64,000 nucleotides of DNA. It comes from Bradyrhizobium cytisi. GTDB lineage: Bacteria > Pseudomonadota > Alphaproteobacteria > Rhizobiales > Xanthobacteraceae. A model generated the notes under the pieces. The model did not search any database. It was not told where the DNA came from and saw only the letters and a list, made by a program, of their open reading frames with translations. Shown one piece after another: positions 1-64,000 of this stretch (positions are counted from its first letter, which is position 1; each line of letters begins with the position of its first letter). The translations under genes and the position numbers were made by a program. The stretch is taken from positions 1 to 64,000 of the forward strand of contig NZ_VSSR01000006.1 in the NCBI RefSeq assembly GCF_008123515.1, in the 5' to 3' direction.

Positions 1-203
1 ATATTGCAGGCCGAATGACACCCAAACCTCGATGCATCGGCTACATCCACCATCGCTTCATGCCGGGACAGACCGATTTGTCCGGCACGATCGATCACCA
101 TCTTGCCATTCTCGCTGCCGTTGCCGGCCGCCGTGTCGAGGACGCGGTGAAGGCGAGCGATCAAAGAACGTTTCTCAAGATGGCCGAAGCTGACAGCGTG
201 CAT
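1..203 (-). CDS. 5' part of an unrecognised protein, runs off the left edge
   Basis: On the minus strand an ATG at 203 opens a frame of 67 codons with no stop before the window edge. It starts MHAVSFGHLEKRS and is preceded by a GGGTGG purine run about six bases upstream of the ATG. The codons look like those of real genes in this GC-rich genome. A frame of 82 codons also exists on the plus strand over 15-263, but its product is low in plausibility and it has no ribosome site. I do not recognise a family. No function is proposed. Confidence 0.4.
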   Translation of the reverse strand, partial: MHAVSFGHLEKRSLIARLHRVLDTAAGNGSENGKMVIDRAGQIGLSRHEAMVDVADASRFGCHSACN

Positions 204-350
204 CGCACGCCACCCTTAAAGTCGTCTGATCGGGACGCTGCACGGACGTGCAGCAACGTCTAAGATCGCGCCGGCTATCGCCGCGGAGATAACCTCGAGG
301 CAGTGCATTGGTGGGCACAACACAGTAGGCGCGGCAGCGCTTGAAGCGAC

Positions 351-560
351 CTAAGCCAAGCGGCTGTCCGGGGCTCGTGATCGCTCGAGGTGCGCTTCGT
401 TTGAGAACGAGCTGACCAATACCTCCAGCTTTGATTGTTCTTCGTTCAAGCGCCTCTCTACAAACTGGCGCTCGAACTCTGTCAGGCTGGTTTGCAATAA
501 GTGACGATAGCGTCGAATATTGTTGCGATGTGCACGCGCCAACTGGTCGTCAATCATCAT
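351..560 (-). CDS. small charged helical hypothetical protein, 69 aa
   Basis: A short gene beginning MMIDDQLARAHRNN with a good ribosome site (GGAAG four bases before the ATG). The product is rich in Arg, Glu and Leu with hydrophobic residues at helical spacing (LLQTSLTEFERQFVERRL), so it is probably a small all-helical protein. Similar small proteins are common in Bradyrhizobium genomes; that is recollection, not a search. No catalytic motif or membrane segment is visible. Function unknown. Confidence 0.6.
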   Translation of the reverse strand: MMIDDQLARAHRNNIRRYRHLLQTSLTEFERQFVERRLNEEQSKLEVLVSSFSNEAHLERSRAPDSRLA

Positions 561-884
561 CGTCTTCCTTTGACGGCTACGATATCATTCCTTTTTGCTT
601 CACGGGGGTGAGGCGACCCCGAGGCAACATTCCTAGATGTCGCTTGAGCGGAGTATCTTCGCTCCGCGACGCCGGTAATCCTCGGCCGGGGCTTTAAATC
701 CCGGCCTTCTAATTCTGTCGGACTTCGATGACAGAAACAAGCAATACTCGAGGGGGCGGCGCGCGAGCTTTTTTGCGATCTGTGAACCAGTTCACAATCT
801 CTGCCGGCATTGGCTGCTATGCGCACAACTAACCTTCTGCGAAGTCGAATCCCTCCAAGCGGTTCGGCCTCGTTGCATCGCCAA
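561..884. other. intergenic stretch, no gene seen
   Basis: Short open frames exist on both strands but none has a convincing start, ribosome site or family resemblance. On the minus strand this is where the missing C-terminal half of the RES toxin would lie. None of the three minus-strand frames reads as RES sequence, so the toxin's 3' half is replaced, not merely frame-shifted. Confidence 0.5.
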
Positions 885-1133
885 TTAGAGGAGGGGAGTG
901 GTCAGTATGTGCGGCAGAGTGGCCAGCGCATTGAAGCCTTTGTGAACCGGCACTTCGAGTATCGCGGTCGCTGGATCAAGCGCGCAATACACGACGCGAA
1001 CGCTTTTGCTGTTCCACCGTCCGCTGACCTGGAATGCGCCTTCGCCACTATCCCAGGTCGACGCAAAGCGCGCCTGATCGACGCGCCAAGCGATGAGCTT
1101 GCCGCCTCCCAATGGCTCTACAGAAGGCGTCAT
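885..1133 (-). pseudogene. truncated RES-domain toxin
   Basis: The 82-residue product carries the N-terminal half of a RES domain: AWRVDQARFASTWDSGEG followed by GRWNSKSVRVVYCALDPATAILEV, which hold the conserved Arg and Glu of RES toxins (residue Arg 17 region and the Glu of ILEV). RES toxins are usually about 150-160 residues and act as NAD+ phosphorylases or ADP-ribosyl transferases. Here the frame ends soon after the LPHIL segment, so the C-terminal half with the conserved Ser is missing. The start ATG overlaps the stop of the upstream antitoxin as ATGA, the normal coupled arrangement of a RES-Xre operon. Family assignment is firm from the motif; loss of activity is inferred. Confidence 0.75.
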
Positions 1134-1614
1134 GCATAGACGCCGTATGCAAGGCGTGTGAGGTACTGTTCAACGAGCTCGACGCCCGCCGGAGTCGCAA
1201 GCAGGTCGATCGGGCGACGCTGGTCAAGACCGATGGCCGGACGCTCGAGCCACTGCTCTGCTTCTTCCTGCGAACCGAACACCTCCGTCGCCTTGGCCAG
1301 GATTTCGGCAAACTTCCAGGTCCGCCCACTTTGCTCCTGGCTGAGCGGCTTGTCCGGAGCGTCCTTGCGTCGCTGAAAGGTGCGAAGGCTCATTCCGAAG
1401 GCTTTTTCCAGCGAGTCCGTTTGAATGAAGATGAGGTGACGGACGAGGTGTGGGTCAACGCAGAGCCTGGCAGTCCGTCCAGCAGCAGTTCGTGGGCATC
1501 GAGGGCGCTTGTAATCCGGCGCGACAGGATGCGCGGCCCGCCGAGCAGATCGGCCACCTTCTGCAGATCATTGCCTGGCTCCTTTGGAGCCGGTTTCTCG
1601 GCTGCGGCAGTCAT
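1130..1614 (-). pseudogene. frame-shifted Xre/MbcA/ParS-type antitoxin
   Basis: The gene reads in two frames. The first part (from ATG 1614, MTAAAEKPAPKEP) runs through VADLLGGPRILSRRITSALD to GLPGSALTH. The family then continues in another frame as LVRHLIFIQTDSLEKAFGMSLRTFQRRK and ends with the toxin-binding domain LATPAGVELVEQYLTRL. The switch falls at a CACAC run at about 1448-1452: removing one AC dinucleotide restores one continuous frame, so a 2-bp slippage insertion is the likely lesion. Antitoxins of this class have an Xre-like DNA-binding part and a C-terminal MbcA/ParS toxin-binding domain. The stop overlaps the RES toxin start. An ATG at the second half (1393) could allow a C-terminal fragment to be made. 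Confidence 0.75.
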
Positions 1615-1627
1615 GCTAGCTCTCGCG

Positions 1628-2380
1628 TCACGTGTCACCTAGCATGTGCCAAATGTCGCAATTTATCAAGCATATGCCTGCGTTTTGACAGCTCGCTCGG
1701 AGGTGCTTTCCAAAGGAGACGCTACTCACAAAGTATGCAAACCATTCCATCGCGTGGCATACACTAACATCGTTCAAGTGATCGAAGGGCTCGGGCAGGG
1801 GCGGGCCAGAGCGCAACAAGAATGAGGACATCCTACGCGCTGACGAAAGGTGATCGGCCGGAACATATCGTAACGGGGCGCAACGAATATCGAAGCGGCA
1901 ATTCCCGCAATTCGCGATAGATTGAATATTGCTCCATCTCAAAAGTTTGCCGCATTGAGGGCACCGCTCGAGCAAAGCTTCTCCAGTGTCTAGATCGCAA
2001 TCGAGGGCGTTCAGCTGCCAGGCCATACGGTGAAAGGGTGTCCCGCCATCATCGATCAGAACTCCGGGGGCGAGCCGACGCACTTCCAAGTTGATCCAGT
2101 CGAACGGCACCTCACGTTTATAAATAACGCATCCGATGGTCCCCGGCAGAACACCGCGACTCCTTGCATCATCGAGGTTGAAGACGCCCAGATCCGCAAG
2201 AAAATCGATTGCGCTCTTGTCGGTTGGCAAAGACGAAAGGCCCGCGGCATGCCCCAACCCTAATCGCAGAAGCTCGTCCGGGGTGACGAGCGCAAGCGGC
2301 GCGAGCCGAATTGCGAGCGATTGAATGGATTCGCCGGCATGTGGCTCGATCGATTTCAACAATCGCCGCGATGTAGTCAT
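1628..2380 (-). CDS. orphan TniQ-like protein with zinc-ribbon
   Basis: From the ATG at 2380 (MTTSRRLLKSIEPHAGES) the 250-residue product has the features of TniQ proteins: an opening proline/glycine element (EPHAGESIQSLAIRLAPLA), helical DNA-binding-like segments, and a zinc-binding pair CPQCGKLL...CGNCRFD around residues 160-180. TniQ/TnsD proteins guide target choice in Tn7-like transposition. No TnsA, TnsB or TnsC homologue lies in the window, so it is either a remnant or an accessory gene. The open frame continues upstream to a TTG at 2917, but that part does not look like TniQ and is treated separately. The start is uncertain because the AAGGAG before ATG 2380 touches it. Confidence 0.6.
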   Translation of the reverse strand: MTTSRRLLKSIEPHAGESIQSLAIRLAPLALVTPDELLRLGLGHAAGLSSLPTDKSAIDFLADLGVFNLDDARSRGVLPGTIGCVIYKREVPFDWINLEVRRLAPGVLIDDGGTPFHRMAWQLNALDCDLDTGEALLERCPQCGKLLRWSNIQSIANCGNCRFDIRCAPLRYVPADHLSSARRMSSFLLRSGPPLPEPFDHLNDVSVCHAMEWFAYFVSSVSFGKHLRASCQNAGICLINCDIWHMLGDT

Positions 2381-3041
2381 CTCCTTCACATGCCTGGATC
2401 GAAACTGACCTGGTGGTCCTGTGACGGATTGGATACTCTTGTCGCATTCGCTCTTTCTCAGAGAGGCCACCGCACAGCTGGGCCATCTCGTAGCGCGCCG
2501 TTCTTTGCCAGCGGCGGCAAACCCTGGCGGCCAGCGCAATTGGTCGGGTAGCGCCTCGTGGGGCACCTGCAGCCGATAATGTCGCTTTATCTCAGTTCGA
2601 AAGGTGTTCCAGTCCTCTCGGGTCGGATTGGTCTTGTAGATGCCAGCCACGTCAATCGACACCATTGAGGCCGAAAACGACGCTACGAGCGTCCGCGTAC
2701 CTCCCTCAACGCCAAAACCCTCGACAATATCTGGCGTCCATTCGAGTAAGGTTTTACCGGCAAACCGCGTCCACGGCCCGCTATATTCAGCACCCTTCCA
2801 CCCAGACCTGGTCAGGCGAAAATGAACCGCCGGTCCGACGAAGTGGCGACGAACAAGGGCCGGCCTGGCGGCCGGACACGCCTTTCTGACGCGACCGCGG
2901 CGACAGCATTCGGCCAAGGATTAGCGCGATGCCTCGCAGTTCAATCTTTGCCAATTCGGAGAAGGGGGCTTCTCCACCTTTGGCCTTCAGCGCCCTCAAC
3001 ACGGCGAATTCGCCGAAAGTGGCGCCATTCTCCATTTTCAT
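2381..3041 (-). pseudogene. frame-shifted remnant with winged-helix-like N-terminus
   Basis: A minus-strand frame from ATG 3041 (MKMENGATFGEFAVLRALKA, then FSELAKIELRGIALILGRM) resembles the N-terminal part of a small winged-helix regulator. At about 2900 the plausible coding sequence passes to a second frame that ends HFRLTRSGWKGAEYSG, the usual close of a winged-helix wing, and continues as unrecognised sequence into the TniQ frame. The lack of a single frame, plus position in a decayed region, suggests gene remnants joined end to end. The middle part (EWTPDIVEGFGVEGGT and following) is not recognised. Confidence 0.35.
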
Positions 3042-3291
3042 GCTGGAGACCGTCTGTCCCGAAACTTAGCCGTCTATGTTTGCCAAACGCTCGATGCGCT
3101 CGCAAACCGTGAGCTTCGCATAAGACATTGGGGACGTGGAGCTCTGATTGGCCTGCTAAGGGGCCCGGCAAGAGGACCGGAGGGATCGCGTGCAGGAATG
3201 GTGTGAATGGAATGCAGGATTGTGGTGAGCGCTACAGCATTTACAGGCAGCTTGGCTTGGTTATCCCGTAATTCGCATAAGGTATATTATG

Positions 3292-3306
3292 GAATATATT
3301 ATATTC
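3292..3306. promoter_or_regulatory. AT-rich 15-bp palindrome, candidate operator of the TRAP operon
   Basis: GAATATATTATATTC is a perfect inverted repeat of two 7-base arms around one base. It sits in a run with only A/T for long stretches, 268 bp upstream of the dctP start. A related TATATTAT element lies just to its left (3283-3290). TRAP operons are often controlled by GntR-family repressors that bind short AT-rich palindromes. No regulator gene is adjacent, so the link is inference. Confidence 0.45.
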
Positions 3307-3391
3307 AATTAGATCAGACATTTAGGCGGAATTGCTGGCACCGCGCCTTCGCTCCGGCGCCGTTCTCGATCCGCCCCTCAGGCCCTTGGAC

Positions 3392-3416
3392 GGCTACTGT
3401 GCATGGGGTTGTTTTC
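3392..3416 (+). repeat. 25-bp repeat, copy 1
   Basis: Begins GGCTACTGTGCATGGGG and ends GTTGTTTTC. An identical 25-bp sequence is present on the minus strand at 22689-22713. In both places it reads toward the next downstream gene in the same orientation (dctP here; a small gene starting at 22622 there). The flanks do not match. Confidence 0.7.
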
Positions 3417-3573
3417 CGGTTTTTGAATCCAGCCCATCTGCCGAAAGCCGATATTGCCGCGACCTTGTCCGGCTGCAATAAGCGAGCTTCGCGAGATCGC
3501 AGATGACTGCCGACCAGACGTCTGTATAGGTTTGCGTCTCACAACAAAAACAAACTTCCGAGGAAGCAGACCC

Positions 3574-4605
3574 ATGGTCTTTTCAACGCGTTTTTCCCGC
3601 CGCACGCTTCTCAAGGCCTCCGCCGCGACCGCCGTCTTTGGCGGCGTCAGCGCGCCTTATGTGGCCCGTGCCCAGGCCGCCGAGTTCTCCTACAAATATG
3701 CCAACAACCTGCCTGACACCCATCCGCTGAACGTACGCGCCAAGGAGATGGCGGCCGCGATCAAGAGCGAGACCAATGGCAAGTTCGACCTCCAGATCTT
3801 TCCGAACAACCAGCTCGGTTCCGACACCGACATGCTGAGCCAGATCCGTTCTGGCGGCGTCGAGTTCTTCACGTTGTCCGGCCTGATCCTGGCAACGCTG
3901 GTGCCGGCGGCATCGATCAACGGCATCGGCTTCGCATTCCCGGACTACGACACGGTCTGGAAGGCCATGGACGGCGACCTCGGCGGCTATGTCCGCGGCG
4001 AGATCAAGAAAGCCGGCCTCGAGGTCATGGACAAGATCTGGGACAACGGCTTCCGCCAGACAACGTCGTCGAGCAAGCCGATCACGGGCCCGGACGATCT
4101 CAAGGGCTTCAAGATTCGCGTGCCGGTGTCGCCGCTATGGACCTCGATGTTCAAGGCGTTCGATGCCGCGCCCGCCTCGATCAATTTCAGCGAGGTCTAT
4201 TCGGCGCTCCAGACCAAGATCGTCGAGGGCCAGGAGAACCCGCTGGCCATCATCTCGACCGCAAAGCTCTATGAGGTGCAGAAGTTCTGCTCGCTGACCA
4301 ACCATATGTGGGACGGCTTCTGGTTCCTGGCCAACCGCCGCGCGTGGGAAAAGCTGCCGGCGGACGTGCGCACCGTCGTCGCCAAGAACATCAATGCCGC
4401 CGCCGTCAACGAGCGTGTGGACACGGCCAAGCTGAACGCCAATCTCCAGCAGGAGCTCGCGGCTAAGGGCCTGACCTTCAACCAGCCCACGGTCGCGCCG
4501 TTCCGCGACAAGCTGCGCGCCGCCGGCTTCTATGCCGAGTGGAAAGGCAAATACGGCGAGCAGCCCTGGGAGCTCCTGGAAAAGGCCGTCGGCAAGCTAT
4601 CGTAA
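3574..4605 (+). CDS. dctP: TRAP transporter substrate-binding protein, DctP family
   Basis: A 343-residue periplasmic receptor of a TRAP transporter, which captures an organic acid and hands it to the membrane subunits. The start ATG at 3574 is chosen because GAGGAAG lies seven bases upstream and because it opens directly on a twin-arginine signal (SRRTLLKASAATAVFGG...ARAQA). The mature part shows the DctP pattern: YANNLPDTHPLNVRAKEM, FPNNQLGSDTDMLSQIRSG, and the conserved LKGFKIRVP and FSEVYSALQTKIVEGQENP. Tat export suggests it folds before transport. It is followed 15 bp later by a fused DctQM gene and then an acyl-CoA synthetase, so the ligand may be a carboxylate that is later activated with CoA. 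The ligand itself cannot be read from sequence. Confidence 0.9.
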   Translation: MVFSTRFSRRTLLKASAATAVFGGVSAPYVARAQAAEFSYKYANNLPDTHPLNVRAKEMAAAIKSETNGKFDLQIFPNNQLGSDTDMLSQIRSGGVEFFTLSGLILATLVPAASINGIGFAFPDYDTVWKAMDGDLGGYVRGEIKKAGLEVMDKIWDNGFRQTTSSSKPITGPDDLKGFKIRVPVSPLWTSMFKAFDAAPASINFSEVYSALQTKIVEGQENPLAIISTAKLYEVQKFCSLTNHMWDGFWFLANRRAWEKLPADVRTVVAKNINAAAVNERVDTAKLNANLQQELAAKGLTFNQPTVAPFRDKLRAAGFYAEWKGKYGEQPWELLEKAVGKLS

Positions 4606-4620
4606 CCCATCCAGGCCGTC

Positions 4621-6510
4621 ATGGCTCATATCGAGGTTGAGGTGACCGAAGTGGTGGGCGAGGTGGCTGTGCAGTCCCCTCGCCGACCTTCGTTGCTGGC
4701 TTCGCTGGAGCGCATCCTCGGCCTTATCGTCGAAATCCCGGCAGCCATCCTGGTGGTCGCCGAGATCGTGATCCTGTTTGCCGGCGTGGTGGCGCGCTAC
4801 GGTCTCCACCGGCCGCTGATCTGGTCCGACGAGCTCGCCTCGATCCTGTTCCTGTGGCTGGCTATGCTGGGCGCGGCGGTGGCGTTCCGCCGCTCCGAGC
4901 ACATGCGCATGACAGCGATCGTCGCGAGCGCCAGGCCGGCGATGCGGGCCTATCTCGACCTCGTCGCGACCTGTGCCGCGCTTGCGTTCCTGGCGCTGAT
5001 CGTCTGGCCGTCCTACGACTACGCCTACGAAGAGAGCTACATCACCACGCCGGCGCTCCAGATCTCGAACATGTGGCGCGCCGCTGCGCTCCCGGTCGGG
5101 ATCTGCCTGATGGCGGCGTTTGCCTTGCTGCGGCTGCTGCGCGCGGCGGACTACCGGACGGTCGTGGCCGCCGTGCTGTCGGTCGCCGTCGTGATCGGTT
5201 TGTTCTGGCTGGCGGAGCCGTCGTTGCGACCCCTGGGCAATCTCAACCTCGTCATCTTTTTCGTCGGCGTCGCCGGCTTCTGCGTCTTTGCCGGCGTTCC
5301 CATTGCGTTCGGCTTTGGGCTGGCGATCTTCGGCTATCTGGCGCTGACCACGCGTACGCCGGTCATGGTGCTGGTCGGGCGGATGGACGAGGGCATGAGC
5401 CACCTCATCCTGCTCTCGGTGCCGCTGTTCGTGTTCCTGGGCCTCCTGATCGAGATGACCGGCATGGCGCGGGCCATGGTGGCGTTCCTGGCGAGCCTGC
5501 TCGGCCATGTCCGCGGCGGGCTGCACTACGTGCTGGTAGGCGCCATGTATCTGGTCTCAGGCATTTCCGGCGCCAAGGCCGCCGACATGGCCGCGGTCGC
5601 GCCCGTGCTGTTCCCGGAGATGAAGCAGCGCGGCGCCAAGCCCGGCGATCTCGTAGCGCTCCTTGCGGCAACTGGCGCCCAAACCGAGACCATCCCACCG
5701 AGCCTCGTGCTGATCACGATCGGCTCGGTCACCGGCGTCTCCATCGCGGCGCTGTTCACCGGCGGCCTCCTGCCCGGCGTGGTGCTTGCGGTCACGCTCT
5801 GCATGCTGGTGTGGTGGCGCTACCGTCACGAGGATATGAGTCATGTCCGCCGCGCCACGGGCAGCGAGATCGGCAAGACCTTCGTCATCGCCCTGCCCGC
5901 GCTCGCACTGCCCTTCGTGATCCGCTACGCCGTGGTCGAAGGCATCGCCACCGCCACCGAAGTCTCCACCATCGGCATCGTCTATGGCGCCCTCGTCGGC
6001 CTCCTCGTCTACCGCCGCTTCGACTGGCGGCGGCTGTTTCCGATGCTGGTCGAGACCGCGGCGCTGTCGGGCGCGATCCTCCTGATCATCGGCACGGCCA
6101 CCGGCATGGCCTGGGGTCTGACCCAGTCCGGGTTCTCGCGCTCGCTGGCATCAGCCATGACGGGATTGCCCGGGGGACCGGCGGCCTTCATCGCCGTCTC
6201 GATCCTGGCCTTCACCATCCTCGGCAGCGTGCTGGAGGGAATCCCGGCGATCGTGCTGTTCGGGCCGCTGTTGTTTCCGATTGCGCGTGCCGTCGGGGTG
6301 CACGAGGTCCACTACGCGATGGTGATCATTCTCGCCATGGGCATCGGATTATTCGCCCCGCCCTTCGGCGTCGGCTATTATGCCGCCTGCGCCATCGGAC
6401 GCGTCGATCCGGCTGAGGGCATCAGGCCGATCTGGGGTTATCTGCTGGCGCTGCTGGTGGGATTGATCATCGTCGCGGTCTTCCCGTGGATCTCGATCGG
6501 ATTCCTGTAA
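4621..6510 (+). CDS. fused TRAP transporter small and large permease, DctQM
   Basis: One 629-residue membrane protein joins the two TRAP membrane parts. Residues about 30-190 are the four-helix DctQ part (IPAAILVVAEIVILFAGVVARY, then WSDELASILFLWLAMLGAAVAFRRSEH, the classic DctQ signature). Residues about 205-629 are the large DctM channel with many helices (VPIAFGFGLAIFGYLAL, GGLHYVLVGAMYLVSGISGAKAADM, GIGLFAPPFGVGYY). DctM alone is usually about 425 residues and DctQ about 160-180, so the length fits a complete fusion. It uses an ion gradient to import the DctP-bound substrate. It lies 15 bp after dctP and 22 bp before the next gene, an operon. Confidence 0.9.
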   Translation: MAHIEVEVTEVVGEVAVQSPRRPSLLASLERILGLIVEIPAAILVVAEIVILFAGVVARYGLHRPLIWSDELASILFLWLAMLGAAVAFRRSEHMRMTAIVASARPAMRAYLDLVATCAALAFLALIVWPSYDYAYEESYITTPALQISNMWRAAALPVGICLMAAFALLRLLRAADYRTVVAAVLSVAVVIGLFWLAEPSLRPLGNLNLVIFFVGVAGFCVFAGVPIAFGFGLAIFGYLALTTRTPVMVLVGRMDEGMSHLILLSVPLFVFLGLLIEMTGMARAMVAFLASLLGHVRGGLHYVLVGAMYLVSGISGAKAADMAAVAPVLFPEMKQRGAKPGDLVALLAATGAQTETIPPSLVLITIGSVTGVSIAALFTGGLLPGVVLAVTLCMLVWWRYRHEDMSHVRRATGSEIGKTFVIALPALALPFVIRYAVVEGIATATEVSTIGIVYGALVGLLVYRRFDWRRLFPMLVETAALSGAILLIIGTATGMAWGLTQSGFSRSLASAMTGLPGGPAAFIAVSILAFTILGSVLEGIPAIVLFGPLLFPIARAVGVHEVHYAMVIILAMGIGLFAPPFGVGYYAACAIGRVDPAEGIRPIWGYLLALLVGLIIVAVFPWISIGFL

Positions 6511-6532
6511 GGCGGTGTGAAGGAGGGTGTCG

Positions 6533-7843
6533 ATGCGTGAGAGCCAGTACAATATTGGCCTGGACAAAACCCCCGCCAATTATGTGCCGCTGAGCCCGCT
6601 GAGCTTCCTCGCGCGCAGCGCCGCCGTCTATCCCGATCACGTCAGCACCGTCTACGAAGGCCGCAGCTTCACGTGGGCCCAGACTTACGAGCGCTGCAAG
6701 CGCTTTGCCTCTTATCTTGCCGGCAAGGGCATCGGCGTTGGCGACACCGTCGCGGCGATGCTGCCGAACGTCCCGGCGATGAACGAGGCGCACTTCGCAG
6801 TGCCCATGACGGGCGCCGTGCTCAATGCGCTCAACATCCGTCTCGACGCGCCCTCGATCGCGTTTCAGCTCGACCATGGCGGCGCCAAGATCATTCTGGT
6901 CGATCCCGAGTTTTCGAGCGTGATCACCGATGCGCTGGCGCAGATGAGCGGGCCAAAGCCATTCGTGATCGACGTCGACGATGCCGTCTTCAAGGGCGGC
7001 AAGCGCATCGGCGAGATCGAATATGAAGCGGCGGTTGCGCAAGGCGATCCCGGCTTCACGGCGATTCCGCCCGAGGACGAATGGGACGCGATCGCGCTGA
7101 GCTATACCTCCGGTACGACAGGCAATCCAAAGGGCGTCGTCACGCATCATCGCGGCGCGTATCTCAACGCCGTCAGCAACATCCTCGCAGGCCAACTCGG
7201 CCAGCATCCGGTCTATCTCTGGACGCTGCCGATGTTCCATTGCAACGGCTGGTGCTTCCCCTGGACCATCGCGGCGGCCGCCGGCATCAATGTCTGCCTG
7301 CGCAAGGTCGAGCCGAGCAGGATCTTCGATCTGATCAAAGCCCACGGCGTCACCCACATGTGCGGCGCGCCGATCGTCTACAACACGCTGATCAATGCGC
7401 CCGACGCACCCAAAGCCAACGCGGCCCGCCGCGTCGTCGGCCTGATCGCAGGCGCCGCGCCGCCAGTCGCGGTGCTGGAGGGTGCGGAAAACATCGGCAT
7501 CAAGCTCACGCACGTCTATGGCCTGACCGAGGTCTACGGCCCCGCCTCCGTCTGCGCCGAGCAGCCCGGCTGGGATGAGCTTCCAGCGCCCGAACGGGCG
7601 CGCATGAAGCGGCGGCAGGGTGTGCCCTACCCGCTCGAGGAAGGCGTCACGGTCATCAATCCGCAGACCATGCAGGAGGTGCCGCGTGAGGCCGACATCA
7701 TCGCCTTCTGCCGTTCGCATATGAGCGGCTTCAAGACGCCGAAGGCCGTCGTGTTCGGACCGATCCCGAAGACGTCGACGGGCAAGATCCAGAAATTCCT
7801 GCTGCGCAACGAGGTCGGCTCGGCCAAGGCGATTACAGCCTGA
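6533..7843 (+). CDS. acyl-CoA synthetase with an internal deletion of the catalytic hinge
   Basis: An AMP-forming ligase that would activate a carboxylate with ATP and CoA. ATG 6533 is chosen over GTG 6527 because AGGAGG (6521-6526) sits six bases before it. Motifs present: the adenylate loop YTSGTTGNPKGVV (about residue 190), YGLTEVYGP (about 330) and the C-terminal lysine loop PKTSTGKIQKF. The product has 436 residues where relatives have about 540. The jump is seen at NPQTMQEVPR followed at once by EADIIAFCRSH: about 105 residues that normally hold the GEI..RG..M.GY, W.HTGD and DR.KD.I..GGEN elements are missing, in frame. The enzyme is probably inactive, although the frame is open. It closes the TRAP operon. 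Confidence 0.85.
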   Translation: MRESQYNIGLDKTPANYVPLSPLSFLARSAAVYPDHVSTVYEGRSFTWAQTYERCKRFASYLAGKGIGVGDTVAAMLPNVPAMNEAHFAVPMTGAVLNALNIRLDAPSIAFQLDHGGAKIILVDPEFSSVITDALAQMSGPKPFVIDVDDAVFKGGKRIGEIEYEAAVAQGDPGFTAIPPEDEWDAIALSYTSGTTGNPKGVVTHHRGAYLNAVSNILAGQLGQHPVYLWTLPMFHCNGWCFPWTIAAAAGINVCLRKVEPSRIFDLIKAHGVTHMCGAPIVYNTLINAPDAPKANAARRVVGLIAGAAPPVAVLEGAENIGIKLTHVYGLTEVYGPASVCAEQPGWDELPAPERARMKRRQGVPYPLEEGVTVINPQTMQEVPREADIIAFCRSHMSGFKTPKAVVFGPIPKTSTGKIQKFLLRNEVGSAKAITA

Positions 7844-8073
7844 GTGCGTTCCGGTTTCAGACACATGTAGAAACACGGGCCGCAACGATCGCGCGTCGTC
7901 CCGAAACGATTGTGACTGTTCGACGACATCAGGACATCACAGGAAAAGATTGGAAAATATTAGAGACGCATTTACGTTTCTCTCCCGTCGGATTCGCTGT
8001 TTCCACCTGATTCGCCGCGCAGGCAGCGCGGCCGGCGACCGGCGCGGTTGGGGCGCGTCATGCGGTTGGTGTC

Positions 8074-9486
8074 GTGAGCACAGACGTGCGTGCGCGTCTG
8101 GCGCTGCTGCTATTGACGGCCGGATTGCTGCTGCCGCGCGCGGCGCATGCCCAGGTCGTGCGTGAGTACGGCGCTTTCGCAGGCTCCGAGAATTTTGGCT
8201 ATCCCGGTCCGAACGCAACTGGCGGCGGCTTTGGCAATTTCGGCGGCGGCAATAATTTTGCTGGCACGGGTGGCCAGATGCTCGGCCCCCCGCCGCAAGC
8301 CTCGGCTCTTGGCGGCGTGCCCTACGGCAATGGAAATGGTGGCGGCCCCGGGATGCAGCCGAACTATGGCTGGAACGCCGAGGCTCCAGGTCTCGCCGCC
8401 GCAGGCAGGTTCGGCATGCGGCAGGCGTTTGGCGGTGGCTCCGCTGCTGCTTCGTCGCAGACCGAGACGGCGCAAGCCACGTTCCTGGCGATGACGCAAT
8501 TCACGCAGACCCTGCTGGATCCAGCCATCGACGGGCGTGGCATCGGTCGACCCGAATTCGACTCGGAACTTTCGGCCTATGCCGATCCCGGTAACGACCG
8601 CACGCATGGCGGCATTGGGCGGGAAGCCTATGAGGCGATCTACGGCAAACCATCGCTCGCGGCTCCGCACTGGCGCATCTGGGCCTCAGGTATCGGTGGC
8701 TCGCAGATGACGACTGGCGGCAACGGCTCGGTCAGCCGGAGCTTTGCCACGGCGGTTGGCGCCGACTACTCGCTCTCGCCGCAGACGCGGGTGGGTTTTG
8801 CGCTCGCCGGCGGCGGCACCGGCTTTGCCAGCAATTTGTCCAGCGGCCGCTCCGACCTGTTCCAGGCCGGCACCTTCGTCAGGCACACGATCGGCGCGGC
8901 CTATGTCGCGACCGCGCTGGCCTATGGCTGGCAGGCCATCACCAGCGATCATCAGGTGACGCCGGCCGGCGGCGATCAACTCGCCCCAGCCATCAACGCC
9001 AATGCCTATTCCGGCCGTATCGAAAGCGGCTACCGGATTGCAACGCCATGGCTCGGCGTCACGCCTTATGCGGCCGGCCAGATCACCATGTTTCGCCTGG
9101 CCACCAACCCCGGCCAGCCGGCTTACGCGGCCGACCCATCCGCGACGACCTCCGGCAGCAACAGCTTCACCGACAGCCGCAGCGAGCTCGGCCTGCGCGC
9201 CGGCACGTCGTTCCTGCTCGCTGGAGGCCTCCTCGACTTGCGTGGACGTCTTGCCTGGGCACATGATTTCAGCGCGACGCAATCGATGCCGGCGGTGCTC
9301 CAGGCCGTATCCCCTCAAGGCTTCGTCATAGGCAGCACCGCGATTGCGCCGAACTCGGCGCTGACGGGCGTGTCGCTCGAGCTGCGAGCGCTCAACGGAT
9401 GGTCGGCCGCAGCAAATGTCGACAGCGAGCTATCGAGCCTTGTACGCTCCTATACCGGCAAGGCTGTCCTGCGTTACACTTGGTGA
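8074..9486 (+). CDS. autotransporter-type outer membrane protein
   Basis: A 470-residue protein starting at GTG 8074 with a Sec signal (LALLLLTAGLLLPRAAHA). Residues about 30-140 form a glycine- and asparagine-rich, low-complexity passenger (NATGGGFGNFGGGNNF). From about residue 200 to the end the pattern of alternating hydrophobic residues and short turns (WRIWASGIGGSQ, ATAVGADYSLSPQTRVGFALAGG, SELGLRAGTSFLL) is that of an autotransporter beta-barrel, and the chain ends in an aromatic residue (RYTW), as outer membrane barrels do. The passenger is very short compared with classical autotransporters. No operon partner is visible; the next gene is convergent. Confidence 0.8.
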   Translation: MSTDVRARLALLLLTAGLLLPRAAHAQVVREYGAFAGSENFGYPGPNATGGGFGNFGGGNNFAGTGGQMLGPPPQASALGGVPYGNGNGGGPGMQPNYGWNAEAPGLAAAGRFGMRQAFGGGSAAASSQTETAQATFLAMTQFTQTLLDPAIDGRGIGRPEFDSELSAYADPGNDRTHGGIGREAYEAIYGKPSLAAPHWRIWASGIGGSQMTTGGNGSVSRSFATAVGADYSLSPQTRVGFALAGGGTGFASNLSSGRSDLFQAGTFVRHTIGAAYVATALAYGWQAITSDHQVTPAGGDQLAPAINANAYSGRIESGYRIATPWLGVTPYAAGQITMFRLATNPGQPAYAADPSATTSGSNSFTDSRSELGLRAGTSFLLAGGLLDLRGRLAWAHDFSATQSMPAVLQAVSPQGFVIGSTAIAPNSALTGVSLELRALNGWSAAANVDSELSSLVRSYTGKAVLRYTW

Positions 9487-9519
9487 TCTCGCCATCTTGG
9501 CGATGGAAGCGAACGTGCA

Positions 9520-9561
9520 GGAGACTTCCGCCCGCTCGCACGCGGCGGACGAAAGTCCTCC
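9520..9561. terminator. imperfect inverted repeat between convergent genes
   Basis: GGAGACTTCCGCC at the left pairs with GGCGG...AAAGTCCTCC at the right, with a few mismatches. It lies between the stop codons of the autotransporter gene (plus) and the dctP gene (minus), where a two-way terminator is expected. No T-run follows on either strand. Confidence 0.35.
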
Positions 9562-9567
9562 CCGTCC

Positions 9568-10545
9568 TCACATCTTCCTGTAGGCGTCGATCAATGCCTG
9601 GCCGTCAGCGCCTGTTTTCTTGAGCCAGTCGGCGGTGAGCTGCTCGCCGATTTTCTGGAAACCGGCCTTCAGCGCCGGACTGGGCGGCTCAACGATCATA
9701 CCCTTGGCTTTGAGCTGGTCGATGTACCAATTGGCCTTGTCTTCCCAGGCCTTCCAGCCGCGTGTTTCCGCAGCGGCTGCGGCCTTGAGGATGGCGTCCT
9801 GCGTGGGCTTGTCGAGCGCCTCGAACGCAGCCTTGTTGACGAAGGTGTAGTCCTTCGGAATCCAGGCCTGCACGTCATAGAAATACTTGAGGGATTCCCA
9901 AGCCTTGGAATCGTAACCCGTGCCGCCAGACGACATGAAGGAATTCACCACGCCGGTCGCAAGCGCTTGTGGAAGCTCGGCCGCCTGGATCGTGACCGAC
10001 TGCGCGCCGACCAGCTCGCCGATGCGCGCCGTTCCGACGTTGTAGGCGCGCCATTTCAATCCCTTCATATCCTCGATCGTGGCGAGCGGCTTGTTGACAT
10101 AGACTCCTTGCGGCGCCCAGGGTACGGCGAAGAGCAGCTTGATGCCCTGCGCATCGAGTTTCTTCGCGATTGCCGGCTTCGAGGCCTGATACAGCTTCAT
10201 CGACTCCGCGAAACTGGTCGCGAGAAACGGCACGACGTCGATCCCGAAGACGGGATCCTCGTTTTCGTGAATTGAAAGCAGCAGCTCACCCATTTGCGCC
10301 TGCCCGGTCACGACCGCGCGCTTGATGTCGGGTGCCTTGAACAGCGAAGCGTTCGGATGAACGGTGATCAGGAGCTTTCCCGACGTGGCTGCTTCGACGT
10401 CCTTGGCAAAGGCAACCAGATTTTCCGAGTGCGGATTGTCCGACGGGTATGCTGCCGGCAGATTCCATTTCGTCTGGGAAAAGGCCGGCCCAGCGGCCAA
10501 CACGGCGCCTGCAATCAGGCCTGCGCGGAGCAAATGAAGCGTCAT
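9568..10545 (-). CDS. TRAP transporter substrate-binding protein, second system
   Basis: A 325-residue periplasmic TRAP receptor. ATG 10545 is chosen because GAGGAGAA stands about six bases upstream and a Sec signal follows (LLRAGLIAGAVLAAGPAFS). The mature part begins KWNLPAAYPSDNPHSENL and contains the DctP-type elements LATIEDMKGLKWRAYN and IQAAELPQALATGVVNSF. It has no twin-arginine motif, unlike the first receptor in this window, and the two are only distantly alike. It is the last gene of the dctQ-dctM-dctP run on the minus strand, 40 bp after dctM. Ligand unknown. Confidence 0.88.
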   Translation of the reverse strand: MTLHLLRAGLIAGAVLAAGPAFSQTKWNLPAAYPSDNPHSENLVAFAKDVEAATSGKLLITVHPNASLFKAPDIKRAVVTGQAQMGELLLSIHENEDPVFGIDVVPFLATSFAESMKLYQASKPAIAKKLDAQGIKLLFAVPWAPQGVYVNKPLATIEDMKGLKWRAYNVGTARIGELVGAQSVTIQAAELPQALATGVVNSFMSSGGTGYDSKAWESLKYFYDVQAWIPKDYTFVNKAAFEALDKPTQDAILKAAAAAETRGWKAWEDKANWYIDQLKAKGMIVEPPSPALKAGFQKIGEQLTADWLKKTGADGQALIDAYRKM

Positions 10546-10585
10546 CGTACTTCTCCTCACGGTCAATTTCGAAAGCCGGGTGCGA

Positions 10586-11899
10586 TCAATCGGGAAAGGC
10601 GAGCTTGGGCAGGAACAGCACAATCTGCGGATATTCGGTGATGATGAATACGGCGGCCAGCAGCAGGACGAAGAAGGGGAACGCCGCACGCGCCACAGTG
10701 AACGTATCGCGGCCGCTCATGTTCTGGAGCACGAACAGGTTGAAGCCGACCGGCGGCGTAATTTGCGCCATCTCCACGTGAATGATGAGGTAGACGCCGA
10801 ACCAGACCAGATCGAGCCCGGCCTGCTTGACCATCGGTAGCACGATGACCGCAGTCAGCACGATCATCGAGATGCCGTCAATCAGGCACCCGAGAATGAT
10901 GTACATGATGCTCAGATACAGCGCGAGCATGCCGGGCGTGAGCTGCTGTCCCTGGACCCAGGTGGCAAGCGCCGCCGGGATACCGGTATAGGCCATCGCG
11001 GCCGTCGTATAGGCAGCGCCTGCCAGGATCAGCATAATCATGCAGGTCAGGCGCGTCGCGCTCATGATGCTTTCGAAGAAGGTCTTGCGCGTGAGCGTGC
11101 CGCTCCACCACGCCAGCAGCAGCGCGCCGGTAACGCCCCAGGCGGCACATTCAGTCGCGGTCGCAAAACCCAGCACGAGCGAGAGGAAGACGGCCAGGAT
11201 CAGAAGCAGGCACGGGACGAGCTTGGCGGACTCTTGCAGCTTCCGGCGAAACGGCATCGGTGGGTCGCGCGGCGGAATCTTTTTTGGATTGAGTAGCGAC
11301 CAGATGATGATGTAGCCGGAATAGAGCACCATCACGAGCACGCCCGGCAGGAAGCCGCCAAGGAACACCTGAAGCACGGACACGTTCGCCGTCACCGCGT
11401 AGACGACCATCGGGATCGACGGCGGGATCAGCAAGCCGAGCGTGCCGGAGCCGGCCAGCGACCCAAGGCTGAGCCCCTTGTCGTAGCCGCGCTTGTCGAG
11501 CTCCGGCAGTGCGATCTTGCCAATGGTTGCGCAGGTCGCGGCAGAGGAGCCCGACACAGCTGCAAAGATGCCGCAGCCGATGACATTGACATGGGTCAGG
11601 CGCCCCGGCAGCCACTGAACCCAGGGCGAAAGTCCGCGGAACATCTCCTCCGACAGTTTTGTTCGGAATAATATCTCGCCCATCCAGATGAACAGCGGCA
11701 ATGCCGCCAGCGTCCAGGACGCGCTTGCGCTCCAGGTGGTGGTCGCAAGCACCGACCCTAGCGGCAGGCTCGTGGTCAGCGCCATCGCCACGAAGCCGAC
11801 GAGCCCAAGCGAAACGGCGATCCAGATGCCGCTTCCCAGCAGCAGGATCATGACCCCGAGGAGGATGAACGACAGCTCGATCATGCCAAGATTGGCCAT
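10586..11899 (-). CDS. dctM: TRAP transporter large permease, DctM family
   Basis: A 437-residue channel subunit with about a dozen hydrophobic helices. ATG 11899 (MANLGMIELSFILLGVMILL) is chosen because it lies directly after the dctQ stop; the frame is open farther upstream only as an overlap with dctQ. Family markers include GSSAATCATIGKIALPEL, GTLGLLIPPSIPMVVYAV and the C-terminal EMAQITPPVGFNLFV. It forms the ion-driven translocation path with DctQ. Length is normal for DctM. Confidence 0.92.
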   Translation of the reverse strand: MANLGMIELSFILLGVMILLLGSGIWIAVSLGLVGFVAMALTTSLPLGSVLATTTWSASASWTLAALPLFIWMGEILFRTKLSEEMFRGLSPWVQWLPGRLTHVNVIGCGIFAAVSGSSAATCATIGKIALPELDKRGYDKGLSLGSLAGSGTLGLLIPPSIPMVVYAVTANVSVLQVFLGGFLPGVLVMVLYSGYIIIWSLLNPKKIPPRDPPMPFRRKLQESAKLVPCLLLILAVFLSLVLGFATATECAAWGVTGALLLAWWSGTLTRKTFFESIMSATRLTCMIMLILAGAAYTTAAMAYTGIPAALATWVQGQQLTPGMLALYLSIMYIILGCLIDGISMIVLTAVIVLPMVKQAGLDLVWFGVYLIIHVEMAQITPPVGFNLFVLQNMSGRDTFTVARAAFPFFVLLLAAVFIITEYPQIVLFLPKLAFPD

Positions 11900-11901
11900 G
11901 G

Positions 11902-12507
11902 TCAACCGCCGCCGCCTTGCGAGATACGTTCGATGAATTCGTCCGGCGTCTCGTCCGGGGAACTCTTCTCGTAGCTTGGACGGTTGCCGCCGACGACACT
12001 GACCATTTCGTCGATCAACGCGATCGACAGGATCGCAAGACCGCCGGCAAAGCCGAGCTGGGGAATCCAGAGAGGAAGCGCAACGACGCCCTGCGCCACG
12101 TCGTTGAAGCGCCAGGAATCGTAAGTCATCTGCACGGCATGTCGGGTGAAGTAGAGAACGAAGGCCGTTGCAATGCCGAGCGCCACGATCTCCGCCACCT
12201 GCTTGCTTCGCCCGTGCAAGCGCTCGAGCAGCAGGCCGACCCGGATCATCTCGCCGCGCTTGAAGGTGTGGGCGAGGCCCAGAAACGCCATCGCGGCCAT
12301 GCACCACGATGCAAAATCATCGCCGGCCGGGATGTTAAGCGCAAACTGCCGCCCGATCGACATGACCATCATGATGGCGAAGATCGCGAACAGAAAGACG
12401 CCGGCAGCGTAACCCGCACCGAGGTAGAGCAGATCCAGAATACGTCGGACAGGTCCAACAGCTGTTACGTCGTCGCCGTGCTCTGCCAACCCGGCCCCCA
12501 TCCTCAT
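11902..12507 (-). CDS. dctQ: TRAP transporter small permease, DctQ family
   Basis: A 201-residue protein with four hydrophobic helices and the DctQ region DDFASWCMAAMAFLGLAHTFKRGEMIRV in its middle. A TTG at 12519 could start the same frame, but ATG 12507 (MRMGAGLAEHG) is preferred because a cytosolic head of about 25 residues then leads into the first helix. The C-terminus is acidic and ends in a Gly run. Its stop is two bases from the dctM start, so the two are translated together. Confidence 0.85.
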   Translation of the reverse strand: MRMGAGLAEHGDDVTAVGPVRRILDLLYLGAGYAAGVFLFAIFAIMMVMSIGRQFALNIPAGDDFASWCMAAMAFLGLAHTFKRGEMIRVGLLLERLHGRSKQVAEIVALGIATAFVLYFTRHAVQMTYDSWRFNDVAQGVVALPLWIPQLGFAGGLAILSIALIDEMVSVVGGNRPSYEKSSPDETPDEFIERISQGGGG

Positions 12508-12657
12508 ATTGCGGCTCAATCAAGCTCGGCGATATCGCCAGCCTCGCTTGATTATCGCCTCCATCCGACGCCTGTCTTTGAGACGTTAGACCAACACGAC
12601 AGGGCTCGCGAAAGCAAGGAGCATGCCGGCCTGCGGAAAAATTTCCGCTGGATGGGC

Positions 12658-13455
12658 TCAGTGAGTCTCCAGCCGCAGCCCGTCATAGGCCGGCACTACG
12701 CCTGATGGCAGCGATTGCCGGATCACCTCGTAATCGACGTCGGCGGTCATGTTGGTGATGATGGCACGTTTCGGCTTGAAGCGCTCGATCCAGGACAGCG
12801 CGTCGTTGATGCTGAAATGGCTGACATGCGGGGTGTAGCGCAGGCCATCGACGATCCAGAGATCGAGGTTTTCCAGGGCGCCAAAGCTCTCGGGCGGAAT
12901 GTCGTTGAGGTCGGGCGTGTAGGCGGCATTGCCGATGCGATAGCCGAGCGCGGGAATGTTGCCGTGCTGGACCAGGAAGGCGGTCATTGTCACGTTCCCG
13001 CCCTTGCCAATGATGATCTGGCTCCCGCCTGCCTCGATCGAATGCCGCGTCAGGATCGGCGGATAGTCGCTGCCCTCTGGCGAGATGAAGCAATAGGAGA
13101 ACCGCGCCATGATATCTTTCGCGGTCGATTGATTGAAATAGACCGGGATGCGCCTGCGCATATGGATCACAACCGAGCGCAGATCGTCCATGCCATGGGT
13201 CTGGTCGGCATGCTCGTGCGTCAGGAACACTGCGTCGATGTGGTCGACATCGGTCGAGATCAACTGCTCGCGCAGGTCCGGCGAGGTGTCGATCACGACG
13301 CGTGTGGTGCCGTGATTCGAGGTCTGTTCGACCAGCAGCGAGCAGCGGCGGCGGCGGTTCTTGGGATTGTTGGGATCGCAGGCGCCCCAGCCGAGGGCCG
13401 GGCGCGGTACGCCGGCGGAAGAGCCGCACCCCAGGATCGTCAGCGTCAGCGTCAT
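12658..13455 (-). CDS. MBL-fold metallo-hydrolase, PhnP-like
   Basis: A 265-residue beta-lactamase-fold hydrolase. The metal site is visible as HEHADQTHG (about residue 80), with VVIDTSPDLREQL before it and the distal residues HVSHFSINDALSW near residue 215. The opening TLTILGCGSSAGVPRPALGWGACDP is typical of PhnP-like phosphodiesterases, which cleave cyclic phosphates, but the phn operon is absent. It is the last gene of the block dac-tmk-holB-metG-tatD, 13 bp after tatD, a conserved position in alphaproteobacteria. The substrate is unknown. Confidence 0.88.
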   Translation of the reverse strand: MTLTLTILGCGSSAGVPRPALGWGACDPNNPKNRRRRCSLLVEQTSNHGTTRVVIDTSPDLREQLISTDVDHIDAVFLTHEHADQTHGMDDLRSVVIHMRRRIPVYFNQSTAKDIMARFSYCFISPEGSDYPPILTRHSIEAGGSQIIIGKGGNVTMTAFLVQHGNIPALGYRIGNAAYTPDLNDIPPESFGALENLDLWIVDGLRYTPHVSHFSINDALSWIERFKPKRAIITNMTADVDYEVIRQSLPSGVVPAYDGLRLETH

Positions 13456-13468
13456 GCGGATCAGAACC

Positions 13469-14245
13469 TCAAGCTTTCACCTTGGAGAACAGGTGGAAGA
13501 AGTTTTCGCTGGTCTGGCGTGAGATCTCTTCGAGCGACACGCCGCGCGTCTCGGCGAGCACTTTTGCGACCTCGACCACATAGGCCGGCTCGTTGCGCTT
13601 GCCCCGGAACTTGCCCGGCGCAAGGTAGGGCGAATCTGTTTCAATCAGAATACGGTCAGCCGGCAGTTCGGCCGCGAGCGCGCGCAAGGCATCCGACTTC
13701 TTGAAGGTCAGGATGCCCGTGAAGCCGATGTAGAGCCCGAGCGACACCGCCTTCAGAGCCAGCTCGCGCCCGCCGGTGTAACAATGCAGCACGGCGCGAA
13801 ACGGTCCGCGTGCCGCCTCCTCTTGCAGGATGCGCGCGCAATCCTCATCCGCCTCGCGGGTGTGGATCACCAGCGGCAGGCCGGTGGCGCGGGCCGCCGC
13901 GATGTGGGCACGAAAGCCCCTCGCCTGCGCCTCCGGCGAGCCGTCGTCGTAGAAATAGTCGAGCCCGGCTTCGCCGAGCGCGACCACCTTCGGATGCCGC
14001 GTCAGCGCGATCAACTCGTCCGGCGCAATGCCGTCTTCCTCGTCCGCATTGTGCGGATGAGTGCCGACCGAGCAATAGACGTCGTCGTAACGCCCGGCGA
14101 TGGCGAGAAGCTGATCGAGCTTCCGCACCCGCGTCGAGATCGTGACCATGCGGCCGATCCCGGCCGCGCGGGCACGCGACACGATCCCGTCGAGATCCTC
14201 CGCAAAGTCAGGAAAATCCAGATGGCAGTGACTGTCGACCAGCAT
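13469..14245 (-). CDS. tatD: TatD-family metal-dependent deoxyribonuclease
   Basis: A 258-residue TIM-barrel hydrolase. Visible metal ligands: DSHCHLDFPDF at the N-terminus, EAGLDYFYD near residue 93, VIHTREADED near 130, LHCYTGG near 155 and ETDSPYLAP near 205. All five metal-binding elements of the family are there. TatD proteins are 3'-5' exonucleases linked to DNA quality control. It lies 12 bp after metG and 13 bp before the metallo-hydrolase. Confidence 0.95.
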   Translation of the reverse strand: MLVDSHCHLDFPDFAEDLDGIVSRARAAGIGRMVTISTRVRKLDQLLAIAGRYDDVYCSVGTHPHNADEEDGIAPDELIALTRHPKVVALGEAGLDYFYDDGSPEAQARGFRAHIAAARATGLPLVIHTREADEDCARILQEEAARGPFRAVLHCYTGGRELALKAVSLGLYIGFTGILTFKKSDALRALAAELPADRILIETDSPYLAPGKFRGKRNEPAYVVEVAKVLAETRGVSLEEISRQTSENFFHLFSKVKA

Positions 14246-14257
14246 CGTTCGAACGCC

Positions 14258-16231
14258 TCAGGCCGCCGGCTCGATGTAGCGCGGGAACGCCGGCGTCGGC
14301 GCCGGCAGCGTCGATTCAGCAGCGATCCGCTTGTCACCGCCGAGCATCGCAAAATTGCGCTCGTCCGCGGGGATGCCGAGGCTGTCGAGCAGCAAGCCCG
14401 ATGCGGTCGGCATCGCCGGCTGGACCAGGATCGCGATCTGGCGCACGACTTCGGCGGTGACGTAGAGCACCGTCTTCTGTCGCGCCGGATCGGTCTTGGC
14501 CAGCGCCCACGGCGCCTCGCCCGCGAAATAGCGGTTGGCCTCGGCGACCACGGCCCACACGGCATTGAGCCAGTGATGGATCTGCTGCGTCGCCATCGCC
14601 TCACGCGACGCGGCGATCATGCCGTCGGCCATCGCCAAAATCGCCTTGTCGCTGTCGCTGAACTCGCCCGGCTCCGGCAGCACGCCGCCGAATTGCTTGG
14701 CGATCATCGACAGCGAGCGTTGCGCAAGGTTGCCGAGATCGTTGGCGAGATCGGCATTGATGCGCGCGACGATGGCTTCATGGTTGTAGTTGCCGTCCTG
14801 GCCGTAAGAGACCTCGCGCAGGAAAAAATAGCGCATCTGGTCGACGCCATACTGGTCGGCGAGGTTGAAGGGATCGACGACATTGCCGACCGACTTCGAC
14901 ATCTTCTCGCCCCTGCTGAACAGGAAGCCATGGGCATAGACCCGCTTCGGCAGCGAGATGCCAGCCGACATCAGGAATGCCGGCCAGTACACCGCGTGGA
15001 AGCGGATGATGTCCTTGCCAATGATATGCACGTCCGCCGGCCAGTAGCGCCAGTTCGTGTCGCTCTCGTCGGGGAAGCCGACACCGGTGATGTAGTTGGT
15101 CAACGCGTCGACCCACACATACATCACATGATCTTCGGCACCGGGCACTTTCACGCCCCAGTCGAAGGTGGTGCGTGAGATCGAGAGATCCCGCAGGCCG
15201 CCCTTGACGAAGCTGACGACCTCGTTCCGGCGCGCGTCCGGGCCGATGAACTCCCGGTGCTCCTCATAGAGCTTGAGCAGCTTGTCCTGATAGGCCGACA
15301 GACGAAAGAAGTAGCTCTCCTCCTCGACCCATTCGACCGGCGTGCCTTGCGGGCCAAGGCGCATGCCGTCGTCGTTCAGGCGTGTCTCGTCCTCGGCGTA
15401 ATAGGCTTCATCGCGCACCGAGTACCAGCCGGAATAGCTGTCGAGATAAATGTCGCCGTTCGCTTCCATGCGCCGCCAGATCTCCTGGCTGGAGCGGTGG
15501 TGCTGTTCTTCAGTCGTGCGGATGAAGCGGTCGAACGACACGTTCAGGCGCTGGTCCATCTCCCTGAAGCGGTCGGCGTTACGGGTTGCGAGCGCAGACG
15601 GGGTGAGTCCCTCGTTCTGCGCGGTCTGAACCATCTTCTGGCCGTGCTCGTCCGTGCCGGTCAGGAAGAACACGTCCTTGCCGTCGAGCCGCGCAAAGCG
15701 CGCCAGCACGTCGGCCGAGATCGCCTCATAGGCGTGACCGATATGCGGGTTACCGTTCGGATAGGCGATCGCGGTTGAGATGTAGAAGACGTTGTCACGC
15801 GCGGGCGCGGCAACCGGCGCTGCCGGCTTCGGGGCGGCCACCGGCTTCGGTGCAGGCGGCGCCTTTGGTTTCGTCGCTTTGGGCTTCACGGCCTTCGGGG
15901 GGGTGGCGACTGGAGTCGGCGCGGCGATCACGGCGGGCGCGGTCGCCCTCGCCCTCTTTGCCGCCTTCTTCGCCGGAGCCTTGGCGGGTTTTTTGGCGGC
16001 CTTCTTTGTCGCGGCTTTCTTTGTCGCGGCTTTCTTGGCGACGACCTGCTTCTTCGCAGCTTTCTTGCCGGCCTTCTTGGCCGTCTTCGCAGTGCCCTTC
16101 TTGGTGGTAGCCTTCCTGGTCGTCTTGACCTTCTTGGCCGCTTTGCGCGCGAGCGCCTTCGCGGCCTTCTTGGCAGCGTTCTTCTTGCTGCTCTTGCCCT
16201 TGGCGATTTTCTTAGCTCGCGCTGCCACCAC
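14258..16231 (-). CDS. metG: methionyl-tRNA synthetase with a Lys/Ala-rich N-terminal extension
   Basis: Charges tRNA-Met with methionine. The catalytic part opens at [24 protein letters not shown] (HIGH signature) and holds LTGTDEHGQ and the KMSKS loop [17 protein letters not shown]. Before it lie about 140 residues made almost only of Lys, Ala, Thr and Pro ([14 protein letters not shown], then [18 protein letters not shown]). There is no Met between this tail and the HIGH motif, and no stop, so the tail must be translated. The start is most likely one of two neighbouring GTG codons (16231 or 16228), with AAGGA just upstream; an ATG at 16381 would overlap holB by 106 bases. The tail resembles histone H1-type or HU tails and probably binds nucleic acid. 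Confidence 0.88.
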
Positions 16232-16275
16232 GAATTCCTTTACCAGCTTCTCAGAATTTGGAAACGTACCTGCGC

Positions 16276-17322
16276 CTAGCGCGTTGCGTCCGCGAGCCAG
16301 CCGAACACCGAGAAAACCAAGGGCTTTCGCTCCAGATTGTAGGTTTCGGTGTCGCGCGCGGCGCGGACGATCTTTTCCCATACCTCAGCTAGGCGCGCAA
16401 GGCGCGGCAGGTTCTGGTTGGCATTGGCATCGTCGGAATGGAGGCGTTCGGCGATCCAGCGATCGATGCCGTCGATGAAGGCCGCAAGCGCGACGCGGTC
16501 GCTGGTGCCAAGGGATTCGCCGAGCGTGTGCAATTCGCGCGGATCCACTTGCGGCAGACGTGCCAGCAGTGCCGCCGTCCGCTGTTGGAGTTTTAGCGCA
16601 TCACCGCCAAGGAGGGTCAGTGCCCGTGCAACGCTGCCTTCGGAGGCCTCCGCCGCCTCGCGCAACGCGAGATCGGTCGGAGCGAGGTCGGCGGCCGTCG
16701 CGGCTGCGGCAATCACCTCGTCGGTCGTGAGCGAGCGCAAGCGCAGCTTGCGGCAACGCGACTGGATCGTGGCGAGCACGCGTGCGGGCGCGTGGCTGAC
16801 CAGCAGGAACAGCGATTGCTGGGGTGGTTCCTCGAGGATTTTCAGCAGCGCGTTCGCCGCATTGGGATTGAGCTCGTCAACGGTGTCGACAATGCAGACA
16901 CGCCAACCTTCCGCAGCCGCAGTCGAGCCGAAGAACGCGATGGTCTCGCGCGTCTCGTCGACGGTGATGACCGTCCGCATCACGCCACGGTCGTTGGCGG
17001 TGCGCTCCAGCGTCAAGAGACCGCCATGCGAGCTCGCCGCAACTTGCCGCGCCACCGCGTCATCAGGATCGATCGCGAGATCCTCGGCGCCCTGCACGGC
17101 GGGCGCCAGCGGCTGGCCGCGAGCGAGCACGAAGCGCGCCATACGATAGGCCAGCGTCGCCTTGCCTATGCCCTGCGGCCCGCCGATCAGCCAGGCGTGC
17201 GGAATACGCCCGCTGCGGTAGGCGGTGAGCAGCGCGGTCTCGGCCTCGCGATGGCCGAACAGAAGGCTTGTCTCGCGCGGATGCGGAATGGCGGATTCAC
17301 GCTCGACCTGACGCGGGCTCAT
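16276..17322 (-). CDS. holB: DNA polymerase III delta-prime subunit
   Basis: A 348-residue clamp-loader AAA+ subunit. It shows [27 protein letters not shown] and a P-loop [13 protein letters not shown], then the DEL-type element [23 protein letters not shown] and the sensor region [21 protein letters not shown]. The zinc-binding Cys group of some clamp-loader subunits is not present. Its start overlaps the tmk stop as ATGA, so the two are coupled. Together with tmk and metG it forms the conserved alphaproteobacterial order. Confidence 0.93.
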
Positions 17323-18005
17323 GCCGAGATCACCGATGCGGGCGTCGGCAGGAGGCGGTCGCGCAGCGCGGTCCAGACGCGTTCGGCAACCGTATCAGGA
17401 TCGGAATTGGCGTCGATCAGCACGCAGCGTGCGGGATCATCCGCGGCGATCTTGCGATAGGCCTCGCGCAGGCCTTGGTGGAAGGCGAGCTTCTCGCCCT
17501 CGAACCTGTCAGGCGTGCCGCTGCCGCGCCGCGCCGCCGCGCGTGCCAGGCCGATCTCGACCGGCAGGTCCAGGATGAAGGTGAGGTCCGGCTTGAGATC
17601 GCCGATCGTGACCCGCTGCATGGCGTTGATCAAACCGGCGGGCACGCTGCCGAGGCTGCCCTGATAGGCCCGCGTTGAGTCTGCGAAACGATCGCACAGC
17701 ACCCAAATGCCCTGCTTGAGCGCGGGCTCGATCAATGTGCGGACATGGTCGTCGCGTGCGGCGGCAAACAGCAGCGTCTCGGCTTCGGGCCCGAGCAGCT
17801 TGCCCATCCCCGACAGCACCAGATGGCGCATGATCTCGGCGCCGGGCGAGCCGCCCGGCTCGCGCGTGACGAGCGTGCGCAACTTGGCCGCTTTGAGCCG
17901 GTCGGCGAGCTTCTTGATCTGCGTCGACTTGCCGGTCCCCTCGCCTCCTTCAAAGGTGATAAAGCGTCCGCGTCCGGACGGCCGCTGTCCCGTGCTCTCA
18001 CTCAT
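17319..18005 (-). CDS. tmk: thymidylate kinase
   Basis: A 228-residue kinase converting dTMP to dTDP. P-loop FEGGEGTGKSTQIKKLADRL near residue 18, the substrate motif REPGGSPGAE near 48, and the DR-type element VLCDRFADSTRAYQG near 105 are clear. The lid (RAAARRGSGTPDRFE) has the basic residues typical of the class. Its start is two bases after the carboxypeptidase stop and its end overlaps holB. Confidence 0.96.
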   Translation of the reverse strand: MSESTGQRPSGRGRFITFEGGEGTGKSTQIKKLADRLKAAKLRTLVTREPGGSPGAEIMRHLVLSGMGKLLGPEAETLLFAAARDDHVRTLIEPALKQGIWVLCDRFADSTRAYQGSLGSVPAGLINAMQRVTIGDLKPDLTFILDLPVEIGLARAAARRGSGTPDRFEGEKLAFHQGLREAYRKIAADDPARCVLIDANSDPDTVAERVWTALRDRLLPTPASVISA

Positions 18006-18007
18006 GA

Positions 18008-19270
18008 TCAGAGCTTCTCGGCGCCTGCGCGGAACATGCCGATCACGAGCTCGCTGGCCCCGTCGATCGCGCGCCGCACGGTCGACCCGGTGCCGATTGC
18101 CTCGGCCGCATAGACCGGCGTCTCCACCGCGATATTGCCGCCGCGCCAGACCCTGACCACGCCTACCCGCTGCCCCTCCTGAACCGGCGCGCGGACCGGA
18201 CCGCTATAGATGATGCGCGCGATCAGCTTGTCGCCGCCGCTCTTGTGCACCATCACCTTCACCGGCTCTTTCGCAACGAGCTTCACCGAACGGCTCTCGC
18301 CGCCAAACACCTTGGCATAGCCGACCGGCTGGTCGGCCGCGATCAGCGTGCGGGTCTCGAAATTGCGAAAGCCCCATTCCAGCATCTTCTTGGCTTCGGT
18401 GGCGCGATCCTCGCTATCCTCAAGCCCGTTGACGACGACGATCAGTCGCGTGCCGTTCTGCACGGCCGAGCCGACCATGCCGTAGCCGCCTTCCTTGGTG
18501 TAGCCAGTCTTCAGGCCGTCAGCGCCTTCCATCGAATTGAGCAGCGGATTGCGGTTGGGCTGGCGGATCTTGTTCCAGGTGAACTCCTTCTCGCCGAACA
18601 GTTTGTAGAACTCGGGGAAGTCCAGGATGATGTGGCGGGCGAGCATGCCGAGCTCGCGCACCGTCATCTTGTTGCCGGGGTCGGGCAAGCCATTGGAGTT
18701 GGCGAAGGTCGATTTGGCCATGCCGAGCTCGCGGGCGCGCTTGGTCATGAAGTCGGATGCAAAGATCCGCTCGTTGCCGGCGATGCCTTCGGCGAGCGCG
18801 ATGCAGGCATCGTTGCCGCTCTGGATGATCGCGCCGTGCAGGAGGTCATCGACCGAAACCTTGCTGTTGATGGCCGCAAACATGGTCGAGCCACCGGAGG
18901 GCGCGCCGCCTTTGCGCCAGGCGTTCTCGCTGATCCGGTATTCGTCGGTCAGCTTGATGTCGCCCTTCTTGATCGCGTTGAACACGACCTCCGCGGTCAC
19001 GAGCTTCATCATGCTGGAGGGCGCGCGCAGCTCGTCGGCGTTCTTCTCGAACAGCACGCTGCCGCTGGAGGCCTCGATCAGGATCGCGGTGGGGGCGTCG
19101 CCGTCAAAGCCTGCATCTTCGGTTTTCTTGGCGCCCTGGACGCTCTGGTTGGCGGCGTAGAGCACCCCGCCCCAGCTGAGGCTCACCGCAATCGCCGCCG
19201 CGACCAGCCCGCGCGCCAGTGCTCCGGCCGACAATCCGGTATGACCGAGCGAGATGAGACGAAATGCCAT
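18008..19270 (-). CDS. D-alanyl-D-alanine carboxypeptidase
   Basis: A 420-residue penicillin-binding protein of the DacA/DacC type that trims peptidoglycan stem peptides. After a signal segment (GLVAAAIAVSLSWGGVLYAANQ) come the three active-site motifs: SMMK (within RAPSSMMKLVTAE), SGN (IIQSGNDACIALAEG) and KTG (GADGLKTGYTKEGGYG). The C-terminal part after residue 300 is the beta-rich stalk domain (VKLVAKEPVKVMVHKSGGD). It heads the operon reading into tmk. It is normally next to rlpA; here an epoxide hydrolase gene on the other strand lies between. Confidence 0.93.
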   Translation of the reverse strand: MAFRLISLGHTGLSAGALARGLVAAAIAVSLSWGGVLYAANQSVQGAKKTEDAGFDGDAPTAILIEASSGSVLFEKNADELRAPSSMMKLVTAEVVFNAIKKGDIKLTDEYRISENAWRKGGAPSGGSTMFAAINSKVSVDDLLHGAIIQSGNDACIALAEGIAGNERIFASDFMTKRARELGMAKSTFANSNGLPDPGNKMTVRELGMLARHIILDFPEFYKLFGEKEFTWNKIRQPNRNPLLNSMEGADGLKTGYTKEGGYGMVGSAVQNGTRLIVVVNGLEDSEDRATEAKKMLEWGFRNFETRTLIAADQPVGYAKVFGGESRSVKLVAKEPVKVMVHKSGGDKLIARIIYSGPVRAPVQEGQRVGVVRVWRGGNIAVETPVYAAEAIGTGSTVRRAIDGASELVIGMFRAGAEKL

Positions 19271-19423
19271 GGCGAAGCCCTGAGAGCGGCGTTCTAACAG
19301 TTGGCACCGGTGCGAACAACATGAGGATCGGTGCTTGCCTGCGAGATTGCACGATTCTCCTCGCGTCCCTATCGTGACATCTCATGTTTCTCGACCAAAC
19401 CCCTGAAACAAGGCGGAAAAGCG

Positions 19424-20380
19424 ATGTCCACCACGCGCGTGATCAAGGCCAACGGGATCGATCTCTTCATCCGCGAGGCCGGCCAGGGGCCGCTGGTGGT
19501 GCTGTGCCATGGCTGGCCGGAACTATCCTATTCCTGGCGGCACCAGATCCCGGTGCTCGCGGCTGCAGGCTTTCATGTCGTGGCCCCGGACATGCGCGGC
19601 TACGGCCAGAGTGCGGCGCCGCCTGACGTGACCGCCTATTCGATCTTCGACCTGGTAGGCGACGTCGTCGGCCTGGTCCAGGCGCTCGGCGCGACCAAGG
19701 CGATGGTGGTCGGCCACGACTGGGGTGCGCCGGTCGCCTGGCATGCGGCGCTGTTCCGCCCCGATATCTTTACGGCCGTTGCCGGCCTGAGCGTGCCGCC
19801 GCCATTCCGCGGACGCGGCAGGCCGCTCGAGCTGCTGCGCCAGGGCGGCATCACCAATTTCTACTGGCAGTACTTTCAGGCGCCCGGCGTCGCCGAGGCC
19901 GAGTTCGAGCATGACGTCGCCCGCACCATGCGTATCGTGCTCGGCGGGCGTGGACTTGCCGATCCGAACGCGGCGATGTTCGTGCAGGAGGGCAAGGGCT
20001 TTCTCGGCCAAGCCAGCACCGAGGAGCCGCTGCCGGCGTGGCTGAGCGAGGCCGATCTCGCCTATTTCACCGAAGCCTTCCGCAAGTCGGGATTCCGCGG
20101 CGGGCTGAACTGGTATCGCAACCTCGATCGCAATTGGGAGCTGACCGCGCCCTGGCAGGACGCGCAGATCCAGCAGCCCTCGCTTTTCATCGCAGGTGCG
20201 CAGGACGCCGTCATCACCGGCCTGATCGGCGCCAAGCGCGTCAACGAGCTGGAGCGCGTGCTGCCTAACCTGACGCGCAAACTGATCATCGAGGGCGCCG
20301 GCCATTGGGTGCAGCAGGAGCGGCCGAACGAGGTCAACGCCGCGCTCGTGAGCTTCCTGCGCGACGCGGCGTCGCGCTAG
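19424..20380 (+). CDS. epoxide hydrolase-like alpha/beta hydrolase
   Basis: A 318-residue alpha/beta hydrolase. ATG 19424 (MSTTRVIKANGIDLF) is chosen because AAGGCGG lies about eight bases upstream. Markers: the oxyanion motif LCHGWPELSYSWRHQ, the nucleophile elbow VVGHDWGAPVAWH where the Asp marks an epoxide hydrolase or dehalogenase and not an esterase, the acid in AGAQDAVITG, and the catalytic His in EGAGHWVQQERP. The cap region carries the Tyr residues expected of epoxide hydrolases (NFYWQYF). It stands alone on the plus strand between two minus-strand envelope genes. Confidence 0.88.
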   Translation: MSTTRVIKANGIDLFIREAGQGPLVVLCHGWPELSYSWRHQIPVLAAAGFHVVAPDMRGYGQSAAPPDVTAYSIFDLVGDVVGLVQALGATKAMVVGHDWGAPVAWHAALFRPDIFTAVAGLSVPPPFRGRGRPLELLRQGGITNFYWQYFQAPGVAEAEFEHDVARTMRIVLGGRGLADPNAAMFVQEGKGFLGQASTEEPLPAWLSEADLAYFTEAFRKSGFRGGLNWYRNLDRNWELTAPWQDAQIQQPSLFIAGAQDAVITGLIGAKRVNELERVLPNLTRKLIIEGAGHWVQQERPNEVNAALVSFLRDAASR

Positions 20381-20401
20381 GGGGCGCCTCGTATTCCGGG
20401 A

Positions 20402-21325
20402 TCAGTAGAGGCCGCGGCCGGTCAGGATGCTGCGGGCTTCGGCGGCGCCGTCACCGGAAGCCGCAGCGCTCCCGGCGGCATAGCGGCCGTCCTCGTCATA
20501 GGATACCTGGCGAGCATTCTGGAACGCGCGGCCCCGGCTGCGGCTCGAGGCCGACATCTCCGAGGTCGCATTGATCGAGGCGACGTCGGCCGAGGTGTTG
20601 CCGAGCGAATACGGCCGCCCCTCCGGCATCGGGACATCGCCCCGGATGGCGCCGCGGCTCGACGACAGCTCCGGCACGAACGGCCGCGCCGAGGCGACCC
20701 GGACCATCGAGGGCGACGGCGCGGGAACACCGGTGCGCAAGGTCGCCATCAGCTGGCGGTCGTCGGAGCCTTCGAGCGGCGCCCGGCCGACATATTCGAC
20801 GCGGACCCTGGCAACGCCATTGCCTTTGAATTCAAGCAGTTCAGCGGCCTTGTTCGAGACGTCGATGAGGCGGTTGCCGTGATAGGGCCCGCGGTCATTG
20901 ACGCGGACGACCAGCGACTTGCCGTTCGACAGGTTGGTGACCCGCGCATAGGACGGCATCGGCAGGGTCGGATGTGCCGCCGTCAGCGAGCCCATGTCGA
21001 ACACTTCGCCATTAGCGGTCTGGCGGCCATGGAAATCGTCACCGTACCAGGACGCCAGGCCCTCGGCGCGATAGTTGACGTCCTCCTCCGGCACGTAGGT
21101 CCGGCCTGCAACCATATAGGGCTTGCCGACGCGATAGGTGCCGCCGCCCTTGGGGACGGGATCGCCCCAGGCCACGACTCGCGGGCTCGAGGACACGCCG
21201 TATTTGGGATCGACCCGGCTGGCGAACTTGTTGGACGAGGCGCAATTGGCGAGCGCCAGGCAGGTGGCGACCGCCGCGACGCTCCGCGCCGCCCGCACCA
21301 CCGAATCTGACCGTCGGATTCCCAT
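20402..21325 (-). CDS. rlpA: RlpA-like septal lytic transglycosylase, lipoprotein
   Basis: A 307-residue protein starting at ATG 21325 (MGIRRSDSVVRAARS). The signal ends in the lipobox LANC, so it should be a lipoprotein. The double-psi barrel is clear: GLASWYGDDFHGRQTANGEVFD, then AHPTLPMPSYARVTNLSNGKSLVVRVNDRGPY with the catalytic-type Asp, and NRLIDVSNKAAELLEF. A C-terminal SPOR domain, found in many RlpA proteins, is not visible; instead the last 120 residues are Ser/Arg/Ala-rich and probably disordered. It acts on peptidoglycan at the division site. Confidence 0.9.
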   Translation of the reverse strand: MGIRRSDSVVRAARSVAAVATCLALANCASSNKFASRVDPKYGVSSSPRVVAWGDPVPKGGGTYRVGKPYMVAGRTYVPEEDVNYRAEGLASWYGDDFHGRQTANGEVFDMGSLTAAHPTLPMPSYARVTNLSNGKSLVVRVNDRGPYHGNRLIDVSNKAAELLEFKGNGVARVRVEYVGRAPLEGSDDRQLMATLRTGVPAPSPSMVRVASARPFVPELSSSRGAIRGDVPMPEGRPYSLGNTSADVASINATSEMSASSRSRGRAFQNARQVSYDEDGRYAAGSAAASGDGAAEARSILTGRGLY

Positions 21326-21691
21326 TCGCCCCAAATACCATTTCGCCGGAGCCGGCCCCAACCCGCTTGCCTGCAGGGAGTGCCTTCCGGACCTCAAGCT
21401 CCGAGGCGGCCCACCACCGTCTCAGAGGCGGTAACGATAACGCAACCCGAACACGGCGGAAATGGGGAGCCCACAGTGTTCGCGCCGGGATGGTAAACAG
21501 GACGTTTGGCATTCTCCGCTGATCTACGGAGCGCGAGGGCTTCGGCACCGCCTCCTTTGTGCCAGACCCGCACAAGCTGTTGCGCCAAAAGCTCACTCCA
21601 CCCCCATTGTCGCCGGCTTCACTGGAATTCTTTTGACTGTGCAAGGCCGCCCGCGTTTTCTCAGCTGCAGGGGCGGGATTGGAATTTAACG
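21326..21691. other. intergenic stretch upstream of rlpA, no gene seen
   Basis: Divergent region between rlpA (minus) and a small membrane protein gene (plus). It must hold both promoters, but no motif is clear enough to place. Confidence 0.4.
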
Positions 21692-21781
21692 ATGATCGAG
21701 ACGGTTTCGGCACTGATGGGTCTGGTAAGCGCGGGGATCTTTTTGGCCCACGCGTTTGAAGGCTACCGCACGAGGGCCTGA
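21692..21781 (+). CDS. 29-residue single-helix membrane protein
   Basis: ATG 21692 opens a short frame MIETVSALMGLVSAGIF followed by LAHAFEGYRTRA. Residues 5-20 form one hydrophobic helix with a basic end outside it. Similar miniproteins with an AHAF or AHAI core and a short polar tail recur in this window (26853-26936). A weak AT-rich stretch precedes the start. No function known. Confidence 0.5.
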   Translation: MIETVSALMGLVSAGIFLAHAFEGYRTRA

Positions 21782-21882
21782 CGGCACGCGCGGGCGACAT
21801 TGCATCACCTCTTCATGGCGGTAGGTTCGGACAATCTTAATCAATCCGATCGAGCATCAAGGACGAGAGCGGCAGGTGTCCC

Positions 21883-21981
21883 ATGCGCAAACATGACCTC
21901 GTGTCCGACGGCTTTCTGGCACTGACCGCAGGCGGTCTGGTCCTGCTCTGCTCGAGCCTCGTCGCCCTGGCCTTCGGCTAA
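21883..21981 (+). CDS. 32-residue single-helix membrane protein
   Basis: The frame MRKHDLVSDGFLALTAGG continues LVLLCSSLVALAFG and stops. The last 20 residues form one strongly hydrophobic segment and the head is polar, so an inner membrane miniprotein is likely. GGCAGG eight bases before the ATG may serve as ribosome site. Confidence 0.45.
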   Translation: MRKHDLVSDGFLALTAGGLVLLCSSLVALAFG

Positions 21982-22081
21982 TCCTCGTAACCTTCGTAGT
22001 CTCTGGCATCGTCGTCGTCGACAAGTTCAGCGACGCCACCGCGTTCAGGCAGGCCGAGTGCAGGCAGGCCGAGTGAAGTGA

Positions 22082-22408
22082 TCAATCGCCGGCTTTGCTC
22101 GCTGCGGCTGCGACCTGCGCCAGCGCCTGGTGCAGGCATTCCTGAAGCTTCTGCGCGACCTGCTCGCGCGAAATCCCCTTCGCCGCGAGATCGCTCGATA
22201 CCTTGCTCAAGGTCATCGTCTGGTTGGCCAGATTGTCCGTGACAAGCGCCGTCGCGTAAGCTGCTGCCGCATCGGCGCTGAGTCCGAGCTGACCAGCGGC
22301 CCAGAGCCCGAGCAGCTTGTTGGACCGGGCTGCGGCCTTGAACATGAGCTCCTCGTCGTGGGCGAATTTGGCCTCGAAGCCCTGCTCGCGCTTGTCGAAC
22401 GTGGTCAT
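22082..22408 (-). CDS. DUF1476 protein, F1-ATPase inhibitor zeta subunit
   Basis: A 108-residue protein MTTFDKREQGFEAKFAHDEEL. It matches DUF1476 over its whole length: a charged N-terminal inhibitory stretch, then ARSNKLLGLWAAGQLGLS and a four-helix body. In alphaproteobacteria this family is the zeta inhibitor that binds the F1 motor of ATP synthase and blocks ATP hydrolysis. The family call is from motif memory. It lies 22 bp downstream of the next small gene and may share its transcript. Confidence 0.85.
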   Translation of the reverse strand: MTTFDKREQGFEAKFAHDEELMFKAAARSNKLLGLWAAGQLGLSADAAAAYATALVTDNLANQTMTLSKVSSDLAAKGISREQVAQKLQECLHQALAQVAAAASKAGD

Positions 22409-22430
22409 GACCGATCGGTCCCGTTGGCCG

Positions 22431-22622
22431 TCAGACCTTGGCCGCGGCCGCCTCTCGGGCCAGCCGCTCGGCCTTCAGCCGTTCCCGATTCTCATAAAAC
22501 GCCTTCTGCGCGGCCTCGTGGTCGCGCATGGCCTTCTCGGCCTCGACGCGGCGCGCCGCATCGCGCGCCTGGCGCTGTTCAGGGGTCAGCGGTTTGCGTC
22601 GGAAGGAAAGATCTTCTGTCAT
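22431..22622 (-). CDS. small charged helical hypothetical protein, 63 aa
   Basis: Starts at ATG 22622 (MTEDLSFRRKPLTPEQ). The rest is almost one long charged helix (RQARDAARRVEAEKAMRDHE, then KAFYENRERLKAERLAREAA), suggesting a coiled coil. It ends 22 bp before the DUF1476 start on the same strand. The open frame extends farther upstream but without a better start. A copy of the 25-bp repeat lies 67 bp upstream of the start. Confidence 0.65.
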   Translation of the reverse strand: MTEDLSFRRKPLTPEQRQARDAARRVEAEKAMRDHEAAQKAFYENRERLKAERLAREAAAAKV

Positions 22623-23148
22623 GGCAAGAGAACGCGACGATGAGGAAAAAGTTCCGTGTGGCGCGCCGGCCGGACATGCCGAAAGATCGAAAACAACCCC
22701 ATGCACAGTAGCCCATGCCTGTTGGATCAAGGACTTGTGCGCCGACGCCAGGCATTCCCGCAAAAACCATTTGACGCGTCGGGCAAAACAGTGGCAAAAT
22801 GCGATTATTCCGAAATCAAAAATCACGTGTCCGTCTGCTGATACCAGCATGAGCAGAATTGGTCGCCCGGGGCGCGGAGATCAAGACTGCTTTCGATGCG
22901 TGGCACGGGAAGCGGCAACGAGGGTACGTCAAGGCCGGGCGCGAGATGAGCCGAGCCCAGGGCAACTCTTCCACGTTCGGAGCGTCCTCCGCGAAACGCA
23001 GGCGAACCCGTCTCCCACGCAACGCAAATCTCGGACGATGAAACGGTCCTGAAACAATTGCCGCGTATGATTAGCGGTATTTCTGAAGAAGTTTGCTACT
23101 CGGGGTATCCCATTTCATTGCGATCTGTCTCTTTTTGGAGGCGCAACC
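22623..23148. other. intergenic stretch with one repeat copy
   Basis: No convincing gene on either strand. It contains the second copy of the 25-bp repeat (22689-22713). Base composition falls toward the right, where lower-GC small genes begin. Confidence 0.45.
22689..22713 (-). repeat. 25-bp repeat, copy 2
   Basis: Identical, on the minus strand, to 3392-3416 over 25 bases (reads GGCTACTGTGCATGGGG then GTTGTTTTC). It points toward the gene starting at 22622, 67 bp away. Exact identity over 25 bases between two unrelated intergenic sites indicates a dispersed element. Confidence 0.7.
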
Positions 23149-23346
23149 ATGGATTTGAGAACAGAGATTGCGGTCGGCGCGCGTTTCAAGCTCAGCGACC
23201 TCGGAACAATTCGTTGCCCGGAATTGGCTGGCAAGGCTGGCATCGTTGTCGCCACAAGCTCTCGGACGACCGGCATCACCATTCTGTTCGATGGTGCCAA
23301 ACGACCTACCGTTTTGCACAGGGACTACATCAGCCCAAGCTTGTAA
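23149..23346 (+). CDS. small hypothetical protein, 65 aa
   Basis: ATG 23149 with GGAGG ten bases upstream. The product MDLRTEIAVGARFKLSD continues through CPELAGKAGIVVATS and ILFDGAKRPTVLHRDYIS, which reads like a single small beta barrel (SH3-like or KOW-like). No catalytic motif. It sits at the left end of a stretch of isolated small plus-strand genes. Confidence 0.6.
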   Translation: MDLRTEIAVGARFKLSDLGTIRCPELAGKAGIVVATSSRTTGITILFDGAKRPTVLHRDYISPSL

Positions 23347-23544
23347 GAGGATGAACATCGCTCCGTCCCACTATTGGGCCCATCTAATGAGGTACCCAAA
23401 AAGGTCGTCAGGATAGCTGGCGCGTCTTGATTTGGTCCGTGTACAGGCGTAAATGCGTCGCGGCTTCGTACCGACTTCTTCCAATTTCCCCGCTTCAGTA
23501 GGTTTGTAATCTCCACTAGGTCACCTCGGATGGGGGCGAGACTC

Positions 23545-23715
23545 ATGGAAATATTTCGCGCCGAGAAGATTTGCGTTGTCGAGGACAACTCAAGCAAACC
23601 CTGCCGAATCTGCGGCCAGAAAATGAAGCTTGTACGAACGGTGGTGGACTCTGACAGTGGAGACATCACTCACATGTTCGAATGCCCGTGCGGCAAGCGC
23701 CTCTGGGACGACTGA
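23545..23715 (+). CDS. zinc-ribbon miniprotein, 56 aa
   Basis: Starts MEIFRAEKICVVEDNSS and carries two metal-binding pairs, KPCRICGQKM and ECPCGKRLW, 27 residues apart. The spacing fits a zinc ribbon. An ATG at 23530 in the same frame has no ribosome site; ATG 23545 follows a GGGGGCGAG run. A second zinc-ribbon miniprotein gene follows 200 bp later on the same strand. Role unknown; zinc ribbons of this size usually bind nucleic acid or protein. Confidence 0.6.
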   Translation: MEIFRAEKICVVEDNSSKPCRICGQKMKLVRTVVDSDSGDITHMFECPCGKRLWDD

Positions 23716-23921
23716 GGCGTAGCCCCGCACCAATTGTACAGAAGGGCGCCCCGCAACGGCTGGATGACGCACCGCCGACGGCTGAGGCGGTAAAGGCTGG
23801 GCGGCCGGTTCGCGCTGGCGGGGCCTTTGCCAAATTCCGATAATCCTCAGTAGTTCACCGGGGCTGTGATCAGCATCGTCCAAAACTATGCTGCCACGCC
23901 TGTGAGCGTGAGCGCTGGGTA

Positions 23922-24086
23922 ATGGCCGACGGCCGAACGAGGGACATTCCACCTATCCTCATCTGCAATAAGTGCGGGCGGCCGATGGATTATCTTGCGA
24001 CACTGCCACAGATTGCAAACCTGCCAGCAGTACATGCTTACAGATGCTTGCCGTGCTTCCGGGTCGACACAATCGAGTTGGAGTAA
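23922..24086 (+). CDS. zinc-ribbon miniprotein, 54 aa
   Basis: ATG 23922 opens MADGRTRDIPPILICNKCGR, followed by 25 residues and then YRCLPCFRVDTIELE. The two CxxC pairs (CNKC and CLPC) make a four-Cys zinc site. The ribosome site is weak (GAGCG). It is not alike in sequence to the preceding zinc-ribbon protein apart from the Cys pairs. Confidence 0.55.
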   Translation: MADGRTRDIPPILICNKCGRPMDYLATLPQIANLPAVHAYRCLPCFRVDTIELE

Positions 24087-24468
24087 GGCTGCTCAAATCC
24101 TTCGGTCACCTCCTCTTTCGATAGCCTTGATGCAAGCTGCTGTTGTCGCGCTCGAAGTCGGGCCGAACATCAGCGCCGCGAAACGTTGGCGGACCGGTGC
24201 CAGTGCCGTCCTTTCTGCGTAATAAGAACGTACTTGATGATCTCGTGCGACTTCTGCAACACGCCGAGTTTGCCCCGAGCTTAGTGCCCCCTGTTATTGA
24301 GGTCCCTCTCTTCAACTGCCATCATGCCGCTCCCTGCCTATGGCCGTGTTCCAACGCCCCATAGATCAATTCACGCAGCACGTGTGATATCTTAAATTCC
24401 GTCAATGCAGAAACCGCAGCTGGCGGCTGACGTTCGACCGTTGTGGGGCGCAGCTACTGGAGACAGAC
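24087..24468. other. intergenic stretch, no gene seen
   Basis: Frames of up to about 70 codons exist but they lack ribosome sites and plausible composition. Nothing recognisable. Confidence 0.4.
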
Positions 24469-24768
24469 ATGAAGCTCATAGCAAGCGCAATCGTCATCGC
24501 GCTCGCAACGTCGTCTGCGATGGCGGCGCCGCAAACCGGCCGGCTGGACCTCTCGGTTTCGGTTCCGAGTGCGCAGAACTCGGGCGCCGGGATTCCAGGC
24601 TTTGCTGGAAACAAGAATGGTCCCGCTGTGCATCGAGGGATGACAGTTGGTTCCACTGCGGCGAAGGACCAGGCGAACCCGGCCATCAAGAATCAGGACA
24701 CGGCAGAGATTGCGGGCTTGCCGGGAAGTAAGAGCGGGCCGCCCGCCAAGCCGCACGGGGGCTTGTAA
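24469..24768 (+). CDS. small secreted protein, 99 aa
   Basis: A signal peptide MKLIASAIVIALATSSAMAA is clear, with GGAGACAGAC just before the ATG. The mature part of about 78 residues is rich in Gly, Pro, Asn and Lys and has a loose repeat: GIPGFAGNKNGPAV near the start and GLPGSKSGPPAKPHGG at the end, an internal echo of the pattern G-hydrophobic-PG-x-GP. No Cys. It is followed by a strong terminator, so it is probably a single-gene transcript. Function unknown. Confidence 0.7.
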   Translation: MKLIASAIVIALATSSAMAAPQTGRLDLSVSVPSAQNSGAGIPGFAGNKNGPAVHRGMTVGSTAAKDQANPAIKNQDTAEIAGLPGSKSGPPAKPHGGL

Positions 24769-24788
24769 GGCGCCTTCCTAAGAAGGTT

Positions 24789-24827
24789 CGAACCCGCGGG
24801 GAGAAATCCGCCGCGGGTTTTTGTTTC
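24789..24827 (+). terminator. rho-independent terminator
   Basis: AACCCGCGG (24791-24799) pairs with CCGCGGGTT (24811-24819), followed by TTTTGTTT. It lies 20 bp after the stop of the small secreted protein gene. Confidence 0.85.
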
Positions 24828-25039
24828 GATACCAGAGTTAGCCGCTGTCGTGGAACGCTGCAGACCAATCATCCACAAGGGAGGCCCCTATAACAACTCA
24901 TCGCGCAGCGTAACTGCGGAAGACTCGATTACGTAATTTCGGTGACGCTGCACTTTACTAGCACTGGCAGCAGTGACGACAGAGGGCAGCTGATTAATGC
25001 TCTCAGCTCCGGCTGAAGCCGCGCCCCTCCCCGATGCCA

Positions 25040-25783
25040 TCAGCTTCCCTTGGATGCGGTCCCTGACTGCGCCCCGCCAAGGCCGGGGTTGATAGCCAGC
25101 GACGCTCCCGCGGCGCCGCCGGCTTCATAGGCCGTCATCGACACCATCCGGCCGCTGCTGCGCTGGGTCCGGAGCTTGAGGTCGAGCTTGTCGAACTCTG
25201 CATCGACCACCGAGGTCTTGAGGACGACCAGCCCGCGGCCGGTGCCTTCGTTGACCTGATCGCGACCAGCCTTGATCGCCACCAGCCTGTGCGCGATCGA
25301 CGCCACCATCCCGAGCGCGAAGGAGGCATTGGCCAGATGCCGCTGCTGGTGCCGGAACCGGGCGTAGTCGATCGAGGTCTTGAAGCGGCCAAGCTCGGCG
25401 CGCACGGCGCCGTCGATTAATTCGGCCAGATAATGCGCGACCTCGACATCCGCGCCGAGACCGAAGAACACATAGCTGTTCTCGCTGGCCGCGTTCTTCT
25501 CGCGCCAGACCCGACAATCGCAGAAATGAGCGATCGCGCCGATGCAGTCGTCCAGAGGAATTCGCTTCTTGCGATGGGTCTCGTAGACCCTCCGCTCGCA
25601 CGGCGAGGCGCGCAGCTCGATGTCGGAGAGCGACAAATCGTGGCGATCCAACAGCTCGGCAACCTTGGCGGCAGCCGACAGCGCCTCGTCCTCCGTGCAG
25701 CCGTTGGCGATGGTCTTGGCGCGCAATGCCTGAATGCGAAGCTTCAGCTTGTCGAGCGTGGCCGGATTGAACGTCTGATTCAC
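25040..25783 (-). CDS. DUF2786 family protein
   Basis: A 247-residue protein. Residues 9-55 (TLDKLKLRIQALRAKTIANG and EDEALSAAAKVAELLDRHDLSLSDIELR) are a DUF2786 domain, common in phage and accessory loci. The rest contains IGAIAHFCDCRVWRE, YVFFGLGADVEVAHYLAEL and FRHQQRHLANASFALGMV, matching the second domain usually joined to it. A TTGACA lies on the same strand at 25846-25851 with a TACGAC-like -10 seventeen bases on, a possible promoter that overlaps the tRNA-derived repeat. Function unknown. Confidence 0.7.
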   Translation of the reverse strand: MNQTFNPATLDKLKLRIQALRAKTIANGCTEDEALSAAAKVAELLDRHDLSLSDIELRASPCERRVYETHRKKRIPLDDCIGAIAHFCDCRVWREKNAASENSYVFFGLGADVEVAHYLAELIDGAVRAELGRFKTSIDYARFRHQQRHLANASFALGMVASIAHRLVAIKAGRDQVNEGTGRGLVVLKTSVVDAEFDKLDLKLRTQRSSGRMVSMTAYEAGGAAGASLAINPGLGGAQSGTASKGS

Positions 25784-25827
25784 CGATCACCTGCCCGGGA
25801 AAGCCCGACCGACATACCCCGGTCGTA

Positions 25828-25841
25828 TGGCGGAAGGGGTG
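25828..25841. repeat. distal copy of the tRNA-Ser 3' end, candidate att site
   Basis: TGGCGGAAGGGGTG is identical to 31688-31701, which encodes the last 14 nt of tRNA-Ser. Match begins exactly at the CCA end. Confidence 0.6.
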
Positions 25842-25852
25842 TCTTGTCAACC
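25834..25852. repeat. 19-bp element also found at 29602-29620
   Basis: AAGGGGTGTCTTGTCAACC here and AAGGGGTGTCCTGTCAACC at 29602 differ at one base. The left part overlaps the tRNA-derived repeat. On the minus strand both read GGTTGACA..., so a shared promoter element is an alternative to an att half-site. Confidence 0.55.
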
Positions 25853-26337
25853 TTGCTGATATTGCACACTTTTTCCGCACGCGCCGCTCGCAATCTACGG
25901 TCCTAGCCACAGTCCTTTTCGCGGCCTCGCGACCGTAGTTTGCGGCCAACTCGCGCTGTTCCGCCGGGCATCCTGCTCTCCTCCGTCAGCTCCAGGCAGA
26001 TGCGCTCCATGCGCGCGAGTTCGTCGATCCCGTGATATCGCCCCATGCGGCCGATCAGACTCCGGCGGAGCATACGATCGTCAGGTCATCCGAATGCTCG
26101 GCAGACCAGCATCTGTCCAATCGCTAGCCGGAGCAAGGCGGATACACCGGCGCAGGATTCGTCGAGGCCGGACCACTCCCCTCGGGTGAGGTCGAATACA
26201 GGATTACCGCGGCGGGCCGCGCTGCCTTGTCCTGATCCGCCTTGTCTGGGGAAAAGCGCCGTTAGGTCAGCCGGTCTGTATTTTTCGAATCTGACACAAG
26301 CCATCAGCTGCTTGCGGCTGAATTGCGGAGCACGTAA
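25853..26337. other. intergenic stretch, no gene seen
   Basis: No frame with a convincing start and family resemblance. Lower GC than the housekeeping regions. Confidence 0.4.
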
Positions 26338-26496
26338 GTGGGTCGGCTTTCAATAGGTCTTTTGATCGTGACAGGTTTGCTGCTCACCGCCTATTTCGGC
26401 TTGTTGGCTTGGCGCATTTCAGACGACAAAGACCTCGACATCACGGGTGGAATTCCGCACGACACATACGGATGGAAGCCGAGGTCCGCTAACTGA
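26338..26496 (+). CDS. 52-residue single-helix membrane protein
   Basis: GTG 26338 with GGAG seven bases upstream opens MGRLSIGLLIVTGLLLTAYF, continuing GLLAWRISDDKDLD and ending GWKPRSAN. One hydrophobic helix (residues 5-25) is followed by an acidic then polar tail. The good ribosome spacing supports the GTG start. Confidence 0.5.
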   Translation: MGRLSIGLLIVTGLLLTAYFGLLAWRISDDKDLDITGGIPHDTYGWKPRSAN

Positions 26497-26852
26497 TCGG
26501 CCGCCCATTGCGCTCTCCCTGCGCTGGACCTCCTGTTCGGCCCAACGGTTCGGCTTCGCCGGCACTTGGGAAATATACGGGTTGACCGCCTCTGGGCAAT
26601 GACCGCGAGCCGATGCTGTCCAATCGGGACACGCCTCCCGCTCATGAATGGCGTGGAGCGACCTTTTGCCTGGGCGCGGCGGCAAGGTGTTTCGTCGTGC
26701 TATCGTTGGTAGGACTACTGGCGTCGGGGGTGTGGATAGGTCCGGTGTAACGCCCACGATCGGACTCCCAATCCGCATCGGACACTTGCAGAGAAGCTGT
26801 CGAACCTCACGGCGACAGCGAGGCGCAAATCTATTCCTTCTGAGGCGGAGCC

Positions 26853-26936
26853 TCAGGAACGCATTGCATCAATCGCGTGAGCGATCAGGATTGCAACGCT
26901 AACCGCCATGAGGAGGACCAGCAGCCAAGTGATCAC
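26853..26936 (-). CDS. 27-residue single-helix membrane protein
   Basis: GTG 26936 lies six bases after GGAG. The product reads MITWLLVLLMAVSVAIL then IAHAIDAMRS: one transmembrane helix and a short polar tail, very like the miniprotein at 21692. Being this short, the call depends on the ribosome site and the resemblance. Confidence 0.45.
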   Translation of the reverse strand: MITWLLVLLMAVSVAILIAHAIDAMRS

Positions 26937-27057
26937 GTTCGTCTCCAGCCATGGAGTTGAACGCGCTCAACTGCGCACAGTCAAAAACATCCAGCCGAAA
27001 GCCTTAACATCGCACTGGGCTGAGGCTTCAAGGCAACTGTTGCGTCCGCTGTCGGCC

Positions 27058-27147
27058 CTATGGGTGGAATGCTATTAAGAGAAGACCCCCAACAACGCAG
27101 GCTGCAAGCGAGAGTAAAAAGATACCCACGGAAATCCCCCGACTCAT
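27058..27147 (-). CDS. 29-residue single-helix membrane protein
   Basis: ATG 27147 opens MSRGISVGIFLLSLAACVVG and ends GLLLIAFHP. One hydrophobic helix over nearly the whole length. No clear ribosome site, hence modest confidence. Confidence 0.4.
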   Translation of the reverse strand: MSRGISVGIFLLSLAACVVGGLLLIAFHP

Positions 27148-27538
27148 TTGGGACCAGGGACTTAGTGGGAACCTATAGCATCCAGTGCTCAGACCCAAGT
27201 TTGTCCAGACAGATTGGCCCCTCAACTCGCTGGCGACACATCCGCGTGCTCGCGAAGCATTGAGACGATCTGCGCTGCTTTGCCTGCACGGGCGCAAGAA
27301 GATTCAGAGGGGCTATAGCAAGCGTGCGGACGGCGTCGCAGCGGTCGTCGAGGGAAGCGAGATTGGTTCGGAACATTCGGGGCGCTTCGTTCGGCTGCGG
27401 CTGGAAAGGATTGTCTCAACGCACCGGATTGGCGCGACCGAGTCATTCTCGGGGTCACCGGCACTAACCATAATTGCTCGCACCGCTTGAAACACCAAAT
27501 CCTAAAACCTACAGCTGGGACTTTCAGTAAGGATTTCT
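27148..27538. other. intergenic stretch, no gene seen
   Basis: Several short overlapping frames, none with a start signal. Nothing recognisable. Confidence 0.4.
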
Positions 27539-27745
27539 TTGATGATGGTCCGCTTACCCATCGCCGCGGTCGTTACGTCCGATGGAAGAAGGTCGTACTG
27601 GGTGGCAGCGGTGCCGCCAGACAACGCGACGGACGCGGTCGCGCAAGTAGTCCGCCATGTCCGCGTCATTAAGCTCTTGGAGCACCGCTTACGCGTGAAA
27701 CCAGATGTGCTGCGGCCAGGGGAAGTTCGGCAGCTGTCGTTCTGA
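27539..27745 (+). CDS. small hypothetical protein, 68 aa
   Basis: ATG 27539 or 27542 with AAGGA eight to eleven bases upstream. The product MMVRLPIAAVVTSDGRRSYW continues AAVPPDNATDAVAQVV and ends LRPGEVRQLSF. The start (hydrophobic strand, DGRRSYWVAAVP) and the end (RPGEVR) resemble a small protein family I recall from Bradyrhizobium; unverified. No catalytic motif. Confidence 0.55.
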   Translation: MMMVRLPIAAVVTSDGRRSYWVAAVPPDNATDAVAQVVRHVRVIKLLEHRLRVKPDVLRPGEVRQLSF

Positions 27746-27886
27746 CCCAACTACCTCCGCAAGAGACATTCATCTCGCTCAAAAAAGGTTCGCCATCCAG
27801 CTTTCACCGCGGGTCTATTTATCTGGTCCCCACATTGGCGGACTGAGACGCGTGCGTTCGCCGCGGCTCTTGGAGGGAGCGCCTGG

Positions 27887-28231
27887 ATGACTCGATTCTT
27901 CTTTCATGTCCACGGGGGCATTTCTGTCTTAGATGACGTCGGGCTGGAGCTACCGGATATCGACGCTGCAGAAGCAACAGTGATCGAATTGAGCCGCCAA
28001 ATTCTCAAAGAAGAACCAGAAGGTCCGATGTGGCAGGATAATGAATGGCGAGTGCAGGTTACTGACAGCCTGGCATTGGCGGGCAGACTTCCCTTGTCCG
28101 TCAGTCTTCAGTCTCGCGACATAATGCAGCGCGGCCTTTCCCTGAATGACAAGGCCCGCCAGCATGAACCGAGGAGCGGTCAGGACCGTCGCTTGTCCGT
28201 CGCCTCCCCGCTCATCGTGACTAGCCGTTGA
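27887..28231 (+). CDS. DUF6894 family protein
   Basis: A 114-residue protein with MTRFFFHVHGGISVLDDVGL at the start, then LPDIDAAEATVIELSRQIL and WRVQVTDSLALAGRLPLSV. This order (FxFHV, D..G..LPD...A...A, W.V.V.D) is the DUF6894 pattern, frequent in rhizobial accessory DNA. The last 35 residues beyond the domain are Arg- and Ser-rich and look like an extension by loss of the usual stop. GGAGGGAGC is well placed before the ATG. Confidence 0.7.
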   Translation: MTRFFFHVHGGISVLDDVGLELPDIDAAEATVIELSRQILKEEPEGPMWQDNEWRVQVTDSLALAGRLPLSVSLQSRDIMQRGLSLNDKARQHEPRSGQDRRLSVASPLIVTSR

Positions 28232-28316
28232 GCAGCGCCTAAGTCACGCGACGAAGAACCTTGCGAAACAACGGGGCCTGTGCATTTTTGTTTGATGTTC
28301 TTTCAGAGGTATTTCC

Positions 28317-28532
28317 ATGGCCGAAACCAATTGTTTGATTGTACGAGCCTACGGCAGGCAACTGGATCAACTCCGCGCAGAAGCATCAACTATTGCGCGG
28401 GAAAGCAAGATTGGCTGGTGGATCGAGCAAGCTGACAGGGGCAAGCGCTTTTGCTTTGAGAATGCTGAAGCAAAAAAGGCCTTTGCCTCGATCTGCGAAA
28501 ACTTCGCCGTTCCGTACCTTGATCCCGAGTGA
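28317..28532 (+). CDS. small hypothetical protein, 71 aa
   Basis: ATG 28317 opens MAETNCLIVRAYGRQLDQL, continues with a charged helix and ends FENAEAKKAFASICENF then AVPYLDPE. AGAGG is placed nine bases before the start. A small alpha/beta protein is plausible. Not recognised. Confidence 0.5.
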   Translation: MAETNCLIVRAYGRQLDQLRAEASTIARESKIGWWIEQADRGKRFCFENAEAKKAFASICENFAVPYLDPE

Positions 28533-28860
28533 AAAAAGGCGCGGCAGCATGTACCGGCGAGTTCGACTTATGAGCAATCGCGGCCCAGCACACCTGCGTC
28601 CGGCGAGGCGCGCCGGGCCTGACCATTCCCCGCTTCCCCCGAGAGGTTTGGCTGAGCTGATCATAAAGCGATTCTTACGGCGCTCATACGTGGTTGTGCA
28701 ACCCGCAGAGCCTCGCCGGTCTCGCTGGTTACTGACCGGATGAAGGCTATGATGAACGTAAAAGGTGCCGCTGGATATCGCGGGTTGCAACACACGCCAG
28801 ATTTTCAACAGGCCACAGGCGCCATGCATCGACCGCGAATCAGAATCGAGATCGGTTCTC
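28533..28860. other. intergenic stretch, no gene seen
   Basis: Contains only short frames without ribosome sites. Nothing recognisable. Confidence 0.35.
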
Positions 28861-29016
28861 ATGATCCCGCTTTTGCTGAACTTCCTGACAGTCTTCTTCA
28901 TCATAGCAGGCTTGGTGCTGCTTTGGATGAACCTGCGAGCATCGCGGCGAAACAGAATTAATATCACCCAGCAGAAGCATCGTGAGCAGACCAAGCCTGA
29001 CCAGTTCCAGAATTAA
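28861..29016 (+). CDS. 51-residue single-helix membrane protein
   Basis: ATG 28861 opens MIPLLLNFLTVFFIIAGLVL, then LWMNLRASRRNRIN and a polar tail ending PDQFQN. One N-terminal hydrophobic helix followed by a strongly basic juxtamembrane run, so the tail should be cytosolic. The frame is open upstream, but without a better start. Confidence 0.5.
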   Translation: MIPLLLNFLTVFFIIAGLVLLWMNLRASRRNRINITQQKHREQTKPDQFQN

Positions 29017-29228
29017 CCCGCAGCGCGGACATCAATCTTAATTTGAGACTGTGATTGCGGCGGCGCATTGGAGCGTTAGCTTTGCGCACCGGACATTGCC
29101 CCGTCCGGGTCCACCCAGGCGAAGCCTTCGCGCCATCATACTCGGCGCGTTGGCTTCGTTCGCTGGCCACACGCGCGAGTGTCGTTTTGAAGAGGTCACC
29201 GAAACACGAGACTCTCGACCTTGCCGAG

Positions 29229-29414
29229 ATGCGCCGGCAGATCACGGCGCTGCGCTCCCGGCACTCGGAAAATCTGCAGATCACATATCTGTTGAACAGG
29301 CTGCTGATTAAGATTGCATATCTCAGTGAACCGGAGAGCGCAGCTCACGCGGAGCAGCTGCGCGAAGCGTTCGCCACAACGATGGCGGATATCGAGAAAC
29401 GCATACGACCGTAA
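29229..29414 (+). CDS. small helical hypothetical protein, at least 61 aa
   Basis: From ATG 29229 the product reads MRRQITALRSRHSENLQITY, continues LLNRLLIKIAYLSEPES and ends TTMADIEKRIRP. Leu and Ile fall at heptad spacing, suggesting a coiled coil. The open frame extends upstream and a TTG start near 29187 would add SPKHETLDLAE, which fits the same helix. Start uncertain. Confidence 0.4.
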   Translation: MRRQITALRSRHSENLQITYLLNRLLIKIAYLSEPESAAHAEQLREAFATTMADIEKRIRP

Positions 29415-30050
29415 TCGCCGGTCGGTGATACGTAGGTTCGCACCGTAGCTTGTCGAAGCGAACCTCATCGCTCATAAGAATTCGATCGGGACTTCAATAC
29501 GATCGTCGTTCTGATGTGGAGGAGTGGATATCCTCGCCGATGCGAGGACCAGGGCCCAATAGCTCACCCCCTCCCTCGGGAGGGTGACGTTAGGATAAGA
29601 CAAGGGGTGTCCTGTCAACCGGCTTGATTCGAAGCCCTTCTAGGTCCGCTGCAGACAATGCACGGTCGGAGCTTTAGGCGAAGCGCTTGCCTCGAACAAC
29701 CAAGCCGCGCGCGAGAAGGTGTTATCGCTTTGGGTGCTCAGGAGCCAGCATGATGGGAGCTTCCACAGACGAGAGCCGCTATCGGCCATCTCGGCCTCAG
29801 CCAGACGACTGCGGATGCGACGGGCCTTTCTCTCGCTCGGTTGAACCCTAGGGCTTTGCCTTTCTCGGCCTGCAATTGGAGGTGCCTAGCGTAGTCGGCT
29901 GCCGCCAGCAAAGCGGAGATCATCTCGTCCAGTGACAACGCTTTGAAAGTGGCTACGATGCCTGTCACGCAGCCTCCGGATTTAAGCCGGAGGCTAGACT
30001 TTGCGCAGAATACGGCCAAGTTGGCTTGGCGGGGTCTAAGGGGGCGGGAA
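29415..30050. other. intergenic stretch with one repeat
   Basis: No convincing gene. It holds the second copy of the 19-bp element (29602-29620) and, just left of it, an inverted repeat CTCCCTCGGGAG. Confidence 0.4.
29602..29620. repeat. 19-bp element, second copy inside the island
   Basis: Differs from 25834-25852 at one base of 19. It shares only AAGGGGTG with the tRNA-Ser 3' end. It may be an older junction between two insertions, or a promoter element (TTGACA on the minus strand at 29614-29619). Confidence 0.5.
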
Positions 30051-30632
30051 ATGGACAAGGATCTCAAGGCCAAGGTAACCGGCAAGGCTGACGTCTACCT
30101 GCATAACCATCTCGCGAATTCGGCTTACTGGTTCAAACGCCAGATTGAGAAGAAGATCGAATCCGGCGACAGAACCGGCATAGCCTTCGACTATCTGGCT
30201 TGCGCGACCTCGATCGCGTTCACCAACGAGGCCCACATCAATTTCTTCGGCATGAAGTGCGTCAAGGGTTATATCGAGCGCGACCCAATCGAGAGCAAGG
30301 TCGCCGTGGTTTTCAACGCCTTCAAGATGCCGATTGTCTGGGAGACCCGGCCGCTGAGTTCATTCCGGACCATGAAGAACCTGCGAGACACACTCGCTCA
30401 CGGCAAACCGGCCGAAATCCGTTACGACAACGTGACCAGCGCCACGCCTGACCAGCAGAACATCATCGATAACCTGAAAGCCGACTGGCAGAAGGCGCTG
30501 ACCCACGAGCCAATCATGACGGCCTACAAGGACATGGACGACCTGTTCAAGCAGTTGCTGGAGAAATCCGACCTGAAGCTGTTCGATACGATCGAGCAGA
30601 CCAACTACACCATCAGCCTGATCGAGAAGTGA
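30051..30632 (+). CDS. hypothetical protein with a HEPN-type R-x4-H motif
   Basis: A 193-residue protein starting at ATG 30051 (MDKDLKAKVTGKADVY) with GGGGCGGGA just upstream; a longer frame starts at 29943 without a ribosome site. It is all-helical in appearance: AYWFKRQIEKKIESGDRTG, FDYLACATSIAFTNEAHIN, then MKNLRDTLAHGKPAEI. The last holds R-D-T-L-A-H, the R-x4-H arrangement with an acidic residue after Arg that marks HEPN RNases. HEPN proteins are common in toxin and phage-defence loci. The family call is inference from one motif plus helical content. Its stop is three bases from that of the convergent neighbour. Confidence 0.5.
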   Translation: MDKDLKAKVTGKADVYLHNHLANSAYWFKRQIEKKIESGDRTGIAFDYLACATSIAFTNEAHINFFGMKCVKGYIERDPIESKVAVVFNAFKMPIVWETRPLSSFRTMKNLRDTLAHGKPAEIRYDNVTSATPDQQNIIDNLKADWQKALTHEPIMTAYKDMDDLFKQLLEKSDLKLFDTIEQTNYTISLIEK

Positions 30633-30635
30633 GGC

Positions 30636-31094
30636 TCACTCCTCGCCGTCATCATCGTCATCCAGCCAAGAGTCATCGTCTTCGCCGAAATGGTCGTCTA
30701 CTCGATAGACGCCCGTGCGGTATGGGAAGGTGGCATATTCGCGCGTCTTGAATCCAGAGAACCCCATCGCGATAGCGAGGACGGTCCCCTGTATCCGCAG
30801 CTTGCCGCTTTCGGACGTGATCGTGCCAACCCGAACAATGCTGCTCACGTCCACGCTGCCAGATACCCAGCGACCGTGGGCTGAAGATGATGTGGCCTCG
30901 AACCGGTCGAAAGTGAACTCGACGCTCACGTTGTTTGCCCTCCTGATGCCATCCGTCGTCTGCCCCGCTCCCTTGTCTACCGAGTTCTGCTTCGCGAAGC
31001 TGTGCAGTCCCTGCACCAGGATGAGATCGCCGGGCTTGAGCAGAGCCGACAGCACGCCTCTCTCCAGATCGTCCGATATATTGGCGATGGTCAT
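30636..31094 (-). CDS. hypothetical protein with a poly-acidic C-terminus
   Basis: A 152-residue product from ATG 31094 (MTIANISDDLERGVLSALL). A GTG at 31151 would add 19 residues but lies within the integrase fragment. The middle is beta-rich (VSVEFTFDRFEATSSSAHGRW, GTITSESGKLRIQGTVLAIAMG) and the tail is almost pure Asp/Glu (SWLDDDDDGEE). ATG 31094 follows the stop of the truncated integrase by five bases, so it may be translated from the same message. Not recognised. Confidence 0.5.
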   Translation of the reverse strand: MTIANISDDLERGVLSALLKPGDLILVQGLHSFAKQNSVDKGAGQTTDGIRRANNVSVEFTFDRFEATSSSAHGRWVSGSVDVSSIVRVGTITSESGKLRIQGTVLAIAMGFSGFKTREYATFPYRTGVYRVDDHFGEDDDSWLDDDDDGEE

Positions 31095-31099
31095 CTTCT

Positions 31100-31528
31100 C
31101 TAGTCGCGAAGCGAGTTGCGCCACTGCTGGCGGTGCTTGGGATTTTTCCACCCGGCTTCGTGCGTGGTAATGTACTGCTCGGCGTAGTCCTTGAAGCTGA
31201 TAGCCTTTGCGGCTTCCACCTTGGCTGCGGTGCGCAGCTCGTTCCTATGCTCGATGGGGTCTTTGCCCTCCCGGAGCAATTTCCGAACTCTGTCAGCCGC
31301 CTCTCGCGCCTCCGCAAGGCTCTTGCGCGCCGCGTCGGCGCTGCTGTTCGGAGCCGCGCCCAAACCCATGTAGCGCTCTTTGCCGCTGATGGGGGATTTG
31401 TACCGAAACACCCACGAGCGGCCCCCGCGTGGATCAACGTCAAGACGTAATCCGCCGCCATCCGAAAGCTTCGCGCCCGGCCCAGCATTCTTGACCTGAA
31501 GAGCCGTCAAAACGTGGAGCGCGCCCAT
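31100..31528 (-). pseudogene. truncated tyrosine recombinase (P4-type integrase)
   Basis: ATG 31528, with GGAGG eight bases upstream, opens MGALHVLTALQVKNAGPGAK. The N-terminal domain of P4-like integrases is clear: LSDGGGLRLDVDPRGGRSWV then FRYKSPISGKERYMGLGAA. The core-binding region starts (FKDYAEQYITTHEAGWKN, HRQQWRNSL) and then the frame stops. The product has 142 residues where intact enzymes have about 400, so the catalytic R-H-R-Y domain is gone. It begins 160 bp from the 3' end of tRNA-Ser, the usual place of an island integrase. Confidence 0.85.
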
Positions 31529-31687
31529 AAAAGTGTCCTCCAAAACCCACGTCTTACCCCACGTCAAAACCGTAGATTGGGGTAGAGTTCGGAGGAGACA
31601 TTTAGATCAGATAAGGCAGAAAGTCACGCAAAACCAGCCGCTTGCGCGCAGCACTAAGACGTGGAGAGATGAGTGAAGATGAGATGG

Positions 31688-31701
31688 TGGCGGAAGGGGT
31701 G
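31688..31701. repeat. tRNA-Ser 3' end, candidate att site
   Basis: The last 14 nt of the tRNA gene, repeated exactly at 25828-25841. Confidence 0.6.
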
Positions 31702-31777
31702 GGATTCGAACCCACGGTACCCTTGCGGGCACGCCGGTTTTCAAGACCGGTGCCTTAAACCACTCGGCCACCCTTCC
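31688..31777 (-). tRNA. tRNA-Ser(UGA)
   Basis: A 90-nt tRNA on the minus strand. Acceptor arms GGAAGGG and CCCTTCC pair fully, then G and an encoded CCA. The anticodon loop CTTGAAA between CCGGT and ACCGG gives anticodon TGA. The T arm GGGTTCGAATCCC is canonical and a long variable arm (GTGCCCGCAAGGGTAC) marks a class II serine tRNA. Its 3' end faces the integrase fragment. Confidence 0.97.
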
Positions 31778-32114
31778 AAGACTTGAAATTGCTAGGCTTT
31801 TCGCCGCTTCGCAGAGACCATTCGAGGACTCTGCTACCGCTTTGCTACCCAACGTCGTCGGTGCGCTTCTTTATGGCGGCTCGCATGGCGTCGTCAACCG
31901 CTGCGGCTGCCCCACCTGCATGTTCGGCATCAGGTGTGAATAGAGTGGCCTGCCATCGGCGTGCGTAGGCGTATGGCGGACAGGGCGAGGCATGCCGCCA
32001 TCGAAACAAGGCGCCGGCCGGTATCAAATTGTCGATTACTGGTAGGTCGGAGCGCACGCGGGCTACTGCGCGTCGTGTGCGGACGAAGGGAGCCCGCCGT
32101 TTCACGCATCTTTG
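31778..32114. other. intergenic stretch upstream of tRNA-Ser
   Basis: No gene seen. It should hold the tRNA promoter on the minus strand. A frame that reads through the tRNA is spurious. Confidence 0.4.
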
Positions 32115-32429
32115 CTAATTGGCGGTGCTGCCGCTCTTGTTGGCGGTGCTGCCGCTCTTGGCCTTGGATGACTGCTTCACAACCGGCTTGGCCGGCGCGG
32201 CCGACTTCTTCGACGCATCATCGCCGCGGGCAGTTCCCCACGGATCGACCGCCTTCTGGTCCGGAACATTGTTGAGGGAGCGTTGATAGGCGCGCGCAGC
32301 CCGCTCATCGTCCGCCTTCTGTGTCGCCGTCTTCGCCTTGGGCTCTTCGCCAGGCCCTAGCATATGTTCCTCCGCCAGCGCGGGGGCGGCCATCAGGGCA
32401 AGCAAGACGGCGACGGCGATTTTGTGCAT
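32115..32429 (-). CDS. small secreted protein with a C-terminal tandem repeat
   Basis: ATG 32429 opens a clear signal peptide (MHKIAVAVLLALMAAPALAEE). The mature part of about 83 residues is rich in Lys, Ala, Asp and Ser (PKAKTATQKADDERAARAYQ), without Cys, and ends with two copies of KSGSTAN. The repeat is exact in DNA, so it is recent. RBS GGGGAG lies before the ATG. Not recognised. Confidence 0.65.
   Translation of the reverse strand: MHKIAVAVLLALMAAPALAEEHMLGPGEEPKAKTATQKADDERAARAYQRSLNNVPDQKAVDPWGTARGDDASKKSAAPAKPVVKQSSKAKSGSTANKSGSTAN
32119..32160. repeat. two tandem copies of a 21-bp unit
   Basis: The unit TTGGCGGTGCTGCCGCTCTT plus G occurs twice without mismatch (32119-32139 and 32140-32160). 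It encodes KSGSTAN at the end of the secreted protein, so copy-number change keeps the frame. Confidence 0.85.
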
Positions 32430-32598
32430 CGAGAAACTCCCCGTTCTGCGACGAGCATAACACCGCGCCGATTGCGGTAGCAATGCAGCCGGGCGTGAGT
32501 TGGATATGACGCTGATCGGACGATCTGTCAGGTGCGCGTCAGTTTGGTCCTCTAGCCTCGATCAGGACTGGTGACACCTCCCAGGGCGTCGCCGGTCG

Positions 32599-32636
32599 CG
32601 AGGCCCGGTTGGAGTCACCTCTATTTCCGGGCCTCG
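32599..32636 (+). terminator. GC-rich hairpin of unknown role
   Basis: CGAGGCCCGG (32599-32608) pairs perfectly with CCGGGCCTCG (32627-32636), followed by TTTGG. No plus-strand gene ends before it, so it may serve an unseen RNA or be a second barrier to the minus-strand transcript. Confidence 0.35.
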
Positions 32637-32650
32637 TTTGGCTTCGCCCG

Positions 32651-32684
32651 CAAAAGAAAACGCGGCGCCTTTTGGGGGCACCGC
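32651..32684 (-). terminator. rho-independent terminator of the Cys/Tyr-rich secreted protein gene
   Basis: On the minus strand GCGGTGCC pairs with GGCGCCGC (one G-U) around CCCAAAA, and is followed by GTTTTCTTTT. It lies 40 bp after the stop at 32724. Confidence 0.75.
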
Positions 32685-32723
32685 GCGAAGTCTGTTTGTT
32701 GCAACGGTTGTTGTTGCGTTGCC

Positions 32724-33101
32724 TCAGTAGCCGCAATTGCCGCAGCGAGGCGCGACCGGGGCGTAATAGGAATAGCCCGGCGAGACCATCTCGACACGCT
32801 GGCGCGTGGCGTATTGCGGCGGGATTTGCTCGTACTGGACGCTCGGCGGCGCCACCATCACGGTCTGCGGCACCATCACGGTGCGGTACTGCGCCGGCGT
32901 GCGATGCGCGACCGTCGCACCTGGCGACACCATCACGGTCTCGTCGACGGCGCGGTATTGCGGCGCGACGTATTGCTGCTGATAGCAGGTCGTGCACGGC
33001 TGCGGCGGCGCGTAGCAATTGTAGCAGCCGGCGGAGGCTGCGGTCGTCATGGCAATGGCAGCGACGACTGTTGAGAAAACGACAGCAAGAGTACGAGACA
33101 T
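32724..33101 (-). CDS. small secreted protein rich in Tyr, Gln and Cys pairs
   Basis: A 125-residue product. Signal peptide MSRTLAVVFSTVVAAIAMTT then AASA. The mature part begins GCYNCYAPPQPCTTCYQQQY with two CxxC pairs and ends RCGNCGY with a third, between which are strands of Val, Tyr and Pro (VMVSPGATVAHRTPAQYRTV, MVPQTVMVAPPSVQYEQ). The repeats of VMV suggest an internally duplicated beta unit. In the periplasm the Cys pairs could form disulfides or bind metal. Not recognised. Confidence 0.7.
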   Translation of the reverse strand: MSRTLAVVFSTVVAAIAMTTAASAGCYNCYAPPQPCTTCYQQQYVAPQYRAVDETVMVSPGATVAHRTPAQYRTVMVPQTVMVAPPSVQYEQIPPQYATRQRVEMVSPGYSYYAPVAPRCGNCGY

Positions 33102-33202
33102 TGTGGTAGCGCCCCAGTTGCCCGAAATGGATTTGCGAAGGTCGCCGCAGTATACGCCGCAAAACCCATGGCTGCCGAAGTTCGTCGGGGCATCCTTAAT
33201 GC

Positions 33203-33228
33203 GAACGGCCGGCTTTCACCGGCCGTTC
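33203..33228 (-). terminator. hairpin downstream of ilvD
   Basis: GAACGGCCGG and CCGGCCGTTC form a perfect 10-bp stem around CTTTCA, 59 bp after the ilvD stop. No T-run follows on the minus strand. Confidence 0.45.
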
Positions 33229-33286
33229 AGAACTTGTTGACCATGCACGACCGCGACGTTTGCGATCGGGCCCGCGCAAGACGCGC

Positions 33287-35137
33287 CTACTTCGTGCGCC
33301 GCTTCACTTCGCGCACGGCGCCGCGCGCGGCGCTGGTGGTGAGCGCAGCGTAGGCCTGCAGCGCGGTCGAGACGTTGCGCTTGCGGGCTGCGGGCTGCCA
33401 GGCGGCGTCGCCCTTGGCGTCTTCGGCGAGACGGCGCGCAGCGAGCTCCTCGTCAGAAACCTCGATGTTGATGCTGCGGTTCGGAATGTCGATGGCGATA
33501 CGATCGCCGGTGCGAACCAGACCGATGTTGCCGCCTTCGGCCGCTTCCGGCGAGAGATGGCCGATGGACAGACCCGAAGAGCCGCCCGAGAAGCGTCCGT
33601 CGGTGACGAGCGCGCAGGCTTTGCCGAGGCCCATCGATTTCAGATAGCTGGTCGGATACAGCATCTCCTGCATGCCGGGGCCGCCGCGCGGGCCTTCGTA
33701 GATGATGACCACGATCTCGCCGGCGACAACCTTGCCGCCCAGAATGCCCTCGACGGCCGCGTCCTGGCTCTCGAACACGCGGGCGGGGCCAGAGAATTTC
33801 AGGATCGAGGCATCGACGCCCGCAGTCTTCACGATGCAGCCGTCCTGCGCGAGGTTGCCGTAGAGCACGGCGAGGCCGCCGTCCTTGCTGAAGGCGTGCG
33901 CGAGATTGCGGACGACGCCTTTCTCACGGTCGGCATCGAGCTCGTCGTAGCGGCGCTCCTGGCTGAAGGCGACCTGGGTCGGGATGCCGCCGGGCGAGGC
34001 ACGGAAAAAGGTACGCACCGCCTCGCTTTTCGAGCGCTTGATGTCCCAGCGCTCCAGCGCCTCGTTCATGGTCGGCGCGTGCACGGTCGAGACCGAGGTG
34101 TCGATCAGGCCGGCGCGATCGAGCTCGCCCAGGATGCCCATGATGCCGCCTGCGCGATGCACGTCCTCGACATGCACGTCGGCAACTGATGGTGCAACCT
34201 TGCACAGCACAGGCACGCGGCGCGACAGCCGGTCGATATCCTGCATGGTGAACGCGACCTGCCCTTCATGGGCGGCGGCGAGCAGATGCAGCACGGTGTT
34301 GGTCGAGCCGCCCATCGCAATGTCGAGCGTCATGGCGTTCTCGAACGCCTTGAAGTTCGCGACGTTGCGCGGCAGCACAGAGGCGTCGTCCTGCTCGTAG
34401 TAGCGGCGGACGAGATCGACGATGGTGTGACCGGCCTCGACGAACAGGCGTTTGCGATCGGCGTGGGTCGCGACCACCGTGCCGTTGCCGGGCAGCGCCA
34501 GGCCGAGCGCCTCGGTCAGGCAGTTCATCGAGTTCGCGGTGAACATGCCCGAGCAGGAGCCGCAGGTCGGGCACGCCGAGCGCTCGATCACCTTGACGTC
34601 CTCGTCGCTGACCTTGCTATCGGCCGCGGCGACCATGGCATCGATGAGATCGACGGCCTTGGTCTTGCCCTGCAGCTTGACCTTGCCGGCCTCCATCGGG
34701 CCGCCCGAGATGAACACGGCGGGGATGTTGAGCCGAAGTGCGGCCATCAGCATGCCGGGCGTGATCTTGTCGCAATTGGAGATGCAGACGAGCCCGTCGG
34801 CGCAGTGCGCGTTGGCCATGTACTCGACGCTGTCGGCGATCAGCTCGCGCGACGGCAGGCTGTAGAGCATGCCGTCATGGCCCATGGCGATGCCGTCATC
34901 GACCGCGATGGTGTTGAACTCCTTGGCCACGCCGCCGGCCTGCTCGATCTCGCGGGCGACCAGCTGGCCGAGGTCCTTGAGATGGACGTGGCCGGGCACG
35001 AACTGCGTGAAGGAGTTGACGACCGCGATGATCGGCTTGCCGAAATCGCCATCCTTCATGCCCGTCGCGCGCCAGAGGCCGCGGGCGCCCGCCATGTTGC
35101 GGCCGTGGGTGGTGGTGCGGGAGCGATAGGCTGGCAT
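33287..35137 (-). CDS. ilvD: dihydroxy-acid dehydratase
   Basis: A 616-residue Fe-S enzyme of valine, isoleucine and leucine synthesis, turning dihydroxy acids into 2-keto acids. Fe-S ligands are visible in [16 protein letters not shown] (about residue 120) and [20 protein letters not shown] (about 195). Other family blocks: [20 protein letters not shown] at the N-terminus, [14 protein letters not shown] (about 280) and [16 protein letters not shown] near residue 520. Length is normal. It stands alone, with a dispersed palindromic repeat 180 bp upstream. Confidence 0.97.
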
Positions 35138-35316
35138 GGCGGTTTCCGTCCTCGGGTTTGGCCGGCCGGGCGGGAAATATCGAAGCCGCCTCAGGCCTTT
35201 CCGGCCGGATAGCGCACGGGCCGGGCGGGCGCAACGAGAACTTGCCTTTGAAAGCCTCGGATTGGTCTATCGCAGGCCTCCCCTGCTTCCGGCGCGTGGG
35301 CACAGGCAATCTCAGC

Positions 35317-35402
35317 CGTCATGCCCGGGCTTGTCCCGGGCATCCACGTTCTTGATGCCGCCGAAAAGGTCGTGGATGGCCGGGACAAGCCCGGCCATGA
35401 CG
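35317..35402. repeat. dispersed palindromic repeat, 86 bp
   Basis: CGTCATGCCCGGGCTTGTCC at the left pairs with GGACAAGCCCGGCCATGACG at the right, with inner arms CATCCACG and CGTGGATG around a short centre. This is a REP-like element of a kind I recall as abundant in Bradyrhizobium. It would fold as a long hairpin in RNA from either strand. Confidence 0.8.
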
Positions 35403-35651
35403 AAGCAGTTACTGCAAAGTCGGATCGAGCCGATCGCGGAACCAGTCGCACCTTGCTGCTTTCAGGCGCATGCATCCGCGCGCAAAATCAAGCGCGATTA
35501 AATCCGTAGTGAACCGGAATGGAGTCCTAACCCTGTCTCGCGTACATCGCGGGACATCGATCGGCGGCCTTCCAAGGGCATCACCCTCTGATCGCGCACC
35601 ACGGGGTTGGGGGACCATCTGGGGCGGGGGATCAAAGGCTGGGGCAAGGTT

Positions 35652-35686
35652 ACGAGGTCCGGACTCCTAGGCACTCCGGACCTCGT
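35652..35686 (+). terminator. 12-bp perfect stem hairpin
   Basis: ACGAGGTCCGGA pairs perfectly with TCCGGACCTCGT around CTCCTAGGCAC. On the plus strand GCTTTCTT follows. It lies 82 bp beyond the nadE stop on the opposite strand, so it could end nadE or a plus-strand small RNA. Confidence 0.55.
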
Positions 35687-35767
35687 GCTTTCTTCATCGA
35701 ACGCAATTTCGCGCCGCCGGCTCTGTGAGCCGTGCGGCGCGAAGTCGTTCTGGACTGCGCTCTCCGC

Positions 35768-37801
35768 TTACTTCGGCACGTTCCGCTCGAGATCCTCGAG
35801 CCAGGCCGCAGCACTCGAATCCGACGGCGCACGCCAGTCGCCGCGCGGCGACAGCGATCCGCCGGCCGAGACCTTCGGTCCGTTCGGCATCGCCGAGCGC
35901 TTGAACTGGCTGAAGGCGAAGAAGCGGCGCAGGAACACTTCAAGCCAGCGCCGAATTTCCGGAAGATCATAGGCGCGGCGCTTGTCGGCCGGAAATGCCG
36001 GCGGCCATTCGCCCTTGGCGACGTCCTTCCAGGCCTGGAACGCCATGAAGGCGATCTTGGACGGCCGCAGGCCGAAGCGCAGTGTGTAGAACAGGTTGAA
36101 ATCCTGCAGCTCGTAGGGCCCGATGGAGGCCTCGGTGCTCTGCGGCTTCTCGCCCGGCTTGACTGGGACCAGCTCCGGCGAGATCTCGGCCGACAGGATC
36201 GAGGCCAGCGTCCCGTTCACGTCACCGCTGAATTGCTTCGAGGCGATCACCCAGCGGATCAGATGCTGGATCAGCGTCTTCGGCACGCCGGCGTTGACAT
36301 TGTAATGCGCCATCTGGTCGCCGACGCCATAGGTGCACCAGCCGAGCGCGAGCTCGGAGAGATCGCCGGTGCCGATCACGATGCCGCCATGGTGGTTGGC
36401 GAGCCGGAACAGATAGTCGGTGCGCAGGCCTGCCTGCACATTCTCGAAGGTGACGTCGTAGACCTTCTCGCCAGTGCCGAAGGGATGGCCGATGTCTTTC
36501 AGCATCTGCGTGGCGGTGGTGCGGATGTCGAGCTCCTGCCAACTCGTCTGCAACGCCTTCATCAGCGCCAGCGCATTGGTCTTGCTCTCGCTGCCGGTGG
36601 CAAAGCCCGGCATGGTGTAGGCCAAAATATTCTCGCGCGGCAGGCCCAAGAGATCGACGGCCTTGGCGGCGACGATCAGCGCATGGGTGGAATCAAGACC
36701 GCCCGATACGCCGATCACGACGCGCTTGGTGCCGGTCGCGCGCATGCGCTGCACCAGGCCTGCGACCTGGATGTTGTAGGCCTCGTAGCAATCCTGCTCG
36801 AGCAGGCTTTCATCGCTCGGCACGAACGGGAAGCGCTCGACCTTGCGCAGGAAGCCGATGTCGGCCGCAGGCGGCTTCAGGGTGAAGCTAACTTTGCGGA
36901 AACGGCCCTCGCGCTGCCGGCGATTGTCGTCGAACGTGCCCATCAGGGCGCGCTCCTGTCTCAGCAGGTCGAGGTCGACGTCGGCCAGCGTGATCTGGCC
37001 CGCCTGCCGGAATCGCTCGCCCTCGGCCAGCAGCACGCCGTTCTCGTAGATCGAGGTCTGGCCATCCCAGGCGAGGTCGGTGGTGGATTCCCCTGCCCCG
37101 GCGGCGCAATAGACATAGGCCGCAAGGCAGCGCGCCGAGGTCGACTGGCACAGCAGCGCGCGCGAACGCGCCCGGCCGATCGTGATCGGGCTGCCCGACA
37201 GATTGATCAGCACGCTCGCGCCGGCCAATGCGAGCTCGGAGGCGGGCGTCACCGGGATCCACATGTCCTCGCAGATCTCGACGCCGATGGTGAGGCCTGG
37301 GACATCCTCGGCGGCAAACAGCAGGTCGGTGCCGAATGGCGCGTGGAGCTTGCCGATAGCGACCGCCTCGCCGGCGATGCCGGCGCCGGAGGCGAAATGG
37401 CGGCCCTCGTAGAATTCGCGATAGGTCGGCAGATAGCTCTTGGGCACCACTCCCAAAATGCTGCCGCGGTGAATGACGGCGGCGCAATTGTAGATGCGAT
37501 TGCCAAAGCGCAGCGGTGCGCCGACGATCAGCACGGTCATCAGCGCCGTGGAGGCCTCGACGATCGACACAAGCCCGCGCTCGACGGCGTCGAGCAGCGG
37601 ATCCTGCTTGACGAGATCTTCGATCGCATAGCCGGACAGGCACAGCTCGGGAAACACGGCCACCGCGACCGATTGCGCGTCGCAGGTTTTTGCCGCCGCC
37701 ATGACCGCCCTCGCATTGGCCGCGGGATCGGCCACATGGGAGGTGGTGACGCAGGCCGCAACGCGCGCAAACCCGTGGGCGTAGATCGAGTGGAAGCTCA
37801 T
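35768..37801 (-). CDS. nadE: glutamine-dependent NAD+ synthetase
   Basis: A 677-residue two-domain enzyme that makes NAD+ from nicotinate adenine dinucleotide, using ammonia released from glutamine. The N-terminal nitrilase domain shows its Glu (VFPELCLSGYAIEDL), Lys (VPKSYLPTYREFYEGR) and Cys (VEICEDMWIP). The C-terminal synthetase domain has the PP-loop GVSGGLDSTHALIVAAKA near residue 365 and later GTGDLSELALGWCTYG. Length is usual for the fused bacterial form. The nearby pncA supplies nicotinate for the same route. Confidence 0.95.
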   Translation of the reverse strand: MSFHSIYAHGFARVAACVTTSHVADPAANARAVMAAAKTCDAQSVAVAVFPELCLSGYAIEDLVKQDPLLDAVERGLVSIVEASTALMTVLIVGAPLRFGNRIYNCAAVIHRGSILGVVPKSYLPTYREFYEGRHFASGAGIAGEAVAIGKLHAPFGTDLLFAAEDVPGLTIGVEICEDMWIPVTPASELALAGASVLINLSGSPITIGRARSRALLCQSTSARCLAAYVYCAAGAGESTTDLAWDGQTSIYENGVLLAEGERFRQAGQITLADVDLDLLRQERALMGTFDDNRRQREGRFRKVSFTLKPPAADIGFLRKVERFPFVPSDESLLEQDCYEAYNIQVAGLVQRMRATGTKRVVIGVSGGLDSTHALIVAAKAVDLLGLPRENILAYTMPGFATGSESKTNALALMKALQTSWQELDIRTTATQMLKDIGHPFGTGEKVYDVTFENVQAGLRTDYLFRLANHHGGIVIGTGDLSELALGWCTYGVGDQMAHYNVNAGVPKTLIQHLIRWVIASKQFSGDVNGTLASILSAEISPELVPVKPGEKPQSTEASIGPYELQDFNLFYTLRFGLRPSKIAFMAFQAWKDVAKGEWPPAFPADKRRAYDLPEIRRWLEVFLRRFFAFSQFKRSAMPNGPKVSAGGSLSPRGDWRAPSDSSAAAWLEDLERNVPK

Positions 37802-37939
37802 CGGGCAAAGGACCTTAAATCTTGCCGGACCGGCCGCCGGCGCTGGACTCTATGTAGCCCATCGACCGCGCCCCGTGCAGGCCATCCGCCATCATGCATA
37901 ACCGCTTTGCAGCTTCGCCGGCCGGCTTTTTTGGCAGAA

Positions 37940-39058
37940 TCACGCGCTGCGCGCGAGCACGCCGGAGAGGTCGTTGCGCAGCCATTCCGCGATCCGGGGC
38001 CACGCGTGCGCATGGGTCCGCGCGCCCATGAACAGCCCGAGATGGTTGCTCGGCTCGGAGGCCGCTGCGACGAAAGCCGGCGGCGTACCGATGAGGCTGG
38101 CGGTCGCGAGTGCCTGCGTGGCCGGCACGACATCGTCGTCGAGCCCGGCCAGCAGAAAGACCGGCGCCTTGACGTCCTTCAGGTCGATCGCGCGGCCGAG
38201 TGCCGTGAAATTGCCTGACGCGATCCGGTTCTCTCGAAAGATCCAGTTGACGATCTGGAGATAATAGGTGCCCGGCAGGTCGAGCGTCTCGGTGTTCCAG
38301 CGCTCGAAGCGCGCGAGCAGGGCCGCGCCCTCCGCGTCCGAGAGGTCTTTCTGCAACGACGCCGCGACGTCGTCACGGCAGGGCGCCTTCGACCAGACCC
38401 GCAGCATCTCCTCGCCGCTGACATTGCCGCCGCCGCGCGCGACGAGCTGGTCGTAGACGATCCCGGGCGCGTTGCGGGCGAGTTGCGACAGCCTGGACTC
38501 GATCGAAAGGTCGACCGGCGCACCGGCCAGCACCAGCCGCCGCACCTTGGCCGGAAACCGCGCCGCATAGAGCAGCGACAGCCAGCCGCCCTGGCACAGG
38601 CCGACCAGATCGACCGGCGCGCCGATCTCGTCGATGGCGACGTTGAGATCGCCGAGATAGCTGTCGATCGAGAGATAGCGCATGTCGGGCGTGGCGGAGC
38701 GCCAGTCGGTGAGATAGATTCGTTCGAGGCCGCCCTGCTGCAGCGACTGCACCACGCTGTGACCGGGTGCAAAATCGGCAATCAAGGCCCGATGCAGCGC
38801 ATAGGGCGCGCAGACCAGAGCCGGCTGACCGGATCGCGTCCGCGAACAATCGCGCAGCCGCATAGTGGCGAGCTCCAGCGCCACGATGCCGCGTGTGGTC
38901 CAGGGAAGGTCGCCCTCGCCCTGCTCCGCCGGGCCGCGCTCCAGCCACCAGAAGCAGGCGTCCATGGCGAGACGTGCCGCCGCAAACGGCCACAGCACGG
39001 GGTCATCGGAACCGCGCCCCGCTCCACCGGGCTGTTGACCGCTCTTCCCCGCCGCCAT
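37940..39058 (-). CDS. PHA-synthase-like alpha/beta hydrolase
   Basis: A 372-residue protein from ATG 39058 (MAAGKSGQQPGGAGRG). The nucleophile elbow reads DLVGLCQGGWLSLLYAARFP: the Cys in G-x-C-x-G is the mark of polyhydroxyalkanoate synthases, not the Ser of lipases. Further blocks are PALVCAPYALHRALIADF, IYLTDWRSATPDMRYL, VFLLAGLDDDVVPATQ (acid) and SEPSNHLGLFMG (His). PhaC enzymes are about 570-600 residues, so this lacks the N-terminal domain. It follows pncA by 13 bp. It may be a PhaC paralogue or a depolymerase-like protein. Confidence 0.75.
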   Translation of the reverse strand: MAAGKSGQQPGGAGRGSDDPVLWPFAAARLAMDACFWWLERGPAEQGEGDLPWTTRGIVALELATMRLRDCSRTRSGQPALVCAPYALHRALIADFAPGHSVVQSLQQGGLERIYLTDWRSATPDMRYLSIDSYLGDLNVAIDEIGAPVDLVGLCQGGWLSLLYAARFPAKVRRLVLAGAPVDLSIESRLSQLARNAPGIVYDQLVARGGGNVSGEEMLRVWSKAPCRDDVAASLQKDLSDAEGAALLARFERWNTETLDLPGTYYLQIVNWIFRENRIASGNFTALGRAIDLKDVKAPVFLLAGLDDDVVPATQALATASLIGTPPAFVAAASEPSNHLGLFMGARTHAHAWPRIAEWLRNDLSGVLARSA

Positions 39059-39071
39059 TACCGCATCATCC

Positions 39072-39698
39072 TCACAAAAACGCCTCCAGGCTGACCACGG
39101 AGATGCCGAGCTCCCTGAAGCTGTGATGGGTCGCTGCGACCGAGCCGTCGAGGTCGATGCCACGGCAGGCGTCCTCGATCACGGCAACCTCGAACCCCGC
39201 CTTGCGCGCATCCTCCGCGGAAAAACGGACGCAGAAATCGAGCGCCAGGCCGGCGACGAAAACCGTCTTCAGCTCGCGCTCCCTGAGATAGCCGAGCAAA
39301 CCGGTCGGCGTCCTGTGGTCGTTCTCGAACAGCGCCGAATACGAATCGATCCCGCGGCGGAAACCCTTGCGCACCACAAGGTTCGCGCGGGTGACCTCAA
39401 GCTCCCGATGGAATTCGGCGCCGGCCGTGCCCTGGACGCAATGCGCCGGCCAGAGCACCTGGGTGCCGTAGTCGAGCTCGATGGTCTGGAACGGCTGGCG
39501 GCCAGCATGGTTCGGCGCGAAGGAGACGTGGTCGCCCGGGTGCCAGTCCTGCGTCAGCACCACATTGGCGAATTTTTGGGCGATCCGGTTGATGGCGGGG
39601 ACGACCTTCTCTCCGCCGGGAACGGCGAGCGCCCCGCCCGTGCAGAAATCGTTCTGCACGTCGATCGCCAGCAGCACGTCGCGGTCGGTTATCTTCAT
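39072..39698 (-). CDS. pncA: nicotinamidase
   Basis: A 208-residue isochorismatase-fold enzyme that deaminates nicotinamide to nicotinate. ATG 39698 opens MKITDRDVLLAIDVQNDFCT, whose Asp starts the catalytic triad. The metal site DWHPGDH, the Lys in LVVRKGFRRGID and the nucleophile Cys in GLALDFCVRFSAEDA are all visible. A longer frame to 39899 has no ribosome site. With nadE nearby it forms part of an NAD salvage set, although nadD and pncB are not here. Confidence 0.94.
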   Translation of the reverse strand: MKITDRDVLLAIDVQNDFCTGGALAVPGGEKVVPAINRIAQKFANVVLTQDWHPGDHVSFAPNHAGRQPFQTIELDYGTQVLWPAHCVQGTAGAEFHRELEVTRANLVVRKGFRRGIDSYSALFENDHRTPTGLLGYLRERELKTVFVAGLALDFCVRFSAEDARKAGFEVAVIEDACRGIDLDGSVAATHHSFRELGISVVSLEAFL

Positions 39699-39961
39699 CG
39701 CAAGGCCCCATGTCGTCCGTCCGGCGCAACGGGCGCCGCCGCTGTCATCAATGTCGATCTTCCCGCGCCGCTTCGCAACCTCCGACACCCTACAACGATG
39801 TCGCGCGAACGGCCGGCTGATGCTCCTGGATGCAACGCTTTGGCCTCGTCCGTGTTGACTAGCTGTACGCGAGGGCGGAATCTCTGATATCCGCGACATA
39901 CGGATCGCGGCGAAGGCGTGGAGGAAAGGGTTCCCAAAGCCTGCAAGGCTAAGGTAGCCAA

Positions 39962-40936
39962 ATGGTCATGAGTATCGGCAAGACAGGAAACATTCTTCTC
40001 GCCGATATCGGCGGTACCAATGCGCGCTTCGCGCTGAGCAATGGCGAGCAGATCGGACCGATCGACTATGTGAAGGTCGCCGACCATCCGACGGTCCGCG
40101 AAGCCATCGCCGACGTGCTGCGGCGGGCCGACAGCGAGAAGCCGGTCAGGGCCGTCCTCGCCGTCGCCGGTCCCGTCACCAATAACCGCTGCGTCATGAC
40201 CAACAGCCCCTGGGTGATCGACGGCAACGAGCTTCAGTCGGCGCTCGGCTTCGACAGCGCCCACGTGCTCAACGATTTCGAGGTGGTGGCCTGGTCCCTG
40301 CCCGCCTTGCAGCCGGCCGACCTGATTCCGCTCGGCGGACAGGATGGCATGTCCGGGGAGCCGCTGCTGGTGGTCGGGCCCGGGACGGGTTTCGGCGTCT
40401 CCTGCCTGGTCGAGCGCCATGGCTCCCGGCTGGCCGTCGTCACGGAGGCCGGTCATGCCACCCTGCCGGCTGAGACCGAGCGCGAGGAGCGCGTCATCGC
40501 CGCCATGCGCCGGCGCTTCGGCCATGTCTCCATCGAGCGCGGCGCCCTCTCCGGCTCGGGGATGCAGTCCCTCTACGAAGCGATGGCCGAGGTCGATGAA
40601 GCCCAGGTGCCCCAACGCGATGCGGCGGCGGTCACCAAGGCGGCGCTGGACGGGACTTGCGAGCTCAGCCGTGCCACGCTGGAGATGTTTTGCGCCATCC
40701 TCGGCTCGGTTGCCGGCAACCTCGCGGTGACCTTCGGCGCCAGAGGCGGCGTCTACATTGCCGGCGGGATCGTGCCGCGCTTTCCGGAATTCCTTTCGGC
40801 TTCAGCGTTCCGCGCGCGTTTCGAAGCCAAAGGGCGCTTCCAGGACTATTTGCGCAATATCCCGACCCGTCTCGTCATGAAGCCCGATGCAAGCTTCGTC
40901 GGCCTGAAGATGTTCGCCGACCACAATCTGGATTGA
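39962..40936 (+). CDS. glk: glucokinase
   Basis: A 324-residue sugar kinase that phosphorylates glucose with ATP. Phosphate-binding motif ILLADIGGTNARFALS, the catalytic region VLNDFEVVAWSLPAL (Asn-Asp), the ATP site VVGPGTGFGVSCLV and EAGHATLPAETEREE (substrate Glu/His) are present. The C-terminal GGVYIAGGIVPRF and GRFQDYLRNIPTRLV are typical of the Glk family. ATG 39962 follows AAGG by seven bases; an ATG three codons on is possible. Confidence 0.95.
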   Translation: MVMSIGKTGNILLADIGGTNARFALSNGEQIGPIDYVKVADHPTVREAIADVLRRADSEKPVRAVLAVAGPVTNNRCVMTNSPWVIDGNELQSALGFDSAHVLNDFEVVAWSLPALQPADLIPLGGQDGMSGEPLLVVGPGTGFGVSCLVERHGSRLAVVTEAGHATLPAETEREERVIAAMRRRFGHVSIERGALSGSGMQSLYEAMAEVDEAQVPQRDAAAVTKAALDGTCELSRATLEMFCAILGSVAGNLAVTFGARGGVYIAGGIVPRFPEFLSASAFRARFEAKGRFQDYLRNIPTRLVMKPDASFVGLKMFADHNLD

Positions 40937-41079
40937 GGCGCGCCGGACCTCGTACCCTCCGTTAAGCAATTCACAGCTGATTGCAGCACTCGCGCGGTTC
41001 CACGCAGGATCGTGCTTGCCCTGTTGTTTCCGATGAGAAACAATTCAAGGAGTGTGTGGCGTAGGTACGGGGGCGTGAC

Positions 41080-41283
41080 ATGCGTAAGCAGGATGTGGGC
41101 TTCGACTATCACCGCTATCACCGGCTGCTGACCGAGGCAGACGATGACGACAAGCGCATGGCGCTGATCGAGCTGTTGATCGAAGAGAAGGCCCGGGACC
41201 GGTTGGCCGCCCAGCGCGCCTCCGACCGCGCCGCCATGACGGCCCACACCATCGCCACGGTGCTAAATGCCGGCCGCAACTAA
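41080..41283 (+). CDS. small helical hypothetical protein, 67 aa
   Basis: MRKQDVGFDYHRYHRLLTEA is followed by DDDDKRMALIELLIEEKARD and a basic helix ending ATVLNAGRN. Highly charged and helical, no Cys or membrane part. It lies 140 bp after glk on the same strand. Similar small proteins are common in this genus (recollection). Confidence 0.6.
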   Translation: MRKQDVGFDYHRYHRLLTEADDDDKRMALIELLIEEKARDRLAAQRASDRAAMTAHTIATVLNAGRN

Positions 41284-41422
41284 GGCTTGCAGGCCCCCTG
41301 TCGCCCGGCCAACGAGTCCGCGATCGGTTGCGATTCCGTTAACGATCTCTCGCAAGCCTATGTCAAACTCTTTGCTCTAAGAGTTCCCTCACCTGATGCA
41401 ATTCAGGATCAACACAGGGGGA

Positions 41423-41584
41423 ATGAACATGAGCATGATTTCGCTCGCCGAAATGCCGGCTGCCGTCCAGACCCGGTCGACTGACTATTCTCTTAAAGCC
41501 ATTATCATCTTCTGCGGCATGGGGCTCATCGCCTCGTTCGGCCTGATGGCGCACGGCGTTGACCTCAGCGCAGGCCTGATCTGA
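41423..41584 (+). CDS. 53-residue single-helix membrane protein
   Basis: ATG 41423, preceded by AGGGGG, opens MNMSMISLAEMPAAVQTRST. A hydrophobic helix follows (LKAIIIFCGMGLIASFGLMA) and a short tail HGVDLSAGLI. An ATG at 41396 in the same frame lacks a ribosome site. A terminator follows. Function unknown. Confidence 0.65.
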   Translation: MNMSMISLAEMPAAVQTRSTDYSLKAIIIFCGMGLIASFGLMAHGVDLSAGLI

Positions 41585-41611
41585 GACACTGACGACTCTT
41601 TCGTCCTAAAT

Positions 41612-41638
41612 GTCCGCCCCTGTCGGGCGGCCATTTTC
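41612..41638 (+). terminator. rho-independent terminator
   Basis: CCGCCC (41614-41619) pairs with GGGCGG (41625-41630), followed by CCATTTTCGTT, 28 bp after the stop of the small membrane protein gene. Confidence 0.7.
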
Positions 41639-41667
41639 GTTGGGCGATGTCGCGATCGTTGACAGTG

Positions 41668-42045
41668 TCAGTGGGGGGCCTTCGCGGGCGTATCGGGAAA
41701 CAGCGAGTCGATCATGATCCTGAGCTGGTCGAGCGCAATCGGCTTGCGCAGGATCGGCCGGCGCCGCAGCAGTGACGGCAGCAATTCCGGCCCATAGCCC
41801 GTCGCGAACAAGAACGGCTTGCCGCGGCGCTCGATCAGATCGGCGACCGGATCGACGTAAACACCCATCAGATTGATGTCGAGGATCGCGAAATCGTACT
41901 GCGCCGTCATCGCAAAGGCGCTCGCATCGCGCACATTGTCCGCTTCCGCGACGACATGGTGACCAAGCTCCTCCACCATGTCAGCCATCATCATCCGGAT
42001 CAACGCCTCGTCTTCGACCAGGAAAACGGAGAGCCTGTCCGCCAT
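41668..42045 (-). CDS. stand-alone response-regulator receiver domain
   Basis: A 125-residue receiver with no output domain. ATG 42045 (MADRLSVFLVEDEALIRMMM) follows GAGAGG by six bases. The acidic pocket (VEDE), the phospho-acceptor Asp (YDFAILDINLMG), the Thr of FLFATGYG and the Lys of ILRKPIALDQL are all present. Such single-domain regulators pass signals between histidine kinases or bind partner proteins. No kinase gene is adjacent. Confidence 0.92.
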   Translation of the reverse strand: MADRLSVFLVEDEALIRMMMADMVEELGHHVVAEADNVRDASAFAMTAQYDFAILDINLMGVYVDPVADLIERRGKPFLFATGYGPELLPSLLRRRPILRKPIALDQLRIMIDSLFPDTPAKAPH

Positions 42046-42156
42046 TATCAACCTCTCAGCCGCCTTGCGCAGCTAAGCATACCCCATTTGCGAGAAGGAT
42101 TCACGAATTCGTGGCCTTCAAATTCCACCAATGCATGCAATCCGACTCAAGCTTGA

Positions 42157-42969
42157 TCAATCCAGGCCGCGCTCATGGCTGAGGCGCACCATCTCCTGGA
42201 TGAAAACCTGCTTCTGCTTGTCGTCGAGGCTCGAGAACAACGGTTCGGCGGCGTCGGCGACGTTGCGCTGATCGGAGGCGCGGTCGATCAGGAATTGCGC
42301 CTCGTTGCGCATCTGCTCGATGATGTCGTCGGGCGGATCCCGCTTGGCGCGCTCGATCCGCAGATTGAGCCGCTCGGCGCCGTTATGCCCGAGATAGTGC
42401 ATCGCGCTCGAGAAGCCGAACCAGTGCTTCTCCTGATCGGGCGTGAGGTTCAGCTCGGTCTTGATCCGCTCGATGTAGGAATCGCTGTTGGAGACAATCT
42501 GGTCGGCGGTCAGTTGCGGCGCGCCGGGCTGGGTCAGGACCGTAACGTCCTTATCCCCGGTATCCGCTGGAGCGTTCTTGGCCTCCTTGCCCGCCTTGGC
42601 GCCCTTGCCGGCTTTCGCGCTCTTGGCATCCTTGTCCTTGGCGGCGCCCGGCTGCTTTGAGTCCTTCGCATCCTTGGATGCGTCCTTGCTCCCGTCCTTG
42701 GCAGCCGGCGCCTGACCATTGTTGTTCCCGACGCCGAGCACACCGGTGAAGACGCCGACCACGCCGCCGATGGCGCCGCCGAGAACGCCACCGACGGGAC
42801 CTGCCGCCTTGTTACCGGCCGCAGCGCCGTCCTGAACGCCCTTGACCAGACCTTGTGCATTCGCAACTGCGGCCGCGCCGATCAGCACTGTCACAACGGA
42901 GCCGAGCGCGAGCCATCGTCGCAGGCGAAGCCGCGCAGGCGGCGCCGGGTTGATCTTCTGGGTCTTCAT
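42157..42969 (-). CDS. LTXXQ-motif (Spy/CpxP-like) periplasmic protein
   Basis: A 270-residue exported protein from ATG 42969 (MKTQKINPAPPARLRLRRWL). After the signal come a Gly-rich stretch (GGVLGGAIGGVVGVFTGVLG) and a long Lys/Ala/Asp linker of low complexity (about residues 85-135). The C-terminal 120 residues carry the family motif LNLTPDQEKHW and helices such as IIEQMRNEAQFLIDRASDQR. Spy/CpxP proteins act as periplasmic chaperones or stress sensors. The glycine run could insert in a membrane. Confidence 0.78.
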   Translation of the reverse strand: MKTQKINPAPPARLRLRRWLALGSVVTVLIGAAAVANAQGLVKGVQDGAAAGNKAAGPVGGVLGGAIGGVVGVFTGVLGVGNNNGQAPAAKDGSKDASKDAKDSKQPGAAKDKDAKSAKAGKGAKAGKEAKNAPADTGDKDVTVLTQPGAPQLTADQIVSNSDSYIERIKTELNLTPDQEKHWFGFSSAMHYLGHNGAERLNLRIERAKRDPPDDIIEQMRNEAQFLIDRASDQRNVADAAEPLFSSLDDKQKQVFIQEMVRLSHERGLD

Positions 42970-43452
42970 CTCGATCTGCTTGCCCTCTGGAAACGGCAGG
43001 CCTCCTGCCGGTTGCAACTCTATCGTTTTCGCGGCGCCGAGGTCTAGGCGCGGACCATCGCTGTCCCCGTTTGAAAGGCCTTTGGCGCGAAGCGGTTATG
43101 CAGGCTTATTCGGAACTGCGGCGTAATTGCGCACGGATCGTCCCCAGCTGTCGCACTCCGAAGTGTGCGTCGCAATAAGAGCAGCGGTAGCTCATGCTTG
43201 GCTCATGCTCGGCGCACGCCGCAGCCTTTCCCTACACAACGTTAGTTCTAGAGAGTGAGACGTTCGGCTTTCTCGACAGACGTAATCAATCATGATCTGA
43301 TCGCGCTACCAATTAGCCGTGTCCCGCGCGTGATTAGCCGCCCGGGGATAACGACGCCAACAAGAAACGTCCAACAACAAAATCAAAAAACAAACTCAGG
43401 AAAGTCAGAGGAAACGAAAGAATAATAAAACACACCAAGGCGAGGAAACGAG
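42970..43452. other. intergenic region with an A-rich leader upstream of the ABC operon
   Basis: No gene. From about 43359 to 43450 the plus strand is unusually rich in A and poor in T, with runs such as CAAAAAACAAAC, ending in the ribosome site GAGGAAACGAG directly before the transporter gene. Such an unstructured leader would favour strong translation. A small inverted repeat (CGCAC..GTGTGCG) lies near 43152-43170. Confidence 0.45.
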
Positions 43453-44793
43453 ATGTCACGCAAGACACTGACACGACGTCAATTTGTGGCAGCCACTGCA
43501 ATGTCCTCCACGGCGTTGATCGCGGCGCCCTATGTCCGAGGCGCTTACGCCGCCGGCAAGCTCTCGATCGGCTTCTGGGACCACTGGGTGCCCAACGCCA
43601 ACGACGCCTCCACCGCGCTCGTCAAGGAATGGGCCGACAAGGAGAAGGTCGAGGTTTCGATCGACTACATCACCAGCAACAACAAGAAGATTGAGCTGAC
43701 CGCAGCGGCCGAAGCGCAGGCCAAGTCCGGTCATGACATTCTCCAGATGCCGAGCTGGTGGCCGCACGCCTATTCAGAAAATCTCGAGCCGCTCAACGAC
43801 GTCATGGAGCCGCTCATCAAGCAGAATGGCGAGGTCAACGGCACCGTCAAATATCTGGGACAGTCGGGCGGCAAATGGCTCGCCGTGCCCGCGACGCCAG
43901 GAAGCCAGATCAAGGGTCCCTGCTCCCGCATCGATCTCATGAAGAAGCATGCGGGCATCGACGTGCAGGAGATGTATCCGGCCGGCAGCCCGCCGAAAGC
44001 CGACAACTGGACGATGGAGACGTTCCTGAAGGCGGCGGAAGCCTGCCATAAGGCCGGCTTCCCGTTCGGCATCGGTCTCGGCGAAACCACCGACAGCGTC
44101 GACACGGCGGGGGCGATCTTCCAGTCGTTCGGCGCCGAGCTCGTCAACGCCAAGGGCGATGTCACGGTCAAGACCGACGAGGTGCGGCAAGCGCTCGAAT
44201 TCTACAAGAAGCTGATCGCCGTGCTGCCAACGGATGCGCCGTCCTGGGATGACGCCTCCAACAACAAATGGCTGATCTCGGGCCGCGGCGCGATGATCCT
44301 CAACCCGCCAAGCGCCTGGGCCGTCGCCAAGCGCGACGCACCGCAGGTCGCCGAGCAATGCTGGACGCACGGCTTCCCAGCCGGCCCGAAGGGACGCTTT
44401 GCGCCGTTCCTGCCCTATTTCTGGGGCGTCTGGAGCTTCGGGAAGAACAAGGAGGCGGCCAAGAGCCTGCTCATCCATCTGTCCTCGCCGGCGGCGATTG
44501 AAAAATTCGTCGCGGCGAGCGGCGGCTACGATCTCCCGGCCTACGCGAACATGACGAAATTCAAGACCTGGGCCGAGGAAGGGCCGCCGAAGGGCACGCT
44601 CTTCCACTATCCGGATCCCTACAAGCAGCAGACGATGTCGATCGCAGCGTCGCCGGCGCCGCCGAAGATCGCCCAGCAGATCTATTTCCAGGCGACGCTG
44701 ACCAAGATGGCGCTGCGCTTTGCGCAGGGCGAGAAGATGGACACGGCGCTCGCCTGGGCCGAGGGCGAGTGCGAGGGCTTCATGCGGACCTGA
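43453..44793 (+). CDS. carbohydrate ABC transporter substrate-binding protein
   Basis: A 446-residue receptor of the extracellular solute-binding family 1. The N-terminus MSRKTLTRRQFVAATAMSST is a twin-arginine signal, so it is exported folded. Typical blocks: SIGFWDHWVPNANDASTALV, HDILQMPSWWPHAYSENLEP, LISGRGAMILNPPSAWAVA and FGKNKEAAKSLLIHLSSPAA. It feeds the two permeases and ATPase that follow. The sugar or polyol cannot be read from sequence. Confidence 0.9.
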   Translation: MSRKTLTRRQFVAATAMSSTALIAAPYVRGAYAAGKLSIGFWDHWVPNANDASTALVKEWADKEKVEVSIDYITSNNKKIELTAAAEAQAKSGHDILQMPSWWPHAYSENLEPLNDVMEPLIKQNGEVNGTVKYLGQSGGKWLAVPATPGSQIKGPCSRIDLMKKHAGIDVQEMYPAGSPPKADNWTMETFLKAAEACHKAGFPFGIGLGETTDSVDTAGAIFQSFGAELVNAKGDVTVKTDEVRQALEFYKKLIAVLPTDAPSWDDASNNKWLISGRGAMILNPPSAWAVAKRDAPQVAEQCWTHGFPAGPKGRFAPFLPYFWGVWSFGKNKEAAKSLLIHLSSPAAIEKFVAASGGYDLPAYANMTKFKTWAEEGPPKGTLFHYPDPYKQQTMSIAASPAPPKIAQQIYFQATLTKMALRFAQGEKMDTALAWAEGECEGFMRT

Positions 44794-44808
44794 GCCGGGT
44801 GTGTGCCA

Positions 44809-44840
44809 TGGCGGTTCGCGCTTTCGGGCGTGAGCCGCCA
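44809..44840 (+). promoter_or_regulatory. hairpin between receptor and permease genes
   Basis: TGGCGG (44809-44814) pairs with CCGCCA (44835-44840), extended inward by CGCGC/GGGCG-type pairs, 16 bp after the receptor stop. Such hairpins stabilise the receptor message and limit read-through, giving more receptor than permease. Confidence 0.55.
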
Positions 44841-44938
44841 AGGCGCGCTTTCGTTCCGTCCGCATGTTCCTGAGGCCGACCGCTCGCCAGCTTCACCGTT
44901 GAACGTCCCTCAGAAAGTTTGACCAGAAAGTCAGATTC

Positions 44939-45880
44939 ATGGCCGATGTCGTCGTAGAGCAAGGTCGCCGCGCTCGTGCCGCAAGCCCCCGCAAAAAGAA
45001 TGCGAGCCTGCGTAATGTGCTGGGTCGGAAATCGTCCGTGGCGTTCTTCCTGACGCTGCCGCTGATCCTCCTGATCGCGCTGCTCGTGCTCTATCCTGCC
45101 TTCTATTCGCTCTACCTGGCGACACTGAACAAGGCGATGACGAAATTCGTCGGCCTCGGCAACTTCACCTTCCTGTTCAAGCGCGAGACGTTCTGGATGG
45201 TGGTGAGGCAGTCCTGCATCTTTGCGATCACCGCCGTATTCTTCAAGGCGCTGATCGGCTTCATCGTCGCGCATTTCGTCCACAACATTCCGGGCAAGAA
45301 GCAGCGCAAATGGCGCGGCATGCTGCTGGTGCCCTGGGTGATTCCGCCGGCGATGAGCACGCTGGCCTGGCTCTGGCTGTTCGATCCCTCCTACAGCGCC
45401 TTCAACTACACGCTCTCCTTCTTCGGCGTCGGTCCGATCCCCTGGCTCGGTGACACCTTCTGGGCGCGCTTCTCCGTGATTCTCGTCAATGTCTGGTACG
45501 GCGCGCCGTTCTTCCTGATCATGTATCTCGCCGCGCTGAAATCGGTGCCTGACCAGCTCTACGAGGCCGCCGCCATCGACGGCGCCAACTGGTGGCAGAA
45601 GATGTGGTACGTCACGCTGCCGATGATGCGCAACATCATCGCCATCACGACGCTATTCTCGCTGATCGTCACCTTCGCCAATTTCGACATCGTGCGCATC
45701 CTGACCTCGGGCGGTCCGCTGGACCGGACGCATCTGTTCGCCACCTGGGCGTTCCAGGTCGGCATCCAGAGCAACGATATCCCGCTCGGCGCCTGCGTCT
45801 CGCTGTTCATGGTGCCGATCCTTGCCGTCGCAGCGATCTTCATCCTGCGCGATGTCAATAAACGTGGGAACGAAGCCTGA
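44939..45880 (+). CDS. sugar ABC transporter permease, MalF/UgpA type
   Basis: A 313-residue inner membrane protein. After a basic head (RRARAASPRKKNASLRNVLG) there are six hydrophobic helices, with the permease EAA loop in YEAAAIDGANWWQKMWYVTLP near residue 205. The end IFILRDVNKRGNEA is normal. Its stop overlaps the next start (TGATG), a coupled pair. It forms half of the channel. Confidence 0.93.
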   Translation: MADVVVEQGRRARAASPRKKNASLRNVLGRKSSVAFFLTLPLILLIALLVLYPAFYSLYLATLNKAMTKFVGLGNFTFLFKRETFWMVVRQSCIFAITAVFFKALIGFIVAHFVHNIPGKKQRKWRGMLLVPWVIPPAMSTLAWLWLFDPSYSAFNYTLSFFGVGPIPWLGDTFWARFSVILVNVWYGAPFFLIMYLAALKSVPDQLYEAAAIDGANWWQKMWYVTLPMMRNIIAITTLFSLIVTFANFDIVRILTSGGPLDRTHLFATWAFQVGIQSNDIPLGACVSLFMVPILAVAAIFILRDVNKRGNEA

Positions 45881-46785
45881 TGAGCACGCTCGTAATCGAC
45901 AAGGCTGGACCAACTCGCAAGCTCGGCAGCATGAGCCGGGACCGTATCTGGGCGCTGCGCTGGTCCTATTTCTTCCTGGTGCTGTTTGCGATCTTCTTCC
46001 TGACGCCGCCGGTCTACATGCTGATCACCTCGCTCAAGAGCAGCGCGGAGATTTCGGCGGCGACCAATCCGTGGTGGGTGTTTCACCCCACTTTGTCGAA
46101 CTATGTCGAGCTCCTGACCTCGAACCAGTTCCTGCGGTTCTTCTGGAACTCGTCGATCATCTCGATCGTGGTCGTGATCGTCACCATGCTGATCAGCATC
46201 CCCGCGGCGTTCGCGTTGGCGCGGATGAAGTTCTGGGGCTCGGCGACGCTCGCGACTGGCGTCTTTCTCACGTACCTCATCCCGGACAGCCTCCTGTTCA
46301 TTCCGCTGTTCAAGATGCTGGCGGTGATCCAGGACTTCACCGGCATCACGCTGCTGAACCGCTGGTACGTGCTGGTGTTCATCTATCCGACGCTGACCGT
46401 GCCGTTCTGCACCTGGATCATGATCGGCTACTTCGCCTCGATCCCGAAGGAGCTCGATGAGGCCGCGATCATCGACGGCGCTTCCTGGCTCCAGACCCTG
46501 CTGCGGATCTTCATTCCGGTGGCGCTGCCCGGGTTGATCGCGGCGACGATCTTCGCCTTCACCGTGTCATGGGCCCAGTTCCTCTATCCCCTGGTGTTCA
46601 CGACGTCGATCGACCAGCTCGTGTTGCCGGTCGGCATCACCACCACGTTGATCAAGGGTGACGTCTTCAACTGGGGTCAGATCATGACCGGCGCACTGCT
46701 CGGCGCGGCGCCGCCGCTCGTCATCTACGCCTTCCTGATGGATTACTACATTGCCGGCCTGACCGCCGGCGCGACAAAGGGTTGA
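45880..46785 (+). CDS. sugar ABC transporter permease, MalG/UgpE type
   Basis: A 301-residue membrane protein with six helices (ALRWSYFFLVLFAIFFLTPP first). The EAA loop is DEAAIIDGASWLQTLLRIFI near residue 195. The C-terminus DYYIAGLTAGATKG is the usual end of MalG-type permeases. It starts within the stop of the first permease and ends six bases before the ATPase start. Confidence 0.93.
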   Translation: MSTLVIDKAGPTRKLGSMSRDRIWALRWSYFFLVLFAIFFLTPPVYMLITSLKSSAEISAATNPWWVFHPTLSNYVELLTSNQFLRFFWNSSIISIVVVIVTMLISIPAAFALARMKFWGSATLATGVFLTYLIPDSLLFIPLFKMLAVIQDFTGITLLNRWYVLVFIYPTLTVPFCTWIMIGYFASIPKELDEAAIIDGASWLQTLLRIFIPVALPGLIAATIFAFTVSWAQFLYPLVFTTSIDQLVLPVGITTTLIKGDVFNWGQIMTGALLGAAPPLVIYAFLMDYYIAGLTAGATKG

Positions 46786-46791
46786 ATGTTC

Positions 46792-47892
46792 ATGGCTGAC
46801 GTTGCATTGCGGAAGGTGGTCAAGCGTTACGACGATGTCGAGGCCGTGCGCGGTATCGACCTTGATATCGCCGACCATGAGTTCATCGTGCTGGTCGGGC
46901 CCTCCGGCTGCGGCAAGTCGACAACGCTGCGCATGATCGCGGGACTCGAGGATATCAGCGACGGCGACATCATGATCGGCGGCGACATCGTCAACGACGT
47001 GCCGCCCAAGGACCGCGACATCGCCATGGTGTTCCAGAACTACGCGCTCTACCCGCACATGACGGTCGCCGAGAACATGTCGTTCGGACTGCGGCTGAAG
47101 CATTATCCCAAGGCCGAGATCAAGGCGCGGGTGACGGAAGCCGCACGTCTCCTGGACATCACCGATCTGATCGACCGCAAGCCCAAGCAGCTCTCCGGCG
47201 GACAGCGCCAGCGCGTCGCCATGGGGCGCGCCATCGTGCGCAATCCAAAGGTCTTCCTGTTCGACGAGCCGCTGTCCAATCTCGACGCCAAGCTGCGGGT
47301 GCAGATGCGGATCGAGATCAAGAAGGTGCACCAGAAGGTGCGCACCACCACCGTCTACGTCACCCACGACCAGGTCGAGGCGATGACGCTGGCCGACCGC
47401 GTGGTGGTGATGAACAAGGGTCGCATCGAGCAGATCGGCACGCCGAACGAGCTCTACCACAAGCCGGCGACGCGCTTTGTCGCAGGTTTTATCGGCTCGC
47501 CCGCAATGAACTTCATCCCGTGCCGGCTGGAAGATGCCGGCAGCACGCTGCAGATCCGCCTGACCGACCGCATCGCCTTTGCGCTGCCGCCGGCGCGCGC
47601 CGCGCGCTACAACGCGTTGCCGCGTACCGACAAGCTCCTGCTCGGGGTCCGGCCGGAGCATCTCACCGAGGCGCACGCGCATCTGGATCCCGGCATCGAG
47701 AGCTTCGATACCGTGCTCGACGTGACCGAGCCGATGGGGATGGAGACGCTGGTCTATTTCGGGCTCGACGGCACGCCGGTCTGCGGCCGCGTCAATCCCA
47801 ATGCCGGCGCCAAGGACGGGGCTCCCATGCGTTTGGCGATGGACCTCAATAACATGCACCTGCTAAACGAGGAGACCGGCGTCGTACTGTGA
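46792..47892 (+). CDS. sugar ABC transporter ATPase, UgpC/MalK type
   Basis: A 366-residue ATPase that drives the transporter. Walker [13 protein letters not shown], the Q-loop [16 protein letters not shown], the signature [14 protein letters not shown], Walker [16 protein letters not shown] and the switch His [11 protein letters not shown] are all intact. The C-terminal TOBE part ([10 protein letters not shown]) is regulatory. ATG 46792 is preferred to ATG 46786, which lies right on the preceding stop. Confidence 0.95.
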
Positions 47893-47926
47893 CGCCGCTT
47901 CAAGAAACGCAAGCAGGCGGGGAGCA

Positions 47927-48916
47927 ATGGCGACCAACAAGAAGAAGATTTTCGTTACACAAACTTTGTCGCAAGGGGCACGCGCCCTCCTCACCCGGCG
48001 GGACGATATCGAGCTCGTCGAGTTTCCGAACCTGATCTCCGCCAAGGATTTCGAGGCCTTGCTCAAGAGCCATGCGCCGGTCCACGGCGTGGCGCTGGGT
48101 GCCACGGCCTTCGGCGAGACGGAGCTCCAAGCTTCCCAGGACATGAAGGTGGTGACCCGGATCGGCGTCGGCTACGACGCCGTCGACGTGCCCGCCCTCT
48201 CCCGCCGCAAGGTGCCGCTGATGGTCGCGGGCAGCGCCAATTCACCGTCCGTCGCCGAACAAGCCCTGTTCATGATGCTGACGCTGGCCAAGCGCGCGAA
48301 TGAAATGCACGCCTGCGTCAAGGACGGCCAATGGGCCAACCGCCTCGCCATGCTGCCGTTCGACCTCTACGGCAAGACCGTGCTGATCGTCGGCTTCGGC
48401 CGCATCGGCACCCGCACCGCCAAGCGCTGCCTGGCGATGGAGATGAAGGTGGAGGTCTATGATCCCTACAAGGGAGCCGCCGACATCAAGGCCGCCGGCT
48501 GCGAGCCGGTCGCGGATCTCGACGCGGCGCTGCCCAACGCAGATTTCGTCACCCTCCACTGCCCGAAGACGCCGGAAACCATCGGCCTGTTCGATGCGGC
48601 GCGGATCGGCCGGATGAAGGCAAAATCCTGTCTCATCAACACTGCGCGCGGCGGCATCGTGAAGGAGGCCGCGCTTTACGACGCGCTCGTCTCCGGCAAG
48701 CTCGCCGGTGCCGGCATCGACGTGTTCGAAGTCGAACCGCCGCCGGTCAGCAATGTACTGTTCGCGCTGCCCAACGTCATCATGGCCCCGCACGTGGCGG
48801 GCGTCACCGTCGAGGCGGTGAGCCGCATGAGCGAGCAGACCGCGCGCAACATCCTGAGTGTACTGGACGGCGATCCGATCCGGCAGAACATCATCAACCA
48901 GGACGTGCTGGGCTGA
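47927..48916 (+). CDS. D-2-hydroxyacid dehydrogenase
   Basis: A 329-residue NAD-dependent enzyme. The nucleotide fold shows LIVGFGRIGTRTAKRC; the catalytic Arg (LINTARGGIVKEAAL), Glu (IDVFEVEPPP) and His (MAPHVAGVTVEAVS) are in place. The family includes phosphoglycerate, glyoxylate and hydroxypyruvate enzymes; no C-terminal ACT domain is present, which argues against SerA. It follows the ATPase gene by 34 bp and probably acts on the transporter's substrate or product. Confidence 0.9.
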   Translation: MATNKKKIFVTQTLSQGARALLTRRDDIELVEFPNLISAKDFEALLKSHAPVHGVALGATAFGETELQASQDMKVVTRIGVGYDAVDVPALSRRKVPLMVAGSANSPSVAEQALFMMLTLAKRANEMHACVKDGQWANRLAMLPFDLYGKTVLIVGFGRIGTRTAKRCLAMEMKVEVYDPYKGAADIKAAGCEPVADLDAALPNADFVTLHCPKTPETIGLFDAARIGRMKAKSCLINTARGGIVKEAALYDALVSGKLAGAGIDVFEVEPPPVSNVLFALPNVIMAPHVAGVTVEAVSRMSEQTARNILSVLDGDPIRQNIINQDVLG

Positions 48917-48921
48917 GGTGA

Positions 48922-48954
48922 ATCCGAAGGCGGCCACACCGCCCGCCTTCGGAT
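48922..48954 (+). terminator. 12-bp stem terminator-like hairpin
   Basis: ATCCGAAGGCGG pairs perfectly with CCGCCTTCGGAT, six bases after the dehydrogenase stop. No T-run follows, but the position suggests the end of the ABC operon. Confidence 0.6.
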
Positions 48955-49082
48955 GGCCAGAATGCGTCCCATTTTGGCGCAGATCGGGCCCCAACTCAGC
49001 CTTAATCAAACCCGCGTAATGTATCCGGCCGCGGCGGCAGTGGGACAGACTTTGCCGGCCGCGTCGAGCTGGAGGATGGACC

Positions 49083-49568
49083 TTGTCAGAGATCGACCCG
49101 ACCGACCAAGCGCTGGCGACCATCGCGAGCATTTTCGAGCACCCCGAGCCCGTTCTCGTCGTCCGCGACACCGAGACGGAAACGGTGGCTGCCGATGACT
49201 ATGCGGTCGCAGACGAGCATCATGCCTCCGACGATCATCGAGCCTCCGACGAGCATCCGGTGGTCGAGGAGCAGCCGCTGGTGCCCGACCACACCGACGC
49301 CGACGGCTACAGCAAGGTCGGTCCCGGGCCGATGGTGGCGATCCGCCTGAAATGGGCGGTCCATCGCGGCGACGACGGCCAATACTACGTGCACGAAACC
49401 ATCGGCGAGCAGTCCGCCCCCGTGGTCAGCGGCCCGATGACCAGCGAGGCCGCCGTGCATTTCGTCGACGAACACGAGAACGAGGCCCATCGGCGCTTCG
49501 AGCTGCTGCGCAGCGAGATCGCCGGCCGCAGCTCGCTCGCCGACTACGAGCGCAAGGGCGAAGCGTAA
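49083..49568 (+). CDS. hypothetical protein with acidic His-rich repeats, 161 aa
   Basis: TTG 49083, preceded by GGAGG, opens MSEIDPTDQALATIASIFEH. Residues 40-62 are a His/Asp/Glu run with a loose repeat (ADEHHASDDHRASDEHPVVE), possibly metal-binding. The C-terminal half is folded in appearance (KVGPGPMVAIRLKWAVHRGD, YYVHETIGEQ, FVDEHENEAHRRFELLRSEI). Its stop abuts the stop of the convergent DUF1993 gene with no base between. Not recognised. Confidence 0.65.
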   Translation: MSEIDPTDQALATIASIFEHPEPVLVVRDTETETVAADDYAVADEHHASDDHRASDEHPVVEEQPLVPDHTDADGYSKVGPGPMVAIRLKWAVHRGDDGQYYVHETIGEQSAPVVSGPMTSEAAVHFVDEHENEAHRRFELLRSEIAGRSSLADYERKGEA

Positions 49569-50078
49569 TTACTTCCTTCCCAGGAAATCCTTCTTCACGA
49601 GCTCGACGCCCGCGTGCCGCAGCAGGTCGTACGCGGTCGTGACGTGGAAGAAGAATTGCGGGACGCTGTTGGTGAGCAGCAGCGTCCGCCCGGTAAAGGG
49701 CAGCTCGGTCCCATTCTTGAGCCTGAAGAAGACCTTCAGCTCCGCGGCCGCATCGATCTCGGCGCGCGGCAGGCTTTCAATGAATTCGATTGAGGTGGCG
49801 ATCCGCGCCTGAAGCCCGGCCATGTCGTGCTCCAGCGGCGGCAGCGCGACCGGCTCGCACTGCGCCAGCAAGGCCGGAGCGACGGTGGCGTGGCGGCAGG
49901 CCTCGCCGATCTGCTGCGCCAGATCGTACATGTTCGGCGCCATGCGCATGCCGAGCAGGACCGCCGGATTGAACTTGCGGGTCTCCGCACAGGCAACGCC
50001 CTTGTCGAGCAGGGCGGAAAGGTTGCGCAGGTAAGGCACGAACAGGCCGACCGAGGCCTCGTACATCGAGATCGTCAC
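49569..50078 (-). CDS. DUF1993 family protein
   Basis: A 169-residue helical protein. GTG 50078 (MTISMYEASVGLFVPYLRNL) has GGGA at a fair distance; ATG 50066 is the other choice. Family blocks: FNPAVLLGMRMAPNMYDLAQQ, IEFIESLPRAEID and NSVPQFFFHVTTAYDLLRHAG. DUF1993 proteins resemble the DinB four-helix fold. The function is unknown. It is divergent from the periplasmic receptor gene. Confidence 0.85.
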   Translation of the reverse strand: MTISMYEASVGLFVPYLRNLSALLDKGVACAETRKFNPAVLLGMRMAPNMYDLAQQIGEACRHATVAPALLAQCEPVALPPLEHDMAGLQARIATSIEFIESLPRAEIDAAAELKVFFRLKNGTELPFTGRTLLLTNSVPQFFFHVTTAYDLLRHAGVELVKKDFLGRK

Positions 50079-50179
50079 TTCAAGATTCCCTTCAATTCCG
50101 CCTCGCCAGAAACTGGCATCTGGTCTAAATCCACGTTCAAGAGCTGCACAATGACAGCTTGGGCATAGGTGGAAAAGAG

Positions 50180-50974
50180 ATGACCGTTCGAATAACCGTT
50201 CGAATCCTGGCGGCCTTGACCGTGATGTTGCTGGCAAACCTGTCGGCGCACGCGCAGCAGCCGGCGCCCTCGCGCCTCGACGAGATCATCAAGCGCGGCA
50301 CGTTGCGCGTCGGCATGACCGGCGACTACAAGCCCTTCACCTACCTGGACAAGGCCACGCAGCAGTTCTCCGGTTTTGACGTCGACATGGCGGAGGCGCT
50401 GGGCAAGGCGCTCGGCGTCAAGGTCGAATACGTAGCCACCGCCTGGCCGAAGCTGATGAAGGATTTCGAGTCCGACCAGTTCGACATCGCGATGGGCGGC
50501 GTCTCGGTCACGCTCGACCGCCAGAAGAAGGGCTATTTCACGATGCCGATCATGCGCGAGGGCAAGACGCCGATCGCGCGCTGCGCCGACGCCGGCAAGT
50601 ACCAGAGCATCGCCGATATCGACAAGAAGGGCACCCGCGTCATCGTCAATCCCGGCGGGACCAATGAGCGTTTCGCGCGCGCCAACGTCAAGGACGCCGA
50701 CATTACCGTCTTCCCCGACAACACCGCGATTTTCGACGAGATCGCCAAGGGCAACACCGATCTGATGATGACGGACGCCTCCGAGACCCGCTATCAGCAG
50801 AAGCAGCATTCAGGCGTGCTCTGCGCGGTGCACCCCGAAAAACCGTTCGACTTCTCGGAGAAGGCCTACTGGCTCCAGCCCGACGTTGCGCTGAAGGCTT
50901 TCGTCGACCAGTGGCTGCACATCTCCATGGAGGACGGCAGCTACAAGAAGATCTACGCCGCCTGGTTCGACTAA
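50180..50974 (+). CDS. periplasmic substrate-binding protein, cyclohexadienyl dehydratase-like
   Basis: A 264-residue exported protein (signal ILAALTVMLLANLSAHAQ), starting at ATG 50180 after GGAAAAGAG. The fold is solute-binding family 3: LDEIIKRGTLRVGMTGDYKP, FSGFDVDMAEALGKALGV, FDIAMGGVSVTLDRQKKGYF, VIVNPGGTNERFARANV and DLMMTDASETRYQQKQH. The last block with charged residues is that of PheC-like proteins, which dehydrate prephenate or arogenate in the periplasm. No permease or ATPase follows, supporting an enzyme role over a transporter receptor. Confidence 0.8.
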   Translation: MTVRITVRILAALTVMLLANLSAHAQQPAPSRLDEIIKRGTLRVGMTGDYKPFTYLDKATQQFSGFDVDMAEALGKALGVKVEYVATAWPKLMKDFESDQFDIAMGGVSVTLDRQKKGYFTMPIMREGKTPIARCADAGKYQSIADIDKKGTRVIVNPGGTNERFARANVKDADITVFPDNTAIFDEIAKGNTDLMMTDASETRYQQKQHSGVLCAVHPEKPFDFSEKAYWLQPDVALKAFVDQWLHISMEDGSYKKIYAAWFD

Positions 50975-51016
50975 CTCGCGTTCCTGTCGCTTGCCCGGTC
51001 AAACTTTGGGCTGGCT

Positions 51017-51035
51017 CCGGGTCTATTGAACCCGG
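51017..51035 (+). terminator. short hairpin after the PheC-like gene
   Basis: CCGGGT pairs with ACCCGG around CTATTGA, 42 bp after the stop. No T-run. Confidence 0.35.
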
Positions 51036-51142
51036 AACCGTCGGAAGGCGACTCATACCGAGAAACAGTGATCTAGATCACTTTTCGCGATCGCGGCGGG
51101 GCGTAAGCCTCGGTGCGGGGACCACCTGTTCGGGAGATGGAA

Positions 51143-52048
51143 ATGAGGAAGCTGTTGGCCACGGCCGCATTCCTTTTGGCGAGCACGGCTGCGCAGGCGC
51201 AGTACACTTTCGAATATGGCGGGCGCACCATCCGCATCGATCCGGACCGCGGCACGGTGCAGATTCCCGGCGTCTACGACAACAGCGGTCAAGGCAAGGC
51301 CAAGAAGGCCAAGAAGAACGACACGAAGCCGGACCAGCAGGCGCCGCAGCAGGCTAAGGTCGATCCGCAAACACCGGCTGCCCCGGCTCCGGCGCCTGCT
51401 CCAATCGTAGCGCCGCCCGCAGTGGAACAAGCTCCTGCGGCACCTCCCCCCGCAGCCGCGGCACCGCTTCCCGCCGCGCCGCCACCTCCGGCCGCCACGG
51501 CAAACAACGCACCGACCGAAGATGCGATGGTGCCGCCGCCTCAACCGGCTCCAAGCGCTGCCCCGGCGGTTGCCGCGGTACCGCCCGCACCGCCTCCGCC
51601 GCCGGCTCCGACCGTCGCAGCAGCACCTCCGGCACCGCCCGCGCCAACTGCTCCGGCTCCGGCGCCTGCCCCCGCGCCCGTTCAGGCCGCCGCCGTCGCG
51701 CCGCCGGTTCCGGCAGCAGCGCCCACGCGCGATCTCAATTCACCGCTCGGCGTCTGGCTTACCGAGGAGAAGGAAGGCAAGGTCCGCATCGAGCAGTGCG
51801 GCAATAACCTCTGCGGCTATTCGGTCGACAGCAAATCGAACCAGAACGGCGAACAGGTCCTGATCAACATGAAGCCCGGTAAGGATCAGAACAAGGACCA
51901 GAAATGGTCCGGCCGCATCCTCGATCCCAACACCGGCTCGACCTACGACTCGACGATCGCGCTGAAGGGAGGCGACCGCCTGCGCGTGCAGGGCTGCGCC
52001 TTCGGCGGCATGTTCTGCGGCGGCCAGACCTGGACGCGTGTGAACTAG
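51143..52048 (+). CDS. DUF2147 protein with a long Pro/Ala-rich linker
   Basis: A 301-residue exported protein from ATG 51143 (MRKLLATAAFLLASTAAQAQ), six bases after GGGAG. A short strand region (YTFEYGGRTIRIDPDRGTVQ) leads to a basic spot (KAKKAKKNDTK) and about 120 residues of almost pure Pro and Ala. The last 95 residues are a DUF2147 domain: LNSPLGVWLTEEKEGKVRIE, LCGYSVDSKSNQ, WSGRILDPNTGSTYDSTIAL and the end GGMFCGGQTWTRV. The linker could span the cell wall. Function unknown. Confidence 0.82.
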   Translation: MRKLLATAAFLLASTAAQAQYTFEYGGRTIRIDPDRGTVQIPGVYDNSGQGKAKKAKKNDTKPDQQAPQQAKVDPQTPAAPAPAPAPIVAPPAVEQAPAAPPPAAAAPLPAAPPPPAATANNAPTEDAMVPPPQPAPSAAPAVAAVPPAPPPPPAPTVAAAPPAPPAPTAPAPAPAPAPVQAAAVAPPVPAAAPTRDLNSPLGVWLTEEKEGKVRIEQCGNNLCGYSVDSKSNQNGEQVLINMKPGKDQNKDQKWSGRILDPNTGSTYDSTIALKGGDRLRVQGCAFGGMFCGGQTWTRVN

Positions 52049-52138
52049 GCTCGCACCTCGCGCGCGTGACGGCCCTCACATCGCCGGTTCCGCACCCGTG
52101 ACACGATCCCCCGCATGGTCAACCCCAAGGGGCGCGTC

Positions 52139-52495
52139 ATGAACGGATTTCGCACAGCACTCTTCGCCACCATTATCGCCATCGTTGTCCCGCTCGCGCA
52201 GGCGGATGCCGCGGGCTCGACTTTCGACGGCGCATGGAATGTCCGCATCGCGTCATCGAGCGAGACCTGCGCCAACGGCGCGACAGTCGCGATCGGGATC
52301 AACAACGGTCAGATCGCCTCGAGCAGCGCAGCCGTGACGGCGTCCGGCCGCGTCGCGGATGCCGGCGCCATCAACGTCACGCTGAGCACGGGTATCAAGC
52401 ACGCCGTCGGCTTCGGCCGGCTCAGCGGCACCTCCGGCTCCGGCACCTGGCGCGGCGCCCTGTGCACAGGAACGTGGACCGCTGAGCGGATGTAA
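52139..52495 (+). CDS. small secreted beta-rich protein, 118 aa
   Basis: ATG 52139 follows AAGGGGCG. The signal peptide MNGFRTALFATIIAIVVPLA is clear. The mature part has two Cys (SSETCANGATVAIGI and GALCTGTWTAERM) that could bridge, and strands typical of secreted domains (GSTFDGAWNVRIASS, GRLSGTSGSGTWRG). The pattern GxWxxxL/I...C resembles the DUF2147 or lipocalin-like type. The stop abuts the stop of the convergent cupin gene. Confidence 0.7.
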   Translation: MNGFRTALFATIIAIVVPLAQADAAGSTFDGAWNVRIASSSETCANGATVAIGINNGQIASSSAAVTASGRVADAGAINVTLSTGIKHAVGFGRLSGTSGSGTWRGALCTGTWTAERM

Positions 52496-52900
52496 TCAGC
52501 CGACCGCCACGCCGTATTCGGCGTCCGTCACCGGCTCGAGCCACGTCGAGAACACCCCGTCGAGCGCTTCCTGCATGGCGATGTGGCACATGCTGTTGCC
52601 TGGCGAGGCGCCGTGCCAGTGCACTTCACCCGGCGGGATCCACACGGTGTCGCCGGGACGGATTTCCTGGACCGGGCCGCCCTTGGTCTGGACGCGGCCG
52701 ACACCCGAAATCACGTAGAGCGTCTGCCCGAGCGGATGATGATGCCAGTTGGTGCGGGCGCCCGGCTCGAACGAGACGCGCGAGACGTTCAGCCGCGCCG
52801 GCGCAGGCGCCATGTTGATGGGGTCCTGCAGCACGGTGCCGGTGAAGTGTTCCTTGGGCGCGCGGCGGGTCGGTCGCGTGCCTGCGAGCGTGATATCCAT
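52496..52900 (-). CDS. cupin domain protein
   Basis: A 134-residue single cupin. Motif 1 is RTNWHHHPLGQTLYVISG with three His, and motif 2 is PGDTVWIPPGEVHWHGASP. Metal ligands His-His-Glu/Gln-His are present. Small cupins of this kind often act as carboxymuconolactone or quercetin-type enzymes. It follows the RraA-like gene by 19 bp, so the two form an operon that may handle one substrate. Confidence 0.85.
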   Translation of the reverse strand: MDITLAGTRPTRRAPKEHFTGTVLQDPINMAPAPARLNVSRVSFEPGARTNWHHHPLGQTLYVISGVGRVQTKGGPVQEIRPGDTVWIPPGEVHWHGASPGNSMCHIAMQEALDGVFSTWLEPVTDAEYGVAVG

Positions 52901-52919
52901 TGGGGGTCCTCGTTTCCTG

Positions 52920-53618
52920 TTACTTCTTGCTGGCGGCGTAGCGCGCCTTGGTCTCGGCGTTCATGGGATAGAGGCCCGGCAGCGCCGCGCCGTTGTTCAC
53001 CTCGTTGACGATCCAGGCTTCCATCCGCTCCTGCTCGACGCCTTCATTGAGCACGTGTTCGAGCATCGCCTGCGGGATCAGCACGCAGCCGTCCTGGTCG
53101 GCGACCACGATGTCGTTCGGGAACACGGCGACGCCGCCGCAGCCGATCGGCTCACCCCAGCCGACGAAGGTGAGGCCCGCAACCGACGGCGGCGCGGCAT
53201 AGCCGTCGCACCACACCGGAAGATGGGTGCCGAGCGTGCCCTCGACGTCACGCACGACGCCATCGGTGACGAGCGCGGTGACGCCGCGCTTCATCATGCG
53301 GGCGCAGAGAATGTCGCCGAAGATGCCGGCGTCAGTAATGCCCATGGCGTCGACCACGGCGATGCAGCCTTCCGGCATCGCCTCGATCGCGGTGCGGGTC
53401 GAGATCGGTGACGACCAGGATTCCGGCGTCGCCAGATCCTCGCGCGCCGGGACGAAGCGCAGCGTGAAGGCAGGGCCCACCAGGCGCGGCAGGCCCGGGC
53501 GCAGCGGACGCGCGCCGCGCATCCACACATTGCGCAGGCCCTTCTTCAGCAGGACCGTGGTGATGGTGGCAGTGGTGATGCCGGCGAGGGTCTTGCGGGC
53601 TTCGAGGGACAGCGACAT
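52920..53618 (-). CDS. RraA-like aldolase family protein
   Basis: A 232-residue protein from ATG 53618 (MSLSLEARKTLAGITTATIT). The RraA fold shows ARMMKRGVTALVTDGVVRDV with the Arg-Asp pair that binds metal and substrate, and IVVADQDGCVLIPQAMLEHV. Members are 4-hydroxy-4-methyl-2-oxoglutarate or oxaloacetate lyases; true RNase E regulators RraA are shorter, about 160 residues. The longer length favours the enzyme group. Confidence 0.82.
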   Translation of the reverse strand: MSLSLEARKTLAGITTATITTVLLKKGLRNVWMRGARPLRPGLPRLVGPAFTLRFVPAREDLATPESWSSPISTRTAIEAMPEGCIAVVDAMGITDAGIFGDILCARMMKRGVTALVTDGVVRDVEGTLGTHLPVWCDGYAAPPSVAGLTFVGWGEPIGCGGVAVFPNDIVVADQDGCVLIPQAMLEHVLNEGVEQERMEAWIVNEVNNGAALPGLYPMNAETKARYAASKK

Positions 53619-53865
53619 GGAAACAGACGAGCTCCGGATGGGCGGGAAAGAACGCGCGCATCTTGCGAGCCGCGCGCCTGCCGTCAAGGCCCAAAGCCCT
53701 GACAAGAACGCGGCCCAGCCGGGCTGTTATGCGACGCGATAACAAGGCTTTATCGCGACCCCTTGCATTAATTTATTGGACTTGCGGGCGCATTTACGCG
53801 AAGCAGGGTGATGCGGAACTCAAGGCCGAGCCCGCGCTTTTCCAAAGGCCCGATGTCGACATCTC

Positions 53866-54597
53866 ATGGCCGCGACGCTTCCCCCGCCCCGCCTTCTGCC
53901 CAATGGCGACAGCGCCGTCACGGTCGAGTTCAGCCGCACCATTGACGACGCCGCAAACGAGCGCGTGCTCGCGCTTGACAAGACGCTGCTGGCCACACCC
54001 ATCGAGGGCATCTCCGAGACCATCCCGACCTATCGCTCGCTGCTGGTGCATTACGATCCGGGCAAGATCGGGTTTGACGCGCTGTGCGAAAAGCTGCTCC
54101 CGATCGCTGGCCGGCCGCTGCCGCCGTCGACCAAGGCGCGGCGCTGGCGCATTCCCGTCGCCTATGGCGGCGAGCACGGCATCGACCTCGAGGATGTCGC
54201 GAAAGCGCTGAACACCACGCCCGACGACATCGTCGCCCGTCACGCCGGCGGCGACTATCGCGTTGCCATGATCGGCTTCACGCCGGGCTGGTCTTATCTC
54301 AGCGGCCTCGACAAATCGCTGCACATGTCACGGCGGCAGAACCCGCGGCTGTTGACGCCTGCCGGCACGATCTCGATCGGCGGCATCCAGGCCGGGATCC
54401 AGTGCCTGGCAGCGCCCAGCGGCTGGCACCTGCTTGGCCGCACGCCGGTCAGAACCTACCAGCTCCACCGGAATCCGACCTTCCTGACCGAACCCGGTGA
54501 TCGCGTGACGTTTTTTGCCATCGACCACAAGACGTTCGAGGAGCAGGACCGCGCCGCGGAAGCCGGCGAGATCATCGCCGAGCGGGTAGACGCATGA
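53866..54597 (+). CDS. pxpB: 5-oxoprolinase subunit PxpB
   Basis: A 243-residue protein of the carboxyltransferase C-D type (KipI family). It reads PRLLPNGDSAVTVEFSRTID, ISETIPTYRSLLVHYDPGKI, RIPVAYGGEHGIDLEDVA, then ARHAGGDYRVAMIGFTPGWS and LSGLDKSLHMSRRQNPRL, the conserved core. With PxpA and PxpC it opens 5-oxoproline to glutamate using ATP. Its stop overlaps pxpC as ATGA. Confidence 0.94.
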   Translation: MAATLPPPRLLPNGDSAVTVEFSRTIDDAANERVLALDKTLLATPIEGISETIPTYRSLLVHYDPGKIGFDALCEKLLPIAGRPLPPSTKARRWRIPVAYGGEHGIDLEDVAKALNTTPDDIVARHAGGDYRVAMIGFTPGWSYLSGLDKSLHMSRRQNPRLLTPAGTISIGGIQAGIQCLAAPSGWHLLGRTPVRTYQLHRNPTFLTEPGDRVTFFAIDHKTFEEQDRAAEAGEIIAERVDA

Positions 54598-55631
54598 GCC
54601 GGCTCATCGTCGCCAGCATTGGACCGGCAAGCTCCGTCCAGGACGGTGGACGCTACGGCGCGCAGCGCTATGGCCTGACGGTCAGCGGCGCGATGGACCG
54701 GCTGGCGCTGGCGGCGGCGAACACGCTGGTCGGCAACGAGCCGCTCGCTGCCGCGGTCGAGATCGGCCCGTTCGGCGCCACGTTCACGGCCAAGGATGGC
54801 GCCGTGCGCCTCGCCATCGCGGGCGCACCGCGCAACGCCGACGTCGCCGGGCGGCCGGTGGCCATGGAGACATCCGTCACGCTGAAGGACGGCGAGACAC
54901 TGACGCTGGGTTTCGCCCGCGGCGGCGCATTCACTTATCTCGCGATCGAAGGCGCCATCAAGGGCGAGCTGGTGTTCGGCAGCCTCGCGGTCAATGCCCG
55001 CGCCGGTCTCGGCAGTCCCTACCCGCGCCCGCTCCAGGCCGGCGATGAGCTCACGGTCGATGCCGCGAGCGGCGCGCCGGAATTGCGGATCGAAATGCCG
55101 AAGCCTGTGAGCGGTCCGATCCGCGTCGTGCTGGGGCCGCAGGACGACGAGTTCGATGACGCCAACAAGGCGCTGTTCCTCGACAGCGAGTGGAAGATCT
55201 CGGCGACCTCCGATCGCATGGGCTACCGGCTCGAAGGTCCCGCGATCAAGCATCTGCACGGCCACAACATCGTCTCCGACGGCACCGTCAACGGCAGCAT
55301 CCAGGTGCCCGGCAACGGCGCCCCGATCGCGCTGATGATGGATCGCGGCACCTCCGGCGGCTATCCCAAGATCGCAACCGTGATCACGGCCGATATCGGG
55401 CGGCTCGCCCAGACCTCGGCCGGAACGGCGTTCCGCTTCAAGGCCGTCCCCATGGCCGAGGCGCAGGAGGAGGCACGCAAATTTCAACAGCTGATCCGCA
55501 CCCTGCCCGATCGCCTGCGCTCGTCCGACACGGTCGAGCTCAACATCGAGGCGCTCAGCGATGCCAACGTCGCGGGCTATGCGGTGAGCGCGATGGATGC
55601 CGGGACCTGGCAGGTGACGGCCGAGCCTTAG
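54594..55631 (+). CDS. pxpC: 5-oxoprolinase subunit PxpC
   Basis: A 345-residue protein of the carboxyltransferase A-B type (KipA family). Family blocks: [79 protein letters not shown], and ISVQVPGNG-like [20 protein letters not shown]. It is coupled to pxpB and followed by pxpA after 28 bp. The set recycles oxoproline, a glutamine and glutathione by-product. Confidence 0.94.
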
Positions 55632-55659
55632 ACAACAAGACCAAAGGCGGAGAGCAACC

Positions 55660-56427
55660 ATGAAGACGATCGATCTCAATTGCGACCTCGGCGAAGGTTT
55701 TGGCGCGTGGGAGATGGGCAACGACGCCGCCATGATCGACCTCGCTAGCTCGGTCAACGTCGCCTGCGGCTTCCATGCCGGCGACCCCGACATCATGCGG
55801 CGGACGGTCGAGCTGGCGAAAGCGCGCGGTGTCTCCGTCGGCGCTCACCCCGGCTACCGCGACCTGCACGGTTTTGGCCGGCATCCGATCGCCGGCCTGA
55901 AGTCATCCGAGATCGAGAACCTCGTCGCCTACCAGATCGGCGCTCTGCAGGCGATCGCGACCGCGGCCGGCCACAAGGTCACCCATGTGAAGGCGCATGG
56001 CGCGCTGTCCAACGTCGCCTGCGAGGACGACATGACAGCGAAGGCGATTGCCGCCGGCATCAGGGCGGTCGACCCCAGCCTGATCTTCGTGGTGCTTGCC
56101 AACTCGAAGCTGGTGAAGGCCGGCGAAGAGGCCAACCTGCCGATGGTGCACGAGGTGTTCGCCGACCGCGCCTATGAGGACGACGGCAACCTGGTCTCGC
56201 GCAAGAAGCCCGGTGCGGTGCTGCACGATGCCAAGGCGATCGCCGATCGCGTGGTGCGCATGGTGCAGGATGGTGCGGTGGTCTCGGTGACGGGCAAGGT
56301 CATCAAGATGCGCACGGACACGGTGTGCATCCATGGCGATACGCACGGTGCGGTCGAGATCGCACAGACCTTGCGTCAGTCCTTGAAGGATGCGGGCATC
56401 GAGGTCGCGCCGTTCAAGCGCGGGTGA
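55660..56427 (+). CDS. pxpA: 5-oxoprolinase subunit PxpA
   Basis: A 255-residue LamB/YcsF-family protein. The opening [20 protein letters not shown], the block [20 protein letters not shown], the His-rich [17 protein letters not shown] and the end [18 protein letters not shown] are diagnostic. GGAGAG is well placed. It is the ATP-dependent hydrolase core of the oxoprolinase complex. A dispersed repeat follows 15 bp after its stop. Confidence 0.95.
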
Positions 56428-56442
56428 GACAAACTCGGTGCT

Positions 56443-56539
56443 GTAGGGTGGGCAAAGCGAAGCGTGCCCACCACGTCGATGTCGCATGTCGAGAGATGGT
56501 GGGCACGGCGCGCGAAGGGCGCGCCTTTGCCCACCCTAC
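56443..56539. repeat. dispersed palindromic repeat, about 97 bp
   Basis: GTAGGGTGGGCAAAG at the left pairs with CTTTGCCCACCCTAC at the right; inner arms CGTGCCCACCA and TGGTGGGCACG also pair. Both ends would fold into a long hairpin. It is of a different sequence from the repeat at 35317. Placement after pxpA may help terminate transcription. Confidence 0.8.
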
Positions 56540-56557
56540 GAGAGCGGTGACGCCTCG

Positions 56558-56710
56558 TTAGAACGGATGCACCGACAACGTGCCGAACACGATCGCGGCG
56601 ATGACGGCGAAGGCGCTGTAGAGCCCGATGTGATGGGCGTTCGCCGCGGTCCGGCGCGAGAGCGAGCGCGCGTAGAAGTGCAGCCTGGCTTCCGCCGACA
56701 GTTCGCGCAT
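56558..56710 (-). CDS. 50-residue membrane protein
   Basis: ATG 56710 opens MRELSAEARLHFYARSLSRR, then TAANAHHIGLYSAF and AVIAAIVFGTLSVHPF. The head is basic and the last 25 residues form one helix. The frame upstream of the ATG has no start signal. A single-pass protein with its N-terminus inside is likely. Confidence 0.55.
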   Translation of the reverse strand: MRELSAEARLHFYARSLSRRTAANAHHIGLYSAFAVIAAIVFGTLSVHPF

Positions 56711-56868
56711 GGTCGATCTCCAACGCCGCATTTGCGGGATTATGAAGGATCGACCCGGGTAGCGGGCAAGACGGCCGCGCAAATAGCGATATCGGTGCTC
56801 TGAAGACCGCACATCGCAGTTACAAATTCTCTGCACCCGCGGGTTCCGAGAATCTTATTCGTTAAACT

Positions 56869-56892
56869 CCGAGCCAGCTGGAACCGGCTCGG
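56869..56892 (-). terminator. terminator of the nitrite assimilation operon
   Basis: CCGAGCC (56869-56875) pairs with GGCTCGG (56886-56892). It lies 33 bp after the flavoprotein stop, and on the minus strand is followed by AGTTTAACG. Confidence 0.65.
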
Positions 56893-56924
56893 ATGACACG
56901 GGAATGACAGCGGGGGAAAAGGGC

Positions 56925-58538
56925 TTAGTAGACGTCAGCCTGGAAGCGGCCCTTCTTCTTGAGATCGGCGACAAAACTGACGGCCTCATCGGTCGAGCGT
57001 GCGCCGAACTGGGCGACGATGTCGACCAGCGCGCGCTCGACATCCTTGGCCATGCGCTTGGCATCGCCGCAGATGTAGAGATGGGCGCCCTCGGCAAGCC
57101 ACGTCCAGACCTCGCGGCCGAGCTCGCGCATACGGTCCTGCACGTAAAACTTCTTCTCGCCGTCGCGCGACCAGGCGAGCGACAGGCGCGTCAGAAGGCC
57201 TGAGGTCTTCATCGCGTTGAGCTCGTCGCGATAGAAGAAATCGCAATCGCTGCGCTGATGGCCGAAGAACAGCCAGTTCTTGCCCTGCGCGCCGGTCGCC
57301 TTGCGGTCGAGCAGGAAGGCGCGGAACGGCGCAATGCCGGTGCCGGGGCCGATCATGATGACCGGAATCTTCGGATCCTCCGGCAGGCCGAAACCGTGCG
57401 CCTTCTGCACATAGACCTTGAGCTTGTCGCCCTCGTTGATGCGCTCGCCGAGGAAGGTCGAGGCGACGCCGACGCGCTTGCGCTTGCCGATGACGTAACG
57501 CACGGAATCGACCGTCAGCGACAGCTTTCCGGGCGTCGCATTGTGCGACGACGAGATCGAGTAGAGCCGCGGCTGCAGCGGCTCCAGCGCCTCGACGAAG
57601 GCTTCCGGATGCGGCCGCGTGCCCGAGAATTTCTGCAGCGCAGCCATCACGTCGAGCGTTGCCGCATCGCCATCGGGATCCTCGCCCTGCGCCAGCGCTC
57701 GCGCCTTCTCGCGCTGCGCACCGCCGGTGATGAAGGAGAGCAGCTCGAACAGCTTGTCCGGCGCCGGCGACAGCGAGACGTCCTCGACCAGCGCCTCGCG
57801 CAGCGTCTTGTTGTTGACCTTGGTGGTGTGGGACGCCCCGAGCAGCGCGATGATCTGGTCGACGAGACCGAGGTCGTTGCGCGCGAACACGCCAAAGCTG
57901 TCGCCCACGACGTAGTCGAGCTTGCTCTCGGAGAGATCGAACTCGACGTGATAAGTCTCCTTCTCCGAAGCGCCCTTGTTGAGCAGGTGCCGCGACAGGA
58001 AGGTCGCTTCAGCCGGATTTTCGCGGGCGCGGCCGGGCGCGGCCTTCACCTCCGGTGCAGCCGGTGCACTCGCGACCGCGGCCGCCCCTGCCGCAGGCTT
58101 TGCGGCCGGCACCTTGTCGACCTCCTCGAAAAGCTGCTTGAGCATCCGCGCCGTCTCCTTGCCGCCGGGGGCGCAGAGGTTGAGGCGCGCTTCGCTCTTG
58201 TTGGCGATCGAGTCCGAATAGTCGGCGCAATTGTAGCCGCACTGACCGCAATCCTGCTGCGCCATCGCGGCCATCATGCGGCGGCGGAGCGGACGTCCTT
58301 CCGCGAGCTTCATGCGGTCGGCGATCGCCATCGCCGGATCGTGCCAGGGGGCCTCCCCGTCATCGCCGTCGCCTTGCGGGCCGAGCATGACTCCGTTCTC
58401 GATCGGCGACAGCGCCGTCGAGCCGTCGAGGCCGAGCATGCCGACGAGAAACCCGTTCAGCCACAGCCGCTGGCCCTCGCTGAACGGGGCATTGGCCGGA
58501 ATGATCTCGATCGTGGGAGGCAGGGTCATCTGGGTCAT
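56925..58538 (-). CDS. flavoprotein reductase, sulfite/nitrite reductase partner (CysJ-like without flavodoxin)
   Basis: A 537-residue protein. Residues about 95-130 hold a Cys cluster (QQDCGQCGYNCADYSDSI then LNLCAPGG) of a Fe-S type domain. A low-complexity Ala/Pro link follows. From about residue 180 comes the FAD and NADPH reductase unit: PRLYSISSSHNATPGKLSLT (FAD), VIMIGPGTGIAPFRAFLLDR (NADPH), LYICGDAKRMAKDVERAL. There is no FMN flavodoxin domain, unlike CysJ. It overlaps the nitrite reductase gene by ATGA, so it is probably its electron donor. Confidence 0.85.
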   Translation of the reverse strand: MTQMTLPPTIEIIPANAPFSEGQRLWLNGFLVGMLGLDGSTALSPIENGVMLGPQGDGDDGEAPWHDPAMAIADRMKLAEGRPLRRRMMAAMAQQDCGQCGYNCADYSDSIANKSEARLNLCAPGGKETARMLKQLFEEVDKVPAAKPAAGAAAVASAPAAPEVKAAPGRARENPAEATFLSRHLLNKGASEKETYHVEFDLSESKLDYVVGDSFGVFARNDLGLVDQIIALLGASHTTKVNNKTLREALVEDVSLSPAPDKLFELLSFITGGAQREKARALAQGEDPDGDAATLDVMAALQKFSGTRPHPEAFVEALEPLQPRLYSISSSHNATPGKLSLTVDSVRYVIGKRKRVGVASTFLGERINEGDKLKVYVQKAHGFGLPEDPKIPVIMIGPGTGIAPFRAFLLDRKATGAQGKNWLFFGHQRSDCDFFYRDELNAMKTSGLLTRLSLAWSRDGEKKFYVQDRMRELGREVWTWLAEGAHLYICGDAKRMAKDVERALVDIVAQFGARSTDEAVSFVADLKKKGRFQADVY

Positions 58539-60331
58539 GCTGCTACTTCCGCTTCGGCGAGTTTGCGCAGGGCTTCACCGTCGTGACGACGGGAGAAGGT
58601 CAGGAACGTCTCTTCCGGCGAGGCGCGGTTGGCGAGATAGGCCTTGAGCAGGCTCTCGACGATCTTCGGAGCATCCTCGGCCTTCACGTTTTGAAACACC
58701 TCCTGCCCGATATCGGCATCGGGACCGAACCCGCCGCCGGTGAAGAGGTGATAACCCTCGACCGTGTCCTCTTCGCTCGCGCCTGGCACCTTGGCCGCGA
58801 TCAGGCCGATGTCGGAGATGTAGTGCTGCGCGCAGGAGTGATGGCAGCCGGTCAGATGGATGTTGAGCGGCGTATCGAGATTGACGCGCTCGTCGCACCA
58901 GTCGCCGATCGCGGCGGCATGACGCTTGGTGTCGGAGGCCGCGAACTTGCACCCGGCGTTGCCGGTGCAGGCGATCAGGCCGGCGCGGACGTTCGAGACT
59001 TCAGTGGCGAGGCCGAGCTTCTCGACCGCGGCGGTGACGAGCGCGACATTCTCGTCGCGCACGCCCGAGATCAGCAAGTTCTGCCAGACCGTGAGGCGGA
59101 TATCGCCGTCGCCGAGATCCTGCGAAATCTTCGCGAGGCCGCGCATCTGCCCGCAGGTGAGCTTGCCGACCGGCAGCGCCACGCCGACCCAGTTGAGCCC
59201 GGCCTGCTTCTGCTTGTGCACGCCGATATGGGCCATGCGGTCGGACAAGGGGCGCGACAGAAGCGCCTCGGCCGGCACGCGTGCGAAAGGCTTCTTCAGC
59301 CGCTCCTCGACCAGCTTGAGGAAGCCGTCGTGCCCCATATTGTCCAGCACGTATTTCAGCCGCGCCTTGTTGCGGTTGGTGCGGTCTCCGTGCTCGATGA
59401 AGACGCGCACGATGGCGTCGGCAACAGCGGTCGCGTCCTCAGGACGAACGACGATGCCCGAATATTTCGCAAAATCCTTGTGACCGGTGATGCCGCCAAG
59501 GCCGAGCTTGAACCAGATTCCGGGTTCGACGCCAAAGCCGTCCTTCACCTCGACCGCAGTGAAAGCGATGTCGTTGGTCTCCTCCAGCGCGGCGATCTTG
59601 CCGGCACCGTCGAAGGCAACGTTGAACTTACGCGGCAGGCCAAACAGCGAGCGGTCGTTGAGGATGTGGTAGTGCCATTCGCGTGCATAGGGGCGCGTGT
59701 CGAGCAGCTCCTGCGGATCGATGCCGGCCGTCGGCGTGCCCGTGACGTTGCGGATGTTGTCGGCGCCGGCGCCGCGCGAGCACAGGCCGATGTCCTGGAC
59801 GCCCTCGATCAGCGCCACCGCGTTCTTCGGCTCGATCTCGCGGATCTGGAAGTTGGCGCGAGTGGTGACGTGGGTGTAGCCGCCGCCACAGCTTTCCGCG
59901 ATGTCGGCGAGGCCCGACATCTGCCAGTGCTTCAAAATGCCGTTGGGAATGCGCAGGCGGGCCATGTAGGAGGTCTGCGTCGGCGCGACCCAGAAGATGC
60001 CGTAATAGCGCCAGCGGAAATTGTCCGCCGGCGTCGGGTTGGCGTTGTTGCGCGCCTGGTCCTTCAAGCGATCATAGGCATCGAACGGATGCAGCTCGCG
60101 CTTGAACTTCTCCTGGTCGGCGAGCTTCTTGCCCGCCGCCGTGAGCTTGTCCTGGGCCTTGATCGCCGCAGCGTCCGGCCCCATCGGCTCCGAGGGAGCG
60201 TTGGCCGCAGGCGCGCCGCCGGCTGCAAAGGCGCGCCCGACACGTCCGACCTGCATGCCGGACATGAAACCTTCGAGGTAGCGCTTCTGCTCGTCGGAGA
60301 AATCGGCCGTGGGTGCTGTATCGAATTTCAT
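58535..60331 (-). CDS. nirA: ferredoxin-type nitrite reductase (NirA family)
   Basis: A 598-residue siroheme/4Fe-4S enzyme that reduces nitrite to ammonium with six electrons. ATG 60331 (MKFDTAPTADFSDEQKRYLE) is chosen because it lies 13 bp after the channel gene. The two ferredoxin-like halves are seen (GGGYTHVTTRANFQIREIEP; LNWVGVALPVGKLTCGQMRG). The Fe-S/siroheme Cys are in LIACTGNAGCKFAASD and LTGCHHSCAQHYISDIGL. Sulfite reductase (CysI) is the closest alternative; the FNT channel and NasTS neighbours favour nitrite. Confidence 0.88.
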   Translation of the reverse strand: MKFDTAPTADFSDEQKRYLEGFMSGMQVGRVGRAFAAGGAPAANAPSEPMGPDAAAIKAQDKLTAAGKKLADQEKFKRELHPFDAYDRLKDQARNNANPTPADNFRWRYYGIFWVAPTQTSYMARLRIPNGILKHWQMSGLADIAESCGGGYTHVTTRANFQIREIEPKNAVALIEGVQDIGLCSRGAGADNIRNVTGTPTAGIDPQELLDTRPYAREWHYHILNDRSLFGLPRKFNVAFDGAGKIAALEETNDIAFTAVEVKDGFGVEPGIWFKLGLGGITGHKDFAKYSGIVVRPEDATAVADAIVRVFIEHGDRTNRNKARLKYVLDNMGHDGFLKLVEERLKKPFARVPAEALLSRPLSDRMAHIGVHKQKQAGLNWVGVALPVGKLTCGQMRGLAKISQDLGDGDIRLTVWQNLLISGVRDENVALVTAAVEKLGLATEVSNVRAGLIACTGNAGCKFAASDTKRHAAAIGDWCDERVNLDTPLNIHLTGCHHSCAQHYISDIGLIAAKVPGASEEDTVEGYHLFTGGGFGPDADIGQEVFQNVKAEDAPKIVESLLKAYLANRASPEETFLTFSRRHDGEALRKLAEAEVAA

Positions 60332-60344
60332 GGGCTGAATAGAC

Positions 60345-61175
60345 CTACTCTGCTGCCTGGACCGCGACCTGCGCGACGTCGGCCGTGGGCTTGGCGGGCT
60401 TGTACGTGGCGTAGAGCGCAAGGCCGGTGAAGACGAAGCCGCCGACGAGATTGCCGAGCGTCACCGGGATCTGATTCCACAGCCACCAGTCGGAGAGGCT
60501 GACCTTGGCGCCCAGCAGCATGCCGGTCGGGATGACGAACATGTTGACGACGGCGTGCTCGAAGCCGAGCGCGAAGAACAGGAAGATCGGCAGCCAGGTC
60601 GCCGCGATCTTGCCGACCGTGGAGGTCGAGGTCATCGCCATGACGACGCCGAGGCAAACCAGCCAGTTGCAGAGGATCGCCTTGACGAAGACGGAGACCA
60701 TGCCCGCGGTGCCGATCGCGGCATTGCCGATGGTCTTGGCTTCGGCCACCGCAACGATCCGGGCGGCGACGCCAGCGACCTCGACCTTGCCCATGTTAGT
60801 GAGCGAGATCGCGATCAACACGCCGAAAGCGAGGCTGCCGAGCAGATTGGCGATGAAGACCCAGGACCAGTTGGAGATCACCGCATTCCAGCTCGCCTTG
60901 CCCTCGAGGCGCGCCAGCGGAATGATGGCGAAGCTGCCGGTGACGAGCTCGAGGCCGAGCAGAACGATCATCACGAGGCTGACGGGAAAGATCAGCGCGC
61001 CGACGAGAGGCTGGCCGGTGGTGAGAGCGCCGCTGAAGGCGAGCGTGGTGGCGGCGCCGAGCAGCGCACCGGAAATCGCGCCGCGGATCATGATGTCGCG
61101 CGGGGCCAGCGCCAGCTTCTTCAGGCTGGCATCGACCATCGAGGCCACAACGTCGGAGGGTTTCGCGTAATCCAT
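60345..61175 (-). CDS. formate/nitrite transporter family channel
   Basis: A 276-residue FNT channel, a pentamer that passes small anions. Six helices are visible, with the family blocks FPVSLVMIVLLGLELVTGSF, KAILCNWLVCLGVVMAM and FALGFEHAVVNMFVIPTGML (the pore His). GGAGC precedes the ATG. Upstream lies a 350-bp leader with the promoter and RNA motif described separately. It is the first gene of the operon, so it likely imports nitrite for NirA. Confidence 0.92.
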   Translation of the reverse strand: MDYAKPSDVVASMVDASLKKLALAPRDIMIRGAISGALLGAATTLAFSGALTTGQPLVGALIFPVSLVMIVLLGLELVTGSFAIIPLARLEGKASWNAVISNWSWVFIANLLGSLAFGVLIAISLTNMGKVEVAGVAARIVAVAEAKTIGNAAIGTAGMVSVFVKAILCNWLVCLGVVMAMTSTSTVGKIAATWLPIFLFFALGFEHAVVNMFVIPTGMLLGAKVSLSDWWLWNQIPVTLGNLVGGFVFTGLALYATYKPAKPTADVAQVAVQAAE

Positions 61176-61275
61176 ATCGAAGCTCCAGCTTGCCGCGCGA
61201 AAGGCGGCGTCAACGGGTTGAACGGACGTCGATCGCTGGGAGGCGGTTGGAGGCGCATAAGCGCCCAGCCGGAAC

Positions 61276-61304
61276 CCGGAACGATCCGATCAGCTTCGTT
61301 GCTG
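61276..61304 (-). promoter_or_regulatory. two tandem A1-G4 hexaloop hairpins, candidate NasT (ANTAR) binding RNA
   Basis: On the minus strand the leader reads CAGC-AACGAA-GCTG, then one A, then TCGG-ATCGTT-CCGG. Both are four-pair stems with six-base loops, and both loops have A at position 1 and G at position 4, the rule for RNAs bound by ANTAR antiterminators. The element lies 101 bases upstream of the channel start and 60 or so downstream of the predicted sigma-54 start. The second stem can re-pair with CCGGGTTCCGG just beyond it, which would exclude the ANTAR fold. A strong hairpin GGCGC-TTAT-GCGCC follows (61252-61265). Confidence 0.7.
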
Positions 61305-61364
61305 CGGAAATCCACCATGGACTGGAGCCGCCGGCGCCCACGCCGGACGGCTTGGGTTCTCCCT

Positions 61365-61382
61365 ATTCAAGGAGTGTGCCAA
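61365..61382 (-). promoter_or_regulatory. sigma-54-like promoter of the nitrite operon
   Basis: The minus strand reads TTGGCACACTCCTTGAAT. TGGCAC matches the -24 element exactly and, after the correct spacing, TTGAA stands where TTGCA is expected at -12, one mismatch in the key GC pair. A palindromic TGCA-N-TGCA lies about 50 bp upstream (61431-61439), a possible site for an enhancer protein. The predicted start is near 61355, followed at once by a strong hairpin (61326-61352). Confidence 0.5.
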
Positions 61383-61526
61383 CGCAACATAAACGGCAAA
61401 GCCGTATAAGATCAGTAGTTTAGGATTGTGTGCAGTGCATGAAGTGGACCGCAATTCATGCCACTTCGGGCAGCAATAGCCCAAAGATTAAGCTTCGAAT
61501 CGATGTGATTAAGAAATGAGCAGGCC

Positions 61527-62690
61527 TTATGGAGCCCGTCTCCCGACCTCGAACGAGGACAGATAGCCGCCGAGATCGGCGGGATCGAAGGCCGGTCCGG
61601 CGAAGGCCCTGAACGGCGTGCTAGCCTGACCGTCTCCGCTGTGGCCCAAGGCAGCATCGTAGAGATCCGGCCGGAACACGGCCATGGCGGTCTTGAGCGC
61701 CTCAGCGCTCAGCGCCGTCTGCCCCCAGCGCACCATCTGCGCATAGAGCCAGGCAGCCTGGACCGGCTCTGGGCGCCCTGCCCCTTCGCGTCCGACCAGC
61801 AGGTAGCGAGCACTTTCACGGAACGTACCGTCGGGCGAAATCTTCAGCCGCCCCGTGAGCGTGCGCTGGATGACTTCGGCATCGACGCCGATCCGTTCAG
61901 GCTGCGCCAGGATATGCGATGTCTCGGCGAGGTTTGCGGTCTCCTCGATGAATTCGGTCCCCTTCACCGCCGCGCGCACCAGCGCCGCGACCACGTCCGG
62001 ATGCTTGTCGGCCCAGATCTGGCGCACCGCCAGCACCTTCTCCGCTGCGCGCACCAGGATATCGGACACGAAATGCAGGATGTGGCCGATGCCGAGATCG
62101 ACGGCGACCGAATTCCAGGGCGCGCCGACGCAGAAGGCATCGACATGACCGTTGGCGAGGCTGTCGACCATGTAGGGCGGCGGGAGCACCACCAGACGCA
62201 CGTCCTCATCGGGATCGACGCCGGCCGCCGCCATCCAGAACCGCAGTTGGTAATTGTGGGTCGAGAACGGAAAGGTCATGCCGAAGGTCAGCGGGTCGGC
62301 ACCCGCCTTGCGCCGCTTGGCCACCACCTTCGCCAGTGCTTTCGCGGTCGCGAGCGGATCGAAACGATCGCCGTCGATCTCCTCCATCAGCGCGGCAAGG
62401 AGTGCCGGCGACACCGTGATCGCATTGCCGTTGATGCCGAGACTGAAGGGCGCCACGATCGGCACCTTGACGTGGCCGAGCCCGAGCGAGGACGCGATCG
62501 CCACGGGCGCGAGCAGATGCGCGGCGTCGAACAGGCCGATGTTGAGCTTGTCGCGGACGTTGGACCAGGACACCTCGCGCACCAGCTCGACCTCGAGACC
62601 CTCGGCGGCGGCAAAGCCCTTGTCCACGGCGATGATCAGGGCGGCGGCATCGACCAGCGGGATGAACCCGATGCGGAGGGTCGCGGTCAT
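61527..62690 (-). CDS. nasS: nitrate sensor NasS (NrtA/CmpA-like, cytosolic)
   Basis: A 387-residue periplasmic-binding-type protein without a signal peptide: it opens MTATLRIGFIPLVDAAALII directly on the fold. Family blocks: WSNVRDKLNIGLFDAAHLLA, PFSTHNYQLRFWMAAAGVDP, YMVDSLANGHVDAFCVGAPW and VRQIWADKHPDVVAALVRA. It resembles the nitrate receptor NrtA, and lack of export marks NasS, which holds NasT in an inactive complex until nitrate or nitrite binds. It overlaps nasT by four bases. Confidence 0.9.
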   Translation of the reverse strand: MTATLRIGFIPLVDAAALIIAVDKGFAAAEGLEVELVREVSWSNVRDKLNIGLFDAAHLLAPVAIASSLGLGHVKVPIVAPFSLGINGNAITVSPALLAALMEEIDGDRFDPLATAKALAKVVAKRRKAGADPLTFGMTFPFSTHNYQLRFWMAAAGVDPDEDVRLVVLPPPYMVDSLANGHVDAFCVGAPWNSVAVDLGIGHILHFVSDILVRAAEKVLAVRQIWADKHPDVVAALVRAAVKGTEFIEETANLAETSHILAQPERIGVDAEVIQRTLTGRLKISPDGTFRESARYLLVGREGAGRPEPVQAAWLYAQMVRWGQTALSAEALKTAMAVFRPDLYDAALGHSGDGQASTPFRAFAGPAFDPADLGGYLSSFEVGRRAP

Positions 62691-63277
62691 TTCAGCATCT
62701 CCGACGCGGTGATGATCGACTGCGCGATCTCGCCGATCTTCTTCTTCTCGCGCATGGCGGTGGAACGCAGCAGCACGTAGGCCTCGTCCTCGTTGAGGCC
62801 CTTGACCTTCATCAGGATTCCCTTGGCCTTCTCGATGATCTTGCGGTCCTCGAGCTGCGACTTGGTCCGCTCCAGCTCCTCCTGGAGTTTTGCGAAAGCG
62901 TTGAAGCGCGACACGCAGAGGTCGAGGATCGGCTTGATGCGCTCCTTCTTCAACCCGTCGACGATGTAGGCGGACACCCCTGCCTCCACGGAGGCCTGGA
63001 TCGAGGATGAATCGCTCTGGTCGACGAACATCGCGATCGGCCGCCGCACGGCGCGGCTGACCTGGAACATCGCCTCCAGCACGTCGCGGCTGGGGTTTTC
63101 CAGATCGATCAGGATGATGTCGGGGTCAACGGCGTAGATACGCGCAAGAAGGCTCTGCATCTCGCGGATATGGACGATTTGCGTGAATCCGGCCTCCCGC
63201 AATCCTTCCTCGAGGATCGCGGCCCGGATCGGGCTCTCGTCGACAATCACGATTTTAGGCGACTGTTCGGCGCTCAT
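62687..63277 (-). CDS. nasT: ANTAR antiterminator NasT
   Basis: A 196-residue two-domain protein. The N-terminal pseudo-receiver reads KIVIVDESPIRAAILEEGLR and DIILIDLENPSRDVLEAMF with the Asp at the usual place. The C-terminal ANTAR domain is LEDRKIIEKAKGILMKVKGL followed by DEAYVLLRSTAMREKKKIGE, the RNA-binding three-helix unit. NasT binds leader RNA with two A1-G4 hexaloop hairpins and prevents termination. Such a motif is found upstream of the channel gene. Confidence 0.95.
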   Translation of the reverse strand: MSAEQSPKIVIVDESPIRAAILEEGLREAGFTQIVHIREMQSLLARIYAVDPDIILIDLENPSRDVLEAMFQVSRAVRRPIAMFVDQSDSSSIQASVEAGVSAYIVDGLKKERIKPILDLCVSRFNAFAKLQEELERTKSQLEDRKIIEKAKGILMKVKGLNEDEAYVLLRSTAMREKKKIGEIAQSIITASEMLK

Positions 63278-63389
63278 AGCTCACTCGCAACCCGGCGATT
63301 CATCCATAGCATGCCGAACGGCGATGCAAAGGGTTGTAATTATGAGCAATTGGGATTAGCTCAAGCCCGTCAATCAGGCAGATTTGGAT

Positions 63390-64000
63390 ATGGATCAGAC
63401 GGCTGCGCCCAAGGTCAGCTTCGTGTCGCTCGGGTGTCCCAAGGCATTGGTGGATTCCGAGCGCATCATCACGCGCCTGCGCGCCGAGGGCTATGAGCTC
63501 GCCCGCAAGCATGACGGCGCCGACATCGTCATCGTCAACACCTGTGGCTTCCTCGACAGCGCCAAGCAGGAATCGCTCTCGGCGATCGGCGAGGCCATGG
63601 CCGAGAACGGCAAGGTGATCGTGACAGGCTGCATGGGCGCCGAGCCCGAGCAGATCGAGGAGGCCTATCCCGGCGTGCTCTCCATCACCGGCCCGCAGCA
63701 ATATGAGAGCGTGCTCGACGCCGTCCATCGCGCGCTGCCGCCGGCGCATAATCCGCATCTCGACCTGGTGCCGCCGCAGGGCATCAAGCTGACGCCGCGG
63801 CACTATGCGTATTTGAAGATCTCCGAAGGCTGCAACAACCGCTGCACGTTCTGCATCATCCCGAAACTGCGCGGCGATCTGGTCTCGCGTCCGGCCAATG
63901 ACGTGCTGCGCGAGGCTGAGCGCCTGGTCGGCGCCGGCGTCAAGGAGCTGCTGGTGATCTCGCAGGACACCTCGGCCTACGGCGTCGATCTCAAGTATGC
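63390..64000 (+). CDS. rimO: ribosomal protein S12 methylthiotransferase, 5' part
   Basis: ATG 63390 opens [20 protein letters not shown], continuing [10 protein letters not shown] and the first-domain Cys in [15 protein letters not shown] and [18 protein letters not shown]. The radical-SAM motif [18 protein letters not shown] has the CxxxCxxC ligands. The frame is open to the window edge at about residue 203 of some 440. RimO adds a methylthio group to an Asp of S12. It is divergent from nasT. Confidence 0.95.

Follow-up and report, generated by a model that had tools for sequence, protein, structure and literature searches.

The genes considered here all lie on the minus strand of the window, which is the whole 64,000-nt stretch of Bradyrhizobium DNA that was analyzed. 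In the order of their transcription, these are nasT, nasS and then, after an intergenic region of 351 nt, genes for an FNT-family formate/nitrite channel, for the nitrite reductase NirA, and for a CysJ-like flavoprotein (Table 1). NasS, a ligand-binding protein of the NMT1_2 type, is presumed to be the sensor for nitrate and nitrite. The FNT gene scores 164.4 bits against TIGR00790, below that model's cut-off of 232.3; its relatives in B. centrolobii, B. zhengyangense, and Bradyrhizobium sp. CCGUVB4N share 97-98% identity.

Table 1. Genes and leader features at the nasT-nasS-FNT-nirA locus, with positions in the window.
Feature	Position	Strand	Basis
nasT	62687..63277	minus	response-regulator receiver (Pfam Response_reg, 37 bits) and RNA-binding domain (Pfam ANTAR, 69.4 bits)
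nasS	61527..62690	minus	Pfam NMT1_2, 238 bits; adjoins nasT
Sigma-54-like promoter, TGGCAC-N5-TTGAA	61366..61381	minus	10 of 11 consensus letters
5' leader hairpin, GCCG...CGGC	61327..61351	minus	predicted fold
P1, hexaloop hairpin CAGC-AACGAA-GCTG (presumably bound by NasT)	61291..61304	minus	pairs in 96/96 distinct leaders
P2 as originally predicted, TCGG-ATCGTT-CCGG	61276..61289	minus	complete in 16/96 leaders; no double changes
Conserved strand CGGATCG (CGGAYCG), which includes the second-loop letters A1 and G4	61282..61288	minus	alignment
CGATC, which may pair with GATCG (61282-61286) as the 3' side of a stop hairpin	61231..61235	minus	pairing over 96 leaders
GGAG, putative ribosome-binding site for FNT	61183..61186	minus	sequence
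FNT-family formate/nitrite channel gene	60345..61175	minus	Pfam Form_Nir_trans, 218.7 bits
nirA, ferredoxin-type assimilatory nitrite reductase	58535..60331	minus	NF007126 (NirA family protein), 1018.8 bits, cut-off 523
CysJ-like flavoprotein gene (sulfite reductase subunit alpha family)	56925..58538	minus	NF004859, 886.3 bits, cut-off 432

The original prediction named nasT as the sole ANTAR gene in the window, and no other is shown there. Elsewhere in the genome (8.85 Mb searched, in 186 contigs) there is a second one (locus L082, contig C132, 1414-2235, minus strand). This second gene scores 43.9 bits for ANTAR, gives a weak AmiR_N match below the cut-off of that model, and appears by eye to be flanked by two genes for ABC-type solute-binding proteins. 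It is perhaps part of an AmiC-AmiR-like system.

The promoter in Table 1 was scored against the sigma-54 consensus. A consensus scan for terminators from 61100 to 61560 returned two sites where 0.5 would be expected from shuffled sequence, both on the minus strand and both with T-rich tails: one at the end of nasS (61538-61521), the other directly upstream of the promoter (61405-61393). These hairpins may end the nasT-nasS transcript ahead of the nirA operon. Between the promoter and the start of the FNT gene, the same scan found no terminator-like site and no U-tract, which bears out the earlier remark that a U-rich terminator is missing from this leader.

Hexaloop hairpins and chance

Read on the minus strand from 61304 to 61276, the leader contains CAGC AACGAA GCTG A TCGG ATCGTT CCGG. 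Here, as originally described, two adjacent stems of 4 bp (the second with one U-G pair) each close a hexaloop having A at its first and G at its fourth position (A1/G4). The linker between them is a single nucleotide.

Both strands of the window were searched for two A1/G4 hexaloops on four-pair stems, with G-U pairs allowed and a linker of 0-12 nt. The window holds three such pairs; 20 dinucleotide shuffles gave a mean of 2.35 (range 0-7). Thus, the tandem motif alone is not above chance, and tandem hexaloops were rejected as stand-alone evidence. When only Watson-Crick stems are counted, the site at 61276-61304 drops out and one other site in the window qualifies, against a mean of 0.2 in shuffles. 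That other pair lies at 41402 and 41378 on the minus strand, with a 10-nt linker. Single A1/G4 hexaloops on 4-bp stems are common, numbering 67 and 68 on the two strands. The folding energy of the leader is also unremarkable (z of -1.44, with 18 of 200 shuffles equal or lower).

General RNA family models added nothing at this site. The Rfam 15 models gave no match to 61150-61530 up to an E value of 10, and a scan of the whole window at gathering thresholds found one tRNA elsewhere and nothing at the leader. What lifts the motif above chance is its conservation across Bradyrhizobium.

Conservation of the leader across Bradyrhizobium

A covariance model of 33 positions, R1, was built from the first hairpin (CAGC-AACGAR-GCUG, called P1) and the strand that follows it, CGGAYCG. 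R1 matches 96 of 117 Bradyrhizobium genomes, 93 of them at a single site. In the genome of the window, the leader scores 54.1 bits, while the next site scores 18.9 bits (E 0.7). Six further matches in that genome have E values from 0.7 to 5; at two of these (L166 and L168), the open reading frames include nothing nitrate-related by eye.

Used as a DNA query, the leader finds matches in 82 of the 117 genomes. In many of these, the match spans only about 28-44 nt, covering P1 and its surroundings, and in distant members of the genus the match shrinks to about 28 nt, namely P1 and the strand after it.

The alignment, which leaves out genomes matched by R1 and not by this DNA search, was anchored on the P1 sequence (AGCAACGA). 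It comprised 106 loci (L001-L024 and L083-L164), from which three without the core (L020, L022, L023) were removed; the remaining 103 gave 96 distinct leaders, some of which may come from the same species, as two collections had been used. Loci with more distant FNT genes (L025-L080) were scanned for the strict motif only.

Gene order around the core is nearly uniform. NasS or nasT lies upstream in 101 of the 103 loci, the other two beginning at a contig end near the site. Downstream, an FNT gene or nirA is found in all 103, with FNT first in 34 and nirA first in 69. The sigma-54-like promoter is present with 10 of 11 letters in every one of the 96 distinct leaders, 65-100 nt before AGCAACGA.

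These results bear on the proposal that the hairpins are incidental and that nitrogen control acts through the sigma-54 promoter only. The uniform conservation of the promoter is what such a proposal expects, and hexaloop pairs are about as frequent in shuffled sequence as in the window. Against this stand the stretch of P1 and its neighboring strand, which is all that still matches in distant members of the genus, and the presence in the genome of one strong R1 site, placed beside nasTS. Further, nirA expression depends on NasT in B. diazoefficiens (PMC4724949; this and the other papers cited are represented here by excerpts). The proposal therefore deserves hardly any credence.

The regulator itself is more widespread than the leader, with NasT present in 115 of the 117 genomes. 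All 20 genomes that have NasT and no R1 match served as controls; one (L207), whose sequence ends before nasS, was left out, and the other 19 extend past nasS. In 18 of the 19, the stretch of about 0.5-1.3 kb past nasS contains neither nirA (which may lie elsewhere in the genome) nor AGCAACGA, and within 420 nt of the end of nasS no sigma-54 match does better than 7 or 8 of 11 letters. Only L198 differs: nirA follows, the promoter matches 10 of 11 letters, and a canonical P1 is lacking. As the controls without nirA are also without promoter and leader, leader and promoter track nirA, not nasT-nasS; genus-wide, the presumed NasT switch accompanies nirA together with a sigma-54-like promoter.

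Two side observations concern gene content. The 18 genomes without leader (L192-L197, L199-L206, L208-L211) have retained nasT-nasS with no nirA behind it, and NasT presumably has other targets there. In two nirA-first loci (L094 and L095), a short frame, MDYQNPSH..., comes between the leader and nirA and is similar to the FNT start MDYAKPSD.... It looks as though a deletion removed FNT but spared the leader and the first few codons of the gene.

A further cluster in the genome of the window (L191, contig C99:154000-161500) consists of consecutive genes for narK, a globin, a flavoprotein, and a nasC-like protein, the narK match (300.1 bits) falling just below its cut-off of 311.7. A sigma-54-like site (9 of 11) precedes narK, and no P1-like site does. 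One AACGGC hexaloop on a 5-bp stem precedes the globin gene, in agreement with the published prediction for bjgb; it is also in line with how common single A1/G4 hexaloops are.

Helices of the leader

P1 pairs in all of the distinct leaders, a count that partly reflects the anchoring on its sequence, and three of its four pairs are invariant. Because P1 hardly varies, and because the loci were anchored on it, P1 provides no evidence from covariation. A first stem with an A1/G4 hexaloop was found in 96 of 96, and P1 fits 12 of the 13 letters of the eut element, AGCAANGRRGCUY.

The second hairpin, P2, is another matter. Counted independently of the aligned columns, which are gappy there, all four of its pairs form in 16 leaders; 19 have three, and the other 61 have at most two. 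Of the 27 FNT-bearing leaders, 14 have the full stem, as against 2 of the 69 nirA-first leaders. No compensatory changes on both sides of P2 were found in the 96 leaders. The loop letters A1 and G4 of P2 nevertheless both persist in 87 of the 96.

The original prediction called for A1 and G4 and the stems to be conserved among homologous leaders. The first hairpin and the second-loop letters hold to this; the P2 stem does not. The second hexaloop was thus not borne out as a conserved helix, and a tandem pair, here with a linker of 1 nt, is not supported as the conserved rule of recognition. The alternative CCGGGTTCCGG fold, which was to have provided the choice between on and off, is absent from the minimum-energy structure. 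Its sequence occurs in part of the FNT-bearing leaders only; not being conserved among the leaders, it was rejected as a general switch.

These counts also weigh on a classical antiterminator with two hexaloops, in which both hairpins form, each loop is contacted by NasT, and the CCGGGTTCCGG fold or a terminator serves as the off state. Both hairpins can, of course, be read in the sequence of the window; about half of the FNT-bearing leaders have P2 complete, and the second-loop letters persist in most of the 96. In the excerpts available, both loops and the distance between them matter to antitermination by EutV (PMC8934654). The near absence of a complete P2 in nirA-first leaders, its lack of double changes, a 1-nt linker where eut leaders have 5-12 nt, and the lack of conservation of CCGGGTTCCGG nevertheless make this arrangement unlikely.

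The retained letters of the second loop could also be explained by pairing of the CGGAYCG strand with a downstream strand, CGRUC. Over the 96 leaders, 88.3% of cells in the GAYCG/CGRUC helix are paired. One pair of this putative stop stem has double changes, being C-G in 64 leaders and U-A in 27, mainly as a single split between groups. The three-helix structure has a covariation score of 0.076, and a slide by one column scores higher, at 0.136. The predicted probability of the stem is 0.97 in the leader of the window and at least 0.5 in 41 of the 96. Altogether, the alignment gives the stop stem modest, suggestive support.

Other helices fared less well. An inward extension of the stop stem was rejected, having 0.94 pairs against 1.12 in shuffled sequence. 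A hairpin UCCA...UGGA before P1 was also set aside; 72.4% of its cells are paired and two of its pairs have one double change each, but it is lost in GTCCC-type leaders. Leaders of that type, L130 and L137 among them, show by eye an inverted repeat, AAGCTGGC...GCCAGCTT; one arm overlaps the -24 part of the sigma-54-like site, and the other lies in the start of the leader. Also by eye, the predicted fold of the window leader has an extended P1, with UCCG and CGGA around it.

A leader with no terminator-like site might instead control translation, with NasT freeing the ribosome-binding site of the FNT gene, and the minimum-energy fold does pair the GGAG region with GUUCCGGCU. However, when P1 and CGGAYCG were kept unpaired, the mean unpaired probability of GGAG moved only from 0.198 to 0.204 over 95 leaders (L144 was skipped). 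Six leaders gained at least 0.2 in accessibility and six lost it; the leader of the window went from 0.01 to 0.00. With mean accessibility unchanged, a ribosome-binding-site switch is not supported. The published nirA fusions are, moreover, transcriptional (PMC4724949). Control of translation is thus quite improbable, and control probably acts on transcription.

A proposed circuit and its known relatives

The evidence obtained here is sequence, gene order, conservation, promoter, and co-occurrence with nirA. It makes it likely that this is a NasT-responsive 5' leader of a nitrite-assimilation operon, in which NasT released by NasS permits read-through. The original placing of an ANTAR leader before this operon, beside its own regulator, is likewise supported by conservation, by gene order, and by the precedent of nirA in B. 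diazoefficiens.

The circuit might work as follows. The sigma-54 promoter would begin, from a predicted start site, a leader of about 180 nt. Without nitrate or nitrite, NasS would hold NasT, and transcription would be expected to end within the leader, the likely place being a putative stop fold in which CGGAYCG pairs with the downstream CGRUC. Nitrate or nitrite would cause NasS to let NasT go. The freed NasT would then bind the P1 hexaloop (AACGAR), perhaps with the next strand too. This binding would block the stop fold, allowing RNA polymerase to continue into FNT, nirA, and the flavoprotein gene.

A more specific version of this circuit may be offered, tentatively. Here, NasT would use a single hexaloop, P1, together with the adjacent CGGAYCG strand; a hairpin without a U-tract would take up CGGAYCG in the off state; and the stop would be Rho-dependent or a pause, unlike that in eut. 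Were this true, ANTAR searches that require two hexaloops and a longer linker would miss such leaders. In any case, the 96 aligned leaders indicate which hairpin to test.

The circuit is essentially known already from B. diazoefficiens, and what is added is some detail of its anatomy. Four points did not come up in those parts of the open-access literature available to us: leaders aligned across the genus, a weakly conserved P2, the joint occurrence of leader and nirA, and a channel gene interposed between the two. This is not to claim that they are unpublished.

In B. diazoefficiens, nitrate induces nirA through NasS-NasT (PMC4724949). With nitrate, the activity of a nirA-lacZ fusion went from 137 to 395 units in the wild type, from 163 to 203 in a nasT mutant, and from 412 to 372 in a nasS mutant (PMC4724949). 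Deletion of nasT lowered nirA mRNA, and a clear hairpin for interaction with NasT was predicted in the nirA leader (PMC6759348). The nirA gene of strain USDA 110 (bll4571) shares with the window its nasT-nasS-nirA neighborhood and predicted NasT hairpin (PMC4724949; PMC6759348); as described in these excerpts, it differs from the window, where the leader is separated from nirA by an FNT channel gene. The nosR leader of the same species, for which direct interaction with NasT and interference with a terminator have been reported (Sanchez 2017, cited in PMC6759348 and PMC5582078), has the same regulator, but its target is denitrification. In the genome of the window, neither NosZ nor NapA was matched above its family cut-off.

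In Paracoccus denitrificans, NasT binds the nasA leader RNA (PMC3795266), in which hairpin HI is required and attenuation may owe something to HII (PMC5424462). Like the leader described here, this one lies between nasTS and nitrate/nitrite genes. It drives nasABGHC, whereas the leader of the window would drive FNT-nirA.

The eut leaders of Enterococcus faecalis share with the window a first hexaloop having A1 and G4 (PMC3369931, PMC8934654). Their linkers are 5-12 nt long, and a linker of 3 nt strongly lowered induction (PMC3369931). In ANTAR-bearing genomes, an overlapping terminator was found at about 30% of hits (PMC3369931). As these excerpts describe them, eut leaders have two hexaloops and intrinsic terminators; the window has a 1-nt linker, an unconserved P2, and no U-rich terminator. 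The minimal ANTAR target has been redefined as one hexaloop, and yet eut antitermination is held to require contact with both loops (PMC8934654). A lone P1 as the target of NasT is thus offered here as a hypothesis.
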